From an uncultured Alphaproteobacteria bacterium (lineage in GTDB: Bacteria; Pseudomonadota; Alphaproteobacteria; Micavibrionales; Micavibrionaceae), in contig CAMLMC010000001.1 in NCBI GenBank assembly GCA_946481075.1, forward strand, positions 186,001 through 250,000: a DNA stretch of 64,000 nucleotides, given 5' to 3'. Shown here piece after piece: positions 1-64,000 of this stretch. Under the pieces are notes generated by a model. The model was not told the origin of the DNA, made no database searches, and saw only the letters and a program-made list of their open reading frames with translations. A program made the position numbers and the translations under genes. Position 1 is the stretch's first letter. Each line of letters begins with the position of its first letter.

Positions 1-54
1 CAGCGGCGCCGTGGATCATTAAGGAATATAAAAATCCTTCCCCCGAAGGAGGAG

Positions 55-82
55 CGGCGGCCCGTCAAACGGCCGCCGTTTT
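55..82 (+). terminator. Rho-independent terminator of an upstream gene
   Basis: An 8-bp GC stem (55-62 with 71-78) and an 8-nt loop are followed by TTTTGTG. A short open frame ends with TAA at 20-22, so this probably terminates a plus-strand gene whose body lies left of the window; that gene cannot be identified from so few codons. Confidence 0.6.
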
Positions 83-153
83 GTGTGCGGGAACCCAAAA
101 GCGGCGCCATATGTTGGATGGATCCTAATTCCAATTCAGCAAGGAGGATGATC

Positions 154-747
154 ATGGCAGACCACAAAGCCCCGGATGACATTTTTAAAGTATCCAGCCC
201 CGTACAGAACGCAAAGGCGCGCATTGTGATGCTCACCGCCGACGGTACGGAAGATCAGGAATTTTTCTATCCTTATTACCGTTTCAGCGAAGCGGGGTAT
301 CAGGTCGATGTGATTACGCCGGACGGCAAGGGATTCAAAGGCAAGAACGGCGCGGGATTATCCGATACCATGATCATTCCCGATGCCAATCCGAACAATT
401 ACGAGCTTCTTTACATTCCCGGCGGCAAGGCGCCTGAAAAATTGAAAAGCCATGAACCGGCCGTTGAATTCGTGCAGGATTTTGTCATGACCGGCAAGCC
501 GGTGGCCGCGATTTGCCATGGTCCGCAATTGCTTGCCAAGGCGGGCGTGATCGAGGGCAAACGCATCGCCGCATGGCCTGAATGTGAAGATGAAATGGAA
601 GATGCAGGTGCATCTTACGTCTTTGAAGAGTGTGTGCGGGATGGCCAGTTTATCACAGCACGCTGGCCGGGTGATTTACCCGCGCATCTTTCCAAGATCT
701 TTCAAGTTTTGCAGTCCGCGAAGGATACGCATAAGAAGGCGGCATAA
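154..747 (+). CDS. DJ-1/PfpI family protein
   Basis: A class I glutamine amidotransferase-like protein of the DJ-1/ThiJ/PfpI superfamily, 197 aa, probably cytoplasmic. The nucleophile elbow AICHGP is visible with Cys121 and His122, the arrangement of PfpI/YhbO-type proteins that act as stress-linked deglycase, hydrolase or protease-like enzymes; the actual substrate cannot be told. The reading frame is open from 85, but AAGGAGG at 141-147 lies 6 nt before the ATG at 154, whereas the ATG at 148 directly abuts it, so 154 is chosen. The gene stands alone between two terminators. A second, divergent DJ-1 paralogue lies at 53595. Confidence 0.85.
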   Translation: MADHKAPDDIFKVSSPVQNAKARIVMLTADGTEDQEFFYPYYRFSEAGYQVDVITPDGKGFKGKNGAGLSDTMIIPDANPNNYELLYIPGGKAPEKLKSHEPAVEFVQDFVMTGKPVAAICHGPQLLAKAGVIEGKRIAAWPECEDEMEDAGASYVFEECVRDGQFITARWPGDLPAHLSKIFQVLQSAKDTHKKAA

Positions 748-754
748 GGAAAAG

Positions 755-779
755 AAACCCGGCGAATGCCGGGTTTTTT
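755..779. terminator. Bidirectional terminator between convergent genes
   Basis: A perfect 9-bp stem AAACCCGGC / GCCGGGTTT with a GAAT tetraloop and T-runs on both strands. It serves the DJ-1 gene on the plus strand and the efflux lipoprotein gene on the minus strand; it abuts the stop codon of the latter. Confidence 0.85.
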
Positions 780-780
780 A

Positions 781-2286
781 TCAAATGCGGTTTGGATTTT
801 CGAGCGGTGCAACAGGTTGCGGCGTTGTGGGAACAACGGATGTTGGCGTTACAGATGCTGGAGGCGCAGGTGTTACGACAGGTGCCGCAACGGGCGCGGC
901 TTCGCCTTCATACCAGCCGCCGCCAAGCGCCTTGAACAAGTCCACCGCCGCCGCAAGGCGGTCGTTTTTCGTCTGGATATAATTGTCTTCCGCCAGCAGT
1001 TTCGTGCGGCGGGCATCAAGCAATATCTGGAAGTCGATCGCGCCCGCATCATATTGTTGCTGCGAGAGGTTATAGGCCGTGCGCGCTTCGTTCATCGCGG
1101 TTTCAAGCGATGTTTCACGCGCGGTCGCGGCCTTCATGCTCGAAAGCGCGTCTTCCACATCCTTGAACGATACGAGAACGGCCTGACGATAGTTGTACGC
1201 CAGTTCGGCGCGCCGCGCCTTCGTGCGTTCCAGATTGCCTTCGAGGCGGCCCGCACTGAAAATCGGAGCAAGAAGGTCCGCGCCCAGCGAGAAGATTTTG
1301 GTCGTCGGGTCATCGAACGGCGTGGCACCGATTGAGCCGCCGAGGCCCAGCGTGATATTCGGGAAGAACGCCGCGCGCGCCGCGCCGATATCGGCATTGG
1401 CGGCGACAAGAGAGGCTTCCGCCTGACGAATATCAGGGCGGCGTTCAAGCAGCGTGGATGGTTGTCCCGGTGCCACGGAAGGGACCGGCAGGGCCCGGAG
1501 ATCCTTGCCCGTTACGGTCAGGTTTTGTGGTGGAACGCCGACCAGCACGGCAAGCGATGTTTTCGCAATCTTCATCTGGTTTTCGATCAGGGCGCGGTTT
1601 GCCTCGCTGGTCGCCAGATCGGATTTTTGCTGGGAAACATCGAGAAGCGTTGTCGCGCCGGCATCATAACGGGCCTGAACGATGCGGAGCAATTCACGCG
1701 CGCTGTTCAAATTCTGATCGGCGATGCTGAGGCGTTCCTGAAGGTTCAGCACATTAAAATACGTTTTGGCCACATCGCCCATCACGACGAGTGCAAGCGC
1801 ATCACGCGCATATTCGGTCCCGCGCAAATCTGCTTCGTCGGATTCGACATTCGCGCGGTTCAGGCCGAACAGATCAAGTTCATAGGCAACATTCACGCCC
1901 GCGAGATATCCCGTGTCGTTGCTGTCACCGCCCGCGGCATTAGGCGCACGGATATTTTGATGGGTAATGGAGCCCGTGCCATCCACATTGGGCAGCAGGG
2001 TGGAAGATGTTGTGCGCAATGTCGCCCGCGCCTGTTCGATGCGTTGCACGGCAGCGCCAATATCGTTGTTGTTGACGAGCGCCTGTTCCATCAGTTTGTT
2101 GAGCTCGGCGCTGTCAAAATTTGTCCACCAGTTCTTGGCGATAATGGTCGGTTGCGAGGCCGTGGCCTCCATCTCGCTCCAGCTGGTCGGTGTTTCAACC
2201 GCAGGGCGTTCGTAATTCGGGATCAGGGAGCAGCCGGAGAGCAATGCCGCGAGCAGCACGGGGGTGATAAGTCTTTGTTTTGTCAT
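781..2286 (-). CDS. Outer-membrane efflux lipoprotein, NodT/OprM family
   Basis: A TolC-type outer-membrane channel subunit of 501 aa. The first residues form a lipoprotein signal with lipobox LLSGC, so Cys19 would be lipidated. Two copies of the long-helix OEP domain follow (roughly residues 60-260 and 275-460), and the C-terminus has a Pro/Val-rich tail of about 40 residues. Such proteins form the exit duct of tripartite pumps. No membrane-fusion protein or RND pump is adjacent; the upstream minus-strand neighbour is an MFS transporter 131 bp away, so the partner is either that MFS protein or a pump elsewhere. A possible TetR-type operator lies in the gap. Confidence 0.9.
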   Translation of the reverse strand: MTKQRLITPVLLAALLSGCSLIPNYERPAVETPTSWSEMEATASQPTIIAKNWWTNFDSAELNKLMEQALVNNNDIGAAVQRIEQARATLRTTSSTLLPNVDGTGSITHQNIRAPNAAGGDSNDTGYLAGVNVAYELDLFGLNRANVESDEADLRGTEYARDALALVVMGDVAKTYFNVLNLQERLSIADQNLNSARELLRIVQARYDAGATTLLDVSQQKSDLATSEANRALIENQMKIAKTSLAVLVGVPPQNLTVTGKDLRALPVPSVAPGQPSTLLERRPDIRQAEASLVAANADIGAARAAFFPNITLGLGGSIGATPFDDPTTKIFSLGADLLAPIFSAGRLEGNLERTKARRAELAYNYRQAVLVSFKDVEDALSSMKAATARETSLETAMNEARTAYNLSQQQYDAGAIDFQILLDARRTKLLAEDNYIQTKNDRLAAAVDLFKALGGGWYEGEAAPVAAPVVTPAPPASVTPTSVVPTTPQPVAPLENPNRI

Positions 2287-2348
2287 CTATTACTCCGGTT
2301 GATCCTTGGTTGTGCGTCACACAATACCATGAAACGCTGTGATTGAAA

Positions 2349-2364
2349 TAGACCGATTGGTCAA
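2349..2364. promoter_or_regulatory. Possible TetR-family operator upstream of the efflux gene
   Basis: TAGACCGATTGGTCAA is a 16-bp imperfect palindrome (outer GACC / GGTC arms) resembling the TAGACC-N4-GGTCTA operators of TetR regulators of efflux genes. It lies about 65 bp before the lipoprotein start. No tetR gene is in the window, so this is inference from pattern and position. Confidence 0.35.
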
Positions 2365-2417
2365 AAATCCACCCCGGCCATCAAAAATATACGGCAAAAC
2401 AGTCTCTAACCTTCGTT

Positions 2418-3668
2418 TTAAGGGGTGTCTTCAGGGCGGATCACCATCCCCCGCATGTCCGGGTATTTGAGGGTGGCCCATGCCGTGACCGCCAATGTGC
2501 CAAGCCCGCCAAGAACGACGGATGGCACGATGCCGACAAGTTTTGCCAGTGCGCCGGATTCAAACGCGCCGAGTTCGTTCGAGGAAATGATGAACATGGA
2601 ACTGACCGATGAAACGCGCCCCCGCATATGGTCGGGCGTTAGAAATTGCATCAGGGACTGGCGGATCACGACACTGACGGAATCGAATATGCCGGAGAGT
2701 GTCAGGAAAACCAGCGAGAGCCAGAAAATGTTGGAGAGGCCAAAGCCAATCATGGAGACACCAAAACCGGCCACGACCCAGAGCATTGTTTTGAATTTGA
2801 TGACCTGCATCGGGCGCACCGCAAGATAAAGGGCCATCGCAAGTGCGCCAACAGCCGGAGCAGCGCGCAGCGCGCCAAGCCCTTCGGAGCCGACCGCCAG
2901 GATTTCTTCGGCAAAGGCGGGGAGGAGGGCAATTGCGCCGCCGAACAGGACAGCCAGCATATCGAGCGACATGGTGCCGAGGAGTACGGGGGTTTTCATG
3001 ATAAAGGCCCAGCCTTCGCGGATGCTTTTAAGGGCCGGTTCCCGCACCTTGCCGGGTGTATAGGGGGCGGGTTTGATTCCGAAGATCAGGAAGAAAGACG
3101 CCATCATCAGGAAGAGCGGGAAAGACCATGCGGCGAGCGCGCCATAGCCGCCATAGATGATTCCGCCTATCGCCGGTGCGATGATGAAGGCCGCGTGATG
3201 CCCTGTGCTCATCCACCCTGCCGCCGCCGGCATATCGCGTTTGGCCACGATCTGCGCCAGCAGCGAGAAAGAAGAGGGGATGATGAAAGACCGTGCAAGG
3301 CCGGATACGAATATCGCGATATAGGCGAGCCAGAGGAACGCATTTTTTTCGAGCGGGAGCAGACCGCTGCCGATCAAAAACAAAATGGCCGTGTTGATGG
3401 CGAGCGCGAGAAGACAGTAAAGATAGACGCGCTGGGGCCGCGAATGATCAACGACATATCCGGCAAAGAGCGCGCAGGCGATGGCGGGCACGGCCTCTAC
3501 CAGTCCCGTTAAACCGAGCATCAGCGGATCGCGCGTTTTCTCGTAAATCTGCCAGCCGATGATGACGCCCTGTGCCTGCAACGCCGATAGCGAAAACATC
3601 CGCGTGAACAGCATCAGCCGGAATTCACGGATTTTCAGGACATCGAACGAGAGTTTTGGCAGGGGCAT
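2418..3668 (-). CDS. MFS transporter, EntS/MFS_3-like
   Basis: A major facilitator superfamily protein of 416 aa with about 12 predicted membrane helices, resembling the enterobactin-exporter (EntS)-like subgroup: an N-terminal FRLMLFTRMFS segment, then GWQIYEKTRDPLMLGL in the first helices, and a D-H-S-R-P-Q-R cytoplasmic loop after helix 2. It should sit in the inner membrane and export a small molecule by proton antiport; the substrate cannot be inferred. It lies head-to-tail with the outer-membrane efflux lipoprotein, suggesting joint export, but the 131-bp gap with its own operator-like site could equally mean separate transcription. Confidence 0.82.
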   Translation of the reverse strand: MPLPKLSFDVLKIREFRLMLFTRMFSLSALQAQGVIIGWQIYEKTRDPLMLGLTGLVEAVPAIACALFAGYVVDHSRPQRVYLYCLLALAINTAILFLIGSGLLPLEKNAFLWLAYIAIFVSGLARSFIIPSSFSLLAQIVAKRDMPAAAGWMSTGHHAAFIIAPAIGGIIYGGYGALAAWSFPLFLMMASFFLIFGIKPAPYTPGKVREPALKSIREGWAFIMKTPVLLGTMSLDMLAVLFGGAIALLPAFAEEILAVGSEGLGALRAAPAVGALAMALYLAVRPMQVIKFKTMLWVVAGFGVSMIGFGLSNIFWLSLVFLTLSGIFDSVSVVIRQSLMQFLTPDHMRGRVSSVSSMFIISSNELGAFESGALAKLVGIVPSVVLGGLGTLAVTAWATLKYPDMRGMVIRPEDTP

Positions 3669-3746
3669 GGTGCAGGCACTTAAATCTCAAACCTCTTATA
3701 TTTCAAGGGGAAAGATAAAAACTCTGGTGCAATTCCATAATGATGT

Positions 3747-3758
3747 TATGGTTTGTGC
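3747..3758 (+). promoter_or_regulatory. -10-like element directly before the M14 gene
   Basis: TATGGT at 3747-3752 ends 6 nt before the ATG at 3759, which would put transcription start on the A of the start codon. No Shine-Dalgarno is present and the -35 region is poor. One of a recurring class in this window. Confidence 0.35.
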
Positions 3759-4691
3759 ATGAATGAAACCGTTGCCGTGCCGGAAACCAAAGGCTGGAGC
3801 GAGGCGCAGAAATACGCCTGGTATCTGGGCGTCGATGCGCAAGGCAATATACGTGACTATCAGGCGGATGTCGTCTCGCGTCTGATGCGGCTCCCCGCCA
3901 ATGTCCATACGCTTGAGAGTTACGGGACGATCCACACGCCACATGAAGATTACGATGCCTTGCGCGTTACCGTGGGTGATGTGCGCAATGGCAAGCCGAA
4001 TATCCTGATCACCGGAGGTGTGCATGGATACGAGCCGAGCGGAGTGGAGGCCGCGATACGGTTCCTTGAAGAGGATGCGCCGCGCCTGTCGGATCAATTC
4101 AATTTCATTGTCTATCCGTGTATCAGCCCGTGGGGCTATGAATATGACCAGCGCTGGAACTGGCAGGCCGAGGATGTGAACCGCAATTTTTCTGATTCCA
4201 AAGATATCGTTCAGATCGACGAATGCGTGGCCTTCATGACATCCATCAAATCCGAAGGCGCGGTGTTTGCCGCCGCCATCGACCTGCATGAAACCAACGA
4301 GAGGGATAAGGACCTGCGTGTTTTGCGGGCCGAGCGTTTTGGCAGCGAGATGCCGACGACAGAACAGATCAACGCGATGCCGCAAGGGTTCCACCTGATG
4401 ATCAATCAGGGCCGCATGGAATGGCAAACCGAATTACAGCGTGAATTCGCCCAGTCCATTGTGAATAGAGTATCGGAGATATCGCCGATTGCGCCGGAAC
4501 AGAAAATTCTGGATATCGTCAATGACGGCGGGATTTTGATATCCCCGCCCAAGGCGGGATTGATGCGCCATTACCTTGGCGCCTATGCCCGCCTTGTCGC
4601 CGTGACCGAGGTGTGCCCGGCGGCCCATCACGAGCAGGCCGTGCAAACCCAACTCGCCGCTATTTACGGCGCGCTGGACCATGTTCTATAG
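3759..4691 (+). CDS. M14-family zinc carboxypeptidase-like protein
   Basis: A metallopeptidase-like protein of 310 aa without signal peptide, so probably cytoplasmic. The M14 zinc site is visible: H89-x-x-E92 in GGVHGYEPSG and the third ligand H177 in AAIDLHETNE; an N-R-N-F segment near residue 141 fits the substrate-binding Asn-Arg pair and a Glu near the C-terminus (AVTEVCP) is a candidate catalytic base. The fold is shared with succinylglutamate desuccinylase, so a small-molecule or peptide deacylase role is possible. The frame has a TTG 6 nt upstream; ATG 3759 is preferred. No ribosome site; possibly leaderless. Confidence 0.8.
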   Translation: MNETVAVPETKGWSEAQKYAWYLGVDAQGNIRDYQADVVSRLMRLPANVHTLESYGTIHTPHEDYDALRVTVGDVRNGKPNILITGGVHGYEPSGVEAAIRFLEEDAPRLSDQFNFIVYPCISPWGYEYDQRWNWQAEDVNRNFSDSKDIVQIDECVAFMTSIKSEGAVFAAAIDLHETNERDKDLRVLRAERFGSEMPTTEQINAMPQGFHLMINQGRMEWQTELQREFAQSIVNRVSEISPIAPEQKILDIVNDGGILISPPKAGLMRHYLGAYARLVAVTEVCPAAHHEQAVQTQLAAIYGALDHVL

Positions 4692-4806
4692 CCACGGCAA
4701 GCCCCTTAGCCCCATAATATTTGCTTGGGCCATTTTTTTCGGGAACGAAACCCATCCCCCTTCATTTATCATGTACCCCTGCCGTTTAATAATTTAAGCT
4801 TTGCGT

Positions 4807-6405
4807 ATGGAAAATGATATAAGACTCCCGCCGACGATCGAGGCCCAGGTTTATCTGGCAGCGATTATCGAAAACTCCGATGATGCGATTGTCAGCAAGG
4901 ACATGAATGGCTTCATCACATCGTGGAACAAATCTGCCCAGCGCATTTTTGGTTACAGCGCAACGGAGGCCGTAGGCAAGCATATTACCCTGATTATCCC
5001 GCAAGACAGGTTGCACGAGGAAGACAAGATCATATCGGCCCTACGCAGCGGCAACAGGATCGACCATTTTGAAACATGGCGCCGTCGGAAAGACGGTACG
5101 CTCGTCCCCGTTTCGGTAACAGTGTCACCGATCCGTGACAGGGAAGGCGTCATCATCGGTGCCTCGAAAATCGCCCGTGATATTTCTGAGCGGATCAACG
5201 CCGAAAAAGCCGTACAGGATTCCGCACAAAAGAAAGACGAATTCCTCGCGAATATGAGCCACGAATTGCGCACGCCCATGAATGCCGTCATCGGTATTGC
5301 GAATTTGCTGCAATCCATGGACGACTTACCGGAAAAGGCAAAGACATTTGTGGGCACGTTGAAAATCAGTGCGGACAATCTTTTGGAACTGATCAACGAT
5401 CTTTTAGATTTTGCGAAAATCGAAAGCGGCGCGGTTGAACTGGATCAGGTGGAATTCTGTCTGGCCGAACAGGTAGAAAAGGTTATCAGTGTGACGAACG
5501 TGCGCGCGCGCGAGAAGGGACTTAACCTCTATGTTCTGGTTGACCCCGAACTAAATGGCAGAGGTTTCATCGGCGACCCGCTTCGCCTGCATCAAGTTTT
5601 GATGAATATTGTTTCGAACGCGATTAAATTTACCGATAAGGGGTCGGTTCAGGTTTACGTGGATTCCATGCCCGGTCCCGAAGCCGATAAGCCCATAATC
5701 CGTATCAAGGTCACCGACACAGGTATCGGCATCCATCCGGAGAAGCTGGGCCAAGTCTTTGATAAATTCATGCAGGCCGATACATCGATTACGCGGCGAT
5801 ATGGTGGATCAGGCCTGGGGCTTTCCATCGCCAAGGCATTCGTGGAAAAAATGGGCGGGTCTATTTCTGTGTCGAGCCAGCTTGGCATCGGTTCAACTTT
5901 TACCGTGAGCTTGCCGATTCAAACCTCCGGGAATGTTTCGGAGAAGAAAATTTTTTCCGCCAACACCGTGCCCAAGGCACCTTCACATAACCGTAATGTT
6001 CTGGTGGTCGAAGATTATGAGCCCAATGTCCTTGTCGTGGGCGCCATGCTCGACATGCTTGGCTATGATTACGATGTTGCCGAAAACGGCTTCGAGGCGC
6101 TTCGAAAATTCGGACAGAACAACTACGATGTCATTCTTATGGATTTGCAGATGCACGAACTGGACGGGCTTGAATCAACACGCCTTATTCGTAAGATCGA
6201 GGGGGAGAAGGGCATTACCAAAACCCCCATCATCGCCATGACCGCCCATGTGCGTGAACAGGACAAAAACAAGTGTTTCGAGGCCGGAATGGATGATTTC
6301 ATACCCAAGCCATTCGAGCCTAGCGTGCTATCGGAAAAAATAAATCGCTTCATCGATTTTAAGAAAAAAGTCCATGACATCACGGTGGATGTAAAAGAGG
6401 GTTAG
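4807..6405 (+). CDS. Hybrid sensor histidine kinase (PAS-HisKA-HATPase-REC)
   Basis: A 532-aa soluble hybrid kinase. Residues about 12-130 form a PAS domain with PAC motif (ENSDDAIVSKDMNGFITSWN). H152 in MSHELRTPMNAVIG is the autophosphorylation site. The ATPase domain carries N, G1 and G2 boxes (NIVSNAIKF, DTGIGI, GGSGLGLSI) up to about residue 375, and a receiver domain follows with phosphoacceptor D446 in LMDLQMHELDG. There is no membrane segment, so it senses an internal signal or ligand, possibly redox or oxygen through PAS. The final phosphotransfer partner is not nearby. TTG at 4801 is an alternative start; neither start has a good ribosome site. The next gene begins 6 nt later. Confidence 0.9.
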   Translation: MENDIRLPPTIEAQVYLAAIIENSDDAIVSKDMNGFITSWNKSAQRIFGYSATEAVGKHITLIIPQDRLHEEDKIISALRSGNRIDHFETWRRRKDGTLVPVSVTVSPIRDREGVIIGASKIARDISERINAEKAVQDSAQKKDEFLANMSHELRTPMNAVIGIANLLQSMDDLPEKAKTFVGTLKISADNLLELINDLLDFAKIESGAVELDQVEFCLAEQVEKVISVTNVRAREKGLNLYVLVDPELNGRGFIGDPLRLHQVLMNIVSNAIKFTDKGSVQVYVDSMPGPEADKPIIRIKVTDTGIGIHPEKLGQVFDKFMQADTSITRRYGGSGLGLSIAKAFVEKMGGSISVSSQLGIGSTFTVSLPIQTSGNVSEKKIFSANTVPKAPSHNRNVLVVEDYEPNVLVVGAMLDMLGYDYDVAENGFEALRKFGQNNYDVILMDLQMHELDGLESTRLIRKIEGEKGITKTPIIAMTAHVREQDKNKCFEAGMDDFIPKPFEPSVLSEKINRFIDFKKKVHDITVDVKEG

Positions 6406-6411
6406 GTTTTT

Positions 6412-6663
6412 ATGGCGGGGGTGGCAATCAGTGGTGGCACGGTGCATGCTCTGCCGAAAGATTTGAAAGAGATTTTGATGGTTGACGCGGCCATGCGCGA
6501 AGCATGGGAAGACATCACGCCCCTTGCCCGCAACGAATTCATTTGTTGGATAGAAGACGCGAAAAAAACGCAAACACGGGCCAAGCGCATAGGCATCGCC
6601 CGGGAGAATTTAAAGGAAGGGAAACGCCGGCCATGCTGTTGGCCGGGGTGCGGACATCGGTGA
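6412..6663 (+). CDS. YdeI/OmdA-like small protein
   Basis: An 83-aa protein matching the C-terminal OmdA domain of YdeI-type (bacteriocin-resistance or OmpD-associated) proteins: an LPKDL start, the conserved W-I-E-D-A-K-x-x-x-T-R-x-x-R block, and a PCCWPGCGHR tail found on short stand-alone members. The Cys-rich tail (C-C-x-x-x-C) could bind metal but this is unproven. Its biochemical function is not known. It begins 6 nt after the hybrid kinase, so it is probably co-transcribed with it; a terminator follows at 6745. Confidence 0.7.
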   Translation: MAGVAISGGTVHALPKDLKEILMVDAAMREAWEDITPLARNEFICWIEDAKKTQTRAKRIGIARENLKEGKRRPCCWPGCGHR

Positions 6664-6744
6664 GAAGTGATCTAGGTGGTCTATACCTTTTCTTACCATT
6701 GCATTCATGAAAATTCCCCTCATGGTTGTATAAAATGCTTCAAT

Positions 6745-6768
6745 AGGACCATGATGGTCCTGTTTTTA
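6745..6768 (+). terminator. Terminator after the kinase-OmdA operon
   Basis: A 6-bp stem AGGACC / GGTCCT with an ATGAT loop followed by GTTTTTA, about 80 bp past the last stop. The 6664-6744 stretch before it holds nothing recognisable. Confidence 0.6.
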
Positions 6769-6799
6769 TAATAAAATCAAATAATTAGTATATTTTAAC

Positions 6800-6827
6800 T
6801 TTACGTTTACAGTGTGACTGGTATACT
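6800..6827 (+). promoter_or_regulatory. Sigma-70-type promoter of the chemoreceptor gene
   Basis: TTTACG (6800-6805), a 16-nt spacer and TATACT (6822-6827) in an AT-rich stretch. Predicted start near 6834 gives a leader of about 75 nt. Confidence 0.55.
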
Positions 6828-6832
6828 GGCGT

Positions 6833-6849
6833 ATGTACAATATGTACAT
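6833..6849. promoter_or_regulatory. Perfect 17-bp palindrome at the predicted transcription start
   Basis: ATGTACA-ATA-TGTACAT sits immediately downstream of the -10 box, where a bound repressor would block initiation. Seen directly; the binding protein is unknown. Confidence 0.5.
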
Positions 6850-6910
6850 TCAAGGCGTCTAATTTACCCACAAACTTTTACATATCCCCTTTCCTGAAAG
6901 GAGAGCTTCC

Positions 6911-8452
6911 ATGCCAAGCAGTGCGCGCAATATCCTAGGTTTCCGGTCGTCCGGTATAAGAAAAGGGAGCGGTGAGATGAGCGATATTCTGGCGGCGCTC
7001 AGCCGGTCCCAAGCCGTTATCGAGTTCAGTATGGATGGCACGATTTTAACGGCGAATGAAAACTTTCTGAAGGTGATGGGATACAGGATCGATGAGATCA
7101 AGGGCAAGCATCACAGCATGTTCGCGGAACCTGCCTTTGCCGCCAGTCAGGAATACAAGGATTTCTGGAATGCCCTGCGCCGTGGCGAATTTCAAGCGGC
7201 GCAGTATAAACGTCTGGGCAAGGGCGGCAAGGAAGTATGGATCGAGGCATCGTATAACCCGATTATCGGCCGCAATGGCAAACCATACAAGGTTGTCAAA
7301 TATGCCACCGACATCACCGAAAAAAGTCTTCAAATGGCGGAGCTGAACGGCCTTATTTCCGCGATCAACAGGTCTCAAGCGGTGATTAACTTTGAGATGG
7401 ACGGCACGATTATCGATGCCAACGAAAACTTTCTGAGCGTGATGGGTTATACGCTCGATGAAGTCAAAGGCAAGCATCACACCATGTTTGCGGAACCTGC
7501 CTTTGCAGCCAGTAAGGAATATAAGGATTTCTGGGAGGCCTTGCGGCGCGGCGAGTTCCAGGCAGCGCAGTATAAGCGTATCGGCAAGGGGGGCAAGGAA
7601 GTGTGGATCGAGGCGTCCTATAACCCGATCTTTGATATGAACGGCAAGCCCTTTAAAGTGACGAAGTTTGCCACCGACCTTACCCCGCGCAAGGAAGAGA
7701 ATAAACGCCTGGTCGCGGATTTCGAGACCAATGTTCAATCGCTCGTCCAGATTGTCGCGTCTTCGGCAACGCAAATGCAGGGGACATCGCAATCGCTTGC
7801 AGCGGCGGCGGAGGAAACGGGCGTGCAATCCAATATTGTCGCCACGGCAACCGAAGAACTGTCTACATCGGTCGGGGAGATTTCGCATCAGGTTGCGAAT
7901 TCGGCGCGGATTGTCGGTGAGGCTGTGCAGGAGGCCCGCCGTTCCGAAGAGCTTGTGGCCGGGCTGGTGGAGGCCGCCGGCAAAATCGGTGAGGTCACAT
8001 CCATGATTTCGGATATCGCGGACCAGACGAATCTTCTGGCCTTGAATGCCACCATCGAAGCCGCGCGTGCGGGCGATGCGGGCAAGGGCTTTGCCGTTGT
8101 TGCATCCGAGGTGAAAACACTGGCATCCGAAACCGCGAAGGCAACGGAAGAGATTTCATCGCAGATCGGTGCGATCCAGATTGCCAGCCGCACATCGGCA
8201 GAAGCCATCAAAAAAATTGCGGATGTGATTACGAACGTTAACGAGATCAGCACCGCAATTTCGAGTGCCATCGAGGAGCAATCCGCGGCCACGCAGGAGG
8301 TCTCCGCGAACATTTCCGGCGTTCAAAGGGCCGCGAATGACACGGGCCAGTCTGCGGCCGTCATGTCCGAAGTTTCGAAGGATCTGTCGGGCCGGGCCGA
8401 GGACCTTCAGACCCGCGTGCAGGCGTTTTTGGAAAAAGTCCGGGCGATGTAA
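6911..8452 (+). CDS. Soluble methyl-accepting chemotaxis protein with tandem PAS domains
   Basis: A 513-aa chemoreceptor without membrane segments or HAMP domain. Two PAS domains (about 25-145 and 147-265) are nearly identical in sequence, each with [10 protein letters not shown] and [16 protein letters not shown]. The cytoplasmic signalling domain follows (about 280-510) with the conserved hairpin tip in [18 protein letters not shown], which contacts CheA/CheW. No C-terminal CheR-binding pentapeptide is seen. It would detect an internal cue, perhaps redox or a bound flavin or haem, and tune motility. AAAGGAGAG 6 nt before ATG supports the start. It is a single-gene transcription unit with its own promoter, operator-like palindrome and terminator. 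Confidence 0.92.
6980..7690 (+). repeat. Intragenic tandem duplication encoding two PAS domains
   Basis: The stretches at about 6986-7324 and 7352-7690 encode PAS copies that match at most positions and align without large gaps, with period about 366 bp. The DNA is also alike, e.g. around 7095-7215 versus 7461-7581. This is a recent internal duplication or one homogenised by gene conversion. Confidence 0.75.
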
Positions 8453-8483
8453 TACGGGCGGGATATGCCCCATCCTACCGGCA

Positions 8484-8513
8484 AAAAAAAAGGCCCCATG
8501 CGGGCCTTTTTAT
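8484..8513. terminator. Terminator after the chemoreceptor gene
   Basis: Stem AAGGCCC / GGGCCTT with loop CATGC flanked by an A-run on the left and T-run on the right, so it can work on both strands between the convergent MCP and GAF genes. Confidence 0.85.
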
Positions 8514-8549
8514 TTCATGGCGGGGGAAGGGGGGCTTTGCGGCGGGCGG

Positions 8550-9089
8550 TTAGGGCTTGTCCTGAAGCTGGCTGAAGAGATCGGCATTTTCCATCGCAAC
8601 CGCCGTCGCGTTGGCAAGCGTCTGAAGGATTTTCATTTCTGCTTCGCTCGTCGTGCGATGATAAGCCCAGTATACGCCAATCGCGCCTATAGGCTCTTTC
8701 TGAACGATCGGGACGATGGCAAGGCTTTTGACAAAGGTGGGACGATAGGCCTCGGCCGGTATACGCTCATCCTGATAGATATCTTCTATTGCCACATATT
8801 GGCTGTGAAGCATGGCCCAGCCGCTTATGCAGCTTGTAATGGGAAAACGTTTTCCTTTCCAGAGCGGGCTGATGGCGTCTTCATCGGCATAATAGCATTG
8901 GTCATTGTCGCGCAGGACGAATGTGGCTCCATCGGCGCAGGCCAGCGACCGCGCCGATGCGCGGACAATTTTCCGGATGCTGTCATCATCGCGCGCTTTG
9001 GACAGGGACTGGACGACATCCACAAGCTCTTCCAAGGCACGTATGTACCAGGCAGAGCTGTGCGGGTCCTTGAGAAAATCGAAATTCAT
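8550..9089 (-). CDS. GAF-domain protein
   Basis: A 179-aa protein that is essentially one GAF domain (about residues 20-165), with the block CYYADEDAISPLWKGKRFP and an S-C-I-S-G-W pocket segment. Relatives usually carry a histidine kinase after this domain; here the protein stops, so it is a stand-alone sensor or partner of a separate kinase. GAF domains bind cyclic nucleotides, haem or other small ligands; the ligand is not evident. The frame stays open to 9179, but family members begin with an M-N-x-D-F-L stretch and 9089 matches; the upstream start has no ribosome site. No neighbour shares its strand apart from the tRNA. Confidence 0.7.
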   Translation of the reverse strand: MNFDFLKDPHSSAWYIRALEELVDVVQSLSKARDDDSIRKIVRASARSLACADGATFVLRDNDQCYYADEDAISPLWKGKRFPITSCISGWAMLHSQYVAIEDIYQDERIPAEAYRPTFVKSLAIVPIVQKEPIGAIGVYWAYHRTTSEAEMKILQTLANATAVAMENADLFSQLQDKP

Positions 9090-9264
9090 CCTATCAACAT
9101 GCCGTGGTTTTCTTAACCATCCATTAACAAACGAAATAAAATTCCAAGGCAACCATTTTTTTGCGTTGAATGTCATCAAGCGGCGGAATAGGGCTTGGTG
9201 GGGTCAGCTTTTATTAAGCGGTTATCGAACCGTGGTGTTTCGTCCACTGCTCCATCCAGCATAA

Positions 9265-9294
9265 TAAAAAACGGGCCGCAAGGACCCGTTTTTA
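9265..9294 (-). terminator. Terminator of the tRNA-Ser transcript
   Basis: Stem AAAACGGG / CCCGTTTT with a 9-nt loop, T-run on the minus strand just after the tRNA 3' end. Confidence 0.75.
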
Positions 9295-9299
9295 TATTC

Positions 9300-9389
9300 T
9301 GGCGGAGGAGGGGGGATTCGAACCCCCGATAGGGTTGCCCCTATGCCGCATTTCGAGTGCGGTACGTTCAACCACTCCGCCACTCCTCC
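9300..9389 (-). tRNA. tRNA-Ser (anticodon CGA)
   Basis: On the minus strand the acceptor GGAGGAG pairs with CTCCTCC, the discriminator is G and CCA is encoded. The anticodon stem CCGCA/TGCGG encloses CTCGAAA, giving anticodon CGA (9353-9355), which reads UCG. A long variable arm (TAGGGG/CCCTA region) and a TTCGAAT T-loop are typical of class II tRNA-Ser. Total length 90 nt. Confidence 0.97.
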
Positions 9390-9416
9390 GCATTGGCGGT
9401 TTTTATATATCAAGGT

Positions 9417-11867
9417 TCAGAGCTTGGCAACCTTGGCTTTCAGGGCCTCTATCAGCCGTTCCTGACCCGCGGAATCCACCAGTTTTTTGCGCTTTGCCGT
9501 CTGGATATAGAAGGCGTCGATGGCCCGTAGCCCCTGCGTGTTAATCTTTGCCGCCCGTAAATCCAGCCCGGAATCGCGGAACACACAGGCGATGTCATAA
9601 AGCAGTCCGTGGCGGTCCCGCGCCTCAACCTCCACCACCGTATCGGACCCGCTGGCGTTGTTGTGGATCGCGATTTTTGGCGGAATGTCGAAGACCATGT
9701 CCTGCCGTGTAACAGGCGCTTTGTGAGAAGCGATCTTGCCTTGCGTGTCGAGCGTGCCGTCGAGGGCCGCCAGAATGCTCTGGCGCAAATCGTCCTGCCG
9801 GTGTTCCTGATGGAACGGCAGGCCGGAATGATTTTGAATGATGAAACGGTCGACGGCCACACGGGGTGCATTTTTGCGCGGTGTGACGGTCGCGATATAA
9901 GCGCGCATGATGTTCGCCCCTTCGGCGGAGAGCGCGCCGCAAAGGGTGGCGAACAATCCGGCGCGGTCCGGTGTGTAGACGATGACGACACTGGCCGATT
10001 GCGCATCATCCGTGGTGATGACGATGCGGGTTTCGCCATCAGCCAAATCATCTGGCACGGTTACTTCGCCGGTCATCCCGGGCTCTTCGCCGTCCATCAG
10101 GGCGCGGGTTTTCAGATAGAGTTCTTCCAAAAGACGCGCCTTCCATGCCGTCCACCGGCCCGGCCCCACGCCCATGATATCGGCGGTGGTAAGGGCAAAC
10201 AGCATATCAAGCCGCGCGCGCGATCGCATTTTTGCGGAAAAGTCCGCGATGGTTTTGGGGTCGTTGAGGTTGCGTTTGAAGGCCGTGTCCGACATCAGAA
10301 GATGTTCATGGATGAGCCATGATACAAGGTCGGTTTCAGTGCCTGAAAGACCCAAACGCGGGCCGAGTTCATGCGCGAGTTCCGCCCCGAGCTCCGCATG
10401 GCGCCCACCGCGCCCTTTGCATATGTCATGCAGGAACAGTGCAACATAGAGAGCGGTGCGTTCAGCTATATCTTGGATAAAACCACTGACGACCGGTGCG
10501 TCGTCATGCAGTTCGCCGCGTTCGATGCGCTGAAGAATATCGATGCAATGGAGCGTGTGTTCATCGACCGTATAATGATGATAGCGATCAAATTGCATCA
10601 GCGCGATGATGCGCCCAAAGTCGGGAATGAAGCGGCCCAGAACGCCTGATTCATTCATACGCAAAAGCGTCATTGCGGCGTTCCTGCGCGATGTCAAAAT
10701 CTCCAGAAATATCTGGTTCGCCAACGGATCATGACGCATATCATCATCTATTTCACGGATGTTGCGCGTGATTTGTTTGAGGGCAAGCGGGTGAATGTCG
10801 CGCCCCGTATCCTGGGCCACGCGGAAGAGGCGTAGCATGTCGAGTGGATGACGCGCCAGATTTTGCTTTGCACCGAATGTCAGGCGGCCGTTCAAAATCT
10901 CGAACCCGAAATGGCCTTCTTCTTTTTTTGCTTCCGGTTCATAGGCCGCGTCGATAGCGGCACAGAGGATGCGCGTCAGGTCGCCAATGTCCCGTGTTAC
11001 GAGGAAGTAATGTTTCATGAACCGTTCGACCGCGCGCCCGGTATGGCGATTGCTATACCCTAGGCGCTCCGCGATATCTGGCTGTATATCGAAATGCAGC
11101 CGTTCTTCTGCGCGGCCTGCAATGTCGTGCAGATGACAACGCACCGTCAAAAGGAAATCGTGGCTTTTGGCAAAGCGCCGTGCCTCGGCCTGTGTCAGCA
11201 CATCGTGTGTAACAAGGTCATCGAGAGTGCGGGCGTTATAGACGGCGCGGGCAATCCACATCAACGTCTGGAAATCACGAAGGCCGCCTTTACCTTCCTT
11301 GATATTCGGTTCCAGAACATAACGTGTGTCGCCGTATCGTTTATGGCGTTCATCACGCTCGGCCAGTTTGTTCCGCACAAAGGCGTGTTTTTCATCAGGC
11401 GAGAGAAGATTTTCCATTTTTGCGGCAAGCTGGCTGGCAAGATCCGCATTCCCTGCGATCAGACGCGCATCCAGAAGAGACGTCAGAATCTTGCTATCCT
11501 TACGGGCAAGGGTGACACAATCATTCTGGCTGCGCACACTATGCCCGACCTTGAGGCCGCGGTCCCACAGGGCGTAAAGAAATTTTTCAATAGCCTCGTT
11601 CTCGCCTTCCTGTGGCGCGGCGGGGGTTAAAAACATGATGTCGATATCCGAACCGGGGCAGAGTTCGGCCCGGCCATACCCGCCAAGCGCCATCAGGCAC
11701 AGAGATGGAACATTCTTCAGATGTTCCGCCGTCAAATCCCGTAAAAGCCCGTCCATGTCCGCCGACAGGGCCGCGGCAAGAGCCTGCCCCCCCGTTTTCC
11801 GGGCGCGGAAATCCGCAAACAGGGGATTATCGGCGGTGGGGACCGCTTTTTGATTTGAATGGCTCAT
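9417..11867 (-). CDS. glnD: Bifunctional PII uridylyltransferase / uridylyl-removing enzyme
   Basis: GlnD adds UMP to PII proteins under nitrogen limitation and removes it under glutamine excess. The 816-aa protein has the nucleotidyltransferase motif GGYGRAELCPGSDID (about residues 60-75), the GlnD-type helical linker, an HD phosphohydrolase domain (HHYTVDEHTLHC near residue 430), and two C-terminal ACT domains (from about 625 and 740) that bind glutamine. Length is slightly below the usual 880-940. GTG at 11876 is an in-frame alternative; neither has a Shine-Dalgarno. It starts back-to-back with a LysE gene only 22 bp away. PII (glnB) and glutamine synthetase are not in the window. Confidence 0.96.
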   Translation of the reverse strand: MSHSNQKAVPTADNPLFADFRARKTGGQALAAALSADMDGLLRDLTAEHLKNVPSLCLMALGGYGRAELCPGSDIDIMFLTPAAPQEGENEAIEKFLYALWDRGLKVGHSVRSQNDCVTLARKDSKILTSLLDARLIAGNADLASQLAAKMENLLSPDEKHAFVRNKLAERDERHKRYGDTRYVLEPNIKEGKGGLRDFQTLMWIARAVYNARTLDDLVTHDVLTQAEARRFAKSHDFLLTVRCHLHDIAGRAEERLHFDIQPDIAERLGYSNRHTGRAVERFMKHYFLVTRDIGDLTRILCAAIDAAYEPEAKKEEGHFGFEILNGRLTFGAKQNLARHPLDMLRLFRVAQDTGRDIHPLALKQITRNIREIDDDMRHDPLANQIFLEILTSRRNAAMTLLRMNESGVLGRFIPDFGRIIALMQFDRYHHYTVDEHTLHCIDILQRIERGELHDDAPVVSGFIQDIAERTALYVALFLHDICKGRGGRHAELGAELAHELGPRLGLSGTETDLVSWLIHEHLLMSDTAFKRNLNDPKTIADFSAKMRSRARLDMLFALTTADIMGVGPGRWTAWKARLLEELYLKTRALMDGEEPGMTGEVTVPDDLADGETRIVITTDDAQSASVVIVYTPDRAGLFATLCGALSAEGANIMRAYIATVTPRKNAPRVAVDRFIIQNHSGLPFHQEHRQDDLRQSILAALDGTLDTQGKIASHKAPVTRQDMVFDIPPKIAIHNNASGSDTVVEVEARDRHGLLYDIACVFRDSGLDLRAAKINTQGLRAIDAFYIQTAKRKKLVDSAGQERLIEALKAKVAKL

Positions 11868-11884
11868 GGGCGGCACTGTATAAC
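11855..11884. promoter_or_regulatory. Shared divergent -10 between glnD and the LysE pair
   Basis: TGTATAACA reads as -10 on both strands: TATAAC (11879-11884) rightward and TTATAC (11883-11878) leftward. Rightward, TTGAAT at 11855-11860 lies 18 nt upstream and the ATG at 11890 is 5 nt past the -10, implying a leaderless message; leftward the glnD ATG lies only about 4 nt past the expected start. No Shine-Dalgarno on either side. Confidence 0.5.
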
Positions 11885-11889
11885 AAATT

Positions 11890-12534
11890 ATGGATTTTCA
11901 AACGATAATAACCTTCGCCCTCGCCGTTTTTGCACTGGCTGTTAAACCCGGCCCCGGCATGATGACGGTTATTTCGCGGACCATCAGCCACGGCATGATG
12001 GGATGTTATGCCTTCATCCTCGCGGTCTGTCTTGTTTCGTATTTTTATCTGGGGCTTGTTCTGGCCGGATTGAAGTTTGCACAGGAAGATCTGGTTTTCA
12101 TCTCCATCCTCCTCAAATCCTGCTGTGCCGTGTATCTGATTTACCTCGGTGTCAAAGGATTGATGAACCCCGATGTCGAGCTCAAGATCAGGGAAGGCAA
12201 GGAACAAAAGCTGTTTGATGATTTTACCGGCTTTGTCATGTTGACCCTTTCCAACCCGCTCGTCATTGTTTTTTACGGCGGGCTGGTGCCCAGCATTCTC
12301 GATGTTTCCACCATCGGTTTTGGCGATGTCATAACGCTTGCCGTTACCTTAACGGTGGTTGAATGCGTGGTCGCCGTTACATACTGCCTGCCCTTTGCCT
12401 TATCGCGCAATTTCCTCACCCCCGCGATTTTGCGCAATGTCACAATCGGTTCCAGCATCGTTCTTGTTCTGGTCGGTCTTTATATTGGTTATTCCGCGCT
12501 TCCGGCGCAGGATGTCGTTTCGGTGGTCAATTGA
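11890..12534 (+). CDS. LysE-type translocator, first of a tandem pair
   Basis: A LysE/RhtB-superfamily inner-membrane exporter of 214 aa with about six hydrophobic segments. The family motif KPGPGMM lies near residue 21 and YLIYLGVKGLMNP near residue 90. Members export amino acids (lysine, threonine, homoserine) or similar metabolites; the substrate is not known here. It starts leaderless-style from the shared promoter with glnD and is followed after 12 nt by a paralogue of identical length, so both are presumably in one transcript. Divergence from glnD hints at nitrogen-linked control, which is inference. Confidence 0.85.
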   Translation: MDFQTIITFALAVFALAVKPGPGMMTVISRTISHGMMGCYAFILAVCLVSYFYLGLVLAGLKFAQEDLVFISILLKSCCAVYLIYLGVKGLMNPDVELKIREGKEQKLFDDFTGFVMLTLSNPLVIVFYGGLVPSILDVSTIGFGDVITLAVTLTVVECVVAVTYCLPFALSRNFLTPAILRNVTIGSSIVLVLVGLYIGYSALPAQDVVSVVN

Positions 12535-12546
12535 GGTTTTAAAGAG

Positions 12547-13191
12547 ATGGATTTTCAAACGATCATTACTTTCTCGATCGCTGTTTTTGCACTGGCCGTT
12601 AAACCCGGCCCAGGCATGATGACCATTATTTCGCGCACGATGACGCATGGTATATCGGGATGTTTCGTCTTCGTGGCGGGGCTGTCGATTGTTTCTTTCT
12701 TCTATCTTGGCCTTGTGCTTGCGGGCCTTCGGTTCGCCGAGGAAGATTTGCTGTTTATTTCTATTCTCTTAAAGTCCTGCGCCGCCGTCTATCTGATCTA
12801 TCTGGGCATCAAGGGATTGATGAACCCGAATGTCAGCATCGAAGTGAGCGAAAGCAAGGAGCAAAAACTGTTCGATACCTTCACAGGCGCGGTGATGGTC
12901 AGCCTTTCCAACCCTTTGCTGATTGTTTTTTATGGTGGTCTGGTGCCGAGCATCGTCGATGTTTCAACGATCAATTTGCTGGATGTCGTCATCATGTGCG
13001 GCATTATCGGCGCGATTGAACTGGGCGTGGCGCTGGCTTATTGCGCACCGGTGGCTTATTCCCGCCATTTCGTGAAGCCGCATATGCTCCGCAATATCAC
13101 GATCGGCGCGAGTATTGCCCTGATCCTTGTCGGGCTTTATATCGGCTATACCGCTTTGCCGGCGGAAGATGTTGTTTCAGTCGTTGAGTAA
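12547..13191 (+). CDS. LysE-type translocator, second of a tandem pair
   Basis: A 214-aa LysE/RhtB-type exporter with the same length and motif order as its upstream neighbour and a near-identical N-terminus ([22 protein letters not shown]) and C-terminus ([15 protein letters not shown]). The pair is clearly a tandem duplication; the middle (residues about 110-180) differs most, so the two copies may differ in substrate or may work as a heteromer. AAAGAG lies just before ATG. Its last 15 bp overlap the 3' end of the convergent mutS gene, so neither has room for a separate terminator. Confidence 0.85.
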
Positions 13192-15843
13192 CGATTTCAG
13201 GCGGTAGAGTTCCTCCAGCGCTTCGCGCGGGGAGAGATCATCCGGGTGGATGTCTTTCAATGTTTCTTCTACCTTCGATGTTTTCTTTGGTGCAGGCGCG
13301 GGGGCGGCCTGAAAGAGCGGAAGGTCGTCCGCGAGTTTTGCCGACACGCTGCCGGAATGTTCACCGTTATTCAGGGCATCCAATACGGCTTGCGCTCTCG
13401 CGATGACATTTTCAGGCAGGCCCGCGAGGCGCGCGACATGGATACCATAGGAACGGTCCGCAGCCCCCGCCGCGACATTGTGCAGGAAGATGATGTCGTC
13501 GTTCCATTCCTTCACCTGCATTGAGTGGCATGAAAGGGCGGGCAGTTTCGATTGGAGAGATGTGAGTTCATGATAGTGGGTGGCGAAGATGCTGCGGCAC
13601 TTGATCGCCTCATGCAATTGTTCCACACAGGCCCATGCGATGGAGAGGCCGTCATAGGTAGCCGTGCCGCGCCCGATTTCATCAAGGATGACGAGCGAGC
13701 GGTCCGTCGCTTGGTTAAGGATCGTCGCGGTTTCCACCATTTCCACCATAAAGGTAGAGCGGCCGCGGGCGAGGTCGTCGCTTGCCCCGACGCGGGAGAA
13801 GCATTTATCGACGATCCCGATATGGGCGGAGGAAGCCGGGACAAATGATCCGATCTGCGCCATCACGGCGATCAATGCGTTCTGGCGCAGAAAGGTTGAT
13901 TTACCCGCCATGTTGGGGCCGGTGAGAAGCCACAGACGCTGAGTAGGATTCAAATCGCAATTGTTGGGTACAAAGACGCTGCCGTCTTTTTTGAGCGCGG
14001 CCTCGACCACCGGATGGCGGCCTTCGGTAATGGTAAAGGCGAGGCTGTTGTCTAATTTCGGGCGTGTGTAATTGCAGCTGACGGCGAGTTCGGCGAGGGC
14101 CAGAGCGACATCGAGCGCCGCCACGCCGCGCGCGATGGTGCCAAGATTTTCGGACGAGGCCGCAACCGTGTTCACAAATTCGCTGAAGAATTTTTGTTCG
14201 AGCGCGAGCGATTTATCAGCGGCAGATGCGATATCACGTTCAAGCTCCGACAGCTCCGGCGTGGTAAAGCGCGCATTGTTGGCAAGTGTCTGGCGGTGAA
14301 TATACGGGTTGTCGTTATCGCCAGCCTTCACCATCATCTGGTCGGCATGGCGCGACGGCACCTCGATAAAATAACCCAGAACATTGTTGTAGGAAATTTT
14401 TAACGTCTGGATGGTTGTATTGTCGCGGTATTTCGATTGCAGGCCCGCGATCAAACGTTTGGCATCATCGCGAAGCGAGCGGACATGATCGAGATCCGGC
14501 GCATATCCATGTCTTATAAAGCCGCCATCGCGGTCGAGATATGGCAGGGTTTCTTCGAGCGCGTTTGACAGCGTGTCCTTCAGCGCGAGGGTTTTTTCAT
14601 CGCTCTGGATATTGTCCGCGAATGTCTTCAAAACCGGATCGCCGGATTGCAAAAGCACGGCGCGGAGTGTTTCGGCCAAAGAGAGCGCATCGCGCACCAT
14701 GCCAAGATCACGCGGGCCGCCGCGGCCTATGGTCAGGCGCGACAATGCCCGTTCCAGGTCGGGCCATTGTTTCAAATAGTCGCGAATGGAAGCGCGGAGT
14801 GCGCTATTGCCGACAAAGATTTCGACTTCATCCTGACGGCGGGTGATCTCGGCGAGGTCGGTCAGCGGCGCGGACAGGCGTGTTTGGAGAAGGCGGGCAC
14901 CGCAGCCTGTCACTGTGCAATCGATGGCATCCAAAAGACTGCCGCGGCGTTCACCGTTTTGCGTGCGGGTAAGTTCGAGGGAGCGACGTGTTGCGGGATC
15001 AATGTCCATCACCGCGCCGGAGGTAATCTGACGCGGGCGGAAGATATGCGGCATCTTCCCCTTTTGCGTGCGGTTGACGTAGTCGAGGAGGGCGCCTGCC
15101 GCAGAGACTTCGGCACGGGACAGGGCCCCGAAGGAATCCAGCGTGCCGACACCGAACGTGGCCTCAAGGCGTTTTTGCGCGTTCTGGGAATCAAACAGGG
15201 ATGAGCTTTGCGGCGTAAAGCGGTTTTTGTGCTGTGACAGGTTTTCCTGCATCGCAAGGCGGTCGGGCAGCAGGATTTCGGACGGCGCAATGCGATCTAT
15301 GGCCGCCGATATATCACCCTTATCCGTTTGTTGAACAAGAAATTCACCTGTCGACAGATCAAGCCAGCTCAGCCCGAACTGTCCGCCATTTTCACACACA
15401 GCGGCGAGGTAGTTGTTTTCGCGGGCATTCAAAAGCGTGTCTTCTGTGAGTGTGCCTTGCGTCACCACGCGCACGACGTCGCGCATGACAAGAGCCTTAT
15501 ATCCGCCACGTTTTTTCGCTTCCTCCGGTGTTTCGACCTGATTGCAGATCGCGACCTTGAAACCATTGCGGATGAGTTTTGCAAGATAGGGTTCATACGC
15601 GTGATAGGGCACGCCGCACATAGGGATTTCATCGCCTTGGTTTTTACCGCGTTTGGTGAGGGTGATATCGAGGCATTCGGATGCCGCGATGGCGTCATCA
15701 AAAAACATTTCGAAGAAATCGCCCATGCGGTAGAACAGGATGCAGTCGGGGTATTGGGCCTTTAGCGCGTGATACTGCGCCATCATCGGCGTGTGGCCTG
15801 CGGCGGCGAAATCGTCTTCAGTCTTCAATGCGGCGTTGGTCAT
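13177..15843 (-). CDS. mutS: DNA mismatch repair protein MutS
   Basis: MutS recognises mismatches and small loops and recruits MutL. The 888-aa protein has the mismatch-binding N-terminus ([28 protein letters not shown], with the Phe-x-Glu-type wedge seen as F-F-E-M-F), connector, lever and clamp domains, and the ATPase with Walker A GPNMAGKS near residue 640, the downstream [16 protein letters not shown] block, and an ATHYHEL segment. A C-terminal region with [18 protein letters not shown] matches the tetramerisation tail. Length is normal. A GAAGAG lies upstream of ATG. A dispersed palindromic repeat separates it from coaBC. Confidence 0.97.
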
Positions 15844-15865
15844 TCAATACTCTTCATTCTATTCA

Positions 15866-15964
15866 TCGTCATTGCGAGCGTAGCGAAGCAATCCAGCTTG
15901 CGAACCAACCGAACCATTGAAGGCTGGATTGCCGCGTCGCGCGTTGCGCTCCTCGCAATGACGG
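15866..15964. repeat. Dispersed palindromic element, type A copy 1
   Basis: The left arm CGTCATTGCGAGCG-TAGCGAAGCAATCCAG and the right arm GGCTGGATTGC ... CTCGCAATGACG are inverted copies around an unrelated centre. A second copy with the same arm sequences in swapped order of completeness lies at 19565-19664. It occupies the whole mutS-coaBC gap. Confidence 0.8.
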
Positions 15965-15971
15965 GAGGAGT

Positions 15972-17204
15972 TTATTCCGCTGCGTTTGCCATCCGCTGAT
16001 TATCAAAGAAAGCAGTCATCCGTTCGCCCAGTTTACGGGCCACGTCGTCTTTGCTGGCTTTCGGCCATTCTTCTATCGCGGTGGTGGTCAGGAAATATAC
16101 CTGATTATCATCCGATCCGAAAACCGGATTCGCGTCCGTCACCGGGTTAGCCACAAGCCAGTCGCAGCCCTTTTTGGCCAGTTTTTGCTTCGCATTCTCC
16201 ACCAGATTGTCGGTTTCAGCGGCAAAGCCGATGACGAGCGTAGCGCGGTTCGGACCTTTTGCGGAGAGGGTACCGAGAATATCTTCGGTTTGGACCAGAT
16301 CGAGCGCAGGCGGGGCGCTGGAGCGGTCTTTTTTCAGCTTGGTCGCAGATGGCGCGGCGGGCGTCCAGTCGGCCACGGCGGCGGCATAGACGGCGATGTC
16401 GGTTTTGCCAGCCTGCTTGCAGGCATCCATCATCTGCGCCGCGGTTTCGATGCGCACTGTTTTTATACCATCCGGCAGGTTTTCGACGGTTGGGCCAGTG
16501 ACGAGCGTCACGTTCGCGCCAAGATCGCGCAGTTGCCGCGCGATCGCAATGCCTTGTTTTCCCGATGATCTGTTGCCAATGAAACGGATCGGATCGATGG
16601 GTTCATGTGTCGGGCCGGAGGTGACAAGGGCGGTTAACCCCGCGAGCGGTTTACCTGCTAAAAAAAAATCGGCGATGGCAGCAATAATTTCGGTTGGTTC
16701 GATCAGGCGGCCTTCACCGGTTTCGCCGCAGGCCATGTCACCCGAAGCAGGTCCAACGATTTGAATGCTTCGTTTCTTGAGTATTGCGATGTTGTCCTGT
16801 GTGGCGGCATTGGCCCACATCATCTGGTTCATGGCGGGCGCGACCAACACAGGTTTGTCGGTGGCGAGCAAAGTCGCGGCAGCGAGGTCATCGGCAAGGC
16901 CATGTGCCATTTTTGCAATCATATTTGCGGAGGCGGGGGCGACAACAACAAGGTCTGCTTCACGGGAGAGGCGAATGTGTCCCATCTCCGTTTCATCCTT
17001 GAGGGAGAAGAGGTCCGTATAAACTTCTTCGCCGGACAATCCCGCAACGCTCAAGGGTGTAATGAATTTAGCGCCGCCTTTGGTGAGAATACAGCGAACG
17101 CTTGCGCCGTTTTTTTTCAACAGGCGGATCAATTCCAATCCCTTATAGGCGGCAATGCCGCCGGAGATAATCAGGAGTATGCGTTTGTTTTCCAAGTTCA
17201 TCAT
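15972..17204 (-). CDS. coaBC: Phosphopantothenoylcysteine decarboxylase / phosphopantothenate-cysteine ligase
   Basis: Bifunctional coenzyme A biosynthesis flavoprotein, 410 aa. The N-terminal CoaC half carries the flavin-binding ISGGIAAYKGLELIRLL, the PAMNQMMW substrate clamp and the ACGETGEGR active-site lid. The C-terminal CoaB half (from about residue 190) has the ligase blocks GPTHEPIDPIRFIGNRSSGK and AAVADW plus a KLKKD loop. It uses FMN and CTP to convert 4'-phosphopantothenate to 4'-phosphopantetheine. Two adjacent ATGs (17204 and 17201) are possible starts. It is monocistronic, flanked on both sides by palindromic repeats. Confidence 0.96.
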   Translation of the reverse strand: MMNLENKRILLIISGGIAAYKGLELIRLLKKNGASVRCILTKGGAKFITPLSVAGLSGEEVYTDLFSLKDETEMGHIRLSREADLVVVAPASANMIAKMAHGLADDLAAATLLATDKPVLVAPAMNQMMWANAATQDNIAILKKRSIQIVGPASGDMACGETGEGRLIEPTEIIAAIADFFLAGKPLAGLTALVTSGPTHEPIDPIRFIGNRSSGKQGIAIARQLRDLGANVTLVTGPTVENLPDGIKTVRIETAAQMMDACKQAGKTDIAVYAAAVADWTPAAPSATKLKKDRSSAPPALDLVQTEDILGTLSAKGPNRATLVIGFAAETDNLVENAKQKLAKKGCDWLVANPVTDANPVFGSDDNQVYFLTTTAIEEWPKASKDDVARKLGERMTAFFDNQRMANAAE

Positions 17205-17215
17205 ATTCTCTATAG

Positions 17216-17305
17216 CGTCATCCCGAGCGAAGTCGAGGGATCTTTGTCCTAAAGCGAAAGAAAAGTTTCCTCCGCTTCGCCTTCGGCTCCGGCCGGAATG
17301 ACGGG
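17216..17305. repeat. Dispersed palindromic element, type B-like
   Basis: Starts CGTCATCCCGAGCGAAG-TCGAGGGATCT and ends with CCGGAATGACGG; the outer arms are inverted copies. Related to the elements at 25705 and 31745. Confidence 0.6.
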
Positions 17306-17313
17306 AGGGGCAA

Positions 17314-17342
17314 AGAAAAACCCCGCTAGCGATAGCGGGGTT
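17314..17342 (-). terminator. Terminator of the Ala/Glu-rich gene
   Basis: A perfect 10-bp stem AACCCCGCTA / TAGCGGGGTT with GCGA loop, followed on the minus strand by TTTTTCTTTG. Confidence 0.85.
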
Positions 17343-17379
17343 ATCTTATGAATTTGCTCACGAATGCGCGAGCAAATAA

Positions 17380-17793
17380 TTACTCAGCGGCTTTCTCGGC
17401 AGCTTCTTGGTCAGCTTCGACAGCGTCTTTTGCTTCTTCAGCAGCTTCGTCGATTGCTTCTTTCTCAGCGTCTGCGTTTTCTTCAACGGCAGCAGCTTCG
17501 TCTTTTGCAGCTTCTACGTCAGCTTCAACAGCTTCTTTAGCGGCTTCTGCTTCAGCGTCGATTGCTTCTTTTTGCTCTTCAACAGCAGCATCGGACGGAA
17601 CGACGACATCGGAAACCGGTGTTGTGTCCATGGCCGGAGCTTCTGCGCCAACATCGGCGGCTTCGCCAGCAGCAGGCTCAACGCCAGTGATGTCGGATGT
17701 TGCATCTTGGTTTTTGTAGATGACTTGCATTGTCGCGATACCTGCGAACAGGACAACGGCAGCAAAGACAACGGATTTTACGATGTTGTTCAT
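17380..17793 (-). CDS. Membrane-anchored Ala/Glu-rich low-complexity protein
   Basis: A 137-aa protein of unknown function. One N-terminal hydrophobic segment (about residues 5-25, VVFAAVVLFAGIATMQVIY) would anchor it in the inner membrane with the rest in the periplasm. Residues 60-137 are almost entirely Ala, Glu, Asp, Lys and Val in short repeats such as E-A-E-A-A-K-E-A-V-E-A, predicted to form a charged continuous helix or coiled coil; the C-terminus is strongly acidic. The frame extends to 17826, but GGGAAG 6 nt before ATG 17793 supports that start. A strong terminator follows. It could tether or space envelope parts, but this is speculation. Confidence 0.65.
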   Translation of the reverse strand: MNNIVKSVVFAAVVLFAGIATMQVIYKNQDATSDITGVEPAAGEAADVGAEAPAMDTTPVSDVVVPSDAAVEEQKEAIDAEAEAAKEAVEADVEAAKDEAAAVEENADAEKEAIDEAAEEAKDAVEADQEAAEKAAE

Positions 17794-17955
17794 AGTTCTT
17801 CCCTTTAAAGTTTTTTCAGTGTCCAAAATTTAAACGATCTCACCCCACACGGTGCGAGGGTCGCACGCTCCATTAGGCTAAAACCGTCCTGAAAGCAATG
17901 AGATAGGTATAAAAACGATCTGTGGCGATTTCAAGTGCTTTTTGCATAAAAATAA

Positions 17956-18711
17956 TCAGATTTTCACACCTTCGTGAATAGCCACCACGCCAAAAGTCAG
18001 GTTTTCATACCGGCAGGCGCGGAATCCCGCCATTTCCATGCGTTTTTGCAGGTCTTTTTGGGAGGGGAATTTGCGGATGGATTCCACCAGATATTGGTAT
18101 GAAACGCGATCTTTGGCGACGATTTCGCCGATTTTCGGGATCACGCGGTAGGAATATTCATCGTAAATCCGGCGCAAAAGCGGTTCGTTGACCCGGCTGA
18201 ACTCCAGGCAATAGAATCGTCCGCCGGGTTTCAGGACGCGCAAAGCCTCGGACAGGCCCGTATCAATATGGGTTACATTGCGAAGGCCGAAGGCGATGGT
18301 GTAGACATCGACCGAATTATCGGGCAGGGGCAGCGCCTCGGCATTGCCCGTGACCCATTCGAAGCTATCGCCCATGCCCTTGTCTATGGAACGATCGCGG
18401 CCCACGGCCAGCATTTCATTATTGAGGTCGCACAGCGTGATGCGGGCATTGGGGCCAGCTTTCTTGCGGATACGGAAGGCGATGTCGCCCGTGCCGCCGG
18501 CAACGTCGAGGTAATGGAGACCCGCTCGCGGGCGGATTTTGCGGATCAGATGGTCTTTCCAAAGGCGGTGCAGCCCGCCGGACATCAAATCGTTCATGAT
18601 GTCATAGGAGGAGGCGACGCTATCGAACACGCCGATCACTTTGCGGGTTTTTTCGGATGCGGTTACACGTTCTTCGCCGAACCATTGGCTTTCGGGGTTT
18701 TGATGGGTCAT
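17956..18711 (-). CDS. ubiE: Ubiquinone/menaquinone biosynthesis C-methyltransferase UbiE
   Basis: SAM-dependent methyltransferase of 251 aa acting on the benzoquinol ring in ubiquinone synthesis (and on demethylmenaquinol where present). The family N-terminus with V-F-D-S-V-A-S-S-Y-D-I-M-N-D, the SAM motif LDVAGGTGDIAF (about residue 70), AEALPLPDNSVD and the FGLRNV block are all visible, and the C-terminus ends with LTFGVVAIHEGVKI. Length is standard. No Shine-Dalgarno precedes ATG; an AT-rich stretch TAAATAAATTCC does, so it may be leaderless. The 17827-17955 gap before the next gene holds no clear signal. Confidence 0.96.
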   Translation of the reverse strand: MTHQNPESQWFGEERVTASEKTRKVIGVFDSVASSYDIMNDLMSGGLHRLWKDHLIRKIRPRAGLHYLDVAGGTGDIAFRIRKKAGPNARITLCDLNNEMLAVGRDRSIDKGMGDSFEWVTGNAEALPLPDNSVDVYTIAFGLRNVTHIDTGLSEALRVLKPGGRFYCLEFSRVNEPLLRRIYDEYSYRVIPKIGEIVAKDRVSYQYLVESIRKFPSQKDLQKRMEMAGFRACRYENLTFGVVAIHEGVKI

Positions 18712-18774
18712 GGAATTTATTTAATGGGAGATGGGCGCGAAGTCACGCGGAAGCGTATATTAGAACAATAATTC

Positions 18775-18804
18775 TTGCTTTTGCCATAATGACGAAGATA
18801 TTTT
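18775..18804 (+). promoter_or_regulatory. Promoter placing transcription start on the ATG at 18811
   Basis: TTGCTT (18775-18780), 18-nt spacer, TATTTT (18799-18804), then 6 nt to the ATG. No ribosome site is present. Confidence 0.45.
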
Positions 18805-18810
18805 GCGGGC

Positions 18811-19563
18811 ATGTTTGATAAAAGTAAAATAGCAGACGCCGCGGAAACTTTTCGCGAATATGCCAAGCGTTATATTCGCACGACAAGTGGGGCCTATAGG
18901 CCACCTGCCAAAGAGGATTCCCGTTTCCAAAGTTTCATCAGTTTGCGGGAGCATTTTAATGACCATGTCTTCCTCGATGATTTTGAAGAACAGGAAATCG
19001 CGCTGATATCGAAAGATCTCGGAAATAAGGGATTTCATTCTTTTAATTTCGTTGCAGAAGGCCAGACGGCGCACGCCTATGAAAGTAATGATCTCATTTT
19101 CAGGATCTCCCCACATCCAGTTGATGAAGGATCAAGGCTAGAGCACCGAATGGTCCGCCCTATATGTCCGCTGACACTACAAACACATGATTATTATCAA
19201 ACAGCAGGTAGCAAGATACGGGTGGAAATTATGCCCTATATTGTAATGGTGCCTAAGCCTGATATTCCGGATATTTTCGCCGATATTTCCAAAGCTGTTT
19301 TGACAGGTACGCATTTCAAGCTTGTTGATTTCAACAAGGATGTAGGTGTTCTTCCGGATGGAACTCCGGTCTATGTCGATCCGGATATGATTGATTTTGA
19401 TGGGGATGAAGATGAACTGCAGGCCGACATTGCTAAAATAGCGGATAACACCAGAAAACTTGAATTGCCCGAACCGTTTTCATGGGTTCTGCCCGATGGG
19501 CGTTTCAAGCAGGATCAATTCTTTGCCCCCCGCGGCGGCGGCACCTTAATTCCCGCGTTCTAA
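18811..19563 (+). CDS. Unrecognised protein with kinase-like motif
   Basis: A 250-aa soluble protein that I do not recognise by family. Two stretches recall the protein-kinase-like fold: an N-lobe-like run (FNFVAEGQTAHAYESNDLIFRIS) and, at residues about 170-203, a D-F-N-x-D-V-G-x-L-x-D-G-x-x-V-Y-V-D-P-D stretch resembling a degenerate catalytic loop followed by a metal-binding Asp. The classical H-x-D and glycine loop are absent, so activity is doubtful. The DNA is AT-richer than its neighbours, consistent with transfer. It stands alone, divergent from ubiE, with a leaderless-type start and a palindromic repeat directly after its stop. Confidence 0.55.
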   Translation: MFDKSKIADAAETFREYAKRYIRTTSGAYRPPAKEDSRFQSFISLREHFNDHVFLDDFEEQEIALISKDLGNKGFHSFNFVAEGQTAHAYESNDLIFRISPHPVDEGSRLEHRMVRPICPLTLQTHDYYQTAGSKIRVEIMPYIVMVPKPDIPDIFADISKAVLTGTHFKLVDFNKDVGVLPDGTPVYVDPDMIDFDGDEDELQADIAKIADNTRKLELPEPFSWVLPDGRFKQDQFFAPRGGGTLIPAF

Positions 19564-19564
19564 G

Positions 19565-19664
19565 TCGTCATTTCGAGGAGGCCCGCAGGGCCGACGCGGC
19601 AATCCATAAAATCGCAAAGTTGGGCAAAATCCTCTGGATTGCTTCGCTACGCTCGCAATGACGA
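19565..19664. repeat. Dispersed palindromic element, type A copy 2
   Basis: Shares arms with the copy at 15866: the right arm TCTGGATTGCTTCGCTACG-CTCGCAATGACG is complete, the left arm (GTCATTTCGAGGAGG ... CGCGGCAATCCA) is diverged. It lies between a stop codon and the murJ promoter. Confidence 0.8.
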
Positions 19665-19694
19665 TTGTGGGGGATAGCCGGATACGGCTATAAC
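19665..19694 (+). promoter_or_regulatory. murJ promoter, leaderless type
   Basis: TTGTGG (19665-19670) follows the palindromic element directly; an 18-nt spacer leads to TATAAC (19689-19694), which ends 6 nt before the ATG. Confidence 0.5.
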
Positions 19695-19700
19695 AGTCCC

Positions 19701-21248
19701 ATGAAACTCTTCAAAGCCATGGCCACCGTCGGCGGTCTTACCGGTGTATCCCGTATCCTTGGGTTTATTCGCGACGTCATGACGGCGGCGATCCTTGGCG
19801 CTGGGCCGATTGCGGACGCGTTCATCGTCGCCCTGAAACTGCCGAACCTGTTCCGCCGCGTGACGGCCGAAGGGGCGTTCAGCGTGTCATTTGTCCCGAT
19901 GTATTCGCGGATGTTGAAGCAGGATGGGGAGGCGCAGGCCGATAAATTCGCCTCCAACGCCTTTGCCGTGATGACGATGATCCTGACGCCGTTCACGATT
20001 GTTGCGATTGTCGCGATGCCATGGATCATTCAGCTTCTTGCGCCCGGTTTTACGGTGGGGGAAGAACGGTATGAACTCGCCGTTGAAATGACACGCGTGA
20101 CGTTCCCGTATCTATTGCTGATTTCACTCTCTGCGCTGCTTGGCGGCGTGCTCAATGCCCATGACAAATTCGCGCCGTTCGCCGCCGCGCCGATTGTGTT
20201 CAACCTTGTGTTGATTGCTGCGCTATATCTTGCGACACCGTATCTGGAGAGCGGCGGACATGCGCTGTCATGGGGCCTTGCCGCCGCAGGTGTTCTGCAA
20301 TTTATCGGCTTGTTCGCGTTCGTGTGGAAATACAAGATTGCCATTCGTCCACGCTGGCCGAAATTCGATGCGGATATCAAAAAACTCTTCACCCTGATGG
20401 GGCCGGGGATACTCGGCGCAGGCGTCGTCCACATCAATTTGTTCGTCGATATCATCATCGCGTCCACGCTCGCGGAAGGATCCATTTCCTATCTGTATTA
20501 TGCCGACCGTCTGAACCAGTTGCCGCTCGGCATGGTGGGGATTGCGGTGGGTACGGCGCTTCTCCCGATGCTGTCGCGCGCTCTTGCGGGGGACGATAAG
20601 ACAGAGGCGCAGTCGTTGTTCAACCGTTCGATGGAAATCTGCCTCGCGCTCGCGCTGCCCGCCGGTGTTGCCATGCTGGTCGCGGCGGAACCCCTCATCA
20701 AGGCTTTATTCCAGAACGGTGCGTTCGGTGCGGAGGATGCGCGTATCACGGCCTATGTCCTGATGGGCTATGCGCTCGGTGTTCCGGCCTATGTTGCGGG
20801 GAAAGTGTTCTCCACCGCCTATTATTCACGGCAGGACACGAAAACGCCCGTCAAAATTGCGGTTCTTTGCGCACTCACAAACATTGGGTTTGCGCTTATT
20901 TTGATCCAGTTCATGGGCGTTGCGGGGATTGCGCTCTCCACCGGCCTTGTCGGGTGGATGCAGTTTGTTATGCTGAAAAAGGGCCTGAAAGATATGGAGG
21001 CGGCCAAGCCGGATGCGCGGTTTAGCCATTCACTTCCCCGCATTATCTTTGCGACTTGCGCGATGGCGGCGGTTGTGGCTATGATCGGCCATTATACGGA
21101 TGGATATTTCGATGGAACCAAGTTCGAAAAAATCGCGGCGCTTTGCGTTCTGGTGGCCTCTGGCCTGATCACCTATTCCATCGCCATTGTGGGGACAGGC
21201 GCTATCAAACCCCAAGACATCAAAAAATTATTACGTAAGAAAGTATAA
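19701..21248 (+). CDS. murJ: Lipid II flippase MurJ
   Basis: An MOP-superfamily membrane protein of 515 aa that flips lipid II across the inner membrane for peptidoglycan synthesis. The family N-terminus (M-K-L-F-K-A-M-A-T-V-G-G-L-T-G-V-S-R-I-L-G-F) with R-D-V-M-T-A-A-I-L-G-A-G next, about 14 membrane segments, and basic residues in the central cavity are evident; KLPNLFRRVTAEGAFSVSFVP is the classical MviN signature. The reading frame extends upstream to a GTG at 19665 but that would lie in the promoter; ATG 19701 gives the family start. trpS follows after 6 nt. Confidence 0.96.
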   Translation: MKLFKAMATVGGLTGVSRILGFIRDVMTAAILGAGPIADAFIVALKLPNLFRRVTAEGAFSVSFVPMYSRMLKQDGEAQADKFASNAFAVMTMILTPFTIVAIVAMPWIIQLLAPGFTVGEERYELAVEMTRVTFPYLLLISLSALLGGVLNAHDKFAPFAAAPIVFNLVLIAALYLATPYLESGGHALSWGLAAAGVLQFIGLFAFVWKYKIAIRPRWPKFDADIKKLFTLMGPGILGAGVVHINLFVDIIIASTLAEGSISYLYYADRLNQLPLGMVGIAVGTALLPMLSRALAGDDKTEAQSLFNRSMEICLALALPAGVAMLVAAEPLIKALFQNGAFGAEDARITAYVLMGYALGVPAYVAGKVFSTAYYSRQDTKTPVKIAVLCALTNIGFALILIQFMGVAGIALSTGLVGWMQFVMLKKGLKDMEAAKPDARFSHSLPRIIFATCAMAAVVAMIGHYTDGYFDGTKFEKIAALCVLVASGLITYSIAIVGTGAIKPQDIKKLLRKKV

Positions 21249-21254
21249 GACGCC

Positions 21255-22262
21255 ATGAAACGCATCTTTTCAGGCATGCAGCCGACCAACCGTTTGCAAC
21301 TGGGCAACTACCTCGGCGCGCTCAAAAACTGGGTGAAAATGCAGGATGAACAGAACACGGAATGTATTTTCTGTGTCGTCGACCTGCACGCCAACACGAC
21401 GGGCTATAACCCCGACACACTGAAACAATCGACCCGCGAAGTCGCCGCCGCCTATATCGCGGCGGGCGTGGACCCGAAACGCTCCATCATCTACCCGCAA
21501 TCCGCTGTTCTCGGCCATGCGCAGCTTGGCTGGATGCTCGGCTGTATGACCCCGCTGGGATGGCTCAACCGCATGACGCAGTTCAAGGACAAGGCAGGCA
21601 AGGATAAGGAAAAGGCGTCCGCAGGGCTCTACACCTATCCGGTCCTGATGGCGGCCGATATTCTGCTCTATCACGCAACCCATGTTCCTGTGGGTGACGA
21701 CCAGAAACAGCATGTGGAATTGACCCGCGATATTGCGATTTCGTTCAACCAGCATATTGCGAAACGTGATTTCTTCCCGATCCCTGAACCGATGATCATG
21801 GGGGAGGCGACGCGCGTTATGTCCCTTCGTGACGGGACGCAGAAAATGTCCAAATCCGCCGAAAGCGATATGAGCCGTATCAACCTGACCGACGATGCCG
21901 ACACGATTGCCAAGAAGATCAAAAAGGCGACAACGGATGCGGGCCATGTTCCGGCGAGTCCGGCGGAATGGGAAGGGCGCCCGGAAGCCAAAAACCTGAT
22001 CACGATCTATGCAGCGCTGGCGGAAACATCGACACAAGCCGTTATGGACCAGTTCGGCGGGCAGCAATTCTCGGCGTTCAAGGGCGCTTTGTCGGACCTT
22101 TGCGTCGATAAGCTCGGCCCGATCACGACCCACATGCGGGAGTTGATGGGCGATGTGACCGAAATCGACCGTATTTTGGCGGATAGCGCGGACAAGGCGA
22201 ATGCGATTGCTGCGCCGATCCTCAAAGAAACCACGGAAATCTTTGGGTTCTGGACAAAATAG
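21255..22262 (+). CDS. trpS: Tryptophanyl-tRNA synthetase
   Basis: Class I aminoacyl-tRNA synthetase of 335 aa charging tRNA-Trp. The N-terminal [16 protein letters not shown] carries the HIGH-equivalent as QLGNYLG, and the KMSKS loop is intact as [10 protein letters not shown] near residue 196. Length and dimer-type layout match bacterial TrpRS. There is no Shine-Dalgarno; TATAAG (21244-21249), which includes the murJ stop codon, lies 5 nt before the ATG, so a separate leaderless message inside the murJ end is possible besides read-through from murJ. Confidence 0.96.
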
Positions 22263-22340
22263 TCAAATTTTTACATAATTTTAAGTTTGTGATACTATGT
22301 TGTTCAAAGATGGTTTTTTTTTGAAAGAGAGGGATGGGGC

Positions 22341-22673
22341 ATGACAAAGGCATCACCCAAGGCAAAAATTGCAGTCATTGAGCATATGATAAATTCTGAT
22401 GTTGAACTGCAGAAGGGGTTTGAAAAGGCCGTTCGTTCAACTCACGAGGAAATTTATCCTCATATTCCCTATTTTGATATTTTTGATCCTGCTAATGAGG
22501 CTTTGGTTGATAGGGTAAGAAATGGTTCGATTGAAGATGGGCTAGACACTGTATCGGCTATAATGCCAACGGAAGTTTGTCGTAACGCGGTGTTGGTTGA
22601 GGTTGGGCTTGAAGCCAAAAGGCAGCCTGAAAAACCATTCAGAGATGTCGCAGCCACAGTTTTAGGACTCTAG
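22341..22673 (+). CDS. Unrecognised small protein
   Basis: A 110-aa protein I do not recognise; no signal peptide or membrane segment. It appears all-helical, with many charged residues. A clear ribosome site (AGAGAGGGATGGGG) precedes the ATG. GC content is visibly lower than in flanking trpS, which suggests a later arrival. It stands alone between trpS and an exported protein gene; nothing in the context points to a role. Confidence 0.6.
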   Translation: MTKASPKAKIAVIEHMINSDVELQKGFEKAVRSTHEEIYPHIPYFDIFDPANEALVDRVRNGSIEDGLDTVSAIMPTEVCRNAVLVEVGLEAKRQPEKPFRDVAATVLGL

Positions 22674-22754
22674 CACCGCAAGTTTGCGTAAAAGACGCGG
22701 GATCGTTTATGAAAGCGATTGTAGCTTTCCTTACCCAAGGTATAATCGATTCTC

Positions 22755-23405
22755 ATGAAACTGCGTCTTTTGCCCCTTATCGCCGCCCTTGTCATCGCCA
22801 CACCCGCCAAGGCGGATTATTTTGACTGGAAAGATGAAAAATCTGGCCTGACCATCACGTTCCCTGATACTTGGAAGCGGGTGAGCAATGCCGCGCCGGA
22901 CACAATCATGACGATTATCGCGCCAAGCGACAACGACCAGCCGGTCTGCAAGGTCAATGTCAGCGAAGATAAGCGTTACACGATTTTCCCGGCTGAATAT
23001 GGCGATGCGGTTCAGCGCGTGGCGGTTTCCAAACCTTTCTGGGAAAAATATCTTGGTGCCTATGACGATTACGAGATAGGCAGCGTCCATGACGGGGCGG
23101 GGCTTGGTCGCTGGTTTGCATCCTATGCGCTCGCCTCTTATACCCAGCGTTTTGGCACGGTGATGCAATCGCGCCGCGCGATCATGTTCGCCTCGCTTTA
23201 CAACGACAAACTGTATGTCGTGGAATGCTCCGCGCTGGCCCATGCCTATGAACGCTGGGCGCTGGATTTTAAAGGCGTGATCAAATCCGTTGATTTCAAG
23301 AAGGCCTATCACGAGCTTCCGACCGGCGAATACGCCAACTTCCTGAATGAAGCCGAGCTTTATTTCTGGTCGCAGACGGGACCGGAAGGCACGGTTGCCT
23401 ACTAG
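22755..23405 (+). CDS. Exported protein of unknown function
   Basis: A 216-aa protein with a clean Sec signal peptide (MKLRLLPLIAALVIATPAKA, cleavage after about residue 20). The mature part begins with DYFDWKDEKSGLTITFPDTW, a PsbP- or DUF1795-like opening seen in exported lipoprotein-like families, followed by mixed strand and helix content and two Cys that could pair. Probably periplasmic. The domain assignment is tentative. It is followed by a repeat-rich gap and then the TauE operon, with which it might not be co-transcribed. Confidence 0.65.
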   Translation: MKLRLLPLIAALVIATPAKADYFDWKDEKSGLTITFPDTWKRVSNAAPDTIMTIIAPSDNDQPVCKVNVSEDKRYTIFPAEYGDAVQRVAVSKPFWEKYLGAYDDYEIGSVHDGAGLGRWFASYALASYTQRFGTVMQSRRAIMFASLYNDKLYVVECSALAHAYERWALDFKGVIKSVDFKKAYHELPTGEYANFLNEAELYFWSQTGPEGTVAY

Positions 23406-23411
23406 AAATCA

Positions 23412-23491
23412 AGAATCTCGGAATCTCGGAATCTCAGAAAGATAATTCATAACTTCTGTAATTCTGAGATTCTGTTAATCTGAGATTCTGA
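23412..23491. repeat. Imperfect inverted repeats of an AATCTCAGAA unit
   Basis: Left half holds GAATCTCGGAATCTCGGAATCTCAGAA (split across 23413-23439) and right half TTCTGAGATTCTG-TTAATCTGAGATTCTG; the unit occurs three times in one sense and two to three times in the other. It fills the gap before the TauE gene and could fold into a hairpin. Confidence 0.7.
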
Positions 23492-23492
23492 C

Positions 23493-24404
23493 ATGCAAAT
23501 ATATCTTCCCATTGCCGAAATGTCCGTTCCCGCCGAAAGTTTGGTCTTTCTAGGCGTGGCGGTTGGTTTCCTATCCGGCGTGTTCGGTGTTGGCGGCGGA
23601 TTTTTGGCGACTCCCTTCCTGCTCTTCATGGGGATTCCCCCCGCAGTTGCCGTGGGGACGCAAAGCAACCAGTTGATTGCCACATCCGTCACCGGCGTTC
23701 TGGGGCATTGGCGGCGCGGGAATGTGGATATCCATATGGGGTCGATCATGCTGATCGGCGGCATGGCGGGGGCTATCATCGGAATTTTTATTTTCCGGCT
23801 GCTTCAACATTTCGGGCATATCGATTTGTTTATCGCTATATCCTACGTGCTTTTGCTCGGCACCATAGGGTCAATGATGCTGTACGAAAGCATCACGGCC
23901 TTTTTCAACAAAGCCCAGATTACCGAGGATGTGAAGAGTTTCAGCCAGCGTGATGCGTTCAAAAACTGGCCTTATAAGACGCGTTTTATCAAATCACGGC
24001 TTTATATCTCCGCGTTGTTTCCGGTCGGTGTCGGGTTTATCGGAGGGCTTCTTATTTCGATTATGGGGATAGGCGGCGGCTTCGTCATGGTTCCGGCGAT
24101 GATCTATATCCTGGGTATGCCTTCGCTTCTGGTCGCGGGGACTTCGCTTTACCAGATCATTTTCATTTCGGCCTTTGCCTGCATGCTCCATGCGACTGTC
24201 AACGGCACGGTCGATATCATCCTGTCATTTGTTATGATTATCGGCGGCGTTGTCGGGGCGCAGGTGGGCGTGCGTGTCGCGCGCCGTATCAAAGGCGCAC
24301 CCGCCCGTATTTTCCTGGCCGTTATCATTCTGGCGGTATGTTTCCGGATGATGGCGCAATTGTTCTGGGAACCGGCAAATCTTTATTCACTGGATATACG
24401 ATGA
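23493..24404 (+). CDS. TauE/SafE family sulfite or anion exporter
   Basis: An inner-membrane protein of 303 aa with about eight membrane segments and the duplicated TauE/SafE signature: VGFLSGVFGVGGGFLATPFL near residue 25 and the second-half counterpart IGGLLISIMGIGGGFVMVP near residue 180. Members move sulfite, sulfoacetate or other organic anions; the substrate is not known. It starts a tight run: the next gene (Alph_Pro_TM) overlaps its stop by 4 nt, then a UspA protein and an Nfu scaffold protein. The same order TauE plus Alph_Pro_TM is commonly seen in alphaproteobacteria (family knowledge), implying a joint function in sulfur handling. Confidence 0.88.
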   Translation: MQIYLPIAEMSVPAESLVFLGVAVGFLSGVFGVGGGFLATPFLLFMGIPPAVAVGTQSNQLIATSVTGVLGHWRRGNVDIHMGSIMLIGGMAGAIIGIFIFRLLQHFGHIDLFIAISYVLLLGTIGSMMLYESITAFFNKAQITEDVKSFSQRDAFKNWPYKTRFIKSRLYISALFPVGVGFIGGLLISIMGIGGGFVMVPAMIYILGMPSLLVAGTSLYQIIFISAFACMLHATVNGTVDIILSFVMIIGGVVGAQVGVRVARRIKGAPARIFLAVIILAVCFRMMAQLFWEPANLYSLDIR

Positions 24405-25144
24405 TGATGAAGTTTCTAGTCGTTGCCTTGTCCCTGTTACTCTTAACCATGCCTGTAGAGGCGGCAACGCTTGATATCGAATTGGCGCAGGACGCCGTCG
24501 ACATCACGACCGGTTTCAACGGGGCCAAAGTCGTGCTGTTTGGCATTACCGATACGCCCGGTGCTGACATAGCCATCACATTGAAAGGTCCTGATAAAAC
24601 CGTGATCGTCCGTAAAAAAGGGCGCGTGGGCGGCGCCTGGATGAATACGGACTCGGTGGAATTCCGGCGTGTGCCCAGCTATTACGATTTCGCGGCCACA
24701 AAACCCGCGGCAACCATCGCGCCACAAAATATTTTGAGTGCGCAATACATAGGGGTCGATCATCTGGGTTTTTATTCCGAAGACGCAAGCGATGATGCGC
24801 AAAAGGTCGATTTTTTTGCCGATTCATTGCTGGCTGATATGCAAGGGCGCGGATTTTATCCGCTTTCGTCTAAAACCATCCGGTTCATGGAGCCGACCTT
24901 TTTTAAGGTGGATTTTGACTTGCCGCCCGGCGTGCCGACCGGAATCTATGCCGTCCACGGCGCGTTGATCCAAGATGGAGCCGTGATTGCCGAAGACCAC
25001 AGGACCTTTCAGGTGGGGCAGGTGGGATTTAATGCGCGTGTTTATTTGTTCGCCACTGAGAACGCCTTTTTGTACGGCGTATTTTCAATCGTCATTGCCG
25101 TCCTGTCCGGCTGGTCGGCCTTTACGTTCTTGAGAAGGGATTGA
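24401..25144 (+). CDS. Alph_Pro_TM (TIGR02186-like) membrane protein
   Basis: A 247-aa protein of the alphaproteobacterial putative transmembrane family known as TIGR02186/Alph_Pro_TM. It has an N-terminal signal (MKFLVVALSLLLLTMPVEA), a periplasmic beta-rich part (residues about 20-215, starting with the family-typical LDIELAQDAVDITTGFNGAK) and one C-terminal membrane helix (about 222-243) followed by a short basic end. Function is not established; genetic linkage to a TauE permease suggests an accessory or substrate-presenting role. ATG 24401 overlaps the TauE stop as ATGA; the frame's upstream ATG lies inside tauE. Confidence 0.82.
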   Translation: MMMKFLVVALSLLLLTMPVEAATLDIELAQDAVDITTGFNGAKVVLFGITDTPGADIAITLKGPDKTVIVRKKGRVGGAWMNTDSVEFRRVPSYYDFAATKPAATIAPQNILSAQYIGVDHLGFYSEDASDDAQKVDFFADSLLADMQGRGFYPLSSKTIRFMEPTFFKVDFDLPPGVPTGIYAVHGALIQDGAVIAEDHRTFQVGQVGFNARVYLFATENAFLYGVFSIVIAVLSGWSAFTFLRRD

Positions 25145-25147
25145 TCC

Positions 25148-25660
25148 ATGGGACAAGACAAATCTGTCATCGACGCCGAGTTTAAACCCGTCAAGGAAAA
25201 TGGCCGCCGCGGTGATGGCGGCACCTATCTTGTGGTCGCGGATAACAGCGATGAATTCGCAGTCGCGCTGAAATATGCCTGTTTTATCGCGCGCAAGAAC
25301 CGTGCCCATGTCGGTATCCTGTGTATTATTGAGAACGAGGATTTTCAACAATGGGGCGCGGTAGAGCACCGCATGATGAAGGAACTGCGTCTTGAGGCCG
25401 AAAAATATATCTGGGGCGCCGCCAAAACCGCCCATGACTACCACGGCACCATCCCTTCGCTATACTTTGCCGAAGGGAACAAGCATGACGAACTGGTTAA
25501 AACAATCGATGAAAACCCCGGCATCGTCCAGTTGATCCTTGGCGGCGGAGCGGATCACAGCAACCGCGGCCCCCTGATTTCTTATTTTCTGGGCAAGGGG
25601 TTATCGCGCCTGCGAGTTCCCGTGGTCATCGTGCCGAGCCATATCGAAGAGTTTTCTTGA
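25148..25660 (+). CDS. Universal stress protein (UspA) family
   Basis: A 170-aa cytoplasmic UspA-fold protein. After a polar 25-residue lead the fold begins (TYLVVADNSDEFAVALKYAC), and the nucleotide-binding loop G-G-x-x-x-x-N-R is seen late (LGGGADHSNRGPLISYFLGKG), where the ordinary G-2x-G-9x-G pattern is modified. Ending V-P-V-V-I-V-P matches the family. It begins 3 nt after the Alph_Pro_TM stop and so belongs to the TauE operon. It may adjust or sense the cargo pathway; the exact activity of UspA proteins is usually unclear. Confidence 0.8.
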   Translation: MGQDKSVIDAEFKPVKENGRRGDGGTYLVVADNSDEFAVALKYACFIARKNRAHVGILCIIENEDFQQWGAVEHRMMKELRLEAEKYIWGAAKTAHDYHGTIPSLYFAEGNKHDELVKTIDENPGIVQLILGGGADHSNRGPLISYFLGKGLSRLRVPVVIVPSHIEEFS

Positions 25661-25704
25661 TTTTAGAGGCGGGGTTGAATAGGAAAAAGCTAGGATTATC
25701 TATA

Positions 25705-25772
25705 TTGTCATTCTAAGGCGAAGCGGAAAAATCCCGAATTTTGAGATCCTTTGCTATCGCCCGGCATGACAG
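25705..25772. repeat. Dispersed palindromic element, type B
   Basis: Begins TTGTCATTCTAAGGCGAAGCGG and ends CGCCCGGCATGACAGG; outer arms TGTCAT / ATGACA are inverted. Compare 31745-31810. It ends just before the ribosome site of the nfu gene. Confidence 0.55.
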
Positions 25773-25786
25773 GAAAGAAAGTAAAA

Positions 25787-26350
25787 ATGTTCATACAAAC
25801 CGAAAATACGCCGAACCCGGCCACGATCAAATTCATTCCCGGTGCACCGGTGATGGAAGCGGGCGTGCGCGAATTTGCCAATGCGCAAGAGGCCGCCGTA
25901 TCACCTTTGGCGCAGCGCCTGTTCGAAATCAACGGCGTACAAACGGTTTTTTTCGGCAGCGATTTTATTTCCGTGACCAAAACCGATGAGGCTGACTGGC
26001 AGGTTTTGAAGGCGCCGATCCTCGGCAGCGTCATGCAGCATTTTTCGATGAAAACACCGTTGTTCCATGATAGCGCAGATGTGGCGCAGCACGATGCGAA
26101 TGATGACCTGCTTGACGAGATTTCAAAACAGATCAAGGAACTGATCGAAAAACGCGTGCGCCCGGCGGTTGCCATGGATGGCGGGGATATCACCTTTGAA
26201 AGCTTTGACAAGGGGATCGTTTACCTGCGGCTTTCGGGAGCTTGTTCGGGCTGCCCGAGTTCCACAATCACTTTGAAAAACGGTGTCGAGAATATGCTTC
26301 GCCACTATGTGCCGGAAGTATTGGAAGTTCGTCAGCTGGCGGATTACTAA
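25787..26350 (+). CDS. Nfu/NifU-type iron-sulfur scaffold protein
   Basis: A 187-aa iron-sulfur carrier with an N-terminal Nfu_N domain (FIQTENTPNPATIKFIPG) and a C-terminal NifU domain carrying the cluster-binding C-x-x-C in SGACSGCPSS (near residue 150). It holds and delivers 4Fe-4S clusters to client enzymes. The frame extends to 25751, but AGGAAAG at 25771-25777 places translation at ATG 25787. It follows a TauE-Alph_Pro_TM-UspA run after a repeat element, so co-transcription is possible but not certain. Convergent to the deacetylase gene, which ends 2 bp away. Confidence 0.93.
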   Translation: MFIQTENTPNPATIKFIPGAPVMEAGVREFANAQEAAVSPLAQRLFEINGVQTVFFGSDFISVTKTDEADWQVLKAPILGSVMQHFSMKTPLFHDSADVAQHDANDDLLDEISKQIKELIEKRVRPAVAMDGGDITFESFDKGIVYLRLSGACSGCPSSTITLKNGVENMLRHYVPEVLEVRQLADY

Positions 26351-26351
26351 G

Positions 26352-27497
26352 TTATTCTACCGAAATATGGCCCGCCGCATCTTCGCCTGCATGCTTTTGC
26401 GCAGTATCGGCATTCCGGATCGCGGCGTCTTCAAGCATTTTGCTGTCCACCGTATAAAGCGTTCCAAACCAGCGCCAGCGCGGTTCTTCTGCGCCCGTCG
26501 TAGCGACGGGGAGCGTGCAGTTAATCCGCGGACGGTCTTCCGTAATCGGTGTTTTCATGCGTATTTCCACGCGGCGTTTGTTCAGGATTTGAATATCGGG
26601 TTTATCATCTATCGATGAAAAACAAGACAGGTTCTTTAAATCCCCGACCAGTTCGTCCTGTACCGTAAAGCCGATGGCGGGTGTAAGCGTACCCAGGGCC
26701 GGATCGGAAGGGGAGACATCCCGCACAGGGAAGGGCAGCGCGGCAGCCGTCATGCGAAAACGTTCGGTATCGCCGTAGCGTTCGGTTTGTGTAAAGCGGG
26801 GCAGAGCAAAAAGATCATCGCCGCTATAGGCTACGCCCGATTGCTGCCCAAAGGCGGCATCGAAACCCATGGATTTAACCACATGCTTGAACTTCTCGTT
26901 ATATTCGCCGAACGGATAGGCTATGAGTTTTGTTTCAATCCCCAAACGTTCACGCATGAGGGCGATGGAATTATTGATCTGGCGGCGGATATCTTCTTCC
27001 CCCGCAGAGGCAAGACGAGAATAGTCAGCGGGATGCAACCCGAAAGTTACAAGTCCGGTTTTTTTCAGGGCGCGCAGACTGTCCCAATTCATATAAGGCG
27101 GTTTATCCGCCTCCACCCGTGCGGCCGGAACAAAGATGGTGAAGGGGATATCATTTTCAATCAAATAGGGCGCGGCTTTATCGAGGACCGATTTGTCGGC
27201 GCCATCGAATGTAATCGCCACGGTTTTTTCCGGCAGGGATTTCCCTTTTTGAAACGACGAGATGATATCAGGCAGCTTTTTGACCGTATAGCCGCCCTGC
27301 GCAAGGACGTCCATCTGGTCCATGAACTGGCCCGATTGAAGGCTGGTGTTTGGGTTGGAATCATCCCCAATCGCAAAATAGGCAAATATAACCGCCGCCT
27401 TATTATCCGCATCGATGGCCGCAAGCGCGCCTGAGGGCGCAGCAAAAAGAGCGATCATCAGGGGGATGAAAGCGGATTTTAAGGAAAAAGCAGGCAT
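26352..27497 (-). CDS. Exported polysaccharide deacetylase family protein
   Basis: A 381-aa protein with a Sec signal (MPAFSLKSAFIPLMIALFAAPSGALA) followed by a NodB-homology domain (about residues 90-270): K-T-V-A-I-T-F-D-G-A-D-K gives the first Asp pair as D-G, whereas the usual T-F-D-D-G is altered; F-G-L-H-P-A-D provides a single His of the H-x-x-x-H zinc motif and the second His is replaced, so metal binding and activity are in doubt. The C-terminal 110 residues are an unassigned beta-rich part. The frame is open to 27611; GTG 27554 is another possible start. Divergent from tsaB, whose ATG overlaps the far end of the open frame. Confidence 0.75.
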   Translation of the reverse strand: MPAFSLKSAFIPLMIALFAAPSGALAAIDADNKAAVIFAYFAIGDDSNPNTSLQSGQFMDQMDVLAQGGYTVKKLPDIISSFQKGKSLPEKTVAITFDGADKSVLDKAAPYLIENDIPFTIFVPAARVEADKPPYMNWDSLRALKKTGLVTFGLHPADYSRLASAGEEDIRRQINNSIALMRERLGIETKLIAYPFGEYNEKFKHVVKSMGFDAAFGQQSGVAYSGDDLFALPRFTQTERYGDTERFRMTAAALPFPVRDVSPSDPALGTLTPAIGFTVQDELVGDLKNLSCFSSIDDKPDIQILNKRRVEIRMKTPITEDRPRINCTLPVATTGAEEPRWRWFGTLYTVDSKMLEDAAIRNADTAQKHAGEDAAGHISVE

Positions 27498-27609
27498 TGA
27501 GGGAGTTTTAGCCGATCCGCCCCGAAACCGCCAGAGGAAACGAAAGATTTTCACCCTATGGAAAACGTATAAAACTGGCGGAATAATGGAAGGGCCATTA
27601 TAAGAAGGC

Positions 27610-28320
27610 ATGAATTTTGATCGCCCCGTTCTGGCTTTTGATACGGCCCTTAATGGTTGCGCCGTCTGTGTTTATCATGCAGAAGGCGCGGAAATCCGCC
27701 TTTTTGAGACGGAGCGGGAGCAGGCAGCAAGGCTCGTCCCCCTGATACAGGAGGCCATGGAGTCATGCGGTGTGTCTTTTTCCGACCTTGGCCTGATTGT
27801 CACCAGCATCGGGCCGGGATCTTTTACCGGGCTTCGGATCAGCCTTTCCACGGCGCGGGCCTTTGGCCTTTCTCTTGGTATACCCGTTCACGGCCTGAAC
27901 AGTATGGCGGTGATGGCCGCGAGTTGTTCTATAGAAGGAGATAAGGCTGACAAGTTGGTTCTTTTAGAGACCAAGCGCAGCGATTACTACGCCCAGTTAT
28001 ATAGCCCTATGGGTGAGCCATTGAACGGGCCCGCCTGCCTTACATTTGATTCCGCATTTGCGCTATACAACGATGGTCTGGTCCTGTGCGGTGATGCCGT
28101 GGAGCGTTTTGCCGAGGAGGCGGCGGGCCGCGCGCCCATGGATCCGGCAAAAAGGCGGCCCCGCAGACTTTTGGACCCCGCGACGCTCGCGCGGATGGGG
28201 CTGCTTGATTACGAGAGGCAGGGCGGGCGGGTGTCCAAGCCGGAGCCCCTATATTTGCGCGGTGCAGATGTATCCGTGTCCAATAAAATACAACGTATCA
28301 TTGAAGAAATGCCGTTGTAA
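27610..28320 (+). CDS. tsaB: tRNA threonylcarbamoyladenosine biosynthesis protein TsaB
   Basis: TsaB (YeaZ) is the non-catalytic partner of TsaD in making t6A37 on ANN-reading tRNAs. The 236-aa protein has the ASKHA N-terminus (VLAFDTALNGCAVCV), S-I-G-P-G-S-F-T-G-L-R near residue 74, and L-E-T-K-R-S-D-Y-Y-A near 117. Length is typical. tsaD and rimI, often linked, are absent here. The ATG is preceded by AGAAGG only 2 nt away and by TTATAA at 27598-27603 about 6 nt away, so it may be leaderless. Monocistronic, followed by a MucR-type gene with its own promoter. Confidence 0.93.
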   Translation: MNFDRPVLAFDTALNGCAVCVYHAEGAEIRLFETEREQAARLVPLIQEAMESCGVSFSDLGLIVTSIGPGSFTGLRISLSTARAFGLSLGIPVHGLNSMAVMAASCSIEGDKADKLVLLETKRSDYYAQLYSPMGEPLNGPACLTFDSAFALYNDGLVLCGDAVERFAEEAAGRAPMDPAKRRPRRLLDPATLARMGLLDYERQGGRVSKPEPLYLRGADVSVSNKIQRIIEEMPL

Positions 28321-28346
28321 TTCTTGCTAAATACTTCCGATAATCC

Positions 28347-28374
28347 TTGATCCGCAGGTTATCAGGTCTATATT
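28347..28374 (+). promoter_or_regulatory. Promoter of the mucR-like gene
   Basis: TTGATC (28347-28352), 16-nt spacer, TATATT (28369-28374). The predicted leader is about 29 nt. MucR/Ros regulators often repress their own AT-rich promoter, which fits this stretch. Confidence 0.55.
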
Positions 28375-28409
28375 GAAGTAATAATTTCAACATTACTGCG
28401 GAGCCAAAA

Positions 28410-28832
28410 GTGCCAGATCAAACCAGCCACGCCGACCTTTTAGCCCTGACCACCGAAATCGTTTCCTCCCATGTATCGAATAACACTGTTTCCCAGCAGG
28501 ACATTTCCGCGCTGATCGAACAAGTCTTCCGTACGCTTTCGGGGCTTGGCCATGGTGTCAGCGGTACTGCTGCCGGTGGTGATCGGCCGCAACCTGCCGT
28601 GCCGATCAAAAAATCTGTGACACCGGATTATATCGTCTGCCTTGAAGACGGTAAAAAACTGAAGATGCTCAAGCGCCATCTGAAAACGGCGTATGATATG
28701 AGTCCCGAGGAATATCGTGAGCGCTGGGGGCTGCCCAATGATTACCCGATGGTTGCGCCGAACTATGCAAAACAGCGTTCACGTCTTGCCAAGGATATCG
28801 GTCTTGGTACAACAGGGAAGGCAAAGAAGTAG
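28410..28832 (+). CDS. Ros/MucR family transcriptional regulator
   Basis: A 140-aa DNA-binding protein of the prokaryotic zinc-finger-like Ros/MucR family, which in alphaproteobacteria controls exopolysaccharide, motility and cell-cycle genes by binding AT-rich minor grooves. The core VCLEDGKKLKMLKRHLKTAY followed by M-S-P-E-E-Y-R-E-R-W-G-L is diagnostic. Where Ros has C-x-x-C and two His, this protein has C-x-x-D and only one of the His, a variant that is common in the family and may work without zinc or with other ligands. It starts with GTG (GGAG 6 nt before). A terminator follows at 28872. Confidence 0.92.
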   Translation: MPDQTSHADLLALTTEIVSSHVSNNTVSQQDISALIEQVFRTLSGLGHGVSGTAAGGDRPQPAVPIKKSVTPDYIVCLEDGKKLKMLKRHLKTAYDMSPEEYRERWGLPNDYPMVAPNYAKQRSRLAKDIGLGTTGKAKK

Positions 28833-28871
28833 TCTTTGTAAGAAGCACTTCCTTAAAAACCGTTATCCATG

Positions 28872-28900
28872 TATCCCCGCCTGTGCGGGGATAGTTTTAT
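28872..28900 (+). terminator. Terminator after the mucR-like gene
   Basis: 9-bp stem TATCCCCGC / GCGGGGATA with CTGT loop and GTTTTAT after it, 40 bp past the stop and just before the convergent proC end. Confidence 0.7.
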
Positions 28901-28908
28901 AAGGAATA

Positions 28909-29739
28909 TTAAGCCGACAATTCTTTGGAACGCGCGGCGGCCTTTGCCACAGTCTCATTCAGCACATCCTGAAATCGTCCGTCCATCAGGGCGGTAAGCG
29001 CGGCCGCGGTCGTGCCGTTCGGGCTTGTGACATTTTCGCGCAATTCCGATGCAGTAATATCGGGGCTGTCTTCGAGCAGGGCCGCCGCACCAATCACCGT
29101 CTGACGTGCCAGCGTTCCGGCAAAGTCCTTGTCCAGCCCATTTTCCATTCCTGCTTTGGTCAGCGCTTCCACCAGATAGAAGACATAGGCCGGGCCGCTG
29201 CCTGATACGGCTGTGACGGCATCCATCAAACTTTCGAGGCGCGACCATTCAACCTTACCAAGACAGGAAAGCAGGAAATGTACATGCGCTTTCTGTTCGT
29301 CTGAAATGTGGGGTGAGGGCACGGCAACGGTCATCCCCTTACCAACGGCGGCGGGCGTGTTGGGCATGGCGCGGACAACAGGATGCTTCTCTCCGAATTG
29401 CTGGGCGTAATAGGAAAGGTTTTTCCCTGCGGCGATAGACAGAATGGTCACCGTCTTTGGTAAGTCATGGAGGTTGCCACATAGTGCGTCGAGCGATTGA
29501 GGTTTGACAGCCATCACCAATACATCGAAATGTGCAATATTCTTGGCGAATTCACGGGCTTTGGTATAGCTCGTAATCTTTTCATGCCCCGCCAGATCGC
29601 CCGTAACGGGGAAGGGATCAAGAATGGAGATCATGTCGACAAAAGGTGAAGTGACCCATGCCTTTGCCATTGATTCTCCCATTTTGCCGTAGCCGGCGAT
29701 GGCCACGGACATCGGATTTACAGGGGCCTTCGGGGTCAT
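28909..29739 (-). CDS. proC: Pyrroline-5-carboxylate reductase
   Basis: ProC makes proline from 1-pyrroline-5-carboxylate with NAD(P)H. The 276-aa protein shows the Rossmann start (VAIAGYGKMGESMAKAW), VMAVKPQSLDAL, RAMPNTPAAVGKGMT and the C-terminal family block TAVSGSGPAYVFYLVEALTKAG. Its ATG overlaps the stop of the preceding YbjN-like gene as ATGA, which supports this start over the internal M at residue 10 and indicates translational coupling. It is the last gene of a minus-strand run ubiK-ybjN-proC. Confidence 0.96.
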   Translation of the reverse strand: MTPKAPVNPMSVAIAGYGKMGESMAKAWVTSPFVDMISILDPFPVTGDLAGHEKITSYTKAREFAKNIAHFDVLVMAVKPQSLDALCGNLHDLPKTVTILSIAAGKNLSYYAQQFGEKHPVVRAMPNTPAAVGKGMTVAVPSPHISDEQKAHVHFLLSCLGKVEWSRLESLMDAVTAVSGSGPAYVFYLVEALTKAGMENGLDKDFAGTLARQTVIGAAALLEDSPDITASELRENVTSPNGTTAAALTALMDGRFQDVLNETVAKAAARSKELSA

Positions 29740-30248
29740 GATTCTCCGGCGACCTGCATCAGGGCCAGGCTGATATCGGCGCCGCTTTCAGGGATGCCGC
29801 GGGAGTAAATATCAAAAACGGGATAGTAACGCTCACACTCCGCCAGCGCGATATCGACCAGATCTTCGATATGGTCTGCGCCGGACGATTGTGTCAGGCC
29901 GCGGAAAAGGGTGGTGTGACGGAAACACGGCGTGGCAGTGCCCGGGCGGAAATCGAAATGGCCGAGCCAAAGACCAGCGTTGATAGAGGTCATGGTACGC
30001 GCTGCGGTTTCGGTGGCTTCGGACTTTACATCGAGGTCGAATTCACAGCGGAACTGCATCGCGCTATATTCTTCCTGCCACTGAAAAAACAATCTGTATT
30101 CACCCATCTTGCCGGTGATCTGGACATTCAGTTCATCATCAGTCAAACGGTCAAACGTCCAGTCATTCGCATAAAGAATTTCTTCGACGCTATCAAGCGG
30201 GTTGCTGACATCATCGAACATTTCTTCGGGTTCGCTCAAATTGCTCAT
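29736..30248 (-). CDS. YbjN domain-containing protein
   Basis: A 170-aa cytoplasmic protein of the YbjN family (a type III secretion chaperone-like fold): acidic N-terminus, WTFDRLTDDELNVQITGKMGEYRLFFQWQEE, then a C-terminal helix pair. YbjN-type proteins affect stress tolerance and envelope phenotypes; molecular role unsettled. It sits between ubiK (3-nt gap) and proC (4-nt overlap), a neighbourhood often kept in alphaproteobacteria (family knowledge). Confidence 0.8.
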   Translation of the reverse strand: MSNLSEPEEMFDDVSNPLDSVEEILYANDWTFDRLTDDELNVQITGKMGEYRLFFQWQEEYSAMQFRCEFDLDVKSEATETAARTMTSINAGLWLGHFDFRPGTATPCFRHTTLFRGLTQSSGADHIEDLVDIALAECERYYPVFDIYSRGIPESGADISLALMQVAGES

Positions 30249-30251
30249 GCT

Positions 30252-30551
30252 CTATTTCTTTCCCGTTTTTTTTGCCGTCTTTTTTGCCGCCGGTTTCTTC
30301 GGCGTGGATTTTTTTACAGCAGGCTCTTTCTTACCGCCGGATAACGCGTCAACCTTCTTCTGCAACGCATCGACCTGCATTTGCAGGCGATCGAAATCAT
30401 CCCGCGGGACAAGGTCCATATGTGCCGCCGCTTCTTCCACCCGGGCTTTGACATCGGCCAAAATCTGTTCACGCAGGCCCGAAAACACGTTCATTGCGCC
30501 GCCGGCCATGCGGGCAAGATCATCGAAAATTTGCGTGTCGGGTTTTTTCAT
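30252..30551 (-). CDS. ubiK: Ubiquinone biosynthesis accessory factor UbiK (BMFP domain)
   Basis: A 99-aa BMFP-domain protein. Residues 5-70 form a coiled coil with the family block LARMAGGAMNVFSGLREQI and R-D-D-F-D-R-L-Q-M-Q-V-D-A-L; the C-terminal 30 residues are a Lys/Ala/Pro-rich basic tail. UbiK homologues bind UbiJ and lipid to support aerobic ubiquinone synthesis; ubiE at 17956 belongs to the same pathway. AAGAG lies 7 nt before the start. First gene of the ubiK-ybjN-proC run, divergent from hldD across a 194-bp gap. Confidence 0.88.
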   Translation of the reverse strand: MKKPDTQIFDDLARMAGGAMNVFSGLREQILADVKARVEEAAAHMDLVPRDDFDRLQMQVDALQKKVDALSGGKKEPAVKKSTPKKPAAKKTAKKTGKK

Positions 30552-30691
30552 CGGCGATTCTCTTAAAACGCTAGAGGGCTGTTTCTAACACCCGAAAAAT
30601 GGCCGCGCAACGCGGGTTTGAGCATGTCCGGATTCTATCCACCGCCAATTTTGTGCGCCGCTTCAGAGGGGCATCAGGCCGAAAAAGAGGG

Positions 30692-30720
30692 TGGTTTTTT
30701 AAGGATTTTAGCCGTAAAAT
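30692..30720 (+). promoter_or_regulatory. Possible hldD promoter
   Basis: TGGTTT (30692-30697), 17-nt spacer, TAAAAT (30715-30720); leader of about 19 nt with AAGGGG. The remaining 30552-30690 stretch shows no other clear signal. Confidence 0.4.
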
Positions 30721-30745
30721 ATTGAGGTAACAAAAGGGGTTAGTC

Positions 30746-31735
30746 ATGATCATCGTAACAGGCGGCGCAGGCTTTATCGGGTCCAATCTGGTGGCGGGGC
30801 TGGAGGCGCATGGCGTATCCGACATCGTCATCTGCGATGTTCTCGGCAGCGATGACAAATGGCGCAATATCGCCAAGCGGGAAATCCGCGATGTCGTGCA
30901 TCCCGAACGTTTGTTTGACTATCTCGACAATCATGTGGACCAGATTGAAATGGTCTTTCACATGGGGGCGATTTCATCGACCACCGAAAAAGACGTCGAT
31001 CTGATCATAGACATGAATTTCGTCCTCTCGCGCCGTATCTGGAAATGGTGCTGGCGGAACAAGAAACGCCTTGTCTATGCATCCTCCGCCGCGACCTATG
31101 GCGACGGTCATCACGGCTTCAAAGATGACCAGAGCATCGAAGGGCTGAGGCATCTGCAACCGCTGAACCCCTATGGCTGGTCCAAGCATGTGTTCGACCG
31201 CCGCGTGGCGAGGATCGTCGAGACGCAGTCTGAACCAACGCCGACGCAATGGGCGGGTCTCAAATTCTTCAATGTTTATGGACCCAATGAATATCACAAG
31301 GGCGAGCAGATGAGCGTTGTGTGCAAGCTCCACCCGCAAGTGGCGGCGGGGGCGTCCGCCCGCCTGTTCAAGTCCCACCATCCGGATTACGAGGATGGTG
31401 GGCAGCTTCGTGATTTTGTCTGGGTCGGCGATTGCGTCGATGTCATGCTCTGGCTCTATGACCATCCCGAAGTGTCCGGCCTGTTCAACGTCGGCACGGG
31501 TAAGGCGCGAAGCTTCAAGGACTTGGCCGAGGCGACATTCAAGGCAAACAATGTGGCCCCCAAAATCAGCTACTCCGACATGCCCGTGACGCTGCGCGAT
31601 AAATACCAGTATTATACGCAGGCCGATATGGCAAAACTTCGCGCGGCAGGCTACACGAAGCCATTTACGGAACTGGAAGACGGGATCGGCGCCTATGTTC
31701 GTGATTATTTGTCGAAGAGCGATCCGTATCGGTAA
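30746..31735 (+). CDS. hldD: ADP-L-glycero-D-manno-heptose-6-epimerase
   Basis: An extended SDR enzyme of 329 aa that epimerises ADP-heptose for the LPS inner core. The NAD(P) site TGGAGFIGSNL is at the N-terminus, the catalytic Y-x-x-x-K appears as NPYGWSKHVFDR, and Q-A-D-M and C-V-D-V-M motifs of HldD follow. AAGGGG 7 nt before ATG marks the start. Presence of HldD implies heptose-containing LPS, in line with a Gram-negative envelope. Other heptose genes are not in the window. Confidence 0.95.
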   Translation: MIIVTGGAGFIGSNLVAGLEAHGVSDIVICDVLGSDDKWRNIAKREIRDVVHPERLFDYLDNHVDQIEMVFHMGAISSTTEKDVDLIIDMNFVLSRRIWKWCWRNKKRLVYASSAATYGDGHHGFKDDQSIEGLRHLQPLNPYGWSKHVFDRRVARIVETQSEPTPTQWAGLKFFNVYGPNEYHKGEQMSVVCKLHPQVAAGASARLFKSHHPDYEDGGQLRDFVWVGDCVDVMLWLYDHPEVSGLFNVGTGKARSFKDLAEATFKANNVAPKISYSDMPVTLRDKYQYYTQADMAKLRAAGYTKPFTELEDGIGAYVRDYLSKSDPYR

Positions 31736-31744
31736 TTATCCTGA

Positions 31745-31810
31745 TGTCATTCTGAGCGCAGCGAGGAATCTCTTGAGATCCTTCAGTCGCGATGCTCCTT
31801 CAGGATGACA
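31745..31810. repeat. Dispersed palindromic element, type B
   Basis: TGTCATTCTGAGCGCAGCGAGG ... CTCCTTCAGGATGACA has inverted arms; the centre holds CTCTTGAGATCCTTCAG. Its right end ATGACA doubles as the -35 of the lgt promoter. Similar elements at 17216 and 25705. Confidence 0.75.
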
Positions 31811-31833
31811 AAGGGGGATTTAGCCCCTATAGT
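31805..31833 (+). promoter_or_regulatory. lgt promoter using the repeat end as -35
   Basis: ATGACA (31805-31810), 17-nt spacer, TATAGT (31828-31833), then 7 nt to the ATG at 31841; no ribosome site. Confidence 0.5.
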
Positions 31834-31840
31834 CCCGCCC

Positions 31841-32650
31841 ATGGCACTGACATTTCCGCAGATAGACCCGGTGGCGATTGCGCTGGGCCCTGTTCAAATC
31901 CGCTGGTACGCGCTGGCGTATCTGGCTGGCATTCTCCTCGGCTGGGCCTATGCCCGTTATATCGTGGCGAAAGACGCGCCGCAGAGGCCGAACAAGGACG
32001 ATATCGATGATTTCATCGCCTACGCGGTGCTGGGGGTTATCCTTGGCGGGCGGCTGGGTTATGTGCTGTTTTATCAGCCTGCCTATTTCCTGTCGCATCC
32101 AGCTGAAATTTTCCAGCTTTGGAATGGCGGGATGTCGTTCCACGGCGGCGCGGCGGGTGTAATTCTCGCGCTGATTATTTATTCCATCGTCAAGAAGTTC
32201 GACATGTTCCGGCTTGGTGATATTGCGGCGCTTTGCTGCACCATCGGATTGTTCTTTGGCCGCATCGCCAACTTTATCAATGGTGAGCTGTATGGCCGCG
32301 CCACCGACGTTTCGTGGGGCATGGTATTTCCGGGCGGCGGCGAGGAGCCGCGCCACCCGAGCCAGCTTTACGAGGCCGCGCTGGAAGGTCTTTTGCTGTT
32401 TATTATCCTGTCCATTCTTGCGCACAAAAAATGGGTGCGGGAGCGGCCCGGCATTATCGGCGGCACGTTCCTGATCGGATACGGCGCGGCGCGCATGTTC
32501 GTTGAAAATTTCCGCGAACCGGACTGGTATCTCGGCTTTGTCGTCGGGCAGATGACGATGGGGCAACTGCTCTGCATCCCGATGATCCTGATCGGTTCGG
32601 CCTTTGTGATCCGCGCCCTGAAAAAAGGCCATGTCCAGCAAGCTGCATGA
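31841..32650 (+). CDS. lgt: Prolipoprotein diacylglyceryl transferase
   Basis: Lgt transfers diacylglycerol to the lipobox cysteine of prolipoproteins. The 269-aa integral membrane enzyme has about seven membrane helices and the signature FFGRIANFINGELYGR, plus the family's HPSQLYEA. Start 31841 gives the family N-terminus (LTFPQIDPVAIALGPVQIRWYALAY); the frame is open to 31805 but that part encodes the repeat. It is the first gene of lgt-midA-pgeF; the next gene overlaps its last 20 bp. Lipoproteins in this window that would need it include those at 781, 51415 and 52311. Confidence 0.96.
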   Translation: MALTFPQIDPVAIALGPVQIRWYALAYLAGILLGWAYARYIVAKDAPQRPNKDDIDDFIAYAVLGVILGGRLGYVLFYQPAYFLSHPAEIFQLWNGGMSFHGGAAGVILALIIYSIVKKFDMFRLGDIAALCCTIGLFFGRIANFINGELYGRATDVSWGMVFPGGGEEPRHPSQLYEAALEGLLLFIILSILAHKKWVRERPGIIGGTFLIGYGAARMFVENFREPDWYLGFVVGQMTMGQLLCIPMILIGSAFVIRALKKGHVQQAA

Positions 32651-33713
32651 CCTGATCGCATCCCGTATTCGCCAGCTCGGCCCCATGGACCTTGGCGAAT
32701 ATATGGGGCTGTGCCTTGGTCATCCAGAGCACGGCTATTACATGACCCGCGACCCGCTGGGCGCGGATGGCGACTTCACCACATCGCCCGAAATATCACA
32801 GATGTTTGGCGAGCTGATCGGCGCATGGATTGCCGATACGTGGGACAAGATGGGGCGCCCGGATCCCTTTGCCCTTGTCGAATGCGGGCCAGGCAGGGGC
32901 ACGTTGATGCAGGATGCACTTCGCGCCACGGAGCGGGTCACAGGTTTTCACAATTCGATACGTCTCTATCTGATGGAGATGTCGCCGATCCTCAAGGCGG
33001 CGCAGGCGCAACGGCTTATTCGCTACGCGCCGATCTGGGTATCGGGTTTGGATGAGCTGCCAACGGATATGCCGGTCATTTTAATCGGCAATGAATTTCT
33101 CGACGCGTTGCCGATACGTCAATTGAGATGGGATCGCGGCTGGCAGGAGATCGTCGTTGGTCTCTCCGATAACGATACTTTGTGTTTCGCTCAAAAGCCC
33201 TCAGGTGAGAGTCTGCTCGCCCATGTGCCTTCTCATATTTTGAATCAAAAGAGTGCGGAGGTTTTTGAGGTTTCGCCCATTATAAACCATTACTTGAAGA
33301 ATCTTTCAAATATCCTGAAAATAAAAAAAGGTGCAGTGCTTTTTATTGATTACGGTCATGCGCAAACAGCCGTTGGGGATACGTTTCAGGCTGTTCAAGC
33401 GCACCGTTTCGAAAGCCCGCTCGAAAACCCCGGTGAATGCGACCTGACCGCGCATGTCGATTTTGAAAATGTGGGGCGTATCGGGCGGGAAGAGGGTGTT
33501 TTTGCCAGCCCGATTGTTACCCAGAAACAGTTTTTGGAAACGCTGGGTATCGGTATTCGGGCGCAAGCTTTGAAGGCGCGGGCAAGCGCAGAGCAGGCCG
33601 CCGCGATTGATGCCGCGCTTCATCGCCTGACCCATCCTGACCAGATGGGCACCTTGTTCAAGGTCATTGCCCTATGCCATGATGACAAAATCGGACTGGC
33701 AGGCTTTTCATGA
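32631..33713 (+). CDS. MidA/NDUFAF7-type SAM-dependent methyltransferase
   Basis: A 360-aa class I methyltransferase of the family whose eukaryotic members methylate a complex I subunit arginine during assembly. The N-terminal Y-M-G-L-C-L-G-H-P-E-H-G-Y-Y, the block GDFTTSPEISQMFGE, the SAM site LVECGPGRGTLM and a LFIDYGHA block are typical. It overlaps lgt by 20 bp and pgeF by 4 bp, so translation is coupled. The lgt-midA-pgeF order is frequent in alphaproteobacteria; its logic is not obvious. Confidence 0.88.
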   Translation: MSSKLHDLIASRIRQLGPMDLGEYMGLCLGHPEHGYYMTRDPLGADGDFTTSPEISQMFGELIGAWIADTWDKMGRPDPFALVECGPGRGTLMQDALRATERVTGFHNSIRLYLMEMSPILKAAQAQRLIRYAPIWVSGLDELPTDMPVILIGNEFLDALPIRQLRWDRGWQEIVVGLSDNDTLCFAQKPSGESLLAHVPSHILNQKSAEVFEVSPIINHYLKNLSNILKIKKGAVLFIDYGHAQTAVGDTFQAVQAHRFESPLENPGECDLTAHVDFENVGRIGREEGVFASPIVTQKQFLETLGIGIRAQALKARASAEQAAAIDAALHRLTHPDQMGTLFKVIALCHDDKIGLAGFS

Positions 33714-34501
33714 AAATATTTCGCGATCCATCCTTTGATAAAAGCTGTGGCGATAAAATCGCCTATGGTTTTTTCGGACGCACGGGCGGTGTGAGCGAGG
33801 GGATCTACGAAAGCCTGAATTGCAGTTTCGGGTCACATGATTCATTAGAAGCGATTAACCAAAACCGCGCCATCGTGGCCCGCGCTCTGGGGCGCCCTGA
33901 TGATCCGGTCGTGACCCTGACGCAGTGCCATTCCGCCGATTGTCTTTATGTCGATGCGCCGTTCCCGAGGGCATCCGATGCACCCTCCGCCGATGCCCTC
34001 GTCACCGACAGGCAGGGGATTATACTGGGGGCGCTGACGGCCGATTGCGGCCCCGTGCTTTTCACTGCCCAAAAGCCAAATGGTGCATCCATTGTTGCGG
34101 CAACCCATGCAGGATGGGGCGGGGCCCTCAAAGGCGTGCTGGAAGCGACAATCGGCAGAATGCTTGAGATTGGGGCGCAGCAAGAAACGATTTCCGCCTG
34201 TGTCGGCCCCTGTATCGCGCAGCAATCGTACGAAGTGCAGGAGGGTTTCGCGCGGCCCTTCCTGATCGGCCATGAAGAGGCGGAAAAATTCTTCATGGGA
34301 TCGCGCAAAGAGGGGCATTTGATGTTCGATATGGCGGGCTATATCGCCATGCGCCTAGCCCTCGCCGGGGTCAGGCGGGTCAGTCTTATGGGCCTTGATA
34401 CCTATTCGGACGAGGGGTCATTTTTCAGCTACCGCCGCGCCACGCACCGGAAAGAACCGGACTATGGCCGCCAGATTTCGGCGATTGTGATTAAGCCCTA
34501 G
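33710..34501 (+). CDS. pgeF: Peptidoglycan editing factor PgeF (YfiH/DUF152)
   Basis: A 263-aa cytoplasmic protein of the copper-oxidase-like Cu-oxidase_4 family, which removes wrongly built L-Ser-containing UDP-MurNAc precursors or, in other reports, acts as purine nucleoside phosphorylase. Metal and active-site motifs are seen: T-Q-C-H-S-A-D (His-Cys), T-A-D-C-G-P-V and THAGWGG with C-V-G-P-C-I further on. It overlaps the MidA gene by 4 nt (ATGA). Last gene of its run; the intergenic 34502-34574 carries the prs promoter. Confidence 0.93.
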   Translation: MKIFRDPSFDKSCGDKIAYGFFGRTGGVSEGIYESLNCSFGSHDSLEAINQNRAIVARALGRPDDPVVTLTQCHSADCLYVDAPFPRASDAPSADALVTDRQGIILGALTADCGPVLFTAQKPNGASIVAATHAGWGGALKGVLEATIGRMLEIGAQQETISACVGPCIAQQSYEVQEGFARPFLIGHEEAEKFFMGSRKEGHLMFDMAGYIAMRLALAGVRRVSLMGLDTYSDEGSFFSYRRATHRKEPDYGRQISAIVIKP

Positions 34502-34508
34502 AATCAGG

Positions 34509-34538
34509 TTGATTTTCCCCCGCCGGTTTCCCTATAGT
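34509..34538 (+). promoter_or_regulatory. prs promoter
   Basis: TTGATT (34509-34514), 18-nt spacer, TATAGT (34533-34538), leader about 30 nt. A second AT-rich box CATATAAG at 34543-34550 is present. No clear Shine-Dalgarno precedes ATG 34575. Confidence 0.5.
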
Positions 34539-34574
34539 CCGCTCATATAAGCCACACAAAAAACGGACCAAAAC

Positions 34575-35507
34575 ATGATCCTTATCGCCGGTAATTCCAA
34601 CCGCCCCCTGGCCGAAGCCGTTTCCGAATATTTGAACGTTCCCCTCGCCAAGGCCGGTATCCGCCGCTTTTCCGATATGGAAGTGTTCGTTGAGATTATG
34701 GACAATGTCCGTGGCGAGGATGTGTTCATCCTGCAATCCACATCCTATCCCGCCAACGATAACCTCATGGAATTGCTGGTCACGATCGATGCGCTGCGCC
34801 GTGGATCGGCCCGCCGCATTACGGCTGTGATCCCCTATTTCGGATATGCCCGCCAAGACCGCAAGACGGGTGGCCGTACGCCTATCACAGCCAAATTGGT
34901 CGCCAACATGATCACCGCCGCCGGAGCCGACCGCGTCCTGACCCTTGAACTGCACGCGGGCCAGATTCAGGGTTTCTTTGATATTCCAACTGACAACCTT
35001 CATGTCGCGCCGGTCTTTGTGCCGCATATGCAGGAAAACTTCTCTCCCGAAAACACCGTGTTCGTATCGCCGGACGTTGGCGGCGTTGTCCGCGCCCGCG
35101 CGATGGCGAAGAAACTGAACACAGACCTTGCCATCATCGATAAACGCCGTGAAAAAGCAGGCGTGTCCGAAGTGATGAACATCATCGGCGAAGTCGAAGG
35201 CAAGCACTGCATCATGATTGACGATATCGTCGATTCCGCCGGAACGCTCTGCAACGCAGCCGTTGCCCTGAAAGACCAAGGCGCGAAATCCATTCATGCC
35301 TATATCGTGCATGGCGTCCTGAGCGGCGGCGCGGTCGCCCGTGTGGCCTCCAGCCCGATCGAAAAACTGGTGATCACGGATTCGATCTGCGCGCCGGAAG
35401 CCGTGCGCCTGTCGCCAAACATCCAACAGCTTTCGATTGCGCCGCTGATGGGTGAGGCGATCAAGCGTATTACAGAGGAGCGTTCTATTTCGGCTCTGTT
35501 TAGTTAA
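34575..35507 (+). CDS. prs: Ribose-phosphate pyrophosphokinase
   Basis: PRPP synthetase, 310 aa, making PRPP for nucleotides, His and Trp. The ATP-binding flexible loop is seen in [19 protein letters not shown], the [10 protein letters not shown] motif follows (with Glu before Leu-His where most have Asp), and the PRPP loop [13 protein letters not shown] is intact near residue 216. Length is standard. It begins a plus-strand stretch that continues with two small unknown genes. Confidence 0.97.
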
Positions 35508-35551
35508 GACCAAAAGAGTTTGTCTAACCGCCTTTGTATGGGGGCTTGTGT

Positions 35552-36040
35552 ATGATTGTGTTGCAGCTTTTTGATAAAAGTGGTTCCGCCCGTCCTTCGG
35601 ACATGGAGCCAAAAGATTTGATGGAGGAACTCAGCCTCTCTGCCACCTTCATTAAGGCCGCCCTTGTGCGTTCCGTGTGGGATGAGGATTTGGTCATAGG
35701 CCGGAATACCACGGCAACGCAGAAAGGTATTGTTATCAATCAGGTTTACACGGCCGATTTCCGGCAGGAAAAGAATCTTGTGTTCGTTGATCGTTTCTAT
35801 CTGCCGCGCATGTGGGAAATTGTTCAAGAGGGGCGGAAACGGCAGATGCCAGTCGGCCAGATGTTCGGTGAGCAGGCCCTCTATGCAATTGGCATTAAGA
35901 CAGTGACCGATTATAGCTTCAATGAGCTAAGTTCTATCATTCATCCTGTTGTCCAGAATCAACAAAACATCGGCGTTCCCATGGTTGAAGCATCGAATGT
36001 GACCCGGCTTTTTCCGCAAAGAGCCATTGTTTCGCCGTGA
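35552..36040 (+). CDS. Unrecognised protein, first of two adjacent unknowns
   Basis: A 162-aa soluble protein I do not recognise. It has no signal or membrane segment. The sequence is mixed helix and strand, with no metal or nucleotide motif. The frame begins 18 nt earlier with TTG, but GGGGG 7 nt before ATG 35552 supports the later start. The start lies 44 nt after prs. A second unknown of the same size follows 48 nt later; the two are probably functionally linked. No paralogue in the window. Confidence 0.6.
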   Translation: MIVLQLFDKSGSARPSDMEPKDLMEELSLSATFIKAALVRSVWDEDLVIGRNTTATQKGIVINQVYTADFRQEKNLVFVDRFYLPRMWEIVQEGRKRQMPVGQMFGEQALYAIGIKTVTDYSFNELSSIIHPVVQNQQNIGVPMVEASNVTRLFPQRAIVSP

Positions 36041-36088
36041 ACGAATTGCCTGTTGATGAACTCGCCAATCGGGCGTAGTTCTTAAGAG

Positions 36089-36574
36089 ATGCGTTTTTCT
36101 GTGTGGCCGGGGGAGCCGATTTTGCGCGATTACGATTTTGTGCCCTACAAATCCTACCACATGATGCCAGAGCCGGCTCTGACCGCGATGGCGCGTGGTT
36201 ATCTCTTTGATTTTTCAGAAATTAATGACCCGCATCTCGGCGGATATCGTACCAGCGCAACATCGTTGCCACCGAATAGCCGCAGCTGTGTGGTGGCCGA
36301 AAAAGGGCGGCTGTCTCTTAATTTTGGTTCTAGTGTCATTCAGGGCTGGGCGATGGCCAGTCTGATGGATGTTGAAGGGATTGTTGCGGAAGGCCGCCGG
36401 AACATCTCCCTGGACCCGGAAATTCCCCCTTCGACTGTGGCTGTTTATGATGGTTTGGAGCGGGAAACGAGGATTTTTCTGGACCATTTGACCGGAAATA
36501 TGGCCTTGAACGTCCGGGATGTCATACAATCCAGCCTTCAGGCAGGGGTAAATCTTCATCTGGTTCCGGTCTGA
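36089..36574 (+). CDS. Unrecognised protein, second of two adjacent unknowns
   Basis: A 161-aa soluble protein that I do not recognise. It opens with R-F-S-V-W-P-G-E-P-I-L-R-D-Y-D-F and has several aromatic residues in the first third; the C-terminal half is helical with a hydrophobic end (SLQAGVNLHLVPV). No motif points to an activity. It follows its neighbour after 48 nt with AAGAG directly before ATG, probably in one transcript. The gap to rplY (36575-36694) holds a hairpin. Confidence 0.6.
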   Translation: MRFSVWPGEPILRDYDFVPYKSYHMMPEPALTAMARGYLFDFSEINDPHLGGYRTSATSLPPNSRSCVVAEKGRLSLNFGSSVIQGWAMASLMDVEGIVAEGRRNISLDPEIPPSTVAVYDGLERETRIFLDHLTGNMALNVRDVIQSSLQAGVNLHLVPV

Positions 36575-36637
36575 TCCTGCCCGAAATCCCAAGAAATTCC
36601 TTGCGTTTGTGCCCGAATTCCTATTTATTCCGCCCAA

Positions 36638-36664
36638 AGGACTGACACCCCTGGAGGTCAGCCT
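36638..36664 (+). promoter_or_regulatory. Hairpin in the rplY leader
   Basis: AGG-a-CTGAC pairs with GTCAG-CCT around a CACCCCTGGAG-type loop (one bulged base). It ends 31 nt before the rplY ATG and could be a leader control element; no T-run follows, so it is not a terminator. Confidence 0.35.
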
Positions 36665-36694
36665 AAACTTTTGAAACGAAAAGGAAACCAAACC

Positions 36695-37336
36695 ATGACA
36701 AAGCACTATGCACTGTCAGCGGCAAAACGGGAACGGGCAGGTAAAGGGGTCGCCCGTGAGCTCCGCCGCGAAAACAAGATCCCCGGCGTCATCTATGGTG
36801 ACAACAAAGAAGCCGTATCCATCGAATTGCCTGTGAAGGAAATCACGCTGGAATATCACAAGGGCCACATGTTCACGAATCTGTGCGATCTTAACGTTGA
36901 CGGACAAAAACAGCTCGTTCTCGTCCGCGATCTTCAGATCCATCCGGTCACGGACAATGTCCTGCACGTTGACTTCCTGCGCGTTTCTCCGAAAACAACG
37001 CTGAAAGTCAATGTTCCTGTGCATTTCACGGGCCATGAAGAAAGCCCGGGCATGAAACGCAAAGGCGTTCTGAACGTCGTTCGTCACGATGTCGAGATCA
37101 TCTGCCTTGCAACCGATATTCCGGAACAGATCGAAGTCGACCTGACACCGTTCAACATCGGCGATGCCATCAAGATCAGCGCCGTGAAGCTTCCCAAAGG
37201 CGCGAGGCCAGCCATCGAAGGCCGTGATTTCACAATCGCGACAATCGCTGCGCCGCGCGCATTGATCGAGGAAGACGCGCCGGCCGCTGAAGGCGAAACC
37301 GCCGCTGCTGCCGCAGAAGCGCCGAAAGCCGAGTAA
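36695..37336 (+). CDS. rplY: 50S ribosomal protein L25 (general stress protein Ctc form)
   Basis: The long Ctc form of L25, 213 aa, which binds 5S rRNA. It has the N-terminal L25 domain (A-x-K-R-E-R-A-G-K-G-V-A-R-E-L-R-R, then I-P-G-V-I-Y-G) and the C-terminal TL5-like beta domain, ending with an acidic Ala/Glu-rich tail (from about residue 190). AAGGA lies 10 nt before ATG 36695; the frame is open to 36671. Followed at once by a terminator and then pth, the usual partner in many bacteria. Confidence 0.95.
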   Translation: MTKHYALSAAKRERAGKGVARELRRENKIPGVIYGDNKEAVSIELPVKEITLEYHKGHMFTNLCDLNVDGQKQLVLVRDLQIHPVTDNVLHVDFLRVSPKTTLKVNVPVHFTGHEESPGMKRKGVLNVVRHDVEIICLATDIPEQIEVDLTPFNIGDAIKISAVKLPKGARPAIEGRDFTIATIAAPRALIEEDAPAAEGETAAAAAEAPKAE

Positions 37337-37347
37337 ACGAATAAACG

Positions 37348-37397
37348 AAGGAGGCGGGGAGTATGAATACCATGCTTTCCCGCCTCCTTTCTTTTTT
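37348..37397 (+). terminator. rplY terminator overlapping the open frame of pth
   Basis: A 13-bp stem (37348-37360 with 37377-37389, one G-U pair) around a 16-nt loop, then TCTTTTTTG. An ATG (37363) lying in the loop is in frame with pth, so an extended Pth would have to be made from inside the terminator; the family start at 37426 is therefore preferred. Confidence 0.85.
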
Positions 37398-37425
37398 GAA
37401 ACCGTCCAGAGAAGAATTCTGTCCC

Positions 37426-38004
37426 ATGTGGGTTTTGGTCGGCCTTGGCAATCCGGGCGCGCAATATCAAAATAACCGTCACAATATCGGCTTTCTCGCG
37501 ATTGATGAAATCGCGAACGAATATGGCTTTCCGGCGTTCAGCAAAAAATTTCAGGGCGAGTTATCCGAAGGCCGCATCGACGGCGAGAAAGTCGTCCTTG
37601 TCAAACCCCAAACCTATATGAATGAAAGCGGCAAATGCGTGGGGCAGGTTGCAAGATTTTATAAGGTGACGCCGAACCGTATCATCGCCTTTCATGACGA
37701 ACTCGACCTCGCGCCCGGCAAGCTGCGTGTGAAAAAGGGCGGCGGCGCGGCGGGCCATAATGGTCTTAAATCTATGGATGCGCATTTGAATTCACAGGAT
37801 TACTGGCGCGTGCGTATGGGTATCGGCCATCCCGGTGACCGCGACCGCGTCACAGGATATGTGCTCGGCGATTTTTCGAAGGAAGAGCAGAAATGGCTTC
37901 CCGATTGGCTGCGCGCTGTTTCCAAAAACACACCATCGCTATTGGAAGCGAAGCCGGAGGATTACATGACAAAAGTGGCGGCGGACTTCCCGCACGCGAA
38001 ATGA
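37426..38004 (+). CDS. pth: Peptidyl-tRNA hydrolase
   Basis: Pth recycles peptidyl-tRNAs. The 192-aa protein shows V-G-L-G-N-P-G near the start, the catalytic His in NRHNIGF, KPQTYMNESG, the Asp in AFHDELDL and KGGGAAGHNGLKS. The frame reaches back to 37363, but the terminator at 37348-37397 sits there and the family begins M-x-L-I-V-G-L-G-N-P-G, matched by MWVLVGLGNPG at 37426. Neither start has a strong ribosome site: the GGAGG before 37363 is part of the terminator stem. A small membrane-protein gene overlaps its stop. Confidence 0.95.
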   Translation: MWVLVGLGNPGAQYQNNRHNIGFLAIDEIANEYGFPAFSKKFQGELSEGRIDGEKVVLVKPQTYMNESGKCVGQVARFYKVTPNRIIAFHDELDLAPGKLRVKKGGGAAGHNGLKSMDAHLNSQDYWRVRMGIGHPGDRDRVTGYVLGDFSKEEQKWLPDWLRAVSKNTPSLLEAKPEDYMTKVAADFPHAK

Positions 38005-38330
38005 ATGCTATGGAGAAAAATTACAGACAAATAATATTTTGGCTTTTAGCTCTAACCCTACCCTTTGTACTGTATGTGCTTTGGTTTTTTATATCTTGGT
38101 TAGTGATTAATAGGATCTATCCCATAACATACTTTCCTGATTATTTATGGCATGGTGTGACGTATCTATTTTGCTTTTTGCCCAGTTTTATTATTTTGAT
38201 AAACACTTCTGAAGCAAAAGAGGATAGAATTCGAAAAGTAATTATTTTTTTCGGATTGCATGTATTTTTAATTCCTCTTTTGTTTTTGACTATGATCACT
38301 ATTGGTTGCATGTTTGGACAATGCTTATGA
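38001..38330 (+). CDS. Small AT-rich membrane protein of unknown function
   Basis: A 109-aa protein with about three to four hydrophobic segments (residues 10-30, 38-60 and 80-105). I do not recognise it. ATG 38001 overlaps the pth stop as ATGA; a second ATG at 38010 is possible. The DNA is distinctly AT-rich compared with pth and ychF on both sides (long T/A runs, many AAA/TTT codons), which suggests recent arrival or weak codon selection. ychF begins 10 nt later with its own ribosome site. Confidence 0.6.
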   Translation: MNAMEKNYRQIIFWLLALTLPFVLYVLWFFISWLVINRIYPITYFPDYLWHGVTYLFCFLPSFIILINTSEAKEDRIRKVIIFFGLHVFLIPLLFLTMITIGCMFGQCL

Positions 38331-38339
38331 GGGGTAAAA

Positions 38340-39443
38340 ATGGGTATTAAATGCGGGATTGTGGGTCTTCCAAACGTTGGTAAGTCGACTCTTTCGAATG
38401 CGCTTTCGGGAACACAGGCGGCGCAGGCGGCGAATTATCCGTTCTGTACAATCGAGCCGAACACCGCTCTCGTCGAAGTGCCGGATGAGCGTCTTGATAT
38501 CATCGCCGAGATTGGCAAGAGCCAGAAGATCATACGCACACAGCTGGAATTCGTCGATATCGCGGGCCTTGTGAAGGGCGCTAGCAAAGGCGAGGGGCTT
38601 GGCAACCAGTTTCTTGCCAATATCCGCGAAACAGACGCCATCATGCATGTCGTGCGCTGTTTTGAAAACGGCGATATCACGCATGTGGAAGGATCAGTTG
38701 ATCCGATCCGCGATGCCGAGATCATAGATACCGAATTGATGCTGGCCGACCTTGAATCCCTGACCAAACAAGTCGACAACCTCGCCAAACGCGCGAAGGG
38801 GAACGACAAGGACGCCAAGGCCGCGTTCGAGTTTCTGTCCAAGGTGAAGGCCGCCTTGGAAGATGGCAAGCCCGCGCGTTCCGTTGTTCCGTCAACGCCG
38901 GAAGAACAGCGCATCATGAAAATGGCACAGCTTTTGACCAGCAAGCCAATCCTTTATGTCTGTAACGTGAACGAAGAAGACGCCAGCACCGGCAACGAAT
39001 GGACGAAGAAGGTGGAAGAAATGGCCAAGGCGCAAGGCGCCGGCGCGGTTGTGATTTCTGCCGCGATCGAGGCCGAGATTGCCCAGCTTGAGACGCAGGA
39101 AGAAAAAGACGAATTTTTTGAAACCATCGGTCTGGAAGAGCCCGGCCTGAACAAAATCATCCGCGCGGGTTACGATCTTCTCGGCCTGCAAACCTATTTC
39201 ACCGTCGGCCCGAAAGAGGCGCGCGCATGGACTATTCGCAAGGGCGCGAAGGGGCCGGAGGCCGCGGGCGCGATCCACACCGATTTCGAAAAGGGGTTCA
39301 TCCGCGCCGAAGTGATGTCTTATGAAGATTATGTTGCGCTCAAAAGCGAGCAGGCCGTGAAAGAGGCGGGCAAATATAGGTCCGAAGGCAAGGAATACAT
39401 CGTTCAGGACGGGGATATCATTTTATTCCGGTTTAATGTGTAG
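38340..39443 (+). CDS. ychF: Redox-regulated ATPase YchF (Obg family)
   Basis: YchF (OLA1) is a ribosome-associated P-loop ATPase that prefers ATP over GTP. The 367-aa protein carries [14 protein letters not shown] at residue 8, [20 protein letters not shown] with the G3/switch region, an N-V-N-E-E-D variant in place of the GTP-specific NKxD (as known for YchF), and a C-terminal TGS domain. Ribosome site GAGGGG precedes ATG. pth-ychF linkage is common. The 3' end is 6 bp from the convergent large unknown gene, with no terminator visible. Confidence 0.97.
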
Positions 39444-39449
39444 GCTGGA

Positions 39450-41780
39450 TTAAAACGGCTTCCAGACGCTTATGCCTGGATCCTTGATGCTGTCCAGATT
39501 GCTGCCGAGGGATGGAATGCCAAGATCTATTTGCGGCGTCGACATCGGTGCGCCCACCGCGCAATTGTTGAAGATGTCTGTGCAAACGGATTGAGGTGCC
39601 TGATCTGTCAAGCCCGGAAGGGTGATCTGGATCTGGCTTTGCGGAAGAAGGGACATCGGCGAGAGGCTACCCTGAACGACGTTTGCGCCCAGAACAGGGG
39701 TTGGCAAGCTTGTAGGTGCTTCCATTTCCGGTGCTTGGGCCGTTACGGTCTCTTGTGGTTTTTCCTGTTCAATCGCCGGTGTTGTTGTATCTTTTGCCAA
39801 CAAAACATCCGTTACGCCTTCGGAATGCATGCCTGTTACGCGGGATATGCTGGCCTGCATTTCAAGAACGGCGGGGGTGGCATCGTTGCCCGCCATAAAG
39901 TTCTGGACATAGTTGCCCGGGCCCATTTCCGCGAGAGATTGTTTGTTTTCCCAGGCATAGGTGCCCTGAAGCAGGGCTTGCATATTTGCAGACACTTCAG
40001 CCTGCGTAGTATTTTCGTCTGCCACAAGCTTGAAAGTCTTATCCATATCAAAGCCCATTTCCTGCGCTAGGCGCTGGGCTTCATATGGCGTTGGCGCTTG
40101 TGTCATACCTGTCGCACCGCCAAGGAATTGTTGCTGTTCGATAGTTGTGATGCCATGACTGATGCGCAGGGCGTCATACATGCTCATTTCACCGCCATTT
40201 GCCGCTGCATAGTCTTTAAAGGCATCTGCATAAACCTCTGTTACGAGATCACGGTTCTCACGGTCGAAGGCGAGGGTGCCTTCATCGGTGTAGCCAATCG
40301 CATCATTCTGGATTTCTTCGGCAAGCACGCTCGATCCGCCAATGATTTCTGTATCGACAACCTGCACATCGACATAATTGCGGGCGGCCACGGCCTCATC
40401 GGTGGGTGTGTGTTCCGGTGTTGCGAGAACAGGGCCGAGAGAGGCTTCGATCACCATCGGGCCGTTTTCGGAATTGATGTCGATTTGTGTCAGTTCGGCC
40501 ACAACATCAAGCTGGAAGTCCTCGGACGCATGCGCGGCGTTATAATCATTCAGGAATTCCTGATATTTGCCGTCTTCCAGCAAAGTCAGGGCCGCGAATT
40601 CCTCGCGGCTCAAAATATCTTGCGGTCCGCGCTCCGCTTCGGGCGGCAGGGCGGACCAGGCTGTATAGGCATCATCCCCGAGATAGGCGCGCATCTGGTC
40701 ATCGGATGGCAAAAGCAACTGCCCCGTTGCGGCCATGTTCGTTACAACGCCATAGTTTACTTCGCCATTGTCAAGCAGGACCCCGTCGGGAATGGTTTGT
40801 TCGCGGGACAGAAAGTCTTCGGCGGCATCGACCGTATCCGTGCGCACGATACCATCGGCGGTGATGTGGCTGTATCCTTCGCTGAGTAGATAATTCTGTG
40901 CCACGGAAATCAATTGCGGGTTGCCGCTTTCAAGATCGCTTTGCAACTGGTTCGGGGCCATCGCATTTTCAGTGAGGCCCAGAACGCGTTCAAGCCCGTC
41001 TTGCGTAATCTGACCTGTCGGTTGTCCGTTTGCATCCTTTTCGAACATGGATTGCAAAACGGAATTGATGTCACCGCCATCTGCCAGAACGATATGCTGG
41101 TTCTGAATCAAAAGTTGTCTTGTCGCATGAACGCGCGCGTAATCATCCCCGATATTTTCAGGTTGAAGCCCGCCGGCATAGCGAAGAACGGAATCAAGCT
41201 GGCTATTCAATGATTGATCGAGCGCAGCGGCCTCTGCAACGGCGGCTGCATCGCGTGTTTGCGCATCCGTCACGGCCTGATTCATTGCCGTTTGCATTTG
41301 GGCGGAAGCAGTGTTCAAACCAATGTTGGAGGCGCGCAGACTTTCGAAAGTTGCATCCGGTGTATCAAGATATTCGGAATTGAAAGAGGCGAGATCTACC
41401 AATTCGTCCGTTGTGAAATCGAACGTCGCGAAATCAACATCATAACCCGCCATATACATCGCGGATTTGAGGGCGCTGGATTCAATGTCTGTGATCGTAC
41501 CGGCGGCGCGTCTGGCGACAAGGTCCCTCAGTCTGTCGCGGGCCGGCATCTGCGCATTCATATCGGCGGCAGTGACATTGCCATTTGCATCGGCCTGCGC
41601 GGGCGGGCGGATGTTGGAATCAACGCCGCGGCCCGCCTGTTTCATCAGTGTGGCAAGCGCGGCCGAGGGTAGGGATTGAAGCGAGCTCGTATCACCCTGA
41701 ACGCCATTGACGAGGTAGTTCAGGCCCGAAAGCGCCTGAAGCATATCCCCTGTCTGCGGTGTTTCGTTATATGTAGCCAT
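39450..41780 (-). CDS. Large unrecognised acidic protein
   Basis: A 776-aa protein that I do not recognise. No signal peptide or membrane segment is seen, the composition is acidic and rich in Ala, Thr, Gln, Asn and Asp, and Cys occur only near the C-terminus (V-C-T-D-I-F-N-N-C). Two D-A-N-G loops (residues about 61-72 and 247-260) faintly recall EF-hands but lack the position-12 acid. The region 630-700 is Pro/Thr-rich, and the end is I-S-V-W-K-P-F. It follows the 145-aa unknown after 117 bp on the same strand, thus likely the last gene of an ilvE-led run. Possibly a secreted or surface protein exported by a non-Sec route; that is a guess. Confidence 0.6.
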   Translation of the reverse strand: MATYNETPQTGDMLQALSGLNYLVNGVQGDTSSLQSLPSAALATLMKQAGRGVDSNIRPPAQADANGNVTAADMNAQMPARDRLRDLVARRAAGTITDIESSALKSAMYMAGYDVDFATFDFTTDELVDLASFNSEYLDTPDATFESLRASNIGLNTASAQMQTAMNQAVTDAQTRDAAAVAEAAALDQSLNSQLDSVLRYAGGLQPENIGDDYARVHATRQLLIQNQHIVLADGGDINSVLQSMFEKDANGQPTGQITQDGLERVLGLTENAMAPNQLQSDLESGNPQLISVAQNYLLSEGYSHITADGIVRTDTVDAAEDFLSREQTIPDGVLLDNGEVNYGVVTNMAATGQLLLPSDDQMRAYLGDDAYTAWSALPPEAERGPQDILSREEFAALTLLEDGKYQEFLNDYNAAHASEDFQLDVVAELTQIDINSENGPMVIEASLGPVLATPEHTPTDEAVAARNYVDVQVVDTEIIGGSSVLAEEIQNDAIGYTDEGTLAFDRENRDLVTEVYADAFKDYAAANGGEMSMYDALRISHGITTIEQQQFLGGATGMTQAPTPYEAQRLAQEMGFDMDKTFKLVADENTTQAEVSANMQALLQGTYAWENKQSLAEMGPGNYVQNFMAGNDATPAVLEMQASISRVTGMHSEGVTDVLLAKDTTTPAIEQEKPQETVTAQAPEMEAPTSLPTPVLGANVVQGSLSPMSLLPQSQIQITLPGLTDQAPQSVCTDIFNNCAVGAPMSTPQIDLGIPSLGSNLDSIKDPGISVWKPF

Positions 41781-41897
41781 ATGAACCCAGCGACCTTTTT
41801 CGTAATTACGCCTTCATTATAGCCAAAAAGATTAACAAATCGCAAAAGAATGGCCGGAAATCATTCTTTTTCTAATTATTTCAATAGGATATTTATT

Positions 41898-42335
41898 TTA
41901 AAGGCCGAAACGGTCCAAAGCCAGACTCGTGGCCAGCCGAACTGCGGCAGTTTGGGCTGTGGTTGGGGCATGGCCTATAACGGCTGCGAGATGATCCGGC
42001 GTGATGACTGCGTCCAAGGCCCTGTCGCAAATCTGGTCCTTCATCATCCTGGCCAGTTCGTTTGCGGCATCTTTTAGCTCTTTGTCTTCCATTTGATCTT
42101 TCAAATGTTCCAGATAGGCCATTTCTTCCGCGCTGAACTGCCCGTTCATATCGGCGGGGTAGCCAGCCTCGCGCAGCATTGCCTCCATCGTCAGGACTTC
42201 GTTGCCCTGTACAACCTGTCCGGTTTTGGCGAGGTTAATGATGGCGACCATCTGGTCGGCATCGCTCAGCATCCGTACTTTTTCCGGATCGGTATAAACT
42301 TTTGGGGCGTTCGGGTTGAGGACTTCGATCTTCAT
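41898..42335 (-). CDS. Unrecognised 145-aa protein coupled to ilvE
   Basis: A 145-aa soluble, mainly helical protein that I do not recognise. It contains a D-M-N-G-Q-F-S-A-E-E-M loop near residue 60, loosely EF-hand-like and similar in type to loops in the neighbouring 776-aa protein, but with no full calcium site. The ATG lies 1 nt after the ilvE stop (TGACATG), so translation is coupled to ilvE although no metabolic link is evident. The large unknown gene follows 117 bp downstream. Both look like parts of the same system; no homologous pair is known to me. Confidence 0.6.
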   Translation of the reverse strand: MKIEVLNPNAPKVYTDPEKVRMLSDADQMVAIINLAKTGQVVQGNEVLTMEAMLREAGYPADMNGQFSAEEMAYLEHLKDQMEDKELKDAANELARMMKDQICDRALDAVITPDHLAAVIGHAPTTAQTAAVRLATSLALDRFGL

Positions 42336-42336
42336 G

Positions 42337-43224
42337 TCATGCCGCCTTGGCTTGTTTGGTGCGGACGAGGTCTTCGTAGGTTTCGCGGAGCTTGCGTGTC
42401 ACCGGCCCAACCTTGAATTCCGTGCCATCGATTTTACCAACGGCGGTGACTTCGGCGGCGGTGCCGGTCAGGAAAACTTCATCGGCCTCCAGCAATTCTT
42501 CCGGCTTGATACGTGTTTCTTCGATGTCGTAATTCAAATCTTTCGCAAGTTGAATGACTGTCTGGCGGGTCAGGCCGTTGAGGAAGCAATCGGGAATAGG
42601 GGTTTTGATCGCGCCGTTTTTGACCATGAACAAATTCGCGCCGGTCGCTTCCGCCACAAGGCCGCGGTAATCGAGCATCAGGGCATCCGTATAACCATTT
42701 GCCTCTGCCGCGTGTTTGGCCATTGTGTGCGTGCAGTAGAGGCAGGACGCCTTGGATTGGGTGGGTGCCGTGTCCGACATCGGTGCGCGCCATTTGGCGG
42801 TTTGCAGGGAAATGCCCTTTTCACGCATTTCGGGGCTGAAATAACTCGGCCACTCCCACGCCGCAATGGCGACATGGGTTTGCGTTGCCTGCGCGGAAAT
42901 GCCCATCTGTTCCGATCCGCGCCATGCAACCGGGCGCAAATAGGCATCGGTCAGGTTGTTTGCCTCCAGAACCTCGCGCTTGGCCTTGCTGATTTCATCA
43001 GACGTCATTGTCATTTTCATGTCGATGTAATGCGCGGAGCGGATCAAGCGGTCCGAATGTTCCTTGTCCTTAAAGATATTGCCGGAATAGCAACGCTCGC
43101 CCTCGAACACCGCGCTGGCATAATGCAGGCCGTGGGTCAGGATATGTACATTGGCCTCGCGCCACGGGACGATTTGCCCGTCCAGCCAGATGAAGCCGTC
43201 GCGGTCGTGAAATGCTGCTGCCAT
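42337..43224 (-). CDS. ilvE: Branched-chain amino acid aminotransferase
   Basis: PLP-dependent fold-type IV transaminase of 295 aa that makes Leu, Ile and Val from their keto acids. The N-terminus G-F-I-W-L-D-G-Q-I-V-P-W and H-Y-A-S-A-V-F-E-G-E-R are family blocks; the Schiff-base Lys lies in A-S-C-L-Y-C-T-H-T-M-A-K region, and E-A-T-G-A-N-L-F and V-F-L-T-G-T-A-A-E-V-T bind PLP phosphate and cofactor. AAGGAGA 7 nt before ATG confirms the start. It leads a run with two unknown genes. Confidence 0.96.
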   Translation of the reverse strand: MAAAFHDRDGFIWLDGQIVPWREANVHILTHGLHYASAVFEGERCYSGNIFKDKEHSDRLIRSAHYIDMKMTMTSDEISKAKREVLEANNLTDAYLRPVAWRGSEQMGISAQATQTHVAIAAWEWPSYFSPEMREKGISLQTAKWRAPMSDTAPTQSKASCLYCTHTMAKHAAEANGYTDALMLDYRGLVAEATGANLFMVKNGAIKTPIPDCFLNGLTRQTVIQLAKDLNYDIEETRIKPEELLEADEVFLTGTAAEVTAVGKIDGTEFKVGPVTRKLRETYEDLVRTKQAKAA

Positions 43225-43293
43225 GTCAAAATCTCCTTGAACTTGGTATTTTTCGGGAAAAAAGCGGGAAATGCAAGAGGCGGGGCCTTTATA

Positions 43294-43322
43294 TTGTTTT
43301 GGGAAGGTATAGCTGGTATTCC
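43294..43322 (+). promoter_or_regulatory. Promoter placing transcription start on the response-regulator ATG
   Basis: TTGTTT (43294-43299), exact 17-nt spacer, TATTCC (43317-43322) preceded by TGG (extended -10 pattern), then 6 nt to the ATG. No ribosome site. Confidence 0.55.
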
Positions 43323-43328
43323 TAGTCC

Positions 43329-44057
43329 ATGCCTGTGCAAAGCCAAATCGCCAAGGACTTTCAAAATCTTCCGCATATTTTGGTGGTGGATGACGACGAC
43401 CGTCTGTGCGCTTTGGTGAGCCGCTATCTGAATGAACACGGTTTTTTATCTTTCACCGCGCCCGATGCGGCGGCGGCCAAGGATATTCTGGGGGTCGGCG
43501 TATTCGACGCCCTTGTCCTCGATGTCATGATGCCGGGGCAGGACGGGCGGGATCTGACCCGTGAATTGCGTTTAAGCCATGGCGATATCCCCATTATCCT
43601 GCTAACCGCAATGGGTGAGGCGGATGACCGCGTGGCGGGCCTTGAATCCGGCGCGGATGACTATCTGACAAAACCGTTTGACCCGCGCGAGCTGGTTTTG
43701 CGCCTGCAATCCATTTTGCGCCGCAGGCCGCCGCAGGACGGGGGGCGGAAGATTTATACGATCGGTCGCTGGACCTATGACCCTCTGGTGCCGGAACTGG
43801 TGGACGGCGCCGAAACGGTTCGCCTCACCGATGTGGAAGACACGCTTCTCAAGACTCTGGCGCAGCGGCCCGATACGATTTTGAGCCGCGATGATCTTGC
43901 CGAGCTGTGCGGGGTCGATGCCGGTGAGCGCACAATTGATGTGCAGGTCACACGCTTGCGCCGTAAACTGGAAGAAGATTCGAAAACGCCGCGTTATCTG
44001 CAAACAGTGCGTGGCAAAGGCTATCTGCTCCGCGCACAAGAGAAGGAGGTATCATGA
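43329..44057 (+). CDS. OmpR-family response regulator
   Basis: A 242-aa regulator with a receiver domain (about residues 15-130; acidic triad in LVVDDDDR, phosphoacceptor D65 in ALVLDVMMPGQDG, T in LLTAMG, K in LTKPFDPRE) and a winged-helix DNA-binding domain (about 145-238) ending TPRYLQTVRGKGYLL. It resembles OmpR of alphaproteobacteria. The kinase gene overlaps its stop by 4 nt, giving a cognate pair. Leaderless-type start. Targets are unknown; osmotic or envelope genes would be typical. Confidence 0.94.
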   Translation: MPVQSQIAKDFQNLPHILVVDDDDRLCALVSRYLNEHGFLSFTAPDAAAAKDILGVGVFDALVLDVMMPGQDGRDLTRELRLSHGDIPIILLTAMGEADDRVAGLESGADDYLTKPFDPRELVLRLQSILRRRPPQDGGRKIYTIGRWTYDPLVPELVDGAETVRLTDVEDTLLKTLAQRPDTILSRDDLAELCGVDAGERTIDVQVTRLRRKLEEDSKTPRYLQTVRGKGYLLRAQEKEVS

Positions 44058-45382
44058 AAAACCCATTCAAGGAATTTTTACCCCGTTCGCTTTTGGGGCG
44101 CACATTGTTGATCCTCGTGACGCCGCTCCTGCTTGTCCAGATCATCACGACATGGATATTTTTTGACAATCACTGGCAAAAAATGGCCAACCGCTTGTCC
44201 TATTCCGTCGCGGGTGAAGTCGCGCTGCTGGCCGCAGAAGTTGAAGCCGATGGAGAGTTGAGGCATGTGGGTCCGAATGCCGCCAAAACGCTGGAATTGG
44301 CCAGTGCCTATAAGTCTGGTGAAAAGCTTGCCAAGATTTACGATAGAAAAAGCGCCGATGATTTGAGCCGTGAAAGCCTGATTGGTGATTCTCTTGCAAG
44401 GGCCTTGCAAAGACAGTTGGGCCGACCTTTTGATATCAATGTCGACCGTGACCGTAAATGGGTGGAAGTGCGTGTGCAACTGCCTGAAGGCGTGTTGATT
44501 GTGGCAACGCCGGAACGCCGCCTGTTTTCATCATCCGGATATGTCGTGCTTCTGTGGATGGTTATGTCATCGCTTATACTGCTGACTATCGCCATATTCT
44601 TTATGCGTGGTCAGATCCGTCCGATCCGCCGCCTTGCGATTGCGGCGGAGCGTTTTGGCAAGGGCCGTGATGTGCCGTTCTTTAAAGTGGAGGGCGCGCG
44701 CGAAGTACGACAGGCCGCCCGCGCATTTATCGACATGAAAGACCGGCTACGCCGGCAGATTCAGCAACGCACGGCCATGCTGGCCGGTGTTTCTCATGAC
44801 CTTCGTACGCCGCTCACCCGCATGAAGTTGCAACTGGAAATGATGGGTGACAATCCGGATGTCAAAGACCTGAAAGCCGATGTCGGCGATATGGAACGGA
44901 TGATCGAGGCCTATTTGCAGTTCGCGCGCGGCGAAGGCGGGGAAGAGCCTGTGCGCACTGAACTGAACGACCTTATCCTGCGCGTCGTGATGGCTGCAAA
45001 CCGGGATGAGGATTCATCAGTCCACTTTACGCCACAAGGATCCCCGACTGTTATGCTTCGTCCCGTGGCATTTGAACGCTGCCTCACCAACCTTGTCGGC
45101 AACGCGCTGAAATATGGCTCGGAGGCATGGATATCGGTCCGGCGTATTGAAGACATGATCGAAATTACCATCGACGATGATGGCCCGGGTATTCCCAAAG
45201 AACATTACGAGGATGTGTTCAAGCCGTTCTTTCGCGGCGAAGCATCGCGCAACAGCAAAACCGGCGGTATTGGGCTGGGCCTTCCCATCGCGCAGGACAT
45301 CGTTCTTGCCCATGGCGGCCAGATCTGGCTTGACCGCAGCCCGCGTGGTGGTTTGCGCGTCCTGATTGATTTGCCGGTTTAG
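44054..45382 (+). CDS. EnvZ-like sensor histidine kinase
   Basis: A 442-aa membrane kinase. Two membrane helices (about 17-36 and 155-178) flank a periplasmic domain of about 120 residues, followed by HAMP, the dimer domain with H248 in AGVSHDLRTPLTRMK (EnvZ-type H-box) and an ATPase domain (NLVGNALKYG, DDDGPGIP, GIGLGLPIAQDI). It should phosphorylate the response regulator encoded just upstream, whose stop overlaps its ATG. A few nucleotides after the stop lies a remnant of the type A palindrome. Confidence 0.94.
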   Translation: MKNPFKEFLPRSLLGRTLLILVTPLLLVQIITTWIFFDNHWQKMANRLSYSVAGEVALLAAEVEADGELRHVGPNAAKTLELASAYKSGEKLAKIYDRKSADDLSRESLIGDSLARALQRQLGRPFDINVDRDRKWVEVRVQLPEGVLIVATPERRLFSSSGYVVLLWMVMSSLILLTIAIFFMRGQIRPIRRLAIAAERFGKGRDVPFFKVEGAREVRQAARAFIDMKDRLRRQIQQRTAMLAGVSHDLRTPLTRMKLQLEMMGDNPDVKDLKADVGDMERMIEAYLQFARGEGGEEPVRTELNDLILRVVMAANRDEDSSVHFTPQGSPTVMLRPVAFERCLTNLVGNALKYGSEAWISVRRIEDMIEITIDDDGPGIPKEHYEDVFKPFFRGEASRNSKTGGIGLGLPIAQDIVLAHGGQIWLDRSPRGGLRVLIDLPV

Positions 45383-45385
45383 ATT

Positions 45386-45415
45386 AACCGTCACGGCGTT
45401 CCTCGCAATGACGAT
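45386..45415. repeat. Remnant of a type A palindromic element
   Basis: CCGTCACGGCGTTCCTCGCAATGACGATAA-like arm matching the right arm of the elements at 15866 and 19565; the left arm is lost. Confidence 0.55.
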
Positions 45416-45423
45416 AATAAGAT

Positions 45424-45765
45424 TTAATATAATTTCCCGCCCAGCGGGACGTCTTTGTCAGGACGGACGAGGGTCACATTGCCGTTTTCATCGGGAAAGC
45501 CAAGCACGAGGAATTCCGACATATATTTGCCGATTTGGCGCGGCGGGAAATTGATGACGCCTGCCACCATGCGGCCCACCAATTCTTCCTTGGTGTAATT
45601 CTGTGTGACTTGGGCCGAGGTCTTTCTTATCCCGATCTCTGGCCCGAAATCGACCCAGAGCTTATAGGCGGGTTTGCGCGCTTCGGGGAAATCCTGTGCA
45701 TCCACAATCCGCCCGACACGGATATTCACTTTTTCGAAGTCTGCGAAGTCAATTAAATCAGTCAT
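45424..45765 (-). CDS. csaA: CsaA-type tRNA-binding domain protein
   Basis: A 113-aa OB-fold protein matching CsaA, a small chaperone-like or tRNA-binding protein that forms dimers. Family blocks D-F-E-K-V-N-I-R-V-G-R-I-V-D-A, F-P-E-A-R-K-P-A-Y-K-L and Q-V-T-Q-N-Y are seen, together with V-A-G-V-I-N-F-P-P-R-Q-I-G and the closing L-V-L-G-F-P. Length is exact for the family. It is monocistronic or read with phasin, which lies upstream on the same strand beyond a terminator. Confidence 0.92.
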   Translation of the reverse strand: MTDLIDFADFEKVNIRVGRIVDAQDFPEARKPAYKLWVDFGPEIGIRKTSAQVTQNYTKEELVGRMVAGVINFPPRQIGKYMSEFLVLGFPDENGNVTLVRPDKDVPLGGKLY

Positions 45766-45775
45766 TTAAAATCTC

Positions 45776-45803
45776 TAAGAAAAAGGCCGCCATGGGGCGG
45801 CCT
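45776..45803 (-). terminator. Phasin gene terminator
   Basis: 8-bp stem AGGCCGCC / GGCGGCCT with a 4-nt loop, followed on the minus strand by TTTTTCTT. Confidence 0.85.
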
Positions 45804-45826
45804 GTTCGTTTATTCGTTTGGCTGGC

Positions 45827-46228
45827 CTAATCTTTTGCTGCGGCCTTGGCGACCGTGCTCAACTCATTCACCGAGGCTGCGATGCGCTTGCTGATGACAT
45901 CTGCCGCATCTTTTGTGCATTTGGAGGCCAGTTCGGCCAGTTCCTGCGTGTTGGCGATCGAGCGTTGATAGGCGGCCTGAATGGCATCCGCCTGTTTGGA
46001 GATGCGCTCCTGCGTGGTTGTGCCTTCCGTGTAGGACGGCATGCCATTGTCTTGCAGGAATTGCGTGACCATCTCGCTTTGACGCTGGGCGAGGGCCTGC
46101 CAGCCCTGAACGGCGCGTTGATTGGCCTCTGTTACCGCTTGGAAATTTTTGCGGCTTGTTTCAAGCGCCTGTTCCCACGTGGACTGCACGGTTCCAAAAA
46201 ACTGTTCGGGTGTGAATTTTTGCTGCAT
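45827..46228 (-). CDS. Phasin family protein
   Basis: A 133-aa helical protein of the phasin_2 type that coats PHA granules. The block E-Q-F-F-G-T-V-Q-S-T-W-E-Q-A-L-E-T-S-R-K-N-F-Q-A-V-T-E-A-N and later coiled-coil region are typical. AAGGAGG 8 nt before ATG gives strong translation; a good promoter lies upstream. It belongs with the PHA genes (phaR, phaC, phaA, phaB) 14-18 kb away. In relatives PhaR represses phasin genes, so PhaR control is a reasonable inference. Confidence 0.88.
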   Translation of the reverse strand: MQQKFTPEQFFGTVQSTWEQALETSRKNFQAVTEANQRAVQGWQALAQRQSEMVTQFLQDNGMPSYTEGTTTQERISKQADAIQAAYQRSIANTQELAELASKCTKDAADVISKRIAASVNELSTVAKAAAKD

Positions 46229-46262
46229 GAACGGCCTCCTTCACGGCTTTGTGCGATAGTCC

Positions 46263-46291
46263 AAACTATTTTTTTGTGCAGGGTTCGTCAA
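46263..46291 (-). promoter_or_regulatory. Phasin promoter
   Basis: On the minus strand TTGACG (46291-46286), 17-nt spacer, TAGTTT (46268-46263); leader about 28 nt with a strong ribosome site. The 46292-46445 stretch otherwise shows no gene. Confidence 0.55.
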
Positions 46292-46445
46292 GCGATTCCC
46301 TTATGAGTTGTGAGAACAATGCGAGAGTATTCCTGATTTTTTAAAGAATGCGATCATTTTCAACCTGTTAGGGGTTTATTAACCGGAATTGGGCACTCTG
46401 GAACGTGGAGAAGGCTGCCCCGACCCATTCTGGGTGGCATCAAAC

Positions 46446-48983
46446 ATGGCCAGATCAGGCACGGACAAGCGCGAACGCCCCATAAACCGGACCCGCAGAA
46501 AAGCGGAGCCCGGCCAATGGCTGTCCGGTAACATGGCGCAATTGATGGTCTTCATGAACGGCCTGATTGTTTCCATCACCGCCTTTGCCATTCTGAATGT
46601 CTTTATTGATGAAATCGTCCGCAAGGGATTTGATGCCAGAACGCAGGTTGTTCTGAATTATGTAGAGGACCAGATAGGCCTTCTGGAAAAAGATGTCCAA
46701 AGCGCGGCTTCGCTTGTTGCATTTTCGGCCATGGCAGGTGATGCACGGATTACACAAAAGTTTGAAGACAGTCTTGGCGGCAGGCCTGAACTTGAACAGG
46801 CCTATTGGTTGAAACGTCTGGAGAGCGGTCAATTCACCGCCATCCGCCTATTGAAATCGAACGATATAAAGGCCCCCGTCGAACTGCACCGCCATGTAAT
46901 CAAGGCACTGGGCGATCAGGCGGGTCCCTTGGTTATTGCGGATTATAAGGAGGCGGCCCTTTCATCCCCTTTGATTGTGGCAACGTCCGTTGATGTATAT
47001 GACAGGGCTGGGCGTGATATTATCTTTATGCTCAGCAGTTTTGAGAAACTGATCTCGGAAAGTTATTTCAACGAACATCAGGATATTGCCAGTCTTACGC
47101 TGGGTGCTAGCGCCGGAGGCGTTCCTTTGCTGAATTACGCCCGGGAAGGACAGAAGCCGGCGCAGATGCTGTTGCAGGCCGACCTGACTATCTCGGGACA
47201 AGAATTGACACTGTCGATAGGTTATTACCTGGACCAGCGTGAATCTTTCCTGAAAAAGGCGCCATTCCTGATGCTGCTCTTTGGCGTCACCCTGACATTG
47301 ATCGGCACGCTTTATGTCCGCAACAACCAGAAACAATCCCTGCGCCTTGCCGCGATGAACGCGGAACTTGAGGCAAAAAACGCCGATCTGAGCCACGAGA
47401 TTGTCGAGCGCGAAAAACTGAACCTTGCATTGCGCCAGTCGGAAAAGGAAAACCGGTCGATCATAGACTCGGTCAGCGATATTATTTTCGAAACGGCGAC
47501 GGATGGGAAAATTCTCTTCCTCAACCGTACATGGGAGAAGATTACCGGCTTTTCCGCGGAACGATCGCTGGGCCGCAATATTTTTGACCTGTTCTATATG
47601 CAGGATCAGGCGCAGCAGCGCGCGAATTTCGAGGCGCTGGTGAAAGGGCAAAAGCAAGGCTATCGCGCCTTCACCCGTCTCCGTACGGCGGATGGGACCT
47701 TCCGCGCGGTGGAATTGTCCGTTTCCATGATCCGCATGGATGAAAACAACAATATGCGCGTGGTTGGCGCGATTACGGATGTGGAGGAACGCCGCCGCGC
47801 CGAACGAGCACTATCCGAAGCCGAAAAGAAATACCGCGCCATCGTCGAAAATGCCGCCAGCGGTATCTACCAGATGACGCCCGAAGGACAATATCTCAGT
47901 GCCAACCCCGCCATGGCCAAAATTTTATGCTACGGCGCACCGGAAGAAATTTTGCGTGAGGTGCATAATGCCAATGCCGAAATCTATGTCGATGCGCGTG
48001 CCCGCGAACGTCATTTGATCGACGTCCTGCGTGGCGGCGAACAGGGCACCGTGGAGGCGCAGGTGCGCCGCCGTGACGGTACCATCATTTGGGTGCAGGA
48101 AAACCTGCGCGCCGTGAAGGACGATGATGGGACGCTGTTATTCTATGAAGGCAGCCTTGAAGATATCACGCAGCGTAAGGAAACCGAACTGGCGCTGCGC
48201 AAGGCGATGGTGGAATCCGACCTGGCATCGCGTTCCAAGTCTGAATTTCTGGCGAATATGTCACATGAATTGCGTACGCCGCTTAATGCCATCATCGGTT
48301 TTTCCGATATCATCAAATCACAGGCATTCGGACCTGTGGGGGCCAATGAATATCTGGATTATGCCCGCGACATCAATGAGGGTGGGAAGCGTTTGCTTCA
48401 GGTTATCAATGATATTCTCGACGTTTCGCGTGTTGCGACAGGTGACCGTCAGTTGAACGAGGGGCTGGTGGATCTCAACAAAATCGTTCTGTCGGCTGCC
48501 GAAATCCTGTCACCGAAAATCGAAGCGAGCCATATCGTCTTTTCGAATTACATTACCGAAGAATCCCCGAAATTGATCGGGGAAGCGCACGCGATCAAAC
48601 AAATGATCATCAATCTTCTTTCCAATTCCATCAAATATACACCTGCGGGCGGGCGCATATCGATCACCCAGCAAATGGATTCGGACGGACAGTTGCACCT
48701 TTCGATCACCGATACGGGGATCGGCCTGACCGATGCCGAAATCGAAACGGCCCTGTCGCCATTCGGACAGGTGGAAACCAATCTGGATCGCGCTGATTCC
48801 GGCACAGGTCTCGGCCTGACGCTTGTACAATCCTTGATGAGCCTGCATGGCGGCTCGTTCGAGCTCTTCTCCCAAAAGGGTATCGGGACGACGGCGACGA
48901 TGGTTTTCCCACCGAAACGGGTCAGCGCCCCGAAAAAGCCTGCGGCCGCTTCCGCCCAGACGGTTCAAAAAGATAAGGTCTAG
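46446..48983 (+). CDS. Membrane-bound PAS-PAS sensor histidine kinase
   Basis: An 845-aa kinase. After a basic N-terminus there are two membrane helices (about 32-52 and 275-295) around a large periplasmic sensor region of about 220 residues. Then come a short coiled coil, two PAS domains (about 335-455 and 460-585; E-T-A-T-D-G-K-I-L-F-L-N-R-T-W and N-A-A-S-G-I-Y-Q-M-T-P-E-G-Q-Y), the dimer domain with H607 in NMSHELRTPLNAIIGFSD, and an ATPase domain to about 810. The tail is Pro/Ala-rich. No regulator gene is adjacent. The frame is open to TTG 46389; ATG 46446 is preferred but no start has a strong ribosome site. Confidence 0.92.
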   Translation: MARSGTDKRERPINRTRRKAEPGQWLSGNMAQLMVFMNGLIVSITAFAILNVFIDEIVRKGFDARTQVVLNYVEDQIGLLEKDVQSAASLVAFSAMAGDARITQKFEDSLGGRPELEQAYWLKRLESGQFTAIRLLKSNDIKAPVELHRHVIKALGDQAGPLVIADYKEAALSSPLIVATSVDVYDRAGRDIIFMLSSFEKLISESYFNEHQDIASLTLGASAGGVPLLNYAREGQKPAQMLLQADLTISGQELTLSIGYYLDQRESFLKKAPFLMLLFGVTLTLIGTLYVRNNQKQSLRLAAMNAELEAKNADLSHEIVEREKLNLALRQSEKENRSIIDSVSDIIFETATDGKILFLNRTWEKITGFSAERSLGRNIFDLFYMQDQAQQRANFEALVKGQKQGYRAFTRLRTADGTFRAVELSVSMIRMDENNNMRVVGAITDVEERRRAERALSEAEKKYRAIVENAASGIYQMTPEGQYLSANPAMAKILCYGAPEEILREVHNANAEIYVDARARERHLIDVLRGGEQGTVEAQVRRRDGTIIWVQENLRAVKDDDGTLLFYEGSLEDITQRKETELALRKAMVESDLASRSKSEFLANMSHELRTPLNAIIGFSDIIKSQAFGPVGANEYLDYARDINEGGKRLLQVINDILDVSRVATGDRQLNEGLVDLNKIVLSAAEILSPKIEASHIVFSNYITEESPKLIGEAHAIKQMIINLLSNSIKYTPAGGRISITQQMDSDGQLHLSITDTGIGLTDAEIETALSPFGQVETNLDRADSGTGLGLTLVQSLMSLHGGSFELFSQKGIGTTATMVFPPKRVSAPKKPAAASAQTVQKDKV

Positions 48984-48992
48984 TTTTTCGGA

Positions 48993-49045
48993 TCATGCCA
49001 GCGAAGGCTGACATCCTTGGATCACGGCCTACGCCGGGATGCTTT
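48993..49045. repeat. Palindromic intergenic element, type C
   Basis: ATGCCAGCGAAGGCTGACATCC and GGATCACGGCCTACGCCGGGATGC are imperfect inverted arms. It lies between convergent genes and could terminate recX. Confidence 0.6.
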
Positions 49046-49050
49046 CATGT

Positions 49051-49701
49051 TTACGATCGTTTCCTGAGGATCTCTTCCGCCTCATCAAGGGGTAGGGCAA
49101 GGGCCTTGTGGACGGTGTCGAACCCGAAACCAGCGCGGGCAAAGGCCGATAGGCGGCGATTTCTGGCTTTTTCATCATCAGGCGTCGGTTCGGGGCCGAA
49201 GCAGCCGAAGCGTTTCTTGCGCATCAGGTGAACCGCGGCGATCAGATCCGCTTCCGATCCTGCATCATCGCCATCAAAATCATCGAGCGCCTTTTGAACC
49301 GCCTCTTGCGGCAGGCCTTTTTGCGCCAGTTTGAACTGGATTGCCCGGGCAGAGAGTCCACGACGGCGTAACGATGTTACCATTCCTTGGGTATAGGCAT
49401 CGTCGTTCAAAAGACCTTGCCGTTCGAACCCTGCCACGGTTTTATCCAGCATCGTGATGCATGTTTCCCGCTCTTGATCTTTATGAAAATTGCACGATTT
49501 GTCGATCTTGCGCATCATCACACGGCGGAAATGCGGGACGCTCGCCGGAAAGCGTTCCAGATAGGCGAGGCCCGCGTTGTAAAGATATTTCTCCGTTATC
49601 TTCTTGGGGGGCTTTTTGCCTTTGCGGGCAGGCGCTTGCTTGATATTCTCCGCCGCTGCCATATCTTGGCTGTGATTGTTATTGTGAACGGGATTCTCCA
49701 T
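49051..49701 (-). CDS. recX: RecX family regulator of RecA
   Basis: RecX limits RecA filament growth. The 216-aa protein is three-helix-repeat rich; Y-L-E-R-F-P-A-S-V-x-x-F-R-R-V-M-M-R-K-I, G-L-L-N-D-D-A-Y-T-Q-G-M-V-T-S-L-R-R-R-G and the C-terminal repeat are visible. It has a basic Lys/Pro-rich N-terminal arm (residues about 18-35) and an unusual Cys-containing insertion (N-F-H-K-D-Q-E-R-E-T-C). ATG 49701 overlaps the ABC-2 permease ATG on the other strand; the frame runs to 49812. recA is not in the window. Confidence 0.85.
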   Translation of the reverse strand: MENPVHNNNHSQDMAAAENIKQAPARKGKKPPKKITEKYLYNAGLAYLERFPASVPHFRRVMMRKIDKSCNFHKDQERETCITMLDKTVAGFERQGLLNDDAYTQGMVTSLRRRGLSARAIQFKLAQKGLPQEAVQKALDDFDGDDAGSEADLIAAVHLMRKKRFGCFGPEPTPDDEKARNRRLSAFARAGFGFDTVHKALALPLDEAEEILRKRS

Positions 49702-50521
49702 GCAGACGGATATTATACAAAAAGACGGTGAACTGAAAGCGCGGCGCATCGACGGCGTGAACTGGATCGGCCTTCGAACCCTGATTGGGAAGGAAGTCGG
49801 GCGGTTTATCAATGTGTATACCCAGACGATTGTCGCGCCCGTGGTTACGACCTTGCTGTATTACGCCATTTTTGCGCTGGCCTTTGGCGGCGTGGCGCGC
49901 GAAGTGGGGAACGGTATTCCGTATCTGGAATTCCTCGCCCCTGGCCTGATCATGATGACCATGGTGCAAAATGCTTTTGCCAATACCTCTTCCTCTATTG
50001 TAATCGCGAAAGTGCAGGGGAATATCGTTGACGTTCTGCTGCCGCCGATTTCACCGGCAGAGCTTTATATAGGCTATATGGTGGGCGGTGTCCTGCGCGG
50101 CCTTGCGGTCGGCGCTGTCTGCGCGGTTGCTATCTGGGCCGTTGTCGGAATTGATATCCACGCGTTCTGGGCCATCCTTGCGTTCGGCGTGCTGGGTAAT
50201 ATGATGCTCTCCAGCCTTGGCCTTGCCGCGGGTATATGGTCGCAAAAATTCGATCATATTGCGGCCGTGACGAACTTTATCGTCATGCCGATGACGTTCC
50301 TGTCCGGGACGTTCTATTCGATCGAACAACTGCCCGCCTTCTGGCAGACGATTGTCCATTACAATCCGTTCTTCCACATGATCGATGGCTTCCGGTACGG
50401 TTTTATCGGCCATGCCGATGGATCGCTAATGGGCGGTATTGTCACACTGGTTGTCATCAACCTCATTCTCGCCGCCCTGACATACCGGATGGTCAGCACG
50501 GGGTACAAAATCAAGAGTTAG
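49700..50521 (+). CDS. ABC-2 type transporter permease
   Basis: A 273-aa inner-membrane permease of the ABC-2 (YadH/NodJ-like) type with six membrane segments. The E-V-G-R-F-I-N-V-Y-T-Q-T-I-V-A-P-V coupling helix and the family end (P-M-T-F-L-S-G-T-F-Y-S-I-E-Q-L-P) are present. It exports polysaccharide, lipid or drug-like cargo with an ATPase subunit, which is not adjacent in this window, so the partner must lie elsewhere. The ATG overlaps that of recX on the other strand. hslO follows after 7 nt. Confidence 0.88.
   Translation: MQTDIIQKDGELKARRIDGVNWIGLRTLIGKEVGRFINVYTQTIVAPVVTTLLYYAIFALAFGGVAREVGNGIPYLEFLAPGLIMMTMVQNAFANTSSSIVIAKVQGNIVDVLLPPISPAELYIGYMVGGVLRGLAVGAVCAVAIWAVVGIDIHAFWAILAFGVLGNMMLSSLGLAAGIWSQKFDHIAAVTNFIVMPMTFLSGTFYSIEQLPAFWQTIVHYNPFFHMIDGFRYGFIGHADGSLMGGIVTLVVINLILAALTYRMVSTGYKIKS
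49712..49717 (-). promoter_or_regulatory. Consensus -10 for recX inside the ABC permease gene
   Basis: A perfect minus-strand TATAAT (49717 to 49712) lies 10 nt before the recX ATG, giving a leader of about 4 nt. It falls within codons 5-6 of the divergent permease gene. Confidence 0.45.
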
Positions 50522-50528
50522 AAATATT

Positions 50529-51425
50529 ATGTCGGACAATTTCATTCAATCGTTCCAGCTGGAAAGCAGCAATATCAGGGGCCGGATCGTGCGTTTTGGG
50601 TCGGTCTTGGATGATATTCTATCCGCGCATGGCTATCCGGACGATGTCGCGCACTTGACGGCAGAAACGCTTGTGCTGTGTTCGCTTCTTTCCTCTATGC
50701 TTAAATATGAAGGCATCTTTACCCTGCAAACACAAAGTGACGGCGCGGTTCCCATGCTGGTCGCCGACGTTACCAGCGCAGGGCATGTGCGTGCCTGCGC
50801 CACCTATAAAAGCGACGAGATTGATAATGCCGCGTGGAAAGGCAACCGCGCCGAACTATTGGGCAAGGGCTATATAGCGTTTACTGTGGATCAGGGGGAG
50901 AATACCGACCGGTATCAGGGGATTGTCGAACTCAAACATGAATCGCTGGTGGCGGGTGTTCAGCATTACTTCGCGCAAAGCGAACAGATCAACACCGGGA
51001 TGGTTTTGCGCGTGGGCAAGGTGGATGGTCAATGGCGCGGCACGGGTATCATGGTGCAAGAAATGCCCGATGAAACCCATGTCTATAATCAGGATGTCAA
51101 ACCGGATGACGAGGATGACTGGCGCCGAACCATGATATTGCTGGGCAGCGTCCGCGATCAGGAAATGCTGGATGAAACTTTAAGCGCCGAGGATTTGCTC
51201 TACCGCCTGTTCCATGAAGAAGGCGTGCGGGTTTACGAGCAAAAACCGCTTCGGAATGTCTGCCGTTGTTCGCCAGAGCGTGTGCGTAATATTCTGGCCA
51301 CAATGTCGGATGAAGATATTGACGATATGGTTGTGGATGGCAAAATCGTCATGACCTGTGAATTTTGCAGCCGTAATTACACCTTCGATCCCGATGATTT
51401 CAGGAAAGGAAAAAATGATGAATAA
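50529..51425 (+). CDS. hslO: Redox-switched chaperone Hsp33
   Basis: Hsp33 becomes an ATP-independent holdase when its zinc centre is oxidised. The 298-aa protein has the N-terminal holdase domain (residues 1-about 230), a linker, and the zinc-binding C-terminus with C-x-C in NVCRCSPERV and C-x-x-C in MTCEFCSRN about 30 residues later, the exact Hsp33 arrangement. It lies between the ABC permease (7-nt gap) and a lipoprotein gene that overlaps its stop by 11 nt. Confidence 0.95.
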   Translation: MSDNFIQSFQLESSNIRGRIVRFGSVLDDILSAHGYPDDVAHLTAETLVLCSLLSSMLKYEGIFTLQTQSDGAVPMLVADVTSAGHVRACATYKSDEIDNAAWKGNRAELLGKGYIAFTVDQGENTDRYQGIVELKHESLVAGVQHYFAQSEQINTGMVLRVGKVDGQWRGTGIMVQEMPDETHVYNQDVKPDDEDDWRRTMILLGSVRDQEMLDETLSAEDLLYRLFHEEGVRVYEQKPLRNVCRCSPERVRNILATMSDEDIDDMVVDGKIVMTCEFCSRNYTFDPDDFRKGKNDE

Positions 51426-52005
51426 GTTTTTGCTTCTTGCCGCCGTGGCCGGTATAGCCCTTAGCGGTTGTTCCAGCACCGCGCATGTGGATGGTATTCC
51501 GGGGCCGCGTATGACATTTGAAAATTATAGGCCGGTAACGCTCAATGTCGCTGCCGCGAATGTCATTGAAAATTATGAAGTGATGAATGACCCGAATGAT
51601 GTGTCAGGGCAATTTGTTGTCGCGCCATCTGAGGCGATCAAACAATATGCCGCGCGGCGTTTTCAGGCGAACGGCATGGGCACGGGATCTTTTACGATTG
51701 AAATTGAAGATGCGCGTGTATATCTGAACGAGATCGATCAGCAGAACAAGGTGCTCAGCTGGTCCGGCATCGGCAAGGAAGATCAGTACCGCATCATGAC
51801 CCGCGTCAAGGTGACACCGATCCCGGATCAGGTGAATGCCCGTGCATCGACCATCATCAAATTCAACCGCACGCTGGTGATGCCGGCCAGCGTTTCATTG
51901 GCGGAGCGTGAGAAGCGTCAACTGGCCTTTCTGGAACAGTTGATTGCCGATATCGATGCTGCGATCATCAAGGCGCTCGATCAGGTTCCGGCGATCAGGC
52001 AGTAA
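51415..52005 (+). CDS. Lipoprotein of unknown function
   Basis: A 196-aa predicted lipoprotein: M-M-N-K-F-L-L-L-A-A-V-A-G-I-A-L-S-G-C-S-S with lipobox LSGC, so Cys19 would be lipidated. The mature part has no recognised domain; it looks mixed with a helix-rich end. AGGAAAGGA precedes ATG 51415, which overlaps the hslO end, so both are co-translated; a second ATG at 51418 is equally possible. Ser after the lipid Cys favours outer-membrane sorting (general Lol rule). After it lies a 300-bp repeat-rich gap. Confidence 0.75.
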   Translation: MMNKFLLLAAVAGIALSGCSSTAHVDGIPGPRMTFENYRPVTLNVAAANVIENYEVMNDPNDVSGQFVVAPSEAIKQYAARRFQANGMGTGSFTIEIEDARVYLNEIDQQNKVLSWSGIGKEDQYRIMTRVKVTPIPDQVNARASTIIKFNRTLVMPASVSLAEREKRQLAFLEQLIADIDAAIIKALDQVPAIRQ

Positions 52006-52011
52006 TAGCAT

Positions 52012-52209
52012 TTAACGCAAAGACACTAAGACGCGAAGCTTTCTTCCGCATAATCAGCGCAGCAAGCATTTTATATTTTATTTTTTAATACGGAGTTTCG
52101 GAGAAGCGGAGTTTTTATCCGAAACCCCATACCTCCGTGTTTAATAAAAACTATATGAGTTGCGCTGAGCGCCGCTTTTGAGAAGAAAAACTTTGCGCCT
52201 TCGCGTTGA
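52012..52209. repeat. Nested inverted-repeat element of about 200 bp
   Basis: Outer arms: ACGCAAAGACACTAAGACGC near 52016 and CTTTGCGCCTTCGCGTT at 52191-52207. Middle arms: TCAGCGCAGCAA near 52054 and TTGCGCTGA near 52160. Inner arms: ATACGGAGTTTCGGA (about 52088-52102) and TCCGAAACC ... CCTCCGTGTTT (52118-52142). There is no open frame of note. It fills most of the 305-bp gap before the OmpA gene. Confidence 0.65.
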
Positions 52210-52258
52210 TATCACAATGCAGATCGAATGGCTTGCGTCGGAATGACGTTAGACTGAT

Positions 52259-52289
52259 GAAATAAAAAAGGGCCGCAAAATGCGGCCCT
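52259..52289 (-). terminator. Terminator of the OmpA-like gene
   Basis: Perfect 9-bp stem AGGGCCGCA / TGCGGCCCT with AAA loop; minus strand continues with TTTTTTATTT. Confidence 0.88.
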
Positions 52290-52310
52290 AATTCTTTATC
52301 GTAGAAATCC

Positions 52311-53216
52311 TTACTGGAAGGAAATCTGGGCGCGGCGGTTTGCCGGTTCACGCACACCGTCCGGTGTCGCGACGAGCGGGGCGCTTTCGCCTTCCGTGCT
52401 AACCTGAATGATCGCCGGGTTCACGCCGCGCTGGGCGAGGGCGTCACGAACGGCGTTGGCGCGGCGCATACCGAGCTTGTCGTTGTATTCATCCGAACCG
52501 GAACGGTCGGCGTGACCGACAACAACAACCGAATTCAGGCTGCGTTTTGCAACTTCGGCGGCAACGGCGTCAAGAACGCTTTGAGCGCCCGGGCCGAGTG
52601 TCGATTGGTCGAAGTCGAAGAACACGAGATACATCGCGTTTTCAAGTTGCATCGGCGCGTTGGGGTCAACGGCATCGAGCGGATTTTCTGCCTGCGCAGG
52701 CTCGGCAATCGCTGGAGGAGCATCCGGCATTGCGCCTTCGAGCTGTTCCAGGGCGGAGAGGAATTCGCGTTTGCAACGGGCGATTTCATCGGACTGGAAG
52801 TTTTCTTCCTGGTTTTCGATCCAGCAATCAAAGCGGGCCTGGGCCACGGCGGACACATCCGGATATTGTTCACGGGCGCCAAGGTCAAACACTGTCACGA
52901 GGCGGGAGCGGCCAACGGACAGTTCTTCCATTGTTTCGGCTGGTACGTTCCAGTCAGACAGGGATTCCGGCATCACGACATCGCCGCGTGCGGAGGAGAG
53001 ACCCTTGCGCGAAAAGTGCAGCGCATCGGCATGGTCTTTGAAGCTGCCGAGTTCACTGTCGACGAAGGATTTATATTCGCTGGAAAGCTTTTGCGTGAAG
53101 GGGCTTCCGACCGGCTGAACTTCGTTCAACGCATCGACCTCTTTGAATTTGTTGAAATCGCAAGCGCCAAGGGCAGCAATGCTGGCCATGATCATTAAAC
53201 CGCGCGAGATGTGCAT
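52311..53216 (-). CDS. OmpA-C (Pal-like) lipoprotein
   Basis: A 301-aa lipoprotein with signal MHISRGLMIMASIAALGAC (Cys19; lipobox LGAC) and a C-terminal OmpA/Pal peptidoglycan-binding domain (about residues 190-300): Y-L-V-F-F-D-F-D-Q-S-T-L, V-V-G-H-A-D-R-S-G, Y-N-D-K-L-G-M-R-R-A-N-A-V and A-N-R-R-A-Q-I-S-F, with the diaminopimelate-binding Asp and Arg in place. The 150-residue middle part is unassigned and has two Cys. Asp after the lipid Cys may keep it in the inner membrane by the enterobacterial +2 rule. GAGGAG precedes ATG; it has its own terminator. Confidence 0.88.
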   Translation of the reverse strand: MHISRGLMIMASIAALGACDFNKFKEVDALNEVQPVGSPFTQKLSSEYKSFVDSELGSFKDHADALHFSRKGLSSARGDVVMPESLSDWNVPAETMEELSVGRSRLVTVFDLGAREQYPDVSAVAQARFDCWIENQEENFQSDEIARCKREFLSALEQLEGAMPDAPPAIAEPAQAENPLDAVDPNAPMQLENAMYLVFFDFDQSTLGPGAQSVLDAVAAEVAKRSLNSVVVVGHADRSGSDEYNDKLGMRRANAVRDALAQRGVNPAIIQVSTEGESAPLVATPDGVREPANRRAQISFQ

Positions 53217-53485
53217 TGTCGAAAACTCCTCAATAAATCATTGGAATACAATCCGCCTATGGCAGACGTTAGTCGTAGTTTTTTATAACCAACCGGGGCC
53301 TAAAGTAAAGTGATATGACTAAAAAACCATAAATTAAGTGTAGATAAATGGTTAATTTTGAACATCTTACCACGGCTCACCCAAGAACGAACAACGGGAC
53401 GTCCGGTTCCCTGCGCCGCTTGGAAAAATTGTTGAAAACCTGCGTGCGGGAATTGGCACATACATAAGACTCTACTACTAAAAGC

Positions 53486-53513
53486 TTGACAACGGAGCCT
53501 GCGTGCGTATTAT
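53486..53513 (+). promoter_or_regulatory. Strong consensus promoter of the DJ-1/prfB unit
   Basis: TTGACA (53486-53491), 16-nt spacer, TATTAT (53508-53513), leader about 75 nt. The strongest sigma-70 match seen in the window. The 53217-53480 stretch before it has no gene. Confidence 0.8.
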
Positions 53514-53594
53514 CCGCCGCGCTTCCAACACGAGAATCAATGAAGAACAAGCGTTGGAACTTTTCTCCGGCGAATATAGGGATCAAGAAAAATA

Positions 53595-54164
53595 ATGGCT
53601 AAACAACTGCAATCACTCAAAGTTGCCGTTCTCATGGCGAACGGCTTTAACGAATCCGAATTTCTGGCAATGCAACGCGCGATGATCGATCAGGGCGCCG
53701 CTTTGCGTATCATCTCCACCGATTCCGGTCTGGTCAATGGCTGGGACGGCAAGGGCTGGGGGCACAATTTTGCGATCGACGCGCAGCTGAACACAGCCCT
53801 GGGCATCGATTATGACGTTCTCGTCATTCCGGGCGGCCAGCGCAGCCACGACAAACTGAAACTCACTGCCCATTCCCGCCGCTTTATCGGCAGCTTCCTT
53901 GCCGCTATGAAGCCGGTTCTGTGTATGGGCGATGCGGTCCAGCTTTTGGCCCACACCGATCATCTGGCCGGTAAAACGGTCTCAGGCCCCGTCGAAAAAC
54001 AGGGTATGGCCGAAACAGCAGGCGCGACATGGTCTGCCGAATCCATGACCATGGACGGAACATTGCTGACAGGCGATGTCGGTGGCGATAAACTGATGCC
54101 GTATGTGGCCGCGGCCATGGATATGGTCGTTCAGGCCGTGTCCAGCTTGAAGCAGGCCGCCTAA
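53595..54164 (+). CDS. DJ-1/PfpI family protein, second copy
   Basis: A 189-aa cytoplasmic DJ-1/PfpI-fold protein. The nucleophile region reads V-L-C-M-G-D-A-V, with Cys retained but the adjacent His changed to Met, and the oxidant-sensing Glu seems present near residue 20 (N-E-S-E-F). Compared with the copy at 154 the active site is less canonical, so it may be regulatory or a different hydrolase. A strong promoter drives it, ribosome site AGGGA lies 9 nt before ATG, and prfB follows 28 nt downstream, likely in the same message. Confidence 0.82.
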   Translation: MAKQLQSLKVAVLMANGFNESEFLAMQRAMIDQGAALRIISTDSGLVNGWDGKGWGHNFAIDAQLNTALGIDYDVLVIPGGQRSHDKLKLTAHSRRFIGSFLAAMKPVLCMGDAVQLLAHTDHLAGKTVSGPVEKQGMAETAGATWSAESMTMDGTLLTGDVGGDKLMPYVAAAMDMVVQAVSSLKQAA

Positions 54165-54192
54165 TTAACCTTACCAATCGGGGGTTTCCTAA

Positions 54193-55315
54193 ATGAAGGC
54201 AGAAATCCAGGCAGTTGTGGGCGAGATTGAAGACGCCCTCGTATTGCTGAGGAGGCATCTTTGACTGGGATGCCAGTCTGGCCCGTCTGGATGATCTGAA
54301 CCGTCAAGCCGAAGACCCCGATCTTTGGTCCGATGCCGAAAAGGCGCAATCCGTGATGAAGGAACGGACCACTCTGGATCACCAGATTTCCACTATCAAG
54401 CGTTTCGAAACGGGCGTGAACGACAATGTCGAATTGATCGCCATGGGGGAGGAAGAGGGGGATGAGGGCATTGTTCATGATGCCGAAACAGCCCTGAACG
54501 ATCTTCACAAAGAAGTCCAGAAGTATCAGCTTGAAAGCCTTCTCTCTGGCGAGGCGGACGGAAACGATGCGTATCTTGAGGTCAATGCCGGTGCCGGCGG
54601 GACAGAGGCGCAGGACTGGGCGGGCATTCTTCTGCGCATGTATAGCCGTTGGGCCGAACGTCGAAAATTCAAGGTATTTCTGCTGGATAAGAGTGATGGT
54701 GAAGAGGCCGGAATAAAATCCGCTACGATCCGTATAGAAGGGCACAATGCGTATGGTTGGTTAAAAACCGAGTCAGGCGTTCATCGTCTGGTCCGCATTT
54801 CACCCTTCGATTCCAATGCCCGCCGCCACACTTCCTTTGCCTCTGTCGGCGTGACTCCGGTGGTGGATGATAATATCGATATCGAAATCAATCCCGCCGA
54901 TCTGCGTGTCGATACGTACCGTTCCAGCGGTGCGGGAGGTCAGCACGTCAATACAACCGATAGCGCCATCCGCATCACCCACATCCCGACCGGGATCGTG
55001 GTAGCGTGTCAGACGGAGCGTTCACAGCACCAGAACCGTGCCAACGCCATGTCGTTATTGAAAGCGCGTCTTTATGAAGCGGAGCTGCAAAAACGGGAAG
55101 AGGTGGCGAACGCCGCCAATGCGACCAAAACCGATATCGGATGGGGGCATCAAATACGTTCCTATGTTCTGCAGCCATACCAGATGATCAAGGATGCCCG
55201 CACGGGAACCGAGAATACCAATTCTCAGGCCGTGCTTGACGGCGATATCGACCTGTTCCTTGAAACATCGCTCGCCCATCGCCTTGGCATTAGCGACAAG
55301 CAAAACAAGTCTTAA
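54193..55315 (+). CDS. prfB: Peptide chain release factor 2 (programmed +1 frameshift)
   Basis: RF2 recognises UAA and UGA stops. Translation begins at ATG 54193, reaches an in-frame TGA at codon 24 (54262-54264) and must shift +1 (skipping T54262) to go on with GAC at 54263; the product is 373 aa. The SPF stop-codon reader (V-R-I-S-P-F-D-S) and the catalytic GGQ ([10 protein letters not shown]) are intact. Read as a single frame, only the segment from 54353 would be annotated, so the gene is easily mis-started. It follows a DJ-1 gene. Confidence 0.95.
54249..54265 (+). promoter_or_regulatory. prfB programmed frameshift site
   Basis: AGGAGG at 54250-54255, two to three nt, then CTT-TGA-C: internal Shine-Dalgarno-like stimulator, slippery CTT and in-frame TGA, the arrangement known from RF2 autoregulation. 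Low RF2 favours shifting, so the gene senses its own product. Confidence 0.92.
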
Positions 55316-55328
55316 TTGATATCATAAC

Positions 55329-55348
55329 CATCCCGTCAAGACGGGATG
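55329..55348. repeat. Short perfect hairpin after prfB
   Basis: CATCCCGT-CAAG-ACGGGATG, 8-bp stem, no T-run after it. Resembles arms of the type C repeats or a weak terminator. Confidence 0.5.
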
Positions 55349-55474
55349 CTATTGTGCCCCGACCTGTATGAACGTTCGAATGGCTGCGCAGAATCTTTCT
55401 TGCTTATAAACAAGCCAGACCTTATTGTTTTGACCGATCACAATTCATAATTCTTAACGGGGTTCACGCCGCCC

Positions 55475-56743
55475 ATGATGTTCCGCTCCACACCCATTCG
55501 TACTTCGGTATCCTTATGTGCCCTGATCGGGTTTTGTACCCTTGCACCGGTGCAGGCCAAGGCGCAGGGTGCGGCGCATCATTTTACACCGCTCCAAGGG
55601 TGGACGGTGGGGAGCACCGAGCTGGCCTCGGTACGTGGTCTTCAGGATGTGAAACTGCCCTGCGTGCTTTCTGCCGAATATGACAACGGTTATATCGTCC
55701 GTTTTTCCGGTGGTGGAAACAAGATGCTTGCTCTTGCTATCGACTTCCGTCAGGAGGTTTTTACCCGTGGTAAAAAATATGCGGCCATGCTTTCTGTGGG
55801 TGATGGATATGTGAAACAGGTCGGTGCATCGGCCTTTACGCCGGGTATTCTGATTTTTAATTTGCGCGACCTTCCCGACATCTATGGCGTGCTGAAAGGC
55901 GCCAAGGATTTTTCGCTCGATATCGATGGGAATGTCTTCACTTTTTCGCTGCAGCAAATGGCGCAAAATTTCGGCTCGCTTGAGGCGTGTTACGCAACCG
56001 GCAATGCTGCGCCTATTGCCCCTGTTGTTGCGCAGAATGATGCAATGAATGCGCCGCAATCTATTGTGCCGCCGGCACCTGTGCAACAACATGCCTTGCC
56101 GCGTTCGTTCGATGATATCCTGACGGCGGAGCCGGATGCGCCTGCAGCAGCAACGCAAAATGCTGCGGTTGGAATGCGCCGCACGGATAGCGTTCTTCCG
56201 CGCAGCGGAAGTGTGTCCCGCGCTCTTCCGGCCACCCAGAAATCCGCAACATGGACTGCACAATCGGGTGAGGATATAAGGGCCGTGTTGTCCCGCTGGG
56301 CGGGGCAGGCAGGATACGAACTGCAATGGCAGGCGGATAACAATGGGCAGGTGGTGCAGGATATTGCCGTTGATGGAAGCTTCGAACAGGCGGTTTCACA
56401 ATTGCTTGCGGAGAACAAAGCCGTCACCGGAATTAGTGGCCGCTTCGACACTGGCGGGATGTCTGCGCAGCCCTCTTCTGGTTCATGGTCCGCATCTGCC
56501 GGTTCTGACTTGAAATCGGTTTTGGACCAGTGGGCAGGGCGCGCCGGGGTTACAGTTGTGTGGGAGTCATCCGCCGGCATGCCGCCTCTACGCGCCCCTG
56601 TTCAGGCGCAAAGCTTTGAGTCGGCGGTTCAGGCGGTTCTGGACCAATATGAGGGGGATCTGCGTCGTCCCGTGGCCCGCCTCAACACCGATCCGCAGAC
56701 CAAAAAGCGCACGCTCTTGCTTGATATCGACAGCGCCGGTTAA
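55475..56743 (+). CDS. Exported protein with two TcpQ/STN-like domains
   Basis: A 422-aa exported protein with Sec signal (about residues 1-31). Residues about 40-180 form a domain shared with the N-terminus of the next gene: both have a Cys (L-P-C-V-L-S), L-A-L/I-D-F, V-F and a terminal L-E-A-C-Y / L-E-D-C. A Pro/Ala-rich linker leads to two TcpQ/PilL-C-like repeats (about 258-317 and 334-395), each W-x-A-x-S/A-G-x-D-I/L-x-x-V-L-x-x-W-A-G-x-A, similar to the secretin-associated STN fold. These usually accompany secretins or pilus assembly, but no secretin is near. Periplasmic localisation is likely. Confidence 0.72.
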   Translation: MMFRSTPIRTSVSLCALIGFCTLAPVQAKAQGAAHHFTPLQGWTVGSTELASVRGLQDVKLPCVLSAEYDNGYIVRFSGGGNKMLALAIDFRQEVFTRGKKYAAMLSVGDGYVKQVGASAFTPGILIFNLRDLPDIYGVLKGAKDFSLDIDGNVFTFSLQQMAQNFGSLEACYATGNAAPIAPVVAQNDAMNAPQSIVPPAPVQQHALPRSFDDILTAEPDAPAAATQNAAVGMRRTDSVLPRSGSVSRALPATQKSATWTAQSGEDIRAVLSRWAGQAGYELQWQADNNGQVVQDIAVDGSFEQAVSQLLAENKAVTGISGRFDTGGMSAQPSSGSWSASAGSDLKSVLDQWAGRAGVTVVWESSAGMPPLRAPVQAQSFESAVQAVLDQYEGDLRRPVARLNTDPQTKKRTLLLDIDSAG

Positions 56744-56877
56744 GTTTTTGCTGATAACTTTGGCTTTTGCTTGATTTGACGAAAATCGGCCTTTCCCGTT
56801 CCGTACCGCTCGGCTATGGTTTGTCATTAATCTTTTGACGGATTCGGATCAACGCTAAGCGGGCCGGGATTTTGACC

Positions 56878-59800
56878 ATGCAGACGAAGAAATACCTGAT
56901 ATCCACACTTATGGCGAGCAGCCTTCTGGTAGGGGCTATGATTGCCACGCCGGGCGGTGCGCTGGGCAAGTCGCTGGAGCCGAAGGGGTCATGGTCGCTT
57001 TCTAAAGTCGATCGCACGGCGCAGGGCGGAAATTCCTATTGCACATTATCCCGCAAATATGAGGGGGGGATTATCCTGAGCCTTGCCCGTAATACGGCAG
57101 AGGAATATTCCCTCGCGCTCGATTTCCAAAAAGATGTATTCGCCAAGGATGAACCACTGAAGATCAATCTTCAGCCGGGCCCTGGAAAACTGCGTGCCTA
57201 TGATTTGTTGCCCGCCTCGCAAAAGGCGGTGGTGATCCGCCTTGGCTGGGACGAAGGGTTTTTCGAGGCGCTGAATACCTCCCAGAAAATGAGCGTTAAA
57301 ATCGCGGACAGCGAATATGATTTTGCCATGCCGCTGATCGCGAGGGGGCAGGCCGATCTGGAAGATTGTATGGAAGATCTGAAGTCGGCGGAGCGCCCGG
57401 GGCCTGCCACGGTCGTGCCCGGCAAGGATGTTTTGAGCGCCGCGCCGGTTTCAACCTCCAAGGCCTTTGATGCGGGGCGCGTCAATCAGGCCGAGATGGC
57501 GATGGCCAAGGCCGATGTCGAAGCGCAGGAACAACAAGTTCTTCAAAACTTTGCGGCGAGCATGCAGGCGCAGGAAGATGCGGTAGACAATAAAAAGACT
57601 AATTTTGGCCGCCAGCCGGAAGGCGGAAACAAGCCCGCAAAAATGGCAAATGCTGCGCCTGTCGACATCACGCCGAAGGCGGAAATGGTGCAGCAAATTG
57701 AACCGGCCGCAGGCAAGTCAGGCGATGCGCCGCAGGACGGCGGACGTGTCGCGGCGCTTGAGGAGGAAATCGCTGCGTTGAATGCCGAAAAGGCGCATCT
57801 GGCCAGCCGCCTTGCATCGATAAAACCGGAAGACCCGGCGAGGTTTGCTGCGCTTGAAGGTGAACTTGGTGCGGCGCGGGCCGAAATCGAAGTCTTGAAA
57901 AAGTCCGCGAGCGCCGCCGCGGAATCGTCCGAGAAAATGGGCATGCTCCAAAAGCAACTGGACAATGTCGTGGCGGAAAATACGGCCCTGAAAGAAGCTG
58001 CGAAACAAGGGGCGGAGCTTACTGGCAAAACGGCGGCTCTTGAAAAGCGGGTGGCTGATCTTTCCATGGAAAATGCTGCCCTGATAGCCAAGGCGGGCGG
58101 GGTAGAACAAACGGCAGCTCAGATTGCCGAAATGCAAAAGCAGATCGCTGCGCTCTCAGCGGAGAACGAAGCCTTCAAGTCCAAGGCGGCGGAGCCTGAA
58201 AAATCATTGCCTGCCGATGTTGCGAAAATCACCCAGCTGGAAAAACAACTGGCAGATATAAAGGCGCAGAATGCGGAGCAGGCATCAAAGCTTGCCGCCG
58301 CGCCGGCTTCCTTGCCTGCTGATACGGCAAAGATAGCGGAATTGCAAAAACAGCTATCGGCAATGCAAACAGAAAACGCCGATATCAAGGCCCGGATAGC
58401 GATGCCGACCGTTTTGACGTCCCTGCCGGATGATGCGGCACGAATAGCCGATCTGGAGAAGCAGATGGCGGCCCTGAAAACAGAGAACGCGGATGTGAAG
58501 GCCAAACTGGCTGCCGCGCCCGCAGCAGGCGCCGCGCAGCCCAATGACGCAAAAATTGTTGAGCTGGAAAAGCGTATTGCCGATCTCACCACCGAAAACA
58601 ACAGTTTGAAATTGGCCTCTGCTACAGGCGGCGATGTTTCCAAGGCCAAGTTGCTTGAGCTTGAAACGAAAAACAAAACTTTGCAGGACAGGTTAGACGC
58701 TGTCGCGCTTCAGAACGCACAAAAACCGGATGCAGCCCAGGTCGCGGGGCTGCAAAACAAGATCAACGAACTGACGATCAAAAACCAGCAGCTGGAAGAA
58801 ACGGTTCGCAACTCGCAAACGCGTATTGCCGAGGCCGCAATTAACACAGAGACGAAATCCCTGAAAACCATCGCCGATCTGGAAGTGAAGCTGGCCGCTG
58901 CGCAAAAAGACAATATTGCGCTTTCACAGGAAGTAGAAAGCCTGAAGAGCGGACAGGATCAGGCCCGTCTGACGCTGGCCTCCGGCAATTGGGATCTGGA
59001 GCAGGCGACCAAGAGATATAATGAATCGGAGCGCGAGAACCGCCGTCTTGGTCTTGCGCTGGAGCAGGCACGGATGAGCTGTAATGCCGAAAAATCAAAG
59101 ATCGAACAAATGCTGTTTGATCCCGCCGTGGCCGACCAGAAACAAATTGACCGCCTGACCCAGCTGGAAGAACAACTGGCCGAGGCAAACGCCAAGCTGG
59201 CCTCTGCCGGCATATCCGCCGTAGGAAATGGCGGCGGTGTTGCCGCTGTGCCAGTGGCCGCCGTGAGCCGGGCGCCGCTGGATGCCCCATCATCCGGATG
59301 GCAGGACGAAAAGGCCCAATTGCTGGCCAGGATTGCCGCGCTGGAAAGTGATGACAAATTTACAGGAATCAGTCCGTTGCCAGATAGTGGTGCCGAACGC
59401 GATGCCAAGGTTCAGGCGGCGGAGAGCCAGAATGCACAATTGCGTGGCGAGATTGAAAAGCTGCGGGCGCAACTTGCCGATGCGAACAGCAATGGATCCA
59501 TCCGTGCCGACCGCGTGGCGATGGCGCAGCGCGAGGCAGAGCGCTTGAAACGTGAAAAGGAGTTTGCGGCGAACCAGTCGTTGACTTATCAAAACCAGAT
59601 TATGGCGCTTCAGCAGGAAAACAACCGGTTGAAGGCGGAAGGTGGCAATGCGCCGACACCGCCGCCTGCAAAAGACAACCGTGCCGCTGCGCAGGCGCGT
59701 GAACTTGCCGCAGTTCAGCCTGCTGCCGGTGTCCCTGATGCGCCATCAAAAGGCAATTTCGGTTCATCCGAAGTCAAAGCCCTTTTGCAAAAAGCGGGCG

Positions 59801-60195
59801 TGACCAGTGGTGGCCTGAATAAGTCCTCCAGCGGTTTTGCCGGGGCCGAGAATTTTACATGGTCGGGTCAAAATGGGGTCAGGGGCGTGGCATCCGTGAA
59901 GCAAATCGGGTCAGAGAGCGAATTCAGCAAAATGGTGGATCAATATATCGCCGGACAAAAATCGAGCTGTGGCGGGGATTTTGCCTCCATGCCATCTCCA
60001 TCTTCTTCTGCCAAGGGCAAAGTGGCACTTTATGAAACCGCCTGCGTCAGCGGGTCACAGGGGACGTCGGCCTCAACCGTGTTCTTCATCGAACAGGGAC
60101 GGTTCGTGGCAATTTCAAGCGAAACCGCGGCCGCCGATATGGACAATGCCATGGATTCCCGTGACCGGATCGTGAGCGCCCTGGCGGGGATGTAA
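56878..60195 (+). CDS. Exported giant coiled-coil protein
   Basis: A 1105-aa protein. Signal peptide (residues 1-about 30), then the domain shared with the preceding gene (about 35-170; Y-C-T-L-S-R-K-Y, S-L-A-L-D-F-Q-K-D-V-F, L-E-D-C-M-E-D-L), then a very long coiled coil (about 275-930) with roughly seven copies of a 35-residue unit containing I-x-x-L-E-K-Q-[IM]-A-x-L-x-x-E-N, and a C-terminal domain of about 150 residues with two to three Cys. Such a rod could span the periplasm. The frame begins at TTG 56872; ATG 56878 is preferred. Function is unknown; presumed to act with the 422-aa neighbour. Confidence 0.72.
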   Translation: MQTKKYLISTLMASSLLVGAMIATPGGALGKSLEPKGSWSLSKVDRTAQGGNSYCTLSRKYEGGIILSLARNTAEEYSLALDFQKDVFAKDEPLKINLQPGPGKLRAYDLLPASQKAVVIRLGWDEGFFEALNTSQKMSVKIADSEYDFAMPLIARGQADLEDCMEDLKSAERPGPATVVPGKDVLSAAPVSTSKAFDAGRVNQAEMAMAKADVEAQEQQVLQNFAASMQAQEDAVDNKKTNFGRQPEGGNKPAKMANAAPVDITPKAEMVQQIEPAAGKSGDAPQDGGRVAALEEEIAALNAEKAHLASRLASIKPEDPARFAALEGELGAARAEIEVLKKSASAAAESSEKMGMLQKQLDNVVAENTALKEAAKQGAELTGKTAALEKRVADLSMENAALIAKAGGVEQTAAQIAEMQKQIAALSAENEAFKSKAAEPEKSLPADVAKITQLEKQLADIKAQNAEQASKLAAAPASLPADTAKIAELQKQLSAMQTENADIKARIAMPTVLTSLPDDAARIADLEKQMAALKTENADVKAKLAAAPAAGAAQPNDAKIVELEKRIADLTTENNSLKLASATGGDVSKAKLLELETKNKTLQDRLDAVALQNAQKPDAAQVAGLQNKINELTIKNQQLEETVRNSQTRIAEAAINTETKSLKTIADLEVKLAAAQKDNIALSQEVESLKSGQDQARLTLASGNWDLEQATKRYNESERENRRLGLALEQARMSCNAEKSKIEQMLFDPAVADQKQIDRLTQLEEQLAEANAKLASAGISAVGNGGGVAAVPVAAVSRAPLDAPSSGWQDEKAQLLARIAALESDDKFTGISPLPDSGAERDAKVQAAESQNAQLRGEIEKLRAQLADANSNGSIRADRVAMAQREAERLKREKEFAANQSLTYQNQIMALQQENNRLKAEGGNAPTPPPAKDNRAAAQARELAAVQPAAGVPDAPSKGNFGSSEVKALLQKAGVTSGGLNKSSSGFAGAENFTWSGQNGVRGVASVKQIGSESEFSKMVDQYIAGQKSSCGGDFASMPSPSSSAKGKVALYETACVSGSQGTSASTVFFIEQGRFVAISSETAAADMDNAMDSRDRIVSALAGM

Positions 60196-60323
60196 GTTGG
60201 GCAAAGGTCCCGGCGGCATCCAGAAATGTGGGGCTGAATACAGGTCCTCGCTGGGTATACTTCGGTGAAGTGTGGATAAGCCGCGAACTTTTCCACAGTC
60301 TCATAGAAATGAGCAAGGCAATA

Positions 60324-60357
60324 AAAACCCGGCGGTGATGCCGGGTTTTCTTTTTTT
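60324..60357. terminator. Terminator between the coiled-coil gene and phaR
   Basis: Perfect 10-bp stem AAAACCCGGC / GCCGGGTTTT with a 6-nt loop, then CTTTTTTT; the left flank A-run lets it act on both strands. Confidence 0.88.
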
Positions 60358-60372
60358 GAAGGTGGCTTAGGA

Positions 60373-60867
60373 CTATTTATCGTCCTTGTCGCCGCTCTGC
60401 GGACCGAAAGGGCGGAACATGCGCATGGCGTTTTCAAACATCGCCATATTCTGCTTGTTGATTTCTTCCAGGTTTGGAACCGGGAACATGCCTTCGATGG
60501 ATTTGTTGATCTGGTTGCGCAATTCTTCCTGGTTCTTGGCGAAGGTTTGCAACGTGTGTTCCAGATAGTTCGGGACCAGCGGGCTGATATTATCGCCATA
60601 GAATCCGATCAGTTGTTTCAGGAAACCAACGGGCAGAAGGTTCTGGCCGCCTGCAGATTCCTGATCGACGATGATTTGAGTTAGAACCTGACGGGTCAGG
60701 TCTTCGCCGGACTTTGCGTCATAAACGACAAAATCATGGCCTTCTTTGACCATTTCGCACAAATCTTCGAGCGTGACATATGAGCTGCGGCCTGTGTCGT
60801 AGAGGCGGCGGTTAGCATACTTTTTGATGACCGTAGGTTCATCTTGTTTTTTCTTGGTAGTAGCCAT
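60373..60867 (-). CDS. phaR: PHA synthesis repressor PhaR
   Basis: PhaR binds PHA and DNA, repressing phasin genes until granules form. The 164-aa protein has the N-terminal PHB_acc_N domain (K-K-Y-A-N-R-R-L-Y-D-T-G-R-S-S-Y-V-T-L-E-D-L) and the PHB_acc region (G-E-D-L-T-R-Q-V-L-T-Q-I-I-V-D-Q-E). A strong AAGGAGG precedes ATG. It is divergent from phaC, with 133 bp between the starts; PhaR or its signals may control both directions. Confidence 0.96.
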   Translation of the reverse strand: MATTKKKQDEPTVIKKYANRRLYDTGRSSYVTLEDLCEMVKEGHDFVVYDAKSGEDLTRQVLTQIIVDQESAGGQNLLPVGFLKQLIGFYGDNISPLVPNYLEHTLQTFAKNQEELRNQINKSIEGMFPVPNLEEINKQNMAMFENAMRMFRPFGPQSGDKDDK

Positions 60868-60987
60868 AAGGCTTCCTCCTTAAATGATGCTGCGAGAAGA
60901 TTAACTATTATTATGCACAAAAAAATATTGCAAGGCAAAAAGATTAATTTTTCAAATTTTCATCTGCCTTTTGTGCGTATCCTATTC

Positions 60988-60993
60988 TATAAT
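60988..60993 (+). promoter_or_regulatory. Perfect -10 for phaC
   Basis: TATAAT ends 7 nt before ATG 61001, so the message would start at or 1 nt before the start codon. No ribosome site and no convincing -35. Confidence 0.5.
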
Positions 60994-61000
60994 TTCTTTC

Positions 61001-62089
61001 ATGATGCGATCAGGTCCGAAACCTTTGCCTTTCCAGCTTGGAATGGCCTCCCTGGCGTCCGCGGGACTGGCTGGCGGGGCGGTTTTTGATGCGCAAACGC
61101 TGCAGGATTTTTTTCGCGGGATTCAGAAATATCAGGCCTATGATTACAAACGCCCCGATGCCGTGCTGAAGAATGTATGGGGCAGGGGGCAGGCGGGATT
61201 ATACCGCGTGCCGGGACTGAAATCCGCCTATGATGTCCCTGTCGTTCTGGTGCCATCCATGATCAACAAATCCGATATTCTTGACCTGCTGCCGGATAAA
61301 TCCTTGCTGCGCTGGCTGTCCGCCCATGGGTTTGACACTTATTTATATGACTGGGGCACGCCTGTGGAGGATGGCGGGCAGGGAAGTTTCGATGCTGCGT
61401 TGGCAGACCGGCTTATCCCTGCGCTTGAATCGTTGGGAAAGCCATGCATCCTGCTTGGTTACTGCATGGGCGGGCTTTTTACGGCGGCCGTTTCCGCCCT
61501 GCGGCCCGATCTTGTGAAGGCACAAATCCTTCTGGCCACACCATGGAATTTCCACGACCAGAAAGGCTATCTTAAAAACCGCCTGAGCATCATGAGCCCG
61601 ATGGCGATGTCATACATGCAGCAATACAGCCGTCTGCCCGAAAGCTGGATGCAGGCTGTCTTTGCCTCGCTGGACCCTGAAGGCAGCATCCGCAAGTTTT
61701 CGTCTTTCGCACGTCAAGAGGATGAAGGGAAAGAGCGTCTGTTCGTCGCCGTTGAAGACTGGCTCAACGAAGGGGTGGATTTGCCGAGCGGTATCGCCAA
61801 GACCAGCCTCGGGAATTGGTATGAAAGGAATGAACCTTACGCCGGCGAATGGGTGGTTCAGGGACAAAATATCGACGCGGGCCGGATTGCGGCGCCAACC
61901 TTCGTTATTGCTGCGAAAGGGGACCGTATCGTGCCGCCCGATTCCGCCTTGGGATTTGCCGATAAAAATCCGGCGGCGCGCACGCTGGTATGTGAAACAG
62001 GCCATGTGGGGCTTCTTGCCGGAAGCCGGGCTGAAGGAATGGTGTGGAAGCCCATTGCCGATTGGTGCGCCGCGCAGCAGAAATCTTAA
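61001..62089 (+). CDS. phaC: PHA synthase, class III-like PhaC
   Basis: A 362-aa alpha/beta-hydrolase-type PHA synthase that polymerises hydroxyacyl-CoA. The lipase-like box G-Y-C-M-G-G gives nucleophile C155; D308 (A-K-G-D-R-I-V-P) and H335 (T-G-H-V-G-L-L) complete the triad. Size matches class III PhaC (about 355 aa), well short of class I (about 580). Class III enzymes need a PhaE partner, which is not seen here; the protein might be a self-sufficient short type. First of phaC-phaA-phaB. ATG 61001 or 61004; leaderless-type start. Confidence 0.85.
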   Translation: MMRSGPKPLPFQLGMASLASAGLAGGAVFDAQTLQDFFRGIQKYQAYDYKRPDAVLKNVWGRGQAGLYRVPGLKSAYDVPVVLVPSMINKSDILDLLPDKSLLRWLSAHGFDTYLYDWGTPVEDGGQGSFDAALADRLIPALESLGKPCILLGYCMGGLFTAAVSALRPDLVKAQILLATPWNFHDQKGYLKNRLSIMSPMAMSYMQQYSRLPESWMQAVFASLDPEGSIRKFSSFARQEDEGKERLFVAVEDWLNEGVDLPSGIAKTSLGNWYERNEPYAGEWVVQGQNIDAGRIAAPTFVIAAKGDRIVPPDSALGFADKNPAARTLVCETGHVGLLAGSRAEGMVWKPIADWCAAQQKS

Positions 62090-62175
62090 CTTTTTATCGG
62101 TTGGCATCTTGAAATGGGGGGCGCACCGCCTTAATGTCGCTTTCAGAAATTCACCCCTTTTCCAAGGATGCCCCC

Positions 62176-63378
62176 ATGACCGATCCTATTGTTATCGTCG
62201 CCGCAAAAAGAACCGCCATTGGTTCGTTCGGCGGCGCGTTTTCGAATGTTCCAGCCCACGACCTTGGCGCCACTGTCATCAAGACGGTTCTGGCCGATGC
62301 GAAGGTGGATGCTGCGGAAGTGGACGAGGTAATCATGGGGCAGGTTCTGACCGCCATTCAGGGACAAAACCCGGCCCGCCGCGCTGCAATCCTTGCAGGA
62401 TTGCCCAAAGAAAAAACGGCCATGACCATTAATCAGGTTTGCGGGTCCGGCCTTCGCGCCGTCGCTCTGGGTCTGCAATCGATTGCGAATGGCGATAGCG
62501 ATATCGTTGTTGCAGGCGGTCAGGAGAATATGACGCTTTCACCGCACGCGGTCCAGCTCCGCTCCGGCGTTAAAATGGGCCCCGGCACACTGGCCGATAC
62601 TATGATCATCGATGGCTTGTGGGATGCATTCAACGATTATCACATGGGCATCACGGCCGAAAATATTGCCGAAAAATTCGCGATTTCGCGTGAGGCCCAA
62701 GATGAGTTTGCGGCGGGCTCACAGCAAAAGGCCGAGGCCGCCATCAAGGCCGGCAAATTCAAAGATGAAATCATTCCTGTGTCCGTAAAGGTCAAAAAGG
62801 AAGAGGTTGCCATCGACAAGGATGAATTTCCGCGGGAAGGCGTCACCGCCGATGCGCTGGGCAAGCTCCGCCCCGCGTTCAAGGGCGATGGCTCGGTCAC
62901 GGCGGGCAATGCGTCCGGATTGAATGATGGCGCGGCCGCGGTTGTGTTGATGCGCGAAAGTGAGGCCCGCAAGCGTGGTCTTACGCCATTTGCACGCATC
63001 GCATCATGGGCAACGGCAGGTGTTGATCCAGCCATCATGGGTACGGGACCTATACCGGCCTCGCAAAAGGCACTCAAGAAAGCCGGATGGGATGTGGCGG
63101 ACCTCGACCTCGTTGAATCCAACGAAGCGTTCGCCGCGCAGGCCTGCTGTGTTTTGAAAGAGCTGAAGCTTGATCCCGCCAAGGTCAACGTCAATGGCGG
63201 CGCTATTTCGCTGGGCCATCCGATCGGCGCATCGGGATGCCGTGTCCTTGTGACGTTGCTGCATGAAATGGCGCGCCGGAAAGCGCACAAAGGCCTTGTC
63301 ACGCTGTGCATCGGCGGCGGGATGGGGATTGCGATGTGTGTGGAGCGTGATGCGTCCGCCGACTGGAAAACACTTTAA
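62176..63378 (+). CDS. phaA: Acetyl-CoA acetyltransferase (beta-ketothiolase)
   Basis: Thiolase of 400 aa condensing two acetyl-CoA to acetoacetyl-CoA, first step of PHB synthesis. The acylated Cys is in [14 protein letters not shown] (near residue 88), the active-site His is in [15 protein letters not shown], and the second Cys is in [10 protein letters not shown]. The frame reaches 62134, but AAGGA 7 nt before ATG 62176 and the family N-terminus ([14 protein letters not shown]) fix the start. Between phaC (86-bp gap) and phaB (15-bp gap). Confidence 0.96.
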
Positions 63379-63393
63379 TTCAGGAAATTTATA

Positions 63394-64000
63394 ATGACAC
63401 AAGTTGCAATCGTCACAGGCGGAACCCGCGGCATAGGCCTTGAAATCACCAAGGGATTGATGGAGGCGGGGTATCAGGTGGCGGCCATTTATCATGGCAA
63501 TGATGACGCCGCCAGGGCCTGTGAACAACAGACCAATGCGCGGGCTTTTAAATTCGATGTGTCCGATTTCAATGCTTGTCAGGATGGCGTTGCAAAAATC
63601 GAGGCGGAGATGGGGCCGGTGGGCGTTTTGGTCAACAATGCCGGTATTACCCGCGATGGTATGATGCACAAAATGTCGGCGGACCTGTGGCATGAAGTCA
63701 TGGAAACCAACCTGACATCCTGTTTCAATATGAGCCGGGCCGTCATCAATGGCATGCGCGAACGCGGGTTTGGCCGCATTATTAATATCAGCTCGATTAA
63801 CGGGCAAAAGGGGCAATTCGGCCAGACCAATTATTCCGCGGCCAAGGCGGGCATGCTGGGCTTTACCAAGGCGCTGGCGCTTGAATCCGCCGCCAAAGGG
63901 ATTACGGTCAATGCCATATGCCCCGGCTATATCGCAACCGATATGACATCGTCCATGAAACAGGATGTTCTGGATTCCATCATCCGCCAGATTCCGGTGG
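63394..64000 (+). CDS. phaB: Acetoacetyl-CoA reductase (partial, cut by the window end)
   Basis: SDR enzyme reducing acetoacetyl-CoA to (R)-3-hydroxybutyryl-CoA with NADPH. The first 202 codons are present and the frame is open at the window end. Visible are the T-G-G-T-R-G-I-G cofactor site, the N-N-A-G-I-T-R-D block typical of PhaB, the catalytic Ser in N-I-S-S-I-N-G and Y-x-x-x-K in Q-T-N-Y-S-A-A-K-A-G. CAGGAA lies about 8 nt before ATG. Third gene of phaC-phaA-phaB. Confidence 0.95.
   Translation, partial: MTQVAIVTGGTRGIGLEITKGLMEAGYQVAAIYHGNDDAARACEQQTNARAFKFDVSDFNACQDGVAKIEAEMGPVGVLVNNAGITRDGMMHKMSADLWHEVMETNLTSCFNMSRAVINGMRERGFGRIINISSINGQKGQFGQTNYSAAKAGMLGFTKALALESAAKGITVNAICPGYIATDMTSSMKQDVLDSIIRQIPV

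Follow-up and report, generated by a model that had tools for sequence, protein, structure and literature searches.

Two adjacent plus-strand genes, here called A and B, lie towards the end of the 64,000-nucleotide stretch that was analysed (the window). They encode proteins of 422 and 1105 amino acids, and the features referred to below are as follows.

55329..55348, plus strand: hairpin without a T-run, between prfB and A, just past prfB; 8 of 200 shuffles fold equally well
55475..56743, plus strand: gene A, exported 422-aa protein with an N-domain and two TcpQ domains
55577..56002, plus strand: A residues 35-176, shared N-domain with Cys63 and Cys172; predicted IalB/MotY-N-like fold
56246..56434, plus strand: A residues 258-320, first TcpQ domain (Pfam)
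56474..56734, plus strand: A residues 334-420, second TcpQ domain (Pfam); predicted BfpG/DotD/secretin-N0-like fold
56878..60195, plus strand: gene B, exported 1105-aa protein
56968..57387, plus strand: B residues 31-170, shared N-domain with Cys55 and Cys164
57745..58737, plus strand: B residues 290-620, short coil-like runs split by Pro/Gly, varying among relatives
58840..59202, plus strand: B residues 655-775, conserved coil segment, common to the type C family
59740..60192, plus strand: B residues 955-1105, C-terminal domain; predicted Mog1/PsbP-like fold
60324..60349, plus strand: terminator-like hairpin of 11 pairs with a T-run, downstream of B; consensus match only

An earlier note, made from the sequence alone, had placed two adjacent reading frames for exported proteins here. 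Their positions stand, and by eye both N-termini carry a signal-peptide-like segment with no lipobox. We favour ATG 56878 over TTG 56872 as the start of B. On the same strand upstream of A are prfB, whose product contains PCRF and RF-1 domains, and a PfpI-like gene (57 bits, under the model cut-off). The prfB gene (window 54193-55315, apparent start ATG 54193) appears to need a +1 frameshift at CTTTGAC (54259-54265), which we take to be the classic prfB frameshift motif. An OmpA-family lipoprotein (52311-53216; Pfam, lipobox by eye) is encoded farther upstream on the opposite strand, and its cluster has a member in 25 compared loci, the window counted. Downstream of B, a PHA regulator on the minus strand is followed by an alpha/beta-hydrolase with a borderline PhaC_N match and then a thiolase. 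On the plus strand, the terminator scan listed no site in the prfB-A and A-B gaps, and co-transcription of the two genes is plausible; terminator-like sites numbered 14 in the scanned region versus 7.6 in shuffles, and sigma-70-type promoter sites 2 versus 3.2. No DNA-level tandem repeats were found in 55000-60500.

The Pfam scan covered all genes around A and B, from 46389 through to the end of the window, and some of the window ORFs elsewhere. It listed no secretin, pilin or secretion ATPase for 33 window proteins, nor did NCBIfam for the PfpI-like protein, so the earlier statement that no such gene lies nearby holds among the flanking genes from 46389 onwards. For the twenty of these 33 that lie outside the flanking stretch, matches were listed up to E 1e-10 only; at this threshold the ORFs at 39450-41780, 42316-43419, and 18811-19563 (776, 367, and 250 aa) had no Pfam match. 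None of the scanned window proteins was identified as a structural part of the flagellum; a chemoreceptor gene is present at 6911-8452.

The N-terminal domains of A and B are homologous. A Smith-Waterman alignment of the two scored 98, against a shuffle mean of 27.6 (sd 4.7) with none of 2000 shuffles as high, and an HMM of B-type N-domains picks up A of the window at E 1.3e-11. Profiles built from 17 B-type and 23 A-type sequences align far above background in HHalign (99.6%, E 1.7e-23, 147 columns). The features that the earlier note had picked out as common to both are all present in the alignment, namely two Cys, a LALAIDF / SLALDF ... VF core, and a closing LExC, and one Trp and two Cys are invariant among 23 aligned N-domains. 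Since B has an extensive low-complexity coil, we considered whether A and B are unrelated exported low-complexity or coiled-coil proteins whose likeness is purely compositional. This can hardly be so, as the region that A and B have in common is separate from the coil, and shuffles, HMM, and profile-profile comparison all find its similarity significant; the Smith-Waterman shuffles and HHalign refute it.

In the predicted model, the N-domain matches IalB and the MotY N-domain with nearly tied Z scores (PDB 3dtd, 8z5n, and 2zf8). Its profile had no meaningful match to PDB chains, MotY chains included, and Pfam matches up to E 10 include PF06776 (IalB) for neither protein. Profile-profile comparison with IalB reached 10.9% for the A-type and 2.9% for the B-type domain. 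These profile-level matches to IalB are weak, and the likeness is accordingly kept as a fold resemblance only. IalB further differs in having four invariant Cys at positions unlike those of the A/B domain, and IalB proper occurs in 90 of 94 genomes of the order, in open frames of 94-307 aa.

By score, A belongs to the TcpQ/BfpG family (PF10671; 92.2 bits over two stretches, gathering cut-off 27), which comprises type IVb pilus accessories. Of the TcpQ/STN-like tandem claimed earlier, the two TcpQ stretches were recovered, whereas STN is unlisted for A up to E 10 in Pfam; the predicted fold nonetheless resembles N0, and the models of both domain types of A resemble ring-type folds. Unlike known TcpQ/BfpG proteins, A has an additional N-domain and, in 19 of 30 compared loci, two TcpQ-type domains (a single one was detected in the other 11); nor did the scan of its flanking genes turn up a secretin, a pilin, or a secretion ATPase. 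TcpQ domains are otherwise known from pili and secretion systems. A could be an accessory of the outer-membrane ring of a Dot/Icm-like type IVB or secretin-based machine, acting in trans as BfpG/TcpQ and DotD do, with B as its partner or tether, a possibility we consider somewhat unlikely. No such machine was found among the window genes scanned, and a Dot/Icm-like type IVB locus of the order (L055) already has a TcpQ protein of its own. That protein is a relative of A over the latter's second half and lies near DotD and a DotB-like ATPase identified by family models (386 bits for DotB, under the model cut-off of 463).

The earlier note knew of no described system of this form. Homologues inside secretion loci do exist for the TcpQ part, as at L055, but the shared N-domain was not detected in any of the six such loci read (L055, L058, L061, L069, L070, and L071). 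Because these lack the N-domain, their TcpQ proteins are best seen as cousins of one half of A that belong to a different system. L058, L061, and L069 share BLAST clusters with L055. Also against a secretion or pilus accessory are loci with B-type or tandem N-domain proteins where no TcpQ was found (L057, L091-L094, L096, and L099). Since some relatives have no TcpQ at the locus, this domain looks like an add-on rather than the core of the module.

The single coiled coil of roughly 650 residues described earlier for B was not recovered; residues 290-930 are instead broken by Pro and Gly. Pro/Gly-free runs of at least 25 residues in this region are 27-31 long, except for two of 67 (625-691) and 48 (874-921). 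Heptad periodicity over 291-930 as a whole is such that 6 of 500 shuffles matched its power at 3.5 residues. It is clear in 286-345 (0/500), 346-440 (1/500), and 661-775 (5/500), marginal in 776-950 (38/500), and within the shuffle range in 441-560 (113/500) and 561-660 (153/500). No 28-residue window reached a power of 2.0, an arbitrary threshold, and the coil reading therefore draws on periodicity over longer stretches together with the runs free of Pro and Gly. The low-complexity coil attracts SMC-like model matches below cut-off, and crescentin (PF19220) scored 22.9 bits against a gathering cut-off of 100; identity with either was rejected, the scores being put down to composition. A further family, type C, combines the shared N-domain with a long Pro-rich middle and a conserved coil segment like that of B. 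Its genes are listed here, and no B gene was found in the stretches fetched for these four loci.

L059: 7553-9844, type C gene
L062: 7939-10032, type C gene
L064: 9405-11294, type C gene
L072: 8024-9976, type C gene

The separate C-terminal domain proposed for B is well supported, with a mean pLDDT of 92 in the predicted model. Its fold matches include EagT6, SciW, DcrB, and LpqN among Mog1/PsbP-fold proteins, while its profile had no meaningful sequence match to PDB chains. The predicted domain thus has the fold of DcrB, EagR, PsbP, and LpqN, but in B an N-domain and a broken coil precede it in the same chain.

A contig search with a query from A recovered 20 loci, labelled as Micavibrio (3), Pseudomonadota (2), or Alphaproteobacteria MAGs. 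Together with the window and nine of the 20 loci of a second search, these form a set of 30 in which the neighbourhood was surveyed. A and B are adjacent on the same strand in all 30, with a gap of -26 to 195 bp; as the loci were chosen for holding both genes, this count measures the closeness of A and B and not their rate of co-occurrence. The set omits the six TcpQ-only and four type C-only loci named above, L057 (no TcpQ), and all 18 loci of a further search. No N-domain was detected in A at five of the 30 (L065-L068 and L073). Directly upstream of the pair is prfB in 25 of 30 loci; at L016 and L017 an extended prfB frame overlaps A, and none was found in L012, L019, and L020. Among the 18 loci of that further search, B-type proteins occur with no TcpQ found at the locus (L091-L094, L096, and L099), the C-domain alone was detected at L095, L098, and L101, and at L097 and L100 small ORFs of their own next to B carry the TcpQ parts. 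We conclude that A and B constitute a single conserved module of two exported proteins, and this conclusion is much firmer than any reading of the machine that hosts it.

Among 142 genomes from the order of Micavibrio sp. UBA7689 (by inference the Micavibrionales), the C-domain of B is present in 117. The profile of A matched 138 of 142, a tally that is not a count of A because the profile also matches TcpQ-only paralogues, type C, and B-type N-domains. In a class-wide sample the C-domain was found in 11 of 385 genomes, four of which (G001, G005, G066, and G102) are from the order. At five loci in five genomes outside the order, the N-domain and the Mog1 domain occur in one coil-less ORF of 308-432 aa; outside locus L081 ends at a contig edge that cuts off its B-like match, and G243 gave a weak match with a partial C-domain (L090). 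Within the order, intact B-type proteins that have a coil or long middle measure 632 to 1615 aa. Both the coil and the fusion to TcpQ domains seem to be later additions to an ancestral protein of the Alphaproteobacteria.

The coil-less, TcpQ-less proteins outside the order bring in another reading, in which A and B belong to no known machine and make up an independent system of the surface or periplasm, such as one for prey attachment or envelope homeostasis, and the Mog1/PsbP domain binds a ligand or chaperones a membrane protein. EagR and LpqN have such roles in ligand binding or membrane-protein chaperoning, and the fold matches of the B domain to EagT6, SciW, DcrB, and LpqN, as well as the failure to find machine genes next to the pair in the scanned part of the window, are consistent with it. 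We nevertheless consider it somewhat unlikely, as the pairing of TcpQ/N0 with the N-domain is hard to explain outside ring complexes and the class-wide association with FlhA described next, though weak, leans to motility.

Within the order, candidate host machines are nearly universal. FlgI is present in 132 of 142 genomes, and the remaining ten all have FliP or FlhA; secretins are present in 141 and DotD in 132, so their presence cannot pick out a machine. The DotD count stands beside the 2011 genome paper on ARL-13, whose accessible text states that type IV secretion was not in evidence (PMC3189940); pT4SSi has been reported in seven Micavibrionales (PMC9418006, accessible text). Outside the order, FlhA occurs in seven of seven genomes matching the B C-domain, two of these matches being weak or cut off, versus 221 of 385 in the class sample (hypergeometric, kinship ignored: 0.019 for 7/7 and 0.002 for 11/11). 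A PAS-GGDEF-EAL gene, identified by Pfam on two members, follows B in eight of the 30 order loci, in one case with a gene between, and also follows the B-like gene of L099 within the order. Outside the order, a GGDEF-EAL gene follows the coil-less B-like gene in three of seven loci (L086, L087, and L089) and was not found there in L084, L085, L088, and L090. At L097, B is convergent to genes for CheZ, two proteins resembling MotB, and a TPR-like protein, with scores under the Pfam cut-offs for the TPR and for one of the MotB matches; L100 has by eye similar proteins, followed by DUF6468 and FliM. These two genomes are probably related, and the cluster may reflect a single rearrangement.

Our tentative interpretation, slightly the likeliest of those considered, is that A and B form an exported periplasmic scaffold on a machine encoded elsewhere, namely a collar of the polar flagellar motor. 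The two would be subunits of one scaffold, the core machine genes lying elsewhere. The N0/DotD/BfpG-like TcpQ domains of A would pack against an outer-membrane ring, and the paralogous MotY-like N-domains would either dock A on B or place both side by side on the same ring. B would extend from there through a flexible chain of short coils, its Mog1/PsbP-fold end binding a further partner, and the whole would form a collar comparable to the T-ring. Computation shows the homology of the N-domains, the TcpQ membership, the fold resemblance of the predicted models, and the conservation and linkage of the genes, and the export signals were read by eye; that A and B touch, that they form a ring, and which machine they serve are what we infer here. 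A collar of this kind is consistent with the shared domain, the same-strand adjacency of the pair, the ring-type folds predicted for both domain types of A, the flagellated order, the FlhA association, the c-di-GMP gene after B in some loci, and the flagellar cluster of L097 and L100. MotY alone is able to build an extra ring around the P-ring, according to the accessible text of PMC6375700. As in MotY, the MotY N-domain fold is found in the predicted N-domains of A and B, but Pfam listed no OmpA-type peptidoglycan-binding domain in either, and the OmpA lipoprotein is a separate neighbour.

Several observations count against a motor collar. The N-domain matches IalB, to our knowledge not a flagellar protein, as well as MotY, and searches by sequence connected it with neither. 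Co-occurrence with flagella has no power within the order, where nearly every genome has them, and the frequent upstream neighbour, prfB, is non-flagellar. The convergent flagellar cluster is confined to two genomes and perhaps one event, no GGDEF-EAL gene follows the B-like gene at four of seven outside loci, and TcpQ is otherwise a pilus and secretion domain in genomes that hold secretins and DotD. Nevertheless, we rank the motor collar first, closely followed by the secretion- or pilus-ring accessory, with the independent envelope system third. A more detailed version, an unrecognised polar-motor collar of paired MotY-N-like subunits, one fused to N0 domains and the other to a segmented tether with a Mog1-fold end, c-di-GMP-linked and derived from a simpler alphaproteobacterial ancestor in an order with epibiotic predators, is unlikely to be right in full. 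The earlier suggestion of a periplasm-spanning or ring-associated structure survives in its second half, given the predicted ring-like folds; a rigid spanning rod is not supported because the coil is broken, B varies so widely in length, and the relatives read outside the order lack a coil.

A literature search that reached few subscription papers found no description of the A/B pair, and none on Micavibrio with TcpQ, Micavibrio with DotB, or IalB with MotY. The pair is not described in the accessible text of PMC3189940, PMC10954123, PMC12114550, PMC6375700, PMC3093366, or PMC9418006, and that of PMC12114550 mentions neither BfpG nor TcpQ. The closest motor counterparts by description in the same class are MotK and MotE, periplasmic motor accessories suggested to be part of a T-ring-like structure; the N-terminal region of MotK is described there as AMIN-like (PMC10954123, accessible text).

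Most of the genomes searched in this order, to which an obligate epibiotic predator belongs, carry the module, and its paired paralogues combine domains resembling those of the flagellar T-ring and of secretin/Dot rings. If it is a motor collar, it would represent a further origin of such rings; if it instead serves a secretion ring, it could bear on prey attachment and feeding.
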